A stretch of 22,767 bases of DNA from Clostridia bacterium. Its GTDB lineage: Bacteria; Bacillota; Clostridia; Lachnospirales; WQUN01. A program made the translations under genes and the position numbers. Where the stretch lies: contig BNUF01000022.1 in the NCBI GenBank assembly GCA_025997155.1, positions 1 through 22,767 on the forward strand, given 5' to 3'. A model generated the notes under the pieces. The model had not been told where the DNA came from. It saw only the letters and a list, made by a program, of their open reading frames with translations, and did not search any database. Below are positions 1 through 22,767 of this stretch, piece by piece (the first letter of the stretch is position 1; each line of letters opens with the position of its first letter).

Positions 1-606
1 TTTCCCGACGCGACATTCGACGCTTGCATAACGGACCCGCCTTACGGCGGAAGTTACGGGGATTTTAACGGCGAAAAAGTGACCTCTCGCTTATGGCAAA
101 AGAACATAAAGACTGTATTTTCGGAGACTAAGCGTATAACAAAACAGGGTGCGCCGATATGTGTGTTTTCAGATTGGCGGCGATATTCTGATTTCTCTGA
201 TATTTTGCAAGAGGTAGGGTTTATTTGGCGCGGCGTTGCCGTTTGGCATAAAAGTTGGTCACGCCCTCAAAAAGGCAGATTTATGCAGGATACGGAGTTT
301 ATCATATGGGGCAGTAACGGGAAAATGCCCTTTACGCGAAACGCACCTTGTCTGCACGGATTCTTTTCCGCAGGAAACGTTCCAAGTAAAAAAGTCTTTC
401 ACCAAACACAAAAGCCTATGGAACTTATGCGTGAGATTATAAAAATAGCAGAACCGAACAGCTTAATTATTGACCCCTTCGCCGGAAGCGGCTCAACTAT
501 TGTAGCGGCAAAAGAAGCGGGACATACGGCGATAGGTATCGAAATAGACAAGAGGTACGCGGAACTAGCAAAAGAGCGGGTTCAAGGTACGATTGCGCCT
601 GTTTAG
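1..606 (+). CDS. DNA modification methyltransferase, beta class (5' end outside window)
   Basis: The reading frame is open from the first base, so the true start lies outside the window; the GTG at 79 is internal. About 201 residues are visible. Near the visible N-terminus is the catalytic DPPY motif (bases 34-45), and near the C-terminus DPFAGSGST, the S-adenosylmethionine-binding motif I (about bases 472-498). Catalytic motif before AdoMet motif is the beta-class order for N6-adenine or N4-cytosine methyltransferases. Small proteins of this kind are common as orphan methylases of phages and integrated elements. Only some 15-20 residues seem to be missing, judged from the family's usual spacing to DPPY, so the gene may well be intact. 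No restriction endonuclease is visible beside it. The target sequence cannot be read from the protein. Confidence 0.88.
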   Translation, partial: FPDATFDACITDPPYGGSYGDFNGEKVTSRLWQKNIKTVFSETKRITKQGAPICVFSDWRRYSDFSDILQEVGFIWRGVAVWHKSWSRPQKGRFMQDTEFIIWGSNGKMPFTRNAPCLHGFFSAGNVPSKKVFHQTQKPMELMREIIKIAEPNSLIIDPFAGSGSTIVAAKEAGHTAIGIEIDKRYAELAKERVQGTIAPV

Positions 607-681
607 GATTCAAGCAAAAACGGCGAACCCCGCCACAAGAAAACGGAGTATGTTTGGACTAATTTCAAGGTTTAAAAAGCA

Positions 682-710
682 TTGACAATTAGGAAAATAT
701 AGGTTAATAT
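682..710 (+). promoter_or_regulatory. consensus-like sigma-A promoter at the broken 5' end of mod
   Basis: TTGACA (682-687), a 17-base spacer and TAATAT (705-710) are very close to the vegetative consensus. It sits just before the point where Mod homology begins. No start codon in the Mod frame with a suitable ribosome binding site follows closely, so if active it may transcribe only the mod remnant and pheT behind it. It is called from sequence alone. Confidence 0.45.
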
Positions 711-714
711 TTAG

Positions 715-1950
715 TGTACCTTATTTACTTTTGGTGAGGAAAATTTTGTCGCACAATATGTTAAGCAGTCAAAAATCGGTGGCGGTTCAGATAGTCGGCA
801 CATTGTCAAAGAACACGAATATTGCCTTGTTTACGCTAAAAGAATTGACGAATTGCCCGATATGTTTATTGCACACGAACAAGATTATTTGAAAAGATAC
901 TCCGAAGAAGACGAAAAAGGGCGTTATTTTTGGGACACATTTGCGCGTCCCGGACTTAAACACCCGATAGTTTACGATATAGTCGCTCCTGACGGGACAG
1001 TAATAAATAACGGTTGGATACATTCAAAAGAACGATTTGAACAGGAATATAAAGATGGCGAAGTTCGCGTAACCAAAAAGCTTAACGGCGAATGGAGCGT
1101 TCAATTTAAGCAACGGTTGAATGAAAAAGGGAAGAAACCGCGTTCAATGACAATGGACTTTGGCGGAACTTCGGAAAGCAAAAAAGAATTGGGAGAACTG
1201 TTTGATAATGAAAAAATATTCTCATATCCAAAATCAGCATATTTTATAAAAGCACTATTGGAAACGTGTACAAATGACGGCGACATAATCTTTGATTTCT
1301 TTAGTGGTTCAGCAACGACCGCCCACGCGGTTATGCAACTTAATGCGGAAGACGGAGGAAATCGGCGGTTTATTTGCGTACAACTCCCCGAATTGTGTGA
1401 CGAAAAAAGCGAAGCGTACAAAGCGGGGTACAAAAACATTTGTGAAATCGGCAAAGAAAGAATACGCCGCGCAGGCGCAAAAATCAAAGCCGAAAACCAA
1501 CTTACCGCGCCTAACTTAGACACAGGCTTTAGGGCGTTCAAACTTGACACCTCAAACCTAAAAGCGTGGGACACCTCACCAATCCGCGAAAAAGACCCCG
1601 CCGCGGCGGCTAAAATCTTGCTCGACCGCCTCCGCGCCCATATCGACATTCTAAACCCCGACCGCTCCGACCTTGACGTAACCTTTGAGGTAATGCTTAA
1701 ATTCGGGCAGGACTTGTGCGAGGCTGTGACACCTCTTAACATAAACGGCAAAACCGTATACGGCGTATGTGCGAACGTAAAGTTTATCGTATGCCTTGCC
1801 CCCGATGTTTCAGCCGAGGACGCGGAGGAAATGGCAAAATACGCACCCGGGCGAATTGTTTTCGCGGACAGCTGTTTTGACAACACCGAGCAGAAAACCA
1901 ACGTAAAACTCATTTTGCGTGACAAAGGCATTACGATTAAGGCATTGTGA
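715..1950 (+). pseudogene. mod: 5'-truncated type III restriction-modification methyltransferase (Mod) remnant
   Basis: After an in-frame stop at 712-714 the frame reads continuously to TGA at 1948-1950. Recognisable Mod sequence starts at FGEENFVA (about 730) and continues through GGSDSRHIVKEHEY, LVYAK, the AdoMet motif FFSGSATTAHA (about 1297-1329) and the typical C-terminus ending in KTNVKLILRDKGI. The N-terminal part carrying the catalytic DPPY motif is absent, so the product could not methylate DNA. The first usable start is a TTG at 853, well inside the domain, with no good ribosome binding site. No Res (type III helicase-nuclease) gene follows: pheT begins 87 bases downstream. The upstream part was probably lost by deletion or element insertion and excision. 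A deliberately short protein from TTG 853 is possible but unlikely. Confidence 0.85.
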
Positions 1951-1969
1951 GGATAAATAAAACGAAAAC

Positions 1970-2002
1970 AAGACTATACGGGCGTAAACCCCATATAGTC
2001 TT
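1970..2002 (+). terminator. hairpin between mod remnant and pheT, possible weak terminator or attenuator
   Basis: The arms AAGACTATA (1970-1978) and TATAGTCTT (1994-2002) pair perfectly, and GGG/CCC inside the loop could extend the stem. Only three T residues follow, so termination would be weak. It lies in the pheT leader, about 35 bases before the start codon. I see no T-box signature near it. Confidence 0.35.
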
Positions 2003-2037
2003 TGAAATGTCGAGGACAAGTCTGAGGAGGACGAAAA

Positions 2038-4383
2038 ATGAACGCGCCTATATCATGGATAAAGGAATACACGCCTATATCGGTCAACGCGAAAGAGTTC
2101 GACGCGGATATGACGATGAGCGGGTCGAAGGTTGAGACGGTCGAATATTTGGGCAAGGACATAAGCAAAGTTGTCGTGGGGAAAGTTCTTGAGATTGCGA
2201 AACACCCCGACGCGGATAAGTTGGTTATTACGCAAATTGACGTCGGGAGCGAAACGATACAGATTGTGACAGGGGCGGCGAACCTTAACGCGGGCGATTA
2301 CGTCCCTGTGGCGCTTGACGGCGCGACTCTCGCGGGCGGCACAAAAATCAAAAGGGGCAAACTGCGCGGGGTAGAGTCGAACGGTATGCTCTGCTCGATA
2401 GACGAACTGGGGTACACAAAAAACGACTACCCCGAAGCTCCCGATTACGGTATTTACGTATTCGCGGAGGAGCAAAAGACAGGGGCGGACGTTGTGCCTA
2501 TTTTGAAGCTGTACGAGGAAGTCGTGGAGTTTGAGATAACCTCAAACAGACAGGATTGTTTCAGCGTCGTCGGGCTTGCGCGGGAGGCGGCGGCGACATA
2601 CCGCAAGCCGTTCACCTTCCCCGACACCACCGTCAAAGAAAGGGCGGGCGGGAACGTTGCCGACTATATATCCGTTAGCATACAAACGGAGAATTGCCTA
2701 AGATACGCCGCGAGAGTTATTAAAAACGTGAAAATCGAGCCGTCTCCTCTTTGGCTAAGGCACAGGCTTACCGCAAGCGGGATTCGCCCGATAAACAACA
2801 TTGTCGATGTGACAAATTATGTAATGCTTGAACTCGGGCAGCCGATGCACGCCTTTGACATAGACAACATAGCGCGTAAAAAAATTATAGTGCGTCAGGC
2901 GCGTGAGGACGAGGTTTTTGTTACCCTTGACGAAAACGAGAGAAAACTGGACGCGTCTGTGACGGTTATCGCGGACCCCGAAAAATCCGTCGCCATAGCG
3001 GGGGTTATGGGCGGGGAGAACTCTAAGGTCACGGCGGGAGCGTCCGCTATTTTGCTTGAGTCCGCGTGTTTTTCGGGCGTGAACATACGAAATACGTCAA
3101 AAAGACTGGGACTTCGCACGGACGCGTCGTCTAGATACGAAAAGGGGCTTGACCCGAATTTGTGCGTCATTGCCGTGAACCGCGCCGCGAATTTGATTGA
3201 ACTTTTGGGGGCGGGGGAAGTCGTCGCGGGGGTAGCGGACGACTACCCGAATCCGAAAAAAGAGGTTGCGGTCCCGTATACAAGAGACGGCATAAACAAA
3301 ATACTCGGCACGGAATTTAGCGAAAAGGAAATCGAGGAGTATTTGTCGCTTGTCGAAATCAAGGCGGAAAACGGCGTTGCGGCTGTTCCGAGTTTCAGGC
3401 AGGATATAGAACGTGCCGCGGATTTGGCGGAGGAAGTGGCAAGGCTCTACGGCTATGACAAAATACCAGTGACACTTGCGGGCGAGGCGACCGTCGGCAA
3501 ACGAAGCCAAAAACAGATTATAGAGGAAATTATAAAAAATACGCTGGTTTCGCTGGGGTTTTGCGAGGCAATGTCCTATTCTTTTGAAAGCCCGAAAGTT
3601 TTTGAAAAGTTGCTTTTCCCGAAGGACGACAGAAATACCGTGAAAATCGTGAACCCATTGGGAGAGGATTTCAGCATAATGCGAACGACGCTCCTCGGCG
3701 GGATTTTGTCCTCTCTTTCGACAAACTACAACCGCCGAAACGAGGACGCCGCGCTGTTTGAGCTTGCGAAAACCTACACCCCGCGAACGGGCGAACTGCC
3801 GGAGGAACGCCTTGCGCTGGCAATCGGATGCTATGGCGGAAACGCCGATTTTTATACTCTCAAGGGGGTTGTCGAGGAACTTTTTGACAAACTCGGGATA
3901 AAAACGGAGTACGCGGCGGCAAATATAGCGCATATGCACCCCGGACGCTGCGCCGCCGTGACGGGCGGATATTTCGGCGAAATACACCCCGATGTGTCCA
4001 AAAATTATCAAATAGGCGAACGCGTGCTTTTCGCACACCTAGACGCGGAAGTTCTGCTGTCGAACGCGGACTTGTCGCGCAAATACAAACCGCTCCCGAA
4101 ATTCCCCGCCGTGAAACGCGACATTGCTATGCTCGTTCCCGAAGATTTGCCCGTCGCCGAAATCGAGCAGGCAATCCGCGAAAAAGGCGGCAAATTCCTT
4201 TCGGAAGTGAGACTGTTCGACGTGTACAAAGGCGACCAAGTAGAAAAAGGTATGAAATCCGCCGCGTATACCCTGGTTTTGCGTTCTGACGAAAAGACGC
4301 TTACCGAAGAGGAAAGCAGCGGCACAATAGGCGAAATACTCAAAAACCTTGAGACAAAAATCGGGGCGAAACTGCGGAGTTAG
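2038..4383 (+). CDS. pheT: phenylalanine--tRNA ligase, beta subunit
   Basis: Cytoplasmic subunit of the alpha2-beta2 enzyme that charges tRNA-Phe; the beta chain binds the tRNA and edits mischarged tyrosine. At 781 residues it is the normal length. The N-terminus carries the EMAP/Trbp111-like tRNA-binding domain (about 40-150; KHPDADKL is typical). The B3/B4 editing region and B5 domain follow, and the last roughly 100 residues are the FDX-ACB anticodon-binding domain (KFPAVKRDIAMLVPED). The ATG at 2038 follows a strong GAGGAGG site by a few bases. The partner pheS, normally immediately upstream, is absent from the window; a mod remnant lies there instead. The TAG stop forms part of the ribosome binding site of the next gene, so the two are probably cotranscribed. 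Identification is secure. Confidence 0.97.
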   Translation: MNAPISWIKEYTPISVNAKEFDADMTMSGSKVETVEYLGKDISKVVVGKVLEIAKHPDADKLVITQIDVGSETIQIVTGAANLNAGDYVPVALDGATLAGGTKIKRGKLRGVESNGMLCSIDELGYTKNDYPEAPDYGIYVFAEEQKTGADVVPILKLYEEVVEFEITSNRQDCFSVVGLAREAAATYRKPFTFPDTTVKERAGGNVADYISVSIQTENCLRYAARVIKNVKIEPSPLWLRHRLTASGIRPINNIVDVTNYVMLELGQPMHAFDIDNIARKKIIVRQAREDEVFVTLDENERKLDASVTVIADPEKSVAIAGVMGGENSKVTAGASAILLESACFSGVNIRNTSKRLGLRTDASSRYEKGLDPNLCVIAVNRAANLIELLGAGEVVAGVADDYPNPKKEVAVPYTRDGINKILGTEFSEKEIEEYLSLVEIKAENGVAAVPSFRQDIERAADLAEEVARLYGYDKIPVTLAGEATVGKRSQKQIIEEIIKNTLVSLGFCEAMSYSFESPKVFEKLLFPKDDRNTVKIVNPLGEDFSIMRTTLLGGILSSLSTNYNRRNEDAALFELAKTYTPRTGELPEERLALAIGCYGGNADFYTLKGVVEELFDKLGIKTEYAAANIAHMHPGRCAAVTGGYFGEIHPDVSKNYQIGERVLFAHLDAEVLLSNADLSRKYKPLPKFPAVKRDIAMLVPEDLPVAEIEQAIREKGGKFLSEVRLFDVYKGDQVEKGMKSAAYTLVLRSDEKTLTEEESSGTIGEILKNLETKIGAKLRS

Positions 4384-4393
4384 GTGGTAAAAT

Positions 4394-5053
4394 ATGGATA
4401 CGAAAAAACATACGTGGGCGTTTTTCTTTTACGCCCTTGCGGCTTTTGCCGTGCTTGCGCTTGAATTAGTTCTTATGCTTGCGGAAAACGCCGTCTACGG
4501 CGCGCCTATGGAAATTTGGCAAAAACGCCCGAATACGGTGCTTTTGCACTGGTTTTTGATTTGGCTAATCTGGGGCGGAGCGGATTTTTTAATCGTCAAA
4601 CTTGCCAAAAAACACCTTGATTTCAAGGTGTTTGATTTTACGCGGGATAAGCCGACAATACGCGGCTTTTGCGTTATAGCGGTATGCGCGATTGCGTATG
4701 CCGTTTATGTCACTATCGACTGGAACGGGTTCAAACCGTACTTAGAGTTTCAATATCACGGCGTTGTAAAGTTCTGTTTTCAATATATCTACTATATGTT
4801 TGAATGTATAGCGTACTGGTTGATTATAGTCTTTGCGCAGAAATTCGGCGAAAAGCTTTGGAAAAACCCGAAAATCCCATACGGCGGGATTATGGTCGGG
4901 CTTACGTGGGGACTCGGGCATATCCTCACAAAAAATTTGTCCACGGGATTGGAGTCGTTGGTTAGCGGCGTCCTGTTCGGCATAATCTATCTCGCGTCTA
5001 AAAAGAACGCTAAGTTTGCTTTTCCCGTGATTCTGCTTATCTGGTGGATATGA
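4394..5053 (+). CDS. multi-pass membrane protein, CPBP-like
   Basis: A 219-residue protein with about six or seven hydrophobic segments (roughly 9-31, 47-68, 90-108, 128-148, 164-180, 187-201 and 206-219). The C-terminal part, with WGLGH at 172-176 and SGVLFGIIYLASKK at 191-204, resembles the later motifs of the CPBP intramembrane protease (Abi/CAAX) family, where a histidine and a small-residue helix help form the active site. The EExxxR motif of active members is not evident, so it may be a non-catalytic relative; this assignment is tentative. The start follows AGGTGG, which overlaps the pheT stop, implying coupled expression. It sits between pheT and pyrB without an obvious functional link to either. 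Confidence 0.6.
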   Translation: MDTKKHTWAFFFYALAAFAVLALELVLMLAENAVYGAPMEIWQKRPNTVLLHWFLIWLIWGGADFLIVKLAKKHLDFKVFDFTRDKPTIRGFCVIAVCAIAYAVYVTIDWNGFKPYLEFQYHGVVKFCFQYIYYMFECIAYWLIIVFAQKFGEKLWKNPKIPYGGIMVGLTWGLGHILTKNLSTGLESLVSGVLFGIIYLASKKNAKFAFPVILLIWWI

Positions 5054-5071
5054 ATATAGAAGGGGCATAAA

Positions 5072-5986
5072 ATGCGGCATTTGATAACTACAAAAGATTT
5101 ATCGGCAAACTATATCGATTGTTTGATTGACAGCGCGAAGGAGATTTTGCGGTATCCCAGAGCGGTCGCGAACGACTGTGACGGCAAAATTTTGGCGGCG
5201 TTGTTCTATGAGTCGAGCACGCGGACAAGGCTTAGTTTCGAGACGGCAATGCTGCGGCTGGGCGGCAAGGTAATCGGGTTCGAGTCGGCGGCGTCCTCGT
5301 CGGCGACAAAGGGGGAGAGTGTGGCGGACACGATTCGTATTGTCTCGTCCTACGCGGACATTGCGGTAATCCGCCACCCGAAAGAGGGCGCGGCGTTGAT
5401 TGCGTCCATGTACTCGTCCGTCCCCGTGATAAACGCGGGGGACGGCGGACACCAGCACCCGACGCAGACCCTCACGGACTTGCTCACGATTTCCAAGGTC
5501 AAGGGGAGGCTTTGCAACCTCACGATTGGCTTTTGCGGGGATTTAAAATTCGGGCGTACCGTACATTCGCTGCTGGAGGCTTGTCTAAAGTATTCGGGAA
5601 ACAAGTACATTTTGGTGTCGCCCGACGAACTTAAGATACCGGAGTATATCCGTGAGGATTTGCGGGCGGAGGGCGTTGAATTTACCGAAACGAACAGTCT
5701 TTCAAAGAACATCGCGGATATGGACATTTTGTATATGACGAGGGTTCAGCGCGAGAGGTTTTTTAACGAGGAAGACTATGTGCGGCTCAAAGACGCTTAT
5801 ATATTAAACAAGCAGAAACTGGCAAAGGCGAAACCCGACCTTGCGGTGCTCCACCCCCTGCCGCGTGTGAACGAAATCGCGACGGAAATCGACAAAGACC
5901 CCCGCGCGCTGTATTTCAAGCAAGCCGAATACGGAGCTTATGTGCGAATGGCGTTAATAAAGGATTTGTTTCGGGAGGAGGACTGA
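5072..5986 (+). CDS. pyrB: aspartate carbamoyltransferase, catalytic chain
   Basis: Catalyses condensation of carbamoyl phosphate with aspartate, the committed step of pyrimidine synthesis. The 304-residue length is typical. Visible motifs are the carbamoyl-phosphate loop STRTR (49-53), the mobile-loop lysine in SATKGES (Lys80), HPTQTLTDL (129-137) and HPLPR (261-265). The ATG at 5072 is preceded by GAAGGGG. It ends in TGA one base before pyrI, so both chains are made from one message and should assemble into the allosteric holoenzyme. No PyrR-type leader is seen before it; it appears to be expressed from upstream through pheT and the membrane-protein gene. Confidence 0.97.
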
Positions 5987-5987
5987 T

Positions 5988-6431
5988 ATGGAAAATCATA
6001 CGCTAAAAATCGACAGCATAGGTTGCGGGCTTGTGATTGACCACATAAGCGCGGGAAACGCGATGAAGATATACAGATACCTGCACCTTGACGACCTCGA
6101 GTGTGCCGTCGCAATTATCAGAAACGTGAAGAGTAAGAAACACGGGATTAAGGATATCATCAAAGTCGAGAACACGATTGACATTGACCTCAACGTGCTG
6201 GGCTATCTTGACCCGAATAGTACCATAAACGTAATCAAGGACGGCGTGATAACGAACAAACTCAAACTCCGCCTTCCGCCTACGATTAAAAACGTCGTCT
6301 ACTGCAAAAACCCGCGCTGTATCACGTCGATTGAACAGGAGATTGACCATATTTTCGAGCTGACGGACGAAACGACACATTCTTACCGTTGCATCTACTG
6401 TGAACAGGAGGCGGCGGTAGAACCGCAATAA
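5988..6431 (+). CDS. pyrI: aspartate carbamoyltransferase, regulatory chain
   Basis: A 147-residue zinc protein that binds nucleotides (CTP/ATP) and links catalytic trimers in the allosteric enzyme. The nucleotide-binding N-terminal domain is followed by four zinc-binding cysteines at 106, 111, 135 and 138 (CKNPRC and CIYC). The ATG lies one base after the pyrB stop, with GGAGGAGG inside the end of pyrB, so translation is probably coupled and stoichiometric. Its presence means pyrimidine flux here is likely feedback-regulated at enzyme level. No convincing terminator follows; a six-pair AT-rich hairpin at 6442-6458 lacks a T-tract. Confidence 0.96.
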   Translation: MENHTLKIDSIGCGLVIDHISAGNAMKIYRYLHLDDLECAVAIIRNVKSKKHGIKDIIKVENTIDIDLNVLGYLDPNSTINVIKDGVITNKLKLRLPPTIKNVVYCKNPRCITSIEQEIDHIFELTDETTHSYRCIYCEQEAAVEPQ

Positions 6432-6467
6432 TCATACTTATCATATATGCGTTATATGGTTAAACCC

Positions 6468-6496
6468 TTGACAAACTTTTCAAATACTCATATAAT
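6468..6496 (+). promoter_or_regulatory. consensus sigma-A promoter of cysK
   Basis: TTGACA (6468-6473), exactly 17 bases, TATAAT (6491-6496): a perfect vegetative promoter. The expected start is near 6503, giving a leader of about 25 bases to the cysK ATG, too short for a riboswitch or T-box. Regulation, if any, would be by a repressor at the promoter or post-translational. Confidence 0.85.
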
Positions 6497-6528
6497 ATAG
6501 TAAAACATATATCATCGGAGGGATAGGT

Positions 6529-7461
6529 ATGTCTAAAATCGCAAACAGTTTGACAGAACTAATCGGCAAAACCCCGCTTTTGCAATTGCGGAGCTTTACC
6601 AAGGCGGAAAACTTAAACGCGAACATTATAGCTAAGCTCGAATATTTCAATCCGGCGGGAAGTGTCAAAGACCGTATTGCGCTCGCAATGATTGACGACG
6701 CGGAAAAAAGCGGCACACTCAAAAAAGATTCCGTAATCATCGAGCCGACAAGCGGAAACACGGGCATAGGGCTTGCGTCTGTCGCCGCGTCACGCGGATA
6801 CCGCATAATCCTCACAATGCCCGAGACAATGAGTGTCGAGCGGCGAAAACTCCTTGCGGCATACGGCGCGGAACTCGTTTTGACCGAGGGCGTGAAGGGT
6901 ATGAAGGGAGCAATCCAAAAGGCGGACGAACTCGCGAAATCCACGCCGAACTCGTTTGTCCCGGGGCAGTTTGTGAACCCGTCAAACCCGAGAATCCACC
7001 GCGAAACGACGGGTCCCGAGATTTGGGAGGACACCGACGGCAAAGTTGACTTTATCGTTTCGGGCGTCGGCACAGGCGGAACGGTTACGGGCGTCGGCGA
7101 ATTTCTGAAATCCAAAAACCCTGACATAAAAGTAATCGCGGTAGAACCCTTCGACTCGCCCGTTTTGTCCGAGGGAAAAGCGGGCCCGCACAAAATCCAG
7201 GGCATCGGCGCGGGTTTTGTCCCCGACACCCTCAACACCGACATTTACGACGAAATCATAAAAGTTAAAAACGACGACGCTTTCAAGATAGGGCGAAAAA
7301 TCGCCCGCGCCGAGGGTTTGCTTATCGGAATCTCGTCCGGCGCGGCTGTTTGGGCGGCGGTCGAAATCGCGAAACGCCCCGAAAACGCGGGCAAGAACAT
7401 TGTGGTAATTTTGCCTGACACGGGAGAACGCTACCTTTCGACGCCTTTATTTGAGAATTAA
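6529..7461 (+). CDS. cysK: cysteine synthase A (O-acetylserine sulfhydrylase)
   Basis: A pyridoxal-phosphate enzyme that makes cysteine from O-acetylserine and sulfide. The 310-residue length is standard. Motifs are the PLP lysine in NPAGSVKDR (Lys47), the substrate loop TSGNTG (74-79), the phosphate-binding GTGGT (181-185) and ISSGA (268-272) near the C-terminus. It ends in a normal GERYLST segment. The GGAGGGA ribosome binding site precedes the ATG. It is a single-gene unit under a consensus promoter. Its TAA (7459-7461) shares two bases with the TAA of the convergent gene, so neither transcript has a terminator between the two genes. Confidence 0.96.
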
Positions 7462-8171
7462 GGTTCATAAAAAGACGTAACTCCGTCATAGTATTCGACG
7501 CTTAGGTTTAGTATAATTTGAAAATAGGAGGCGGGGACATATGTTACCCCGTCTTTGTTTTCGGCCTTGACACCGAGGTTTATGCTTTTGCCGCCGTCTT
7601 TGTAGCTAGCGCTGCCTGTTTCGATAACGCTTAGTTTTTTGTCCGCGTCATATACATATATTTTGCCGTCCGCCCACGTGAAGGTTTTAGCCGCTCCCGC
7701 GTTTGCGGTGTAGGTGTAGCCTAGTTTTTGGAGATTGCTTGCGAGCGGCACAAGCCCGTCAAGGATTTTGGCAAGTTCCTCCGCTTTATCCTTTTTGTAA
7801 TCCTCTTCGGTAGCTTCTTTTTTCGTGCGTTTATCTATATAGTATGTTTTTTTATGTTCCGTTTTCATCGAGTCGCTGTGGGGGTAGGCGGTTATATGTA
7901 CCGTTACCGCCGAAATGTAATTATCTTGCTCGATTTCATATTCAACCTTCGCGTCAATTCCGTCAATAAGTTCTTCGTCTAAAAGGTACTTAAGGTCGTC
8001 GGCAATTTTTCGGTTTAGCCCGTCCGCCCCCGTAAGGAGAGGGTAGCTCCCGAGAGTTAAACCTTGGTAAATATACGGAGTGTCCTTGAACTCCAGACGC
8101 CCCGTGTAAAACGCCATACCCGAAAACAGGAACATAAGCCCAAGGACGGCGGCGGCAATTTTATTTTTCAT
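7458..8171 (-). CDS. secreted or anchored stalk-domain protein, smaller paralogue
   Basis: A 237-residue protein with a hydrophobic N-terminus (about 5-21) that acts as signal peptide or membrane anchor. The middle (about 32-125), with YPLLTG and [18 protein letters not shown], resembles the extracellular DUF3298/DUF4163-type domain of anti-sigma and deacetylase-associated proteins. The C-terminus (about 160-237), with [20 protein letters not shown] and YVPASYF, resembles the copper amine oxidase N-terminal ('stalk') domain, common in Firmicutes cell-surface proteins. It is clearly paralogous to the gene just upstream. No enzymatic residues can be named and the function is unknown. AGGAG lies about nine bases before the ATG, fused to the end of a terminator. 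No promoter fits in the 47-base gap, so it probably depends on readthrough. Confidence 0.75.
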
Positions 8172-8186
8172 AATAAATACTCCTAT

Positions 8187-8216
8187 AAAAAAGCGGAGGT
8201 TTTTGCCCCCGCTTTT
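8187..8216 (-). terminator. intercistronic Rho-independent terminator between the stalk-protein paralogues
   Basis: On the minus strand the arms AAAAGCGG and CCGCTTTT, plus two more G-C pairs after one mismatch, enclose a six-base loop, and six T residues follow directly. The stem begins two bases after the stop codon of the larger paralogue. The T-tract is followed within a few bases by the AGGAG of the smaller paralogue. It should reduce expression of the second gene relative to the first. Confidence 0.8.
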
Positions 8217-8218
8217 GA

Positions 8219-9115
8219 TTATTCGGCGTTCGGTACAGAGAAAGAAGTGATTTCATCGCCGTCAAGATTTACGTCAAGGTTCAAAATTTGGTTAAAATAA
8301 GAAGCGGGAACGTATACGCTGCCGTTCTGGTTTTCGGCGCGAACACCAAGGTCGGTGTCTTTGCCGTTCGCCTTGTACTTCGATTGCCCAACCGTAATAA
8401 CGCTTAAGTTTTTGTCAGGGTCGTAAACGTTGACTTTGCCCGACGCGCCCACCCACGTAAAGGTTTTCGCGTCGCCGACATTACCGCTGCCCTCAGCGAC
8501 ATATTTGTAACCAAGGGTTTTAAGCGTGCTTGCGAGCGGCGTAAGTCTGTTTAAAATTTCGTTGACTTGCTCCGTCGTGAGTTCTTTGTCGTCGGTCGTC
8601 GGGGCTGTCGCGTCGTCGTTTTTTTCTTCCTCCGCCGCCGTAAGCGCCTCTAAGCCCGCTTTGTAAGCGTCTTCAGAAACTTCTGTGTTAGAACTTTTGT
8701 CTACATAGTAAGTTTTTACCTGTTCAACTTTGTTCAGCCCGCTTGTCGAGTTTGCGACTGTGGTAACCGTTATCGTGGAATAAACCCCGTCGTCTCCGTC
8801 GCTAACCGAATTTGAAACTGTCGCGTCGATACCCTCTGTTGTGTCCAGAGATGTTATTAAGAATTCTTTGATATCAGCGGTGATTTTATCATTGAGTGAG
8901 CCTACGCCTGAAATTACAGGGTAGTCGCCGACAGCCACGCCTTCGTAAACGAACGTTGACGTTGTGTAGCTCAAGCTGCCGTAATCTTTCTTGTCCGCCG
9001 TCGTGGTTTTTGTGACAGTCGCCGTCGTGTCATCGTCAGCAAATACTGTACTCATCGCCGAAAACGTAAGCGCAAGACCCGCCGCTATCGCAGCAATTCT
9101 TTTTGCGTTTTTCAT
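8219..9115 (-). CDS. secreted stalk-domain protein, larger paralogue
   Basis: A 298-residue protein with a clear Sec signal peptide (about 1-26, likely cut after VFA, before DDD). It shares the two-part architecture of its downstream paralogue: an N-terminal DUF3298/DUF4163-like region with YPVISG and YYVDKSSNTEVSEDAYK, and a C-terminal copper-amine-oxidase-type stalk domain with YVPASYF. It differs by a threonine/aspartate-rich segment after the signal (27-45) and an acidic low-complexity insert (about 162-186), probably flexible linkers. It is expected to be exported to the cell surface. GGGAGGG precedes the ATG, and a promoter is visible about 80-100 bases upstream. The domain calls rest on recognisable motifs only, and no catalytic role is claimed. 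Confidence 0.75.
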   Translation of the reverse strand: MKNAKRIAAIAAGLALTFSAMSTVFADDDTTATVTKTTTADKKDYGSLSYTTSTFVYEGVAVGDYPVISGVGSLNDKITADIKEFLITSLDTTEGIDATVSNSVSDGDDGVYSTITVTTVANSTSGLNKVEQVKTYYVDKSSNTEVSEDAYKAGLEALTAAEEEKNDDATAPTTDDKELTTEQVNEILNRLTPLASTLKTLGYKYVAEGSGNVGDAKTFTWVGASGKVNVYDPDKNLSVITVGQSKYKANGKDTDLGVRAENQNGSVYVPASYFNQILNLDVNLDGDEITSFSVPNAE

Positions 9116-9186
9116 TGTGAATAATCCCTCCCGAGTTATGTTTCGTTTTATTTCCGCTTTGGTTACCTATCCCACGTTAATTTTAC

Positions 9187-9214
9187 ACTATACTACAAGA
9201 AAAATCAATTACAA
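9187..9214 (-). promoter_or_regulatory. probable promoter of the stalk-protein gene pair
   Basis: Read on the minus strand: TTGTAA (9214-9209), 16 bases, TATAGT (9192-9187). It is a reasonable vegetative match, oriented toward the ATG at 9115 with a leader of about 65 bases. It is called by eye only. Confidence 0.5.
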
Positions 9215-9251
9215 ATGTGTTACAATTATAGTATATTCTTTTGAGGAAACT

Positions 9252-9301
9252 TAATACTATGTAAAGTATAGACTTTTATGCAAAAATATCGTATAGTATT
9301 A
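9252..9301 (+). promoter_or_regulatory. putative promoter framed by a 9-bp inverted repeat, upstream of the SHOCT-like gene
   Basis: TAGACT (9269-9274), 17 bases, TATAGT (9292-9297) forms a fair vegetative promoter about 50 bases before the ATG at 9346. The -10 lies within one arm of an inverted repeat, TAATACTAT (9252-9260) and ATAGTATTA (9293-9301). A further ATAGTAT copy is at 9228-9234. The arms could be operator half-sites, but the region is AT-rich and the match may be chance. Confidence 0.35.
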
Positions 9302-9345
9302 TATAAGGTTTCCAGTAAATGTTTTATAAAACGGAGGGTTTTACT

Positions 9346-9741
9346 ATGAAAAAAGAGAGACTTCTTATCTTAGAACTGCTTGCGGACGGCAAAATTTCAG
9401 CCGACGAAGCGGCGCGGCTTTTGGATTCGCTCAAAAGAGACGCTCGCGAGTGGGACTGCGACGACGCGAACGAAAAAATAAAGGACTTCTCGCGGTCGGT
9501 TGAAGGATTCGCGAAAGATTTCAGCGCGAAACTCGAAACTTCCTTCAAAATCGCCGAGCCGAAACTCCGCAAAACGACAAAAATAGCTCTTGAGAAAACC
9601 GCGCAGGTGATTGACAACATTTCCAAATCTCTCAACGAAAGTATAAGAAATTTTGAGGCGCAAGAGGCGGCACGCGCCGAAGCCGAACAAAAAGAAGATG
9701 TTTTCGGCGAAAAACCGGACGACGCTCCCCGCGAAAACTAA
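9346..9741 (+). CDS. small protein with SHOCT-like N-terminal helix-hairpin and helical tail
   Basis: The ATG at 9346 is chosen because GGAGG lies just before it; an upstream ATG at 9319 has no such site. The 131-residue product opens with MKKERLLILELLADGKIS followed by ADEAARLLDSL. This is the SHOCT-like helical pair found at the N-terminus of YvlB/DUF4097-type proteins and thought to mediate oligomerisation. The DUF4097 beta-helix that often follows is missing. Instead there is a charged, probably coiled-coil stretch (about 40-115) ending in an acidic tail. There is no signal peptide, so it is probably cytoplasmic. Its TAA shares two bases with the stop of the convergent HAD gene. The function is unknown; stress-envelope roles of YvlB relatives suggest one but do not prove it. 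Confidence 0.75.
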   Translation: MKKERLLILELLADGKISADEAARLLDSLKRDAREWDCDDANEKIKDFSRSVEGFAKDFSAKLETSFKIAEPKLRKTTKIALEKTAQVIDNISKSLNESIRNFEAQEAARAEAEQKEDVFGEKPDDAPREN

Positions 9742-10439
9742 TATTTCATAATCGTATTAAGCACGAATTCCGCGAAACTGTCCGAATCCGCAAAAACAAA
9801 ATTTTCAGAGGTGAACGGAAAATTTTGCGGAACGAGAGCTATATCGGCAATCAGAAGCATACTCAAGTCCATTACGCTGTCGCCGGCGCAAATCAGTTTT
9901 TCGCCTTGCGACAGTTTTTTTAGTGCTGTGCCTTTGTTTACGGATTTTGGAACTATATAGATTTTCTCATACAGACTTGTTATATCATAAACGGACTTAT
10001 CGACAAATTTATCCAACCTTCTAAGAGCGGCAGCGATGTCTTTACTTTTGGTAAATATATAAACCTCGTCAACAAGGCGCGTGTCAAGGATATTGTCATT
10101 TTTTAGTTTTTCGATATAAAAATCCAATTCGGCGCGGTTTACGCTATTCTTCGCGTCCTCGTGCCATTTTTTGTCAATTTCGCCATTGCGTAAAAGCGCC
10201 GCGCCGTTGCTTGTGATTGCGTATTCGGGCGTTCCCGTGCGGAGCAGTTTCACCCTCTCGTATTGCTCGAGCGAACGCGTCGTCACGGGAACAAACGAGA
10301 CCCCCTGAAGCATTTCATAAGCCAAAGGCGGCATAAACGACAGCTCCCGCCCGTCTTTGCGTTCGACGCATATATCTCCGTCCTTTTTGTGCTTATACGA
10401 GTGAATCAAAGTGTTGTCTAAATCGGTGGCGAAGAGCAT
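9738..10439 (-). CDS. HAD-superfamily hydrolase of the ter biosynthetic operon
   Basis: A 233-residue soluble hydrolase with the HAD motifs in order: the nucleophile motif DLDNTL (6-11), motif II threonines VTTRS (52-56), a lysine near NKGTAL (about 169) and the metal-binding GDSVMD (186-191). The segment between motifs II and III (about 65-165) is a Cof-type C2 cap. HAD enzymes of this kind dephosphorylate small metabolites. As the last gene of the ter operon, its likely role, by inference from published Ter-system genomics, is to remove a phosphate from a nucleotide-like intermediate. AGGAG overlaps the stop of the StiP gene upstream; the gap is eight bases. It ends tail-to-tail with the SHOCT-like gene and has no terminator of its own. 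Confidence 0.85.
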   Translation of the reverse strand: MLFATDLDNTLIHSYKHKKDGDICVERKDGRELSFMPPLAYEMLQGVSFVPVTTRSLEQYERVKLLRTGTPEYAITSNGAALLRNGEIDKKWHEDAKNSVNRAELDFYIEKLKNDNILDTRLVDEVYIFTKSKDIAAALRRLDKFVDKSVYDITSLYEKIYIVPKSVNKGTALKKLSQGEKLICAGDSVMDLSMLLIADIALVPQNFPFTSENFVFADSDSFAEFVLNTIMKY

Positions 10440-10447
10440 ATTTTCTC

Positions 10448-11497
10448 CTACAAATCGGCAATGTTTTTTATAATACCAACGGCGCGGTAATTCCGAAGAG
10501 GATACCGAACAACCCGCACGCCCTTGTCTTCCGCCAGTTTCACTATATGCGCGACAAATTTTTCTTCCGCGTTCTCCGCAATCAGCACAACCTCGGGAAC
10601 GCGCCGCAGAAGTACCCGCGTCGTTTCGCCGACGCTCGGTTTTATCAAATTTATGTTTCCTATCCCAAAATCTTCCGCGATTTCGGCAGTCTCCACAATC
10701 CCGTTGTAAAGTGCTATTTCGTCCGCCTCAAGCAATGTTTTATAATCGAACAAACTCTCCGTGCGGGAGATAAACTCATACGTCATATCCCGCAGCTCGC
10801 CGTACACCATTGCGCCGTGAAAATCAGTATCCGCGATTATGTCGCGCCGATAAAAGGTGCGGCTGATAAGCCCGCTTACCGTGCAGTTCAGGCACGAACT
10901 CGCGATAAGAAAATCCTCGTGAGTCCCGCAAAGCGGCGTAATCCCCGCTGGGTCGCAAATCACGGCAAGTTCCGGGCTTAGCCCCGCGTAACGCGCCGTT
11001 TCTTTCGCGAGTTCGCCCGATATCGCTCCCTTGCCCGTCCAGCCGTCCACAAACTGTATGTTTTCGGGGTTGTGCCGCTCCAAAACGTACTTAACCGCGT
11101 TGTTGTCAATCCCCATTCCGCGAATTATTGACAAGGCATAATGAGCCGCGTTTATTTTATACTTATTGTACAAGTATCGTTTAATCAAAACCCCGACTGT
11201 AATGCCCGCCCGCGCCAGCGACACAAGCACAACGTTCTTTCCTTTTTTTGCCAAAATCTTCTCCGCCACAGTCTGAACCGCAAACGCCGTAATCCGCGAA
11301 AAATTGTCAAGGGCGTAAACATACTCCTCAAAATACGCCTCGGACGGAGTGTACTCAATCGGCAGCATCTCACAGTAAGAAACGCCGCTTTGTATAAGCC
11401 TCTCGCGTTCCTCCGCGGGTTGCGGCTCGACCAGCCCCGTTATATCCTTAAGCAACAATGTTACATCATTTTCCAAAAACGCGCTGTTAGTAATCAT
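10448..11497 (-). CDS. StiP-family protein with C-terminal Pelota-like RNA-binding domain
   Basis: The start is set at the ATG at 11497, which overlaps the previous gene's stop as ATGA and has GGGAG upstream; a TTG at 11509 is less likely. The 349-residue protein matches the family called StiP (predicted cysteine protease, also annotated as PRTase_1) in ter operons. SYCEMLPIEYTPS (40-52) holds a candidate nucleophile, Cys42. SLARAGITVG (93-102) and FVDGWTGKG (149-157) resemble phosphoribosyltransferase loops. The C-terminal part (about 262-349), with VVLIAENAEEKFVAHIVKLA, looks like the Pelota/L7Ae-type RNA-binding domain attached to these proteins. Whether it is a protease or a transferase has not been settled to my knowledge. 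Its place between the PRTase-TRSP and HAD genes fits the proposed ter nucleoside pathway. Confidence 0.85.
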   Translation of the reverse strand: MITNSAFLENDVTLLLKDITGLVEPQPAEERERLIQSGVSYCEMLPIEYTPSEAYFEEYVYALDNFSRITAFAVQTVAEKILAKKGKNVVLVSLARAGITVGVLIKRYLYNKYKINAAHYALSIIRGMGIDNNAVKYVLERHNPENIQFVDGWTGKGAISGELAKETARYAGLSPELAVICDPAGITPLCGTHEDFLIASSCLNCTVSGLISRTFYRRDIIADTDFHGAMVYGELRDMTYEFISRTESLFDYKTLLEADEIALYNGIVETAEIAEDFGIGNINLIKPSVGETTRVLLRRVPEVVLIAENAEEKFVAHIVKLAEDKGVRVVRYPLRNYRAVGIIKNIADL

Positions 11498-12588
11498 CGT
11501 AACTCCCAACTATATATCGTTATATTTGTGTTCCCTGCCGATTGTAACGCCCCGCACAAATCGCAAAGTCCGCGTTTTCCCTCTTTCGCGTCCGTCACGA
11601 TTACCACATTGTCATATTTTGCCAAATTGTATATATAAGTCTTTCGCTCCCCGTCATAGCAACTCCGCAAGACATACCGCGAAAACAACGGATACCCGCG
11701 CTCGGAACAGGGCAAAATCGGGCTTCTGGTAGTCGCCTGAAACTTCACGTCCCCGCCGATATTTTTCGCGAGCAACAGCGCGGGATACATAAATTCTTCC
11801 GTTCCCACCACCAGAACGCTCCCCGAAATATTATCAATAAATAACTCTTTGCAAGCACACAGATAGTCCGCAAAAACAACCCCTTCACGCGGATTTTTCA
11901 TACCTCCTATATGACGAATCTCGGCATTTTCGGCGGGGACATATTCCGTATCCTTATTAAAATTACTATAAGCATCAGCCTTTTTCGCTAAATTTATATC
12001 ATTTAATTTATACAAATAGTAGTACGACACGCCGAATTTGATTTCGTTGCTCGCCCCAAATCCGTTCACCAAAGACGCAACCGAAATTTTAACGTCTTCC
12101 CGCAAAAGCGGTTTCAGCGCGGCAAGGAAATTATTTATAGTTTTCCCTGTCGTTACCTCATCTTCCACAAAGACAATCCTGTCAAATTTTGTAAAATCCC
12201 CGTCTCTTGAGTACAGAGCTTGGTTCACCGCGTGGGAATGTTCCTCCTTGAACGTGACAATTTCCAGAGCCTTAACCTCCTCTCTTGTTGTATGATAATA
12301 TGTACTGTTAGGAATACAAGACGCGACACCCGCCCCGATAGCCGTCGCCGTCTCCGCGAACCCGATAACGACGACATTCTCTCCAATGCAATCCTCCGCG
12401 ACAAGCCGCCCCAACTCCTCAAAATATTTCAGGGTGTCGGCGGGGTCGCAGGGGAAATGTTTCCCTTGCCGTTTATTCACAATCAAATATGTTCGTTTAG
12501 TATTGTTTTCCCGCCGCGCCAACGCTAACGAAGAAGTATCGGCATCTCCGCAAATGTCACTAACTGTTCTGTTTTCGTCAAACTCCAC
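11494..12588 (-). CDS. phosphoribosyltransferase with C-terminal TRSP domain
   Basis: A 364-residue protein. The N-terminal half is an orotate-PRTase-like domain, with the PRPP-binding signature RIVFVEDEVTTGKT (137-150) and a core starting near TYLIVNKRQGKHFP. The C-terminal half contains TTRSP (286-290), the motif that names the TRSP domain found behind this transferase in ter operons. It presumably attaches or removes a base on phosphoribose; the substrate is unknown. The listed start is a GTG at 12588, with only a weak GGGA site, giving an unusually long 64-base overlap with the ATP-grasp gene. A TTG within the first 25 codons is an alternative start. The stop overlaps the StiP start by four bases. 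Confidence 0.87.
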   Translation of the reverse strand: MEFDENRTVSDICGDADTSSLALARRENNTKRTYLIVNKRQGKHFPCDPADTLKYFEELGRLVAEDCIGENVVVIGFAETATAIGAGVASCIPNSTYYHTTREEVKALEIVTFKEEHSHAVNQALYSRDGDFTKFDRIVFVEDEVTTGKTINNFLAALKPLLREDVKISVASLVNGFGASNEIKFGVSYYYLYKLNDINLAKKADAYSNFNKDTEYVPAENAEIRHIGGMKNPREGVVFADYLCACKELFIDNISGSVLVVGTEEFMYPALLLAKNIGGDVKFQATTRSPILPCSERGYPLFSRYVLRSCYDGERKTYIYNLAKYDNVVIVTDAKEGKRGLCDLCGALQSAGNTNITIYSWELR

Positions 12589-13481
12589 GAAACATCATTC
12601 CCAATCAATTTATTTATCGCGACAAGCGGGATATTCACACACGCCGCCGCTAAATGCAACCCGCCCGACATACGCGTGTTTATCTCAAGAAGATACAGTT
12701 TGCCCTTGTCATACCTAAACTGAATGTTACAAGGACATTGCAGCCCAGAGATATCCAAAATCTTGCCGCACAAATCAACGACAGTCTCGTCAAAAAAAAT
12801 CTTCTCGACGCGTCCGTACATTTTTTTGCGCGGGATAATGATATTGCCTCGGCTTGTCGCAAGGCAGTCCGCGCTGATTTCGTCGCCGCTCAAATATTGC
12901 ATTACTAAAAGTTTCGGGAAGGTATCCCCCAAAAGTTCCAAAAGTTCCCCGTACTGTAATCGGTAGCGACTCCGCGTCAGCGTCCTAGGCGCGTTATCGA
13001 TAATCCGAAAACTCTGCGCCCCTTCGTCTAGCGCAAACTTCACACAAAGCGGCAAAAACTTAAGATACTTATAGATTGCCTCGAACTCCGCCGCACTCGT
13101 AACGCAATTAAACATTGGCAAACAGCCCAACCCTTTGTTACGAAAAAAATCATACGTCCGCACTTTATCCGCGAATATCGACACCTTTTCATAATCGTCC
13201 GCCAAAACCCTTACGCCGATTTTTGCAAATTTCGCCAAATTCCGCGAAATATCCGCAAGCCCGCGTTTCGGCACAAAAACCTCAACCTTGTTGCGCGTAC
13301 AAAAATCAAGGCAAAAATCCACATATTCCTCGCCCTCTAATTCAGGCTCGACCTCGGTGTGGGCGCAAAGGGGCTTGTATGTAAACTCCTCGTTCGCGTT
13401 GCTTCCTATTATATACATTCCTTTAAGCTCCGAAATAATGAAGTACGCCGCGCTGAACCAGTGATTAAACCAAATCCGCAT
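12525..13481 (-). CDS. ATP-grasp enzyme of the ter operon
   Basis: A 318-residue ligase-fold protein. The start is placed at the ATG at 13481, because MRIWFNHWFSAAY is the usual beginning of this family; an ATG at 13493 adds four residues. Family marks are an ATP-contacting lysine in CVKFALDEGAQSFR (Lys148), MQYLSGDEISADC (194-206), and the Mg-ATP-binding LLEINTRMSGG (264-274) with Glu266 and Asn268. ATP-grasp enzymes join a carboxylate, activated as acyl phosphate, to an amine or thiol. Here it would ligate a building block in the proposed nucleoside-like product; the actual substrates are unknown. The gene overlaps the lyase upstream by about 17 bases and the PRTase downstream by up to 64, indicating strict translational coupling. 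Confidence 0.87.
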   Translation of the reverse strand: MRIWFNHWFSAAYFIISELKGMYIIGSNANEEFTYKPLCAHTEVEPELEGEEYVDFCLDFCTRNKVEVFVPKRGLADISRNLAKFAKIGVRVLADDYEKVSIFADKVRTYDFFRNKGLGCLPMFNCVTSAAEFEAIYKYLKFLPLCVKFALDEGAQSFRIIDNAPRTLTRSRYRLQYGELLELLGDTFPKLLVMQYLSGDEISADCLATSRGNIIIPRKKMYGRVEKIFFDETVVDLCGKILDISGLQCPCNIQFRYDKGKLYLLEINTRMSGGLHLAAACVNIPLVAINKLIGNDVSWSLTKTEQLVTFAEMPILLR

Positions 13482-14436
13482 CACGCACCCCATAAATGGA
13501 AGCGAGGAGCAAAATTTTCCTCGCCCATTTTTCGTGAACTTTAACTTCGTTCATTCTCATTCCGCAGTAGCTTTTTTCAACGCCCGCGTCTTTGTTCGTC
13601 CAATTTTTGATGGTGAGAGCGTCCTGATAGTCGTTGTTCGACACCTTAAGGCTTTCCTGAATCGGAGCAATCTGCGAGGGGTGGATTGCGGTTTTCCCGA
13701 TAAATCCGTTGAGGCGGTCGAGTTCAAGTTCCCGTTTAAGCCCGTCAAGCCAGTCGTCCGACGTTTCGTTTTGAAAGTATTCCCAAACGGGTGCGGACAC
13801 GACATAATCCCCCGAAAAGACGTTCAGGATATCGCTTATCACGCTGTTTATCACGGAAATGTCATAAATTGTCTGGTTAATATTGCGCCGAATCGCGAAA
13901 AGGTTACAAAAATCGTTCCCCCCGACACGCACATTAAGCACCAAATCCCGCACATTGTCAATAATTCCCTTGAGTTCCGCCAAAACGGCGGCGCGGTTCT
14001 CAAGCCCGATTATACCGTCATTTTCCAAAATCGGCATAACGAACATATTATTCCCGGAAATTGTATTAATCTCATAGGTCACCGTCTTATAATCGGCGGC
14101 GTTCGCCAGACTGAATTTCGGCAGCACAAACCCGCTTACAATTTCCGCCAAATCCTCGAGTTTTGAGAAAATTTTCGACATATGTAACGGCGTGCGTATC
14201 CGTATAAAAATAAGGGGTAAATCCGCGGCGGCTGCCGCCTTGATTTCCCTAAGTGTATCAAAAAGCTGCTTTTCCGCGACTTTAATAGGCACGTCGCCGA
14301 TTGCGTCCTCCAGACAAAGCGCGACCGAATTCGGGCGAAACTCGCCCGAAATCAGTTTTTGCGCGATAGTCTTGTTGGTTGCGGGCGTGTACATTAACGC
14401 GCCAAGGCTGTAACTTAAAAATTCTTTTTGTTCCAT
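13465..14436 (-). CDS. TIM-barrel C-C bond lyase (HpcH/HpaI aldolase, citrate-lyase-beta type)
   Basis: A 323-residue enzyme related to citrate lyase beta chain and HpcH/HpaI aldolases. The ATG at 14436 is preferred over a TTG at 14451 that would overlap terD. Visible motifs include LGALMYTPA near the N-terminus (11-19), CLEDAIGDVP (41-50), the barrel arginine in IRIRTP (78-83), a Glu in MPILENDG (about 138) that may help bind Mg, VGGNDF (171-176) and GKTAIHPSQI (247-256). This lyase subtype is a known member of ter operons ('C-C bond lyase'). It presumably makes or breaks a carbon-carbon bond in the metabolite handled by the ATP-grasp and transferase genes behind it. The substrate is unknown. 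It starts five bases after the terD stop. Confidence 0.85.
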   Translation of the reverse strand: MEQKEFLSYSLGALMYTPATNKTIAQKLISGEFRPNSVALCLEDAIGDVPIKVAEKQLFDTLREIKAAAAADLPLIFIRIRTPLHMSKIFSKLEDLAEIVSGFVLPKFSLANAADYKTVTYEINTISGNNMFVMPILENDGIIGLENRAAVLAELKGIIDNVRDLVLNVRVGGNDFCNLFAIRRNINQTIYDISVINSVISDILNVFSGDYVVSAPVWEYFQNETSDDWLDGLKRELELDRLNGFIGKTAIHPSQIAPIQESLKVSNNDYQDALTIKNWTNKDAGVEKSYCGMRMNEVKVHEKWARKILLLASIYGVRDADLV

Positions 14437-14440
14437 ATTG

Positions 14441-15019
14441 TTAAACGTCAACCCCGAAATTCTGGCACAACGCCCCTAACCCGCCGCTGAATCCGTTGCC
14501 GATAGCGTTGAACTTCCACTCCGTGCCGTTTCGGTAGAGTTCCGCCACAACGACCGCCGTCTGAATCGAAAAATCTTCGCCGAGGTCATATCGGATAAGC
14601 TCCGCGCCGCTCGTCTCGTCCACAATACGTATAAACGCGTTCGACACCTGCCCGAAATTTTGGTTACGCGCCTCCGCGTCGTTGATTGTCACCGTGAAAT
14701 CGATTTTTTGTACGGTTGCGGGGATTAACGGCAATTCGACTTTGATTTGCTCGTCGTCGCCGTCGCCCGCTCCCGTGAGGTTGTCGCCCGAATGGATAAC
14801 GGAATTTGACTGGTGCGTTTTGTTGTTGTAGAAAATAAAATCGGACTCAGACGCGACTTTGCCGTTTTCGCCCAGAAGAAACGCCGCCGCGTCAAGGTCA
14901 AAGTCTTTCCCGCCGTCATATTTGTTCGTGTCCCAGCCAAGCCCCACGACAATTTTTGTAAGCCCCGGGTTCGTTTTTGTCAAATCCACTTTTTGCCCTT
15001 TTTGTAAGCTGACTGCCAT
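14441..15019 (-). CDS. terD: TerD-family calcium-binding stress protein (copy 1)
   Basis: A 192-residue protein of the TerD family, originally linked to tellurite resistance. These are cytoplasmic beta-sandwich proteins that bind calcium. Diagnostic segments are [13 protein letters not shown] at the N-terminus, [18 protein letters not shown] (26-43) and the acidic [13 protein letters not shown] (78-90) that holds calcium ligands. [20 protein letters not shown] near the C-terminus is also typical. AAGGAGG precedes the ATG. It is the last of three terD-type genes in a row, 24 bases after the second. It is closest in sequence to copy 2. The gene sits at the junction between the calcium half and the enzyme half of the operon. 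Confidence 0.95.
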
Positions 15020-15043
15020 TTTTTGTCCTCCTTATACGCCTGA

Positions 15044-15628
15044 TTATACGCTAACGCCGTAATCGCGGCAAAGCGCGTCAAGCCCGCCTTTGTAACCCGA
15101 ACCGAGAGCGTTAAATTTCCAGTCGCTACCGTGTTTGTATATTTCGCAAACGACAACCGCCGTCTCAACGGAATAGTCCTCAACGAGGTCATAGCGTATA
15201 GATTCCACGCCGACCATATCCGTGTCGTTTGCGCGGCTCGCAACGCGTACATACGAGTTGGACACCTGCCCGAAATTTTGCACGCGGTTAACCGCGTCAT
15301 AAATCGTGACGGTTATGGCAATTTTTTCCACGTCTGGCGGCACTTTCGAGAAATTGATTAGGATAACCTCGTCGTCGCCGTCGCCCGCCCCCGTGAGGTT
15401 GTCGCCCGTGTGAATCACCGCGTCTCCTCGGCTCTTGAGGTTGTTGTAGAAAATGAAATCGTTGTCGCCTTTCACCTTGCCGTTCGCTCCAAGTAAAAAC
15501 GCCGAAACGTCAAGGTCGAAGTCTTTCCCGCCGTCATACTTGTTCGTGTCCCAGCCGAGCCCCACAAGCGCCAGGTTCATTGTCTTGTCAAGCGTTACGC
15601 GTTGTCCTTTTGATAAATTTACTCCCAT
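15044..15628 (-). CDS. terD: TerD-family calcium-binding stress protein (copy 2)
   Basis: The start is the ATG at 15628 ([13 protein letters not shown]), preceded by CAGGAGGG; the frame stays open 93 bases further upstream but that would overlap copy 3. The 194-residue product has [18 protein letters not shown] (23-40) and [13 protein letters not shown] (75-87), the same calcium-binding segments as copy 1. Compared with copy 1 it carries a short insertion, [12 protein letters not shown] (about 146-157), before the IRYDL segment. Seventeen bases separate it from copy 3. Several TerD-family members often occur together in such operons and may form mixed assemblies, but that is inference. Confidence 0.95.
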
Positions 15629-15645
15629 AAAGCCCTCCTGTATTT

Positions 15646-16224
15646 TTAAAGTCCATACCTGTGCGCGAGTTCGCCGATTCCGGCGTCCTGCGTTCCCTGC
15701 CCGATTGCGCTGAACTTCCACTCGCCGCCGTGGCGGTAGAGTTCGCCGAAAATCATCGCCGTAAGCCCGCCGTAATTTTCGGAAAGATTATATTTAAGAA
15801 GTTCCGTGTTTGTGGACGCGTCAACGATACGTATAAACGCGTTTTCGATAAGCCCGAAATGCTGCCTGCGTTCTTGCGCCTTGTAAATATTTACCACAAA
15901 CACGATTTTCTCGTAATTCGCGGGAATAAGCGGCAAATCCACGGTGATTTGTTCGTCGTCGCCGTCGCCCGCCCCCGTGAGGTTGTCGCCTTGGTGGTTT
16001 ACCGCGCCGTTTTTGTGCCGAAGGTTCCCGAAATACACAACGTCGTCTTTTGAGTAGACCTTTTCGCCCGGTCCGCAGAGAATCGCGGACGCGTCGCAGT
16101 CAATCGCGCCGCCCTTGTTGAGTTTGCTCGCCTCGTCCCAGCCCAAACCGATGATAATCCGTTTAAGCCCCGCGTTGCCCTTAGTCAAATCGACTTTTTG
16201 TCCCTTTTGCAAATTTACAGACAT
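15646..16224 (-). CDS. TerD-family protein, divergent copy (copy 3)
   Basis: A 192-residue TerD-family protein and the most divergent of the three. It has the family start [13 protein letters not shown] and the calcium segment [13 protein letters not shown] (79-91). [18 protein letters not shown] is replaced by [19 protein letters not shown], which keeps the D-x-D pair but loses other acidic positions and adds a cysteine. The C-terminus ends [10 protein letters not shown], unlike copies 1 and 2. It may be a TerX/TerE-like member with altered calcium affinity. The ATG follows the ATPase stop by a single base (TAATATG), with GAGGCG inside the end of the ATPase gene, so it is translated together with the pump. 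Confidence 0.92.
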
Positions 16225-16225
16225 A

Positions 16226-18868
16226 TTACGCCTCTTTTCTCACAAGTAATTTTCTTAAAATATCAACGGGTATTATAATTATAGCACTCAAAATTACAGC
16301 CGTCCACTCGACAGCGTTAAGCCCATAGGAACGCAGAACCGCGCCGCCGCAGTAAGTCATAATAATCTGGATAAGGGCGATTGCCCCCATAACTTTCAGG
16401 AAGCCTGTATTTTTTGTGATATTGTCGAATAGGTTAATCTTGTCCGTGCGGGCGTTGAACGCGTTGAACACGGAGGCGAATATGAAGAAGGAGAAGTAGC
16501 CCGTGAGTATATATTTATCGTGGTCGCCGACGGGTTGGCGGAAAACCGCCTCAAACGCACCCGAGAACAGGAACATTATGCTAAGCGCGAAAATCAGGAA
16601 ACTTCCCGTAAAAATGGCGCTCCACATATACCCGCTCACAATATTTTCGTCGCGTGTTTTCGGTTTTTCGCGCATAAACCGCGCAAGGGCGGGTTCGCCG
16701 CCGAACGCTAATGCCGCGAGTGTGTCCATAACAAGGTTTACCCAGAGTATCTGCGTAATCGACAGCGGGTTTTCCATACCCATAATCGGCGCGGCGAACG
16801 AAATCAAAACCGCCGCCACGTTGATTGTAAGCTGAAACACGATAAACTTTCGGATACTGTTGAAAATCGTGCGTCCGTAGAGGATTGCCTTGTCGATTGA
16901 GTTGAAGTTGTCGTCAAGGATTACTATGTCGCCCGCCTCTTTCGCGACTTCCGTGCCGCCGCCCATGGCGAATCCCACGTCGGCTTTTTTGAGGGCGGGG
17001 GAGTCGTTCACGCCGTCGCCCGTCATACCGACGACAAGGTTCATATCCTGCGCAATCCGCACGAGACGGCTTTTGTCGCTGGGAAGAGCGCGTGAGATAA
17101 CGCGGATATTCGGCAAAATTTCCTTGACTTTATCGTCGGACAGGTCTTGCAGCTCGTCCGAGGTGAGGACGATATCGCCGACTTCTTTAAGAAGTCCCGC
17201 GTCTTTCGCGATTGCGACGGCGGTGTCTTTTCGGTCGCCCGTAATCATAACTACCTGTACGCCCGCGTTTTGCACCTCCGCGATGGCCGTAACCGATTCT
17301 TCGCGAACCTCGTCACGGATACCGATAATCCCCACAAGGGTAAAACTCCCCGCGGGCAGCGCGTTATCCTGTATTGCCGTGTCCGCCGTGGCGAACGCGA
17401 GAACGCGGATTGCCCTCCCCGCAAGGGTATTTATCTTTTCTTCTATCAAGTCTTTGTTTTTTGAGAAATCCTTTACCTTGCCGTCTTTGTCGTAATAGGA
17501 CGTGCAGCGCGAAAGGATTTTTTCGGGCGCACCCTTGACTAGCGTCAGGTTGTAGTCGCCCGTGATTTGCGACACGGAGTATTTGTTTTCGCTGTTGAAA
17601 GGGATATTGTCGCCGACGCTCACGCCAAAATCCTTGCTTTTCCCCGCGACATAGCCTAAAACGGCGCGGTCGGTGGCGTTGCCGCCGAGGATTTTTATGT
17701 TGCCTCCCTCTTTTGAAACGACGGAGCTTGTGTTTTTCTCGATACTAAGGGCGAGTAAATCGGCGAGTTTGCTATTCGGTTCGAATTTTGCCGATTCGTT
17801 TCCGTCTCCGTCCGCGAAAATCACCGCTTCGAGTTTGCCTTTTGTGATTGTACCCGTTTTGTCGCTAAATAATATGTTCAGACTTCCCGCCGTCTCGATT
17901 CCCGCAATTTTACGCACAAGCACGTTATCTTTAAGCATTTTGCCCATATTAAGCGCGGACACAATCGCAATCATAAGGGGCAAGCCCTCCGGAACCGCCA
18001 TAACTATAATGATTACGGCAAGCATAACCGCGTCCACAAGGTCTTTCGCCACAATCGAAAAATCGTAACCCGACACGCTGTAGGTGAAGATGATTTTTTG
18101 AACCATATAAACAACGGCAATAGCCGAACCGCCGATATAGCCGAATTTGCTGATTCCCCCCGCGAGCGTCGACAGTTTCACCTTAAGCGGCGAGTCCCTG
18201 TCCTCGGTCTGCTGGAGTTCCCCCGCGATTTTGCCGTAGGTGCTCTTGTCGCCGACGACAGTCACGCGCATCACGCAGTTGCCCGAGCAAACCACAGTCC
18301 CGCGAAACACCGAAAACTCGTCCAAAAAGTCGATTTTCGCCTCGGGGTCTAGTTTGTAGTCCGCGGGCGCGGCTTTTTTCCCCGCCTCCTTGCTTTCGCC
18401 GTTTAACACGGATTGGTCGACCTTGATATTTCCCGAAAAAAGAACGCCGTCAGCGGGGATTTTGTCGCCCGACTGGAGGAGAATGTAATCGCCGACGACA
18501 ACGTCGTCAATCGAGATTTCCGATATAATGCCTCCTCTGTATACCTTGCACTTAATCCTTGACGCTTCTTCCTGAAGTTTTTGGAACGCGTTTTCGTTTC
18601 GGTATTCTGAAAATGTCGATACGAACGTTGCTAAAAGTACGGCGAGTGCGATACCCACCGATTCAAACCATTCCGCCTTACCCAAAATGGCGAAGACGAC
18701 GTTTATAATCAGCGCGACGCACAAGATTTTTATCATCGGGTCGCCGAAATTCCCCTTCAGCTTGTCCCAAAAACTTTCGACTTCGCTTTCGCTCAAGAGG
18801 TTTGAGCCGTATTTCGTGCGGGACTCAACGACTTCTTTATCAGTCAGCCCCGAAATTATTGTATCCAT
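16226..18868 (-). CDS. calcium-translocating P-type ATPase, P2B (PMCA) type
   Basis: The start is the ATG at 18868, which follows GGAGG by eight bases; an upstream extension to 18928 has no such site. The 880-residue integral membrane pump carries the phosphorylated aspartate in DKTGT (336-340), LNGES (155-159) as the actuator-domain loop (normally TGES), KGAPE (445-449) in the nucleotide-binding domain, and TGDGVND (616-622). The ion pathway shows VPEGLP in M4 (292-297), QLTINVAAV in M5 and LWVNLVMDTLAAL in M6. The Glu, Asn and Asp pattern indicates a single-site P2B pump rather than SERCA. It should export calcium from the cytoplasm. It heads the operon, directly before three TerD genes, so calcium removal and calcium binding are co-expressed. 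The long C-terminal autoinhibitory tail of animal pumps is absent, as expected. Confidence 0.93.
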   Translation of the reverse strand: MDTIISGLTDKEVVESRTKYGSNLLSESEVESFWDKLKGNFGDPMIKILCVALIINVVFAILGKAEWFESVGIALAVLLATFVSTFSEYRNENAFQKLQEEASRIKCKVYRGGIISEISIDDVVVGDYILLQSGDKIPADGVLFSGNIKVDQSVLNGESKEAGKKAAPADYKLDPEAKIDFLDEFSVFRGTVVCSGNCVMRVTVVGDKSTYGKIAGELQQTEDRDSPLKVKLSTLAGGISKFGYIGGSAIAVVYMVQKIIFTYSVSGYDFSIVAKDLVDAVMLAVIIIVMAVPEGLPLMIAIVSALNMGKMLKDNVLVRKIAGIETAGSLNILFSDKTGTITKGKLEAVIFADGDGNESAKFEPNSKLADLLALSIEKNTSSVVSKEGGNIKILGGNATDRAVLGYVAGKSKDFGVSVGDNIPFNSENKYSVSQITGDYNLTLVKGAPEKILSRCTSYYDKDGKVKDFSKNKDLIEEKINTLAGRAIRVLAFATADTAIQDNALPAGSFTLVGIIGIRDEVREESVTAIAEVQNAGVQVVMITGDRKDTAVAIAKDAGLLKEVGDIVLTSDELQDLSDDKVKEILPNIRVISRALPSDKSRLVRIAQDMNLVVGMTGDGVNDSPALKKADVGFAMGGGTEVAKEAGDIVILDDNFNSIDKAILYGRTIFNSIRKFIVFQLTINVAAVLISFAAPIMGMENPLSITQILWVNLVMDTLAALAFGGEPALARFMREKPKTRDENIVSGYMWSAIFTGSFLIFALSIMFLFSGAFEAVFRQPVGDHDKYILTGYFSFFIFASVFNAFNARTDKINLFDNITKNTGFLKVMGAIALIQIIMTYCGGAVLRSYGLNAVEWTAVILSAIIIIPVDILRKLLVRKEA

Positions 18869-18899
18869 TTGTTTTTCCTCCGTAACATATATTACAGAA

Positions 18900-18928
18900 A
18901 TTCTACTACAATTTTCCAAAAAAATCAA
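18900..18928 (-). promoter_or_regulatory. probable promoter of the ter operon
   Basis: On the minus strand: TTGATT (18928-18923), 17 bases, TAGAAT (18905-18900). The leader to the ATPase ATG at 18868 would be about 25 bases. No strong terminator is seen after the FolT-like gene upstream, so transcription from its promoter may also enter the operon. Confidence 0.55.
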
Positions 18929-18985
18929 GACAGGTAAATTTTGTCCTTAATACCATATAAATATACGCAGAGTTTTGGATTTGGT

Positions 18986-19534
18986 TTAGAGTCCTCTTTG
19001 TATGTGTTTTTCGTATACCATTAAATACAGCGAGATGAGATAGGAGCTAACGATTACCGATACGATTTCTTCGCCAAGGCGCGGCATCAGGTAGACAAGA
19101 AACGCCTTATGTGTGAACCCGAAAACATATCTGAACAGAAAAGTGTTCACCGTCGTAAAAAATAGGCAGACGGGCGCGGATACAATCAGTATCCGAACGA
19201 ACCGCCCGAACGGCAATTTGTCGCGCAGCCGAAACCACGAAAACCCGACAAGGGCGTTTTTGACGACCTCAACAATCGTGAGCGGGAGCAGATACGCCCC
19301 CGTGGGTTTTAGCAGATACCCCACAACGTCCTCAAGCCCGCCCGCGATTCCGCCGTACAACGGCCCCAAGAGTATCGCCGTAAACCGAGTGAACCCCGAC
19401 GGAAACCCGATTCGCAGTATCGGCGCGCCCACTATGTCGAGGGTTTGGCTCGAAACCAGCTTCACCACCGCCGCCATAGCGACAAACAGGGCGGTTATCG
19501 CGATTTTGCGCGTTGCCGTCATTTGTGAGTTCAT
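18986..19534 (-). CDS. ECF transporter substrate-binding (S) component, FolT-like
   Basis: A 182-residue hydrophobic protein with about six predicted membrane segments. RIGFPSGFTRFTAILLGPLY followed by GGIAGGLEDVVGYLLKPTGAY matches folate-type S components of energy-coupling-factor vitamin transporters, which bind the vitamin and pair with a shared EcfA-EcfA'-EcfT module. No EcfA or EcfT gene lies nearby, so it would be a group II transporter using a module encoded elsewhere. Folate is the best guess from motif resemblance, but substrate prediction for S components is unreliable. GAAGGAGC precedes the ATG, and a near-consensus promoter lies about 30 bases upstream, leaving no room for the tetrahydrofolate riboswitch often found before folT. 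Confidence 0.75.
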   Translation of the reverse strand: MNSQMTATRKIAITALFVAMAAVVKLVSSQTLDIVGAPILRIGFPSGFTRFTAILLGPLYGGIAGGLEDVVGYLLKPTGAYLLPLTIVEVVKNALVGFSWFRLRDKLPFGRFVRILIVSAPVCLFFTTVNTFLFRYVFGFTHKAFLVYLMPRLGEEIVSVIVSSYLISLYLMVYEKHIQRGL

Positions 19535-19564
19535 TTTCGCACGCTCCTTCAGCAGTATAGGTAC

Positions 19565-19593
19565 ATTATATAGGCTTTGCGCTGATATGTAAA
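19565..19593 (-). promoter_or_regulatory. promoter of the FolT-like gene
   Basis: On the minus strand: TTTACA (19593-19588), 17 bases, TATAAT (19570-19565). The -35 box lies four bases from the -35 box of the divergent promoter, so the two may compete for polymerase or share an operator. Confidence 0.75.
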
Positions 19594-19596
19594 GGC

Positions 19597-19625
19597 TTGC
19601 CTTATCCTGCCAATTAAGTTATAAT
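19597..19625 (+). promoter_or_regulatory. promoter of the P-loop NTPase gene
   Basis: TTGCCT (19597-19602), 17 bases, TATAAT (19620-19625). It is back to back with the FolT-like gene promoter. The leader to the ATG at 19657 is about 25 bases. Confidence 0.65.
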
Positions 19626-19656
19626 ATAAAAAAATCAGAACGTGAGGACAAACAGT

Positions 19657-20316
19657 ATGATTGATAAAAGAATTACAATATTCGCCGGACATTACGGAAG
19701 CGGGAAAACGTCTGTCGCGGTGAATTACGCGCTTTATCTTCGCCGAAAATTCCCTGATAAAAAAATAACCCTTGCGGATTTGGACATTGTGAACCCGTAT
19801 TACAGAACTAAGGACAGCGCGGACGTTCTGGAAAAAAACGGGATTTCGCTGATTTCGTCAAAATACGCGAACAGTAATCTTGACGTGCCGTCTATGCCGA
19901 GTGCGGCAATGTCGCTTTTTGACGATAAGTCGCTTTTGGGGATAATCGACGTGGGCGGAGACGACCGAGGGGCGCTGGCAATCGGCAAATACGCCGAACA
20001 CATAAAAGAAGAGGAGGATAAAAACGTACTGCTCGTGGTGAACGTATACCGCCCTCTTTCTAGGACGGCGGCGGACATTATCTCAATAAAGGAAGAGGTC
20101 GAGTACGCGGGGAAATTCGCCTTTAACGGAATCGTAAATAACTCGAACGTCGGGAACGAAACGACACTCTCATATATAGAAAATTCCGCGAAAATCATAG
20201 ACGAAGTATGCCAAAAAACAGGACTGCAAGTTTTTATGACCTGCAAGCCTATGTTTATATCAGACGGCGATTATTTTACCCTGAACGGCTTGCGCCACCC
20301 CTTTACTTTCCTTTAA
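19657..20316 (+). CDS. P-loop NTPase of the ParA/MinD-like class, function unknown
   Basis: The start is the ATG at 19657, with GTGAGG about ten bases upstream; a GTG at 19642 adds five residues but overlaps that site. The 219-residue protein has a Walker A motif GHYGSGKT (11-18), LADLDIVNPYYRT (39-51), a switch-like feature of deviant SIMIBI NTPases, and a Walker B-type IIDVGGDDRGA (96-106). The deviant Walker A lysine of ParA/MinD (KGG) is not present in the usual place. No signal peptide or membrane segment is seen. Similar stand-alone proteins occur in many Clostridia with no assigned role, as far as I know. It is divergent from the FolT-like gene and followed by glgA, neither of which explains it. 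Confidence 0.75.
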   Translation: MIDKRITIFAGHYGSGKTSVAVNYALYLRRKFPDKKITLADLDIVNPYYRTKDSADVLEKNGISLISSKYANSNLDVPSMPSAAMSLFDDKSLLGIIDVGGDDRGALAIGKYAEHIKEEEDKNVLLVVNVYRPLSRTAADIISIKEEVEYAGKFAFNGIVNNSNVGNETTLSYIENSAKIIDEVCQKTGLQVFMTCKPMFISDGDYFTLNGLRHPFTFL

Positions 20317-20325
20317 AAAATTTAC

Positions 20326-20355
20326 TTGACGAAAACTACATTTTCATAGTATTAT
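20326..20355 (+). promoter_or_regulatory. probable promoter of glgA
   Basis: TTGACG (20326-20331), 18 bases, TATTAT (20350-20355). The ribosome binding site AAGGAGGG lies directly before the glgA ATG at 20400. The -35 box begins ten bases after the NTPase stop codon. Confidence 0.5.
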
Positions 20356-20399
20356 TTTAATAATTGATTTACGTGAGAAAAATATGAAGGAGGGTTTTT

Positions 20400-21839
20400 A
20401 TGTCTGATACGGACTTAAAGGTACTTATTGTAGCGTCGGAAGTTACTCCCTACGCAAAGAGCGGAGGACTCGGCGACGTTGCGGGGTCTCTTCCGAAAGA
20501 ACTTCGGAAACTGGGCGTTGACGCGCGTATTGTTTTCCCGAAATATGAGTGTATTCGCGAATCTTACCTTGAGGGAATGGAATATATAGATTCCGTGACG
20601 GTGGCGCTCGGGTGGAGACGGCAGGGCGCGTCTATTCAGCAGCTCAAATCGGACGTGCCTACGTATGTTATCGAAAACGACTTTTATTTCAGACGGCAGG
20701 GGCTGTACGGCTACGGCGACGATTTCGAGCGTTTTTCGTTCTTCTCGAAGGCGGCTATCGAAATGCTCGCGAAAATCGATTTCCGCCCCGACGTTATCCA
20801 CTTTAACGACTGGCAAACAGGCGTGGCAACGGTGTACCTCAAAGACGTTTACAGCAAATTCGCCTTCTATTCGGGCATAAAATCCTTGTTCACGATACAT
20901 AACCTTCAGTATCAGGGTGTATTCGGGCGTGAGATTTTGGGAACTATCGACCTGCCGGACTACTACTTCGCACCCGATAAAATGGAGTTCTTCGGCAACC
21001 TCAACTTTATGAAAACCGCCATAACCTACGCGGACGCGGTTTCGACCGTTTCAAAAACATATGTCGAAGAAATCAAATACTCTGATTTCGGATATATGCT
21101 TAACGGCGTACTTCAATTCCGCGGCGACGACGTATACGGAATCGTGAACGGCATCGACACCGACTTAAACGACCCCGCGACGGACAAACGCATATACAAA
21201 AACTTCTCTAAGGACGATTTTTCGGCTAAGATTGAGAACAAACACGCGCTGCAGCAGGAACTGGGTCTGGCGCAGTCCGACGCTCCGATAATCGCAATCA
21301 TATCCCGCCTTGCCGACCAAAAAGGGCTTGACCTTGTGGCATTGTGTATGGACGAACTTATGGGTATGGACGTTCAAATCGTGGTTCTGGGAACGGGCGA
21401 GGGTCGCTATGAGAACCTGTTCAAAAATTACGCGTGGCGTTACCCGCAAAAAATGAGCGCGAACATTTTCTTCAGCGACGAACTCGCGCAAAAAATCTAC
21501 GCAAGCTCCGATATGTTCCTGATGCCGTCTCTCTTTGAACCCTGCGGACTCGGGCAAATTTTCGCTATGCGCTACGGAACAGCTCCGATAGTTCGCCGCA
21601 CGGGCGGGCTTAACGACACCGTTAAACACTACAACCGCGACGAAAAAGACGGAACTGGATTCATCTTCACCGACTATATCGCAAGCGGAATGATGTGGGC
21701 TATCCGCGAAGCTATCGAATTTTACTGGGATAAACCCGAATGGAACCGCCTCATCAAAAACGCAATGTCGCAGGATTTCTCGTGGGCTACCTCCGCGAAA
21801 CAATATATCGAACTCTATACCAAACTCAAAAACAAATAA
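20400..21839 (+). CDS. glgA: glycogen synthase (ADP-glucose type)
   Basis: A 479-residue glycosyltransferase of family GT5 that extends alpha-1,4-glucan from ADP-glucose. Length and motifs fit bacterial GlgA: KSGGLGDVAGSLPKEL (20-35) with the ADP-glucose-binding lysine, HFNDWQT (134-140), HNLQYQG (167-173), SRLADQKGLD (302-311) and FEPCGLGQ (379-386) with the conserved glutamate, then TGGLNDTV (401-408). The ATG follows AAGGAGGG closely. The usual partners glgC, glgD, glgB and glgP are not in the window, so it is expressed alone here, between its own promoter and a perfect terminator. Gene and start are secure. Confidence 0.97.
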   Translation: MSDTDLKVLIVASEVTPYAKSGGLGDVAGSLPKELRKLGVDARIVFPKYECIRESYLEGMEYIDSVTVALGWRRQGASIQQLKSDVPTYVIENDFYFRRQGLYGYGDDFERFSFFSKAAIEMLAKIDFRPDVIHFNDWQTGVATVYLKDVYSKFAFYSGIKSLFTIHNLQYQGVFGREILGTIDLPDYYFAPDKMEFFGNLNFMKTAITYADAVSTVSKTYVEEIKYSDFGYMLNGVLQFRGDDVYGIVNGIDTDLNDPATDKRIYKNFSKDDFSAKIENKHALQQELGLAQSDAPIIAIISRLADQKGLDLVALCMDELMGMDVQIVVLGTGEGRYENLFKNYAWRYPQKMSANIFFSDELAQKIYASSDMFLMPSLFEPCGLGQIFAMRYGTAPIVRRTGGLNDTVKHYNRDEKDGTGFIFTDYIASGMMWAIREAIEFYWDKPEWNRLIKNAMSQDFSWATSAKQYIELYTKLKNK

Positions 21840-21842
21840 CAT

Positions 21843-21889
21843 AAAAGGGCTGTTGCAAAACCGCGAACCGGCGGAACAACAGCCCTTTT
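21843..21889 (+). terminator. strong Rho-independent terminator after glgA
   Basis: A perfect 13-base-pair stem, AAAAGGGCTGTTG (21843-21855) with CAACAGCCCTTTT (21877-21889), encloses a 21-base loop. Because both arms carry A/T runs, it can act on both strands. It also insulates glgA from the mobile-element debris to the right. Confidence 0.92.
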
Positions 21890-21989
21890 AATATGTATGT
21901 TAGCGACGGTCGCTTGAAATGAATAGTGCTGATAAACAGCATCTTTGCATTGATTGAATTCTCACCTCTCCCCGCAACCCCTTATTTAA

Positions 21990-22139
21990 TCGCCTTTTAA
22001 ATTAGCCAAAAAGACAGGCATAGGCATAGCGAGCTTGAAGTGCATGGAAACAGGGAAACGAAACGCAAGCGTCACAAGTCTCAAACAGATAGCGCAAGCC
22101 CTAGGCTGTTCCCCGAAAGACCTTATGGAGGACGACTAA
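21990..22139 (+). pseudogene. XRE-family helix-turn-helix remnant (N-terminus lost)
   Basis: After an in-frame stop at 21987-21989 the frame reads LAKKTGIGIASLKCMETG, KRNASVTSLKQIAQALG and CSPKDLMEDD, ending in TAA at 22137-22139. This is the second half of a Cro/C1-type DNA-binding domain with a normal C-terminus. The first helices and a proper start are missing. The ATG at 22044 would give only the last 31 residues. Such regulators are typical of phages and conjugative elements, so it is probably a relic of one. Confidence 0.7.
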
Positions 22140-22172
22140 AAAGTTCCTCTTGATAAACCGTCCATTTTCTGA

Positions 22173-22391
22173 AACGCCCGCGCAAAGTTAGGTTTGACCC
22201 AACAACAAGTCGCGGATAAGGCAAGTATTCTGTTACGGCAATATCAGCGTTTCGAGAACTGAGAACGTGAACTTTCCTCGTCGTCTTTTAATATTGCGGC
22301 GCGGGTGCTGAACGCGTTAGAACTTGGTTTATCAGCGTTCAGCCGAGGCGATTCCACGTTATCGACACACGACGGTTTCTCAAAAAACTAA
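22173..22391 (+). pseudogene. second XRE-family helix-turn-helix remnant with an in-frame stop
   Basis: The frame reads ARAKLGLTQQQVADKA, SILLRQYQRFEN, then TGA at 22260-22262, then ERELSSSSFNIAARVLNALEL, ending in TAA at 22389-22391. The family normally has glycine at the TGA position, so one base change (GGA to TGA) has disabled it. The N-terminus is also out of frame or missing: ctgaaacgc just upstream could encode the usual start of this domain in another frame. It directly follows the first remnant, and both probably come from one lost mobile element. Confidence 0.7.
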
Positions 22392-22470
22392 CGATTACAT
22401 GCAAAGTGATAGTATGAACACTTTCGTTTCGCACAAATAATTTGATTTCTTGCTTGAAGAAATACTTTAA

Positions 22471-22659
22471 GAAGTCGAAAAACTCGGATTAAAGGTTGAT
22501 ATTTCAGAGAAAATAAAGCCGAAAGAAGGGGCTGTATTACCAAAACGGCGGAGAGTTGAGCGAACCTTTGCTTGGAGGAACAACTCCGGACGATTATCAA
22601 AAGACTATGAAATATCCAAAACATCTTATGAAAATATGGCTATAGTCGAAGCTAAATAA
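22471..22659 (+). pseudogene. IS5-type transposase, C-terminal remnant
   Basis: The frame from 22471 reads EVEKLGLKVDISEKIKPKEG, then AVLPKRRRVERTFAWRNNSG and RLSKDYEISKTSYENMA, ending in TAA at 22657-22659. The block LPKRxxVERTFAW followed by RLSKDYE is diagnostic of the end of IS5-group DDE transposases and includes the catalytic glutamate. The catalytic aspartates and the whole N-terminus are missing, with an in-frame stop at 22468-22470. The last residues look shorter than the family's usual end. Confidence 0.8.
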
Positions 22660-22767
22660 AAGCGTGAATTAACGCCTCCCAAAATGAGTTGAATTTGTGC
22701 ATATGTAATTTCAACCTGCGTTTAACATTTGCCCAAAATTTCTCAATTGGATTAAAGTCGGGCGAAT
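22652..22767 (-). mobile_element. IS630-type transposase C-terminus running off the right edge
   Basis: Reading inward on the minus strand from the window end: YSPDFNPIEKFWANVKRRL, then KLHMHKFNSFWEALIHAFI and a TAG at 22654-22652. SPDxNPIE is the signature of the last catalytic block of IS630/Tc1-type DDE transposases. All 37-38 visible codons are open, so the element may be intact outside the window. Its stop overlaps the end of the IS5-type remnant by eight bases, indicating that one element disrupted or abutted the other. Confidence 0.8.

What the first reader, a model, noticed from the sequence alone, without database searches (positions are those of the whole stretch)
9738..18868. Nine-gene operon joining a calcium pump, three TerD proteins and a nucleoside-type biosynthetic set
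All nine genes are on one strand with gaps of at most about 25 bases or with overlaps. Ter-dependent systems with TerD, C-C lyase, ATP-grasp, PRTase-TRSP, StiP-Pelota and HAD were described by comparative genomics, which proposed a nucleoside-like product. Here the head gene is a P2B calcium ATPase, and TerC, TelA, TerB and vWA-type TerY/TerF are not in the window. That suggests a variant in which calcium efflux replaces the membrane TerC module, and in which the metabolite could be a calcium-linked stress signal. The pathway product remains unidentified.
Basis: partly seen in the sequence, partly recalled or inferred. Interest (0 to 1): 0.72.

Follow-up and report, generated by a model that had tools for sequence, protein, structure and literature searches.

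The report
Ter stress operon with calcium pump
A Clostridia-type bacterium carries a nine-gene stress operon in which a predicted calcium-exporting pump sits where other bacteria have the membrane protein TerC, next to TerD proteins and enzymes thought to make an unknown nucleoside-like compound.

Summary
Nine same-strand genes at 9738-18868 encode a PMCA-type (P2B) Ca2+-ATPase, three TerDs, C-C lyase, ATP-grasp, PRTase-TRSP, StiP-PELOTA and HAD. It is not unique: of 80 related loci, 63 hold TerD and 47 of those hold the pump within 3.5 kb; pump-TerDs-lyase is colinear in 29 of 80. TelA lies beside the same genes in 21 of the 47, so its absence here is incidental. TerC is in 1 of 80 loci, and that one lacks the pump. 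In a phylum sample, one stretch from each of 23 other genomes with TerD, 10 have the pump, 8 TerC, 0 both, 5 neither. On enzyme trees pump and TerC change places three or four times at least. TerD-linked pumps group apart from 22 unlinked paralogues of the same genomes. So: a clostridial variant of the known Ter-dependent system, with a dedicated Ca2+ pump in the TerC slot. Ca2+ dependence and product are untested. 'StiP cysteine protease' is better read as a PyrR-like PRTase fold fused to an L7Ae-like domain.

The parts
16226..18868 (-). P2B (PMCA-type) Ca2+-ATPase, 880 aa
   Evidence: TIGR01517 613 bits over cut-off 507; DKTGT, PEGLP, TM6 N and D kept, no Glu in TM5; best PDB relatives Ca-ATPase 8 plasma membrane-type, PMCA1 and lmo0841
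15646..16224 (-). TerD paralogue a
   Evidence: PF02342 258 bits
15044..15628 (-). TerD paralogue b
   Evidence: PF02342 245 bits; ATG at 15628 behind GGAGG
14441..15019 (-). TerD paralogue c
   Evidence: PF02342 284 bits; PDB relatives 3ibz and 2kxt/2kxv
13465..14451 (-). C-C bond lyase, TIM barrel (CitE/HpcH-like)
   Evidence: PF15617 337 bits; 4102 relatives at E 0.001 or better
12525..13493 (-). ATP-grasp ligase (ATPgrasp_Ter)
   Evidence: PF15632 104 bits; detected in 17 of 80 related loci with a profile seeded from this gene, perhaps an undercount
11494..12588 (-). Phosphoribosyltransferase with TRSP domain
   Evidence: PF15609 147 bits, PF12500 86 bits
10448..11509 (-). StiP-PELOTA: phosphoribosyltransferase-fold domain plus L7Ae-like domain
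9738..10439 (-). HAD-IIB family phosphatase
   Evidence: PF08282/PF05116; D6-L7-D8 conserved in at least 95% of 80

Best explanation
This is a clostridial version of the known Ter-dependent stress system in which a dedicated P2B Ca2+-ATPase fills the membrane slot held by TerC in other lineages. Shown: the gene set, its recurrence, the alternation of pump and TerC at otherwise similar loci, and the separate grouping of the TerD-linked pump. Inferred: the pump lowers cytosolic Ca2+; TerDs, whose relatives bind Ca2+ (recalled), sit near the inner membrane and read or buffer that Ca2+; the lyase, ATP-grasp, two phosphoribosyltransferase-fold proteins and HAD phosphatase make a small nucleoside-like compound, perhaps under control of Ca2+-loaded TerD; the L7Ae-like domain of StiP may bind RNA.
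For: 47 of 63 TerD-holding loci (of 80 lyase loci) have the pump within 3.5 kb of TerD; none of these has TerC. Phylum sample, one stretch from each of 23 other genomes: pump 10, TerC 8, both 0, neither 5; hypergeometric P 0.0026, not corrected for kinship; the 8 TerCs upheld by Pfam and by a clean profile. Position: TerD3-TerC-lyase in L296, L297, L303 against TelA-TerDs-pump-(PRT)-lyase in 9 of 80. At least 3 pump/TerC changes on a lyase+StiP tree of 95 rows, 4 on one of 96 rows; L116 (Ruminobacter MAG) nests among pump-type enzyme sets yet sits with TerC. Pseudomonadota stretches with TerD: TerC in 3 of 3, pump in 0; one of the 3 is L116 again. Pump tree: 60 linked rows fall together (support 94) with 3 rows labelled unlinked, one of which also has TerD beside it; 22 unlinked paralogues, two from the window's own genome, fall outside. 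An Alkaliphilus plasmid carries the same partners.
Against: TerC is rare in this lineage in any case (5 of 96 relatives over cut-off), so its absence is weak evidence. Pump or TerC type follows taxonomic family in the phylum sample (7 pump and 5 TerC families, none with both), so independent events are few; the trees are FastTree with long branches. 16 of the 63 TerD loci have no pump within 3.5 kb: in 6 of these a TerD lies within 500 bases of the end of the held sequence, L119 has one just beyond the limit, the rest lack it. Five of 23 phylum stretches have neither. Some genomes hold both a TerD-pump locus and a TerC elsewhere: G078, G102, G153. The pump-TerD pair also occurs without a lyase in the fetched stretch (L150-L152, L154), and in Allobaculum lyase and pump-TerD lie far apart, so coupling to the enzymes may be loose. 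There are no transport, binding or product data.
Confidence: 0.62

Rival explanations
1. The pump is only a second stress gene that often travels in the same operon for co-expression; it does not stand in for TerC, and TerC was simply lost in these Clostridia.
For: TerC is over cut-off in only 5 of 96 relatives and matched in 3 of 80 genomes holding the locus; 17 of 80 lyase loci have no TerD in the held stretch; 5 of 23 phylum stretches have neither pump nor TerC.
Against: Pump and TerC take the same place and share no fetched TerD stretch, and the linked pumps form their own group.
Confidence: 0.25
2. The pump exports Mn2+ (or Mn2+ and Ca2+), like TerC, so the operon handles manganese rather than calcium.
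For: [quoted passage not shown] subtilis (PMC10550928, passages seen); that paper's reference list names a Mn2+/Ca2+ ATPase under a Mn riboswitch in Streptococcus (title only).
Against: PMCA-type equivalog over cut-off; PEGLP and the TM6 Asn and Asp in 60 of 60 linked pumps; no yybP-ykoY riboswitch at gathering score in 9 other pump loci searched, nor in the window at E up to 1. Sequence alone cannot exclude Mn2+.
Confidence: 0.2
3. A plain tellurite or metal resistance operon without a signalling metabolite; the enzymes detoxify or recycle nucleotides.
For: Family names only.
Against: Lyase, PRTase, StiP and HAD recur together (of 80: PRTase 70, StiP 73, HAD 60), which fits a pathway better; nothing seen here points to tellurite chemistry.
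Confidence: 0.12

Closest known systems
Ter-dependent stress response systems (Anantharaman, Iyer and Aravind 2012, not readable here; recap seen in passages of PMC7824862)
   Same: TerD plus a PRTase/HAD biosynthetic module; lyase, ATP-grasp and PELOTA as recalled from the 2012 abstract
   Different: The recap names TerC as the membrane part; here a P2B Ca2+-ATPase, and no TerC or TelA in the genome
Enterobacterial ter genes plus biosynthetic genes (Klebsiella grimontii plasmid)
   Same: ATP-grasp, PRTase, StiP, lyase and TerD genes annotated
   Different: Two divergent runs of genes, TerB and TerC present, vWA and PP2C genes, no P-type ATPase annotated in the 31 kb shown
Bacillus subtilis yceCDE-meeF operon (PMC10550928, passages)
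   Same: TerD-type genes (yceCDE, as recalled) beside a membrane metal exporter
   Different: Exporter is TerC (MeeF); lyase/PRTase module absent there (recalled)
P2B Ca2+-ATPases: PMCA, plant plasma-membrane type 8, lmo0841
   Same: Whole-length similarity and P2B residues
   Different: Encoded with TerDs; groups apart from unlinked pumps of the same genomes
Alkaliphilus sp. B6464 plasmid locus
   Same: Lyase-PRTase-StiP-HAD-TerD-TerD-AIM24-P-type ATPase on one strand, apart from one small opposite gene
   Different: Pump at the 3' end; no ATP-grasp annotated in the run; plasmid-borne

Membership tests
Ter-dependent stress response system (filed as a variant) | TerD domain proteins | tested here: met
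   Three, 245-284 bits
Ter-dependent stress response system (filed as a variant) | Biosynthetic module: C-C lyase, ATP-grasp, PRTase-TRSP, StiP-PELOTA, HAD | tested here: met
   All five present
Ter-dependent stress response system (filed as a variant) | TerC membrane partner (usual part; not taken as defining, since the recap also speaks of abbreviated Ter operons) | tested here: not met
   No PF03741 match in the genome, 77% complete
Ter-dependent stress response system (filed as a variant) | TelA (usual part; not taken as defining) | tested here: not met
   No PF05816 match in the genome; beside the same genes in 21 of 47 related loci
Ter-dependent stress response system (filed as a variant) | TerB and vWA/TerY | not tested
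   Not seen among the 19 window genes scanned; genome not searched; vWA, PP2C and kinase genes near the pump in some relatives
Ter-dependent stress response system (filed as a variant) | Nucleoside-like product | not testable with these tools
   Needs metabolite analysis
P2B (PMCA-type) Ca2+-ATPase | Equivalog score and Ca2+ site residues with no TM5 Glu | tested here: met
   TIGR01517 613 against 507; PEGLP, N, D in 60 of 60 and TM5 Ala in 59 of 60 linked pumps; residue roles recalled
P2B (PMCA-type) Ca2+-ATPase | Ca2+ transport | not testable with these tools
   Needs a transport assay
StiP cysteine protease | Invariant catalytic Cys | tested here: not met
   Best Cys column 83 of 90
Type I phosphoribosyltransferase (StiP N-terminal part) | PRTase fold and PRPP-type motif | tested here: met

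The most novel reading that the evidence does not exclude
Ter systems have one membrane slot for a divalent-cation exporter, filled by TerC in some lineages and by a Ter-dedicated P2B Ca2+-ATPase in others, and TerDs act as the Ca2+-sensing partners of the exporter, much as calmodulin does for PMCA, linking Ca2+ to production of the nucleoside-like compound.
Probability: 0.25. Interest if true: 0.75.

Novelty: new variant of a known kind. Interest (0 to 1): 0.55.

Why it matters
The core function of Ter systems is still called unclear in recent papers (PMC12054061, passages). If a Ca2+ pump and TerC swap in one locus, cation export rather than tellurite chemistry would be the shared membrane function, and the TerDs gain a direct partner. 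That makes the role of TerD testable in harmless Clostridia. It also corrects the reading of StiP from protease to a PRTase-fold protein with an RNA-binding-type domain.

Tried and rejected
Mn riboswitch by the pump: none at gathering score in 15 loci searched (9 pump loci, 4 TerC-type loci, and L043 and L249), nor in the window at E up to 1, where the only match was a chance-like snoRNA. Phage-borne origin: the lyase profile found one relative in viral contigs and the lyase one phage record, so not a common phage system; the pump matched 130 phage records, all under 60% identity, the best listed 49%. A published link of TerD and a Ca2+-ATPase: ten paper searches, whose listings were partly capped (for example 20 of 921), listed none that I recognised apart from PMC12363816, where huge phages carry terD genes and a Ca2+-ATPase gene in separate transcription units (passages). 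The 2012 founding paper is not held, so I cannot say that the link is unpublished. The first TerC profile used some wrong-strand seeds; a clean one gave the same result and Pfam upheld the 8 Bacillota TerCs of the phylum sample. L249, first flagged as TerC plus pump, has a 650-aa P-type ATPase without the Cation_ATPase N and C domains, so another kind. The ECF S-component gene at 18986-19534 lies upstream on the same strand; with a 117-base gap and a promoter-like site between I left it out of the operon.
Full report
What is there. The window comes from a MAG 77% complete in 502 contigs; a same-family genome, G011, holds a contig of the same length as, and the same gene run as, the record 'Clostridiales bacterium Rs511_bin10' (L063), hence 'Clostridia-type'. 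Nine minus-strand genes run from a P2B Ca2+-ATPase (start 18868) to a HAD phosphatase (end 9738), with gaps of 1-24 bases or overlaps. The genome has no TerC and no TelA match and a fourth TerD elsewhere, beside an AIM24 gene.

Is it unique? No. Scanned with profiles, 63 of 80 hold TerD; the pump lies within 3.5 kb of TerD in 47 of these 63; TelA is close by in 21 of the 47 and TerC in none. The window's order, pump-TerDs-lyase on one strand, occurs in 29 of 80, and TelA-TerDs-pump-(PRTase)-lyase in 9 of 80. Of the 16 TerD loci with no pump within 3.5 kb, six have a TerD within 500 bases of the end of the held sequence, and L119 has the pump just beyond the limit. The nearest relative, L063, has the same order without a detected ATP-grasp. 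ATP-grasp was found in 17 of 80 with a profile seeded from the window's gene, so this may be an undercount.

Pump or TerC. TerC matched in 2 of 36 and 1 of 44 whole genomes that hold these loci, but it is rare in this lineage anyway (over cut-off in 5 of 96 relatives). The locus-level pattern is stronger. Of 398 genomes of the phylum, 24 have TerD, the window's included. One stretch was fetched from each of the 23 others, not every TerD place in them: pump in 10, TerC in 8, both in 0, neither in 5, one of these a TerD fragment. Chance of no overlap is 0.0026 without correction for kinship; type follows taxonomic family (7 pump, 5 TerC families, none with both), so the true weight is less. Two of these stretches repeat loci of the first sample. 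Six-frame fragments and a clean TerC profile gave the same split, and Pfam upheld these 8 TerCs. On a lyase+StiP tree of 95 loci pump and TerC change at least three times, on one of 96 loci four times; the Ruminobacter set L116 nests among pump-type sets but sits beside TerC. In Pseudomonadota, 5 of 299 genomes had a strong full-length lyase match; of six lyase stretches fetched, the three with TerD all had TerC, none had a pump, and one of them is L116 again. Exclusion holds per locus, not per genome: G078, G102 and G153 have a TerD-pump locus and a TerC elsewhere.

The pump. On a tree of 88 ATPases, 60 TerD-linked pumps fall together with 3 rows labelled unlinked, one of which (L211) proved to have TerD beside it; support is 94. 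22 unlinked paralogues of the same genomes, two of them from the window's genome, fall outside; 3 others are distant. Linked pumps keep DKTGT, PEGLP and the TM6 Asn and Asp in 60 of 60 and have Ala in 59 of 60 where the unlinked ones mostly have Glu in TM5, the P2B pattern with one Ca2+ site (residue roles recalled). The unlinked set is limited to matches from 25 genomes.

Relatives of the locus. YceG (mostly with TelA), AIM24, and kinase, PP2C and vWA genes recur near the same genes among 132 scanned stretches, so the window is a short form. A plasmid of Alkaliphilus carries the set with a P-type ATPase, and a Klebsiella grimontii plasmid carries the TerC form.

How it may work. Inferred, not shown: stress raises cytosolic Ca2+; the pump exports it; TerDs bind Ca2+ near the membrane and tie the state to the enzyme half, whose product is unknown. 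The published recap of the Ter model (PMC7824862, passages) lists nucleotide-type synthesis, TerD/TerB sensing, TerC in the membrane and TelA below it; the passages I saw mention no pump. TerC proteins have Mn efflux activity in B. subtilis (PMC10550928, passages) and terC gives Zn and Mn resistance in Klebsiella (PMC12054061, passages). C. difficile raises synthesis of two TerDs under metronidazole (PMC6262375, passages).

Verdict. Observation confirmed; interpretation half right: the pump does seem to stand in for TerC, while missing TelA and TerY are incidental. It is a new variant of a known kind, and a common one.

Noticed in passing
window 10448-11509: StiP, named a cysteine protease in Pfam and in plasmid annotation, lacks an invariant Cys and has a PyrR/HGPRT-type fold plus an L7Ae-like domain.
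   Followed up: yes
L116: A Ruminobacter (Pseudomonadota) MAG holds an enzyme set nested among Clostridia sets on the tree, but beside TerC instead of the pump: likely transfer with exchange of the membrane part, or a binning error.
   Followed up: partly
L299 4369-12095: Very divergent PRTase, StiP and HAD (77, 77 and 41 bits) beside TerDs and a divergent pump, no lyase found: perhaps a further variant.
   Followed up: no
L146 9007-10500: The window genome's fourth TerD lies next to an AIM24 gene.
   Followed up: partly
window 7458-9115: Two tandem proteins with a copper amine oxidase N-like domain, related to each other; the clustering found no relative in the other scanned neighbourhoods.
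   Followed up: no
window 18986-19534: ECF transporter S-component gene just upstream of the pump on the same strand.
   Followed up: partly
L249 2863-8777: TerC and a 650-aa P-type ATPase of another kind on one strand without TerD.
   Followed up: partly
L128 5606-6226: A rhomboid-type membrane protein; its cluster recurs in 13 of the scanned loci.
   Followed up: no
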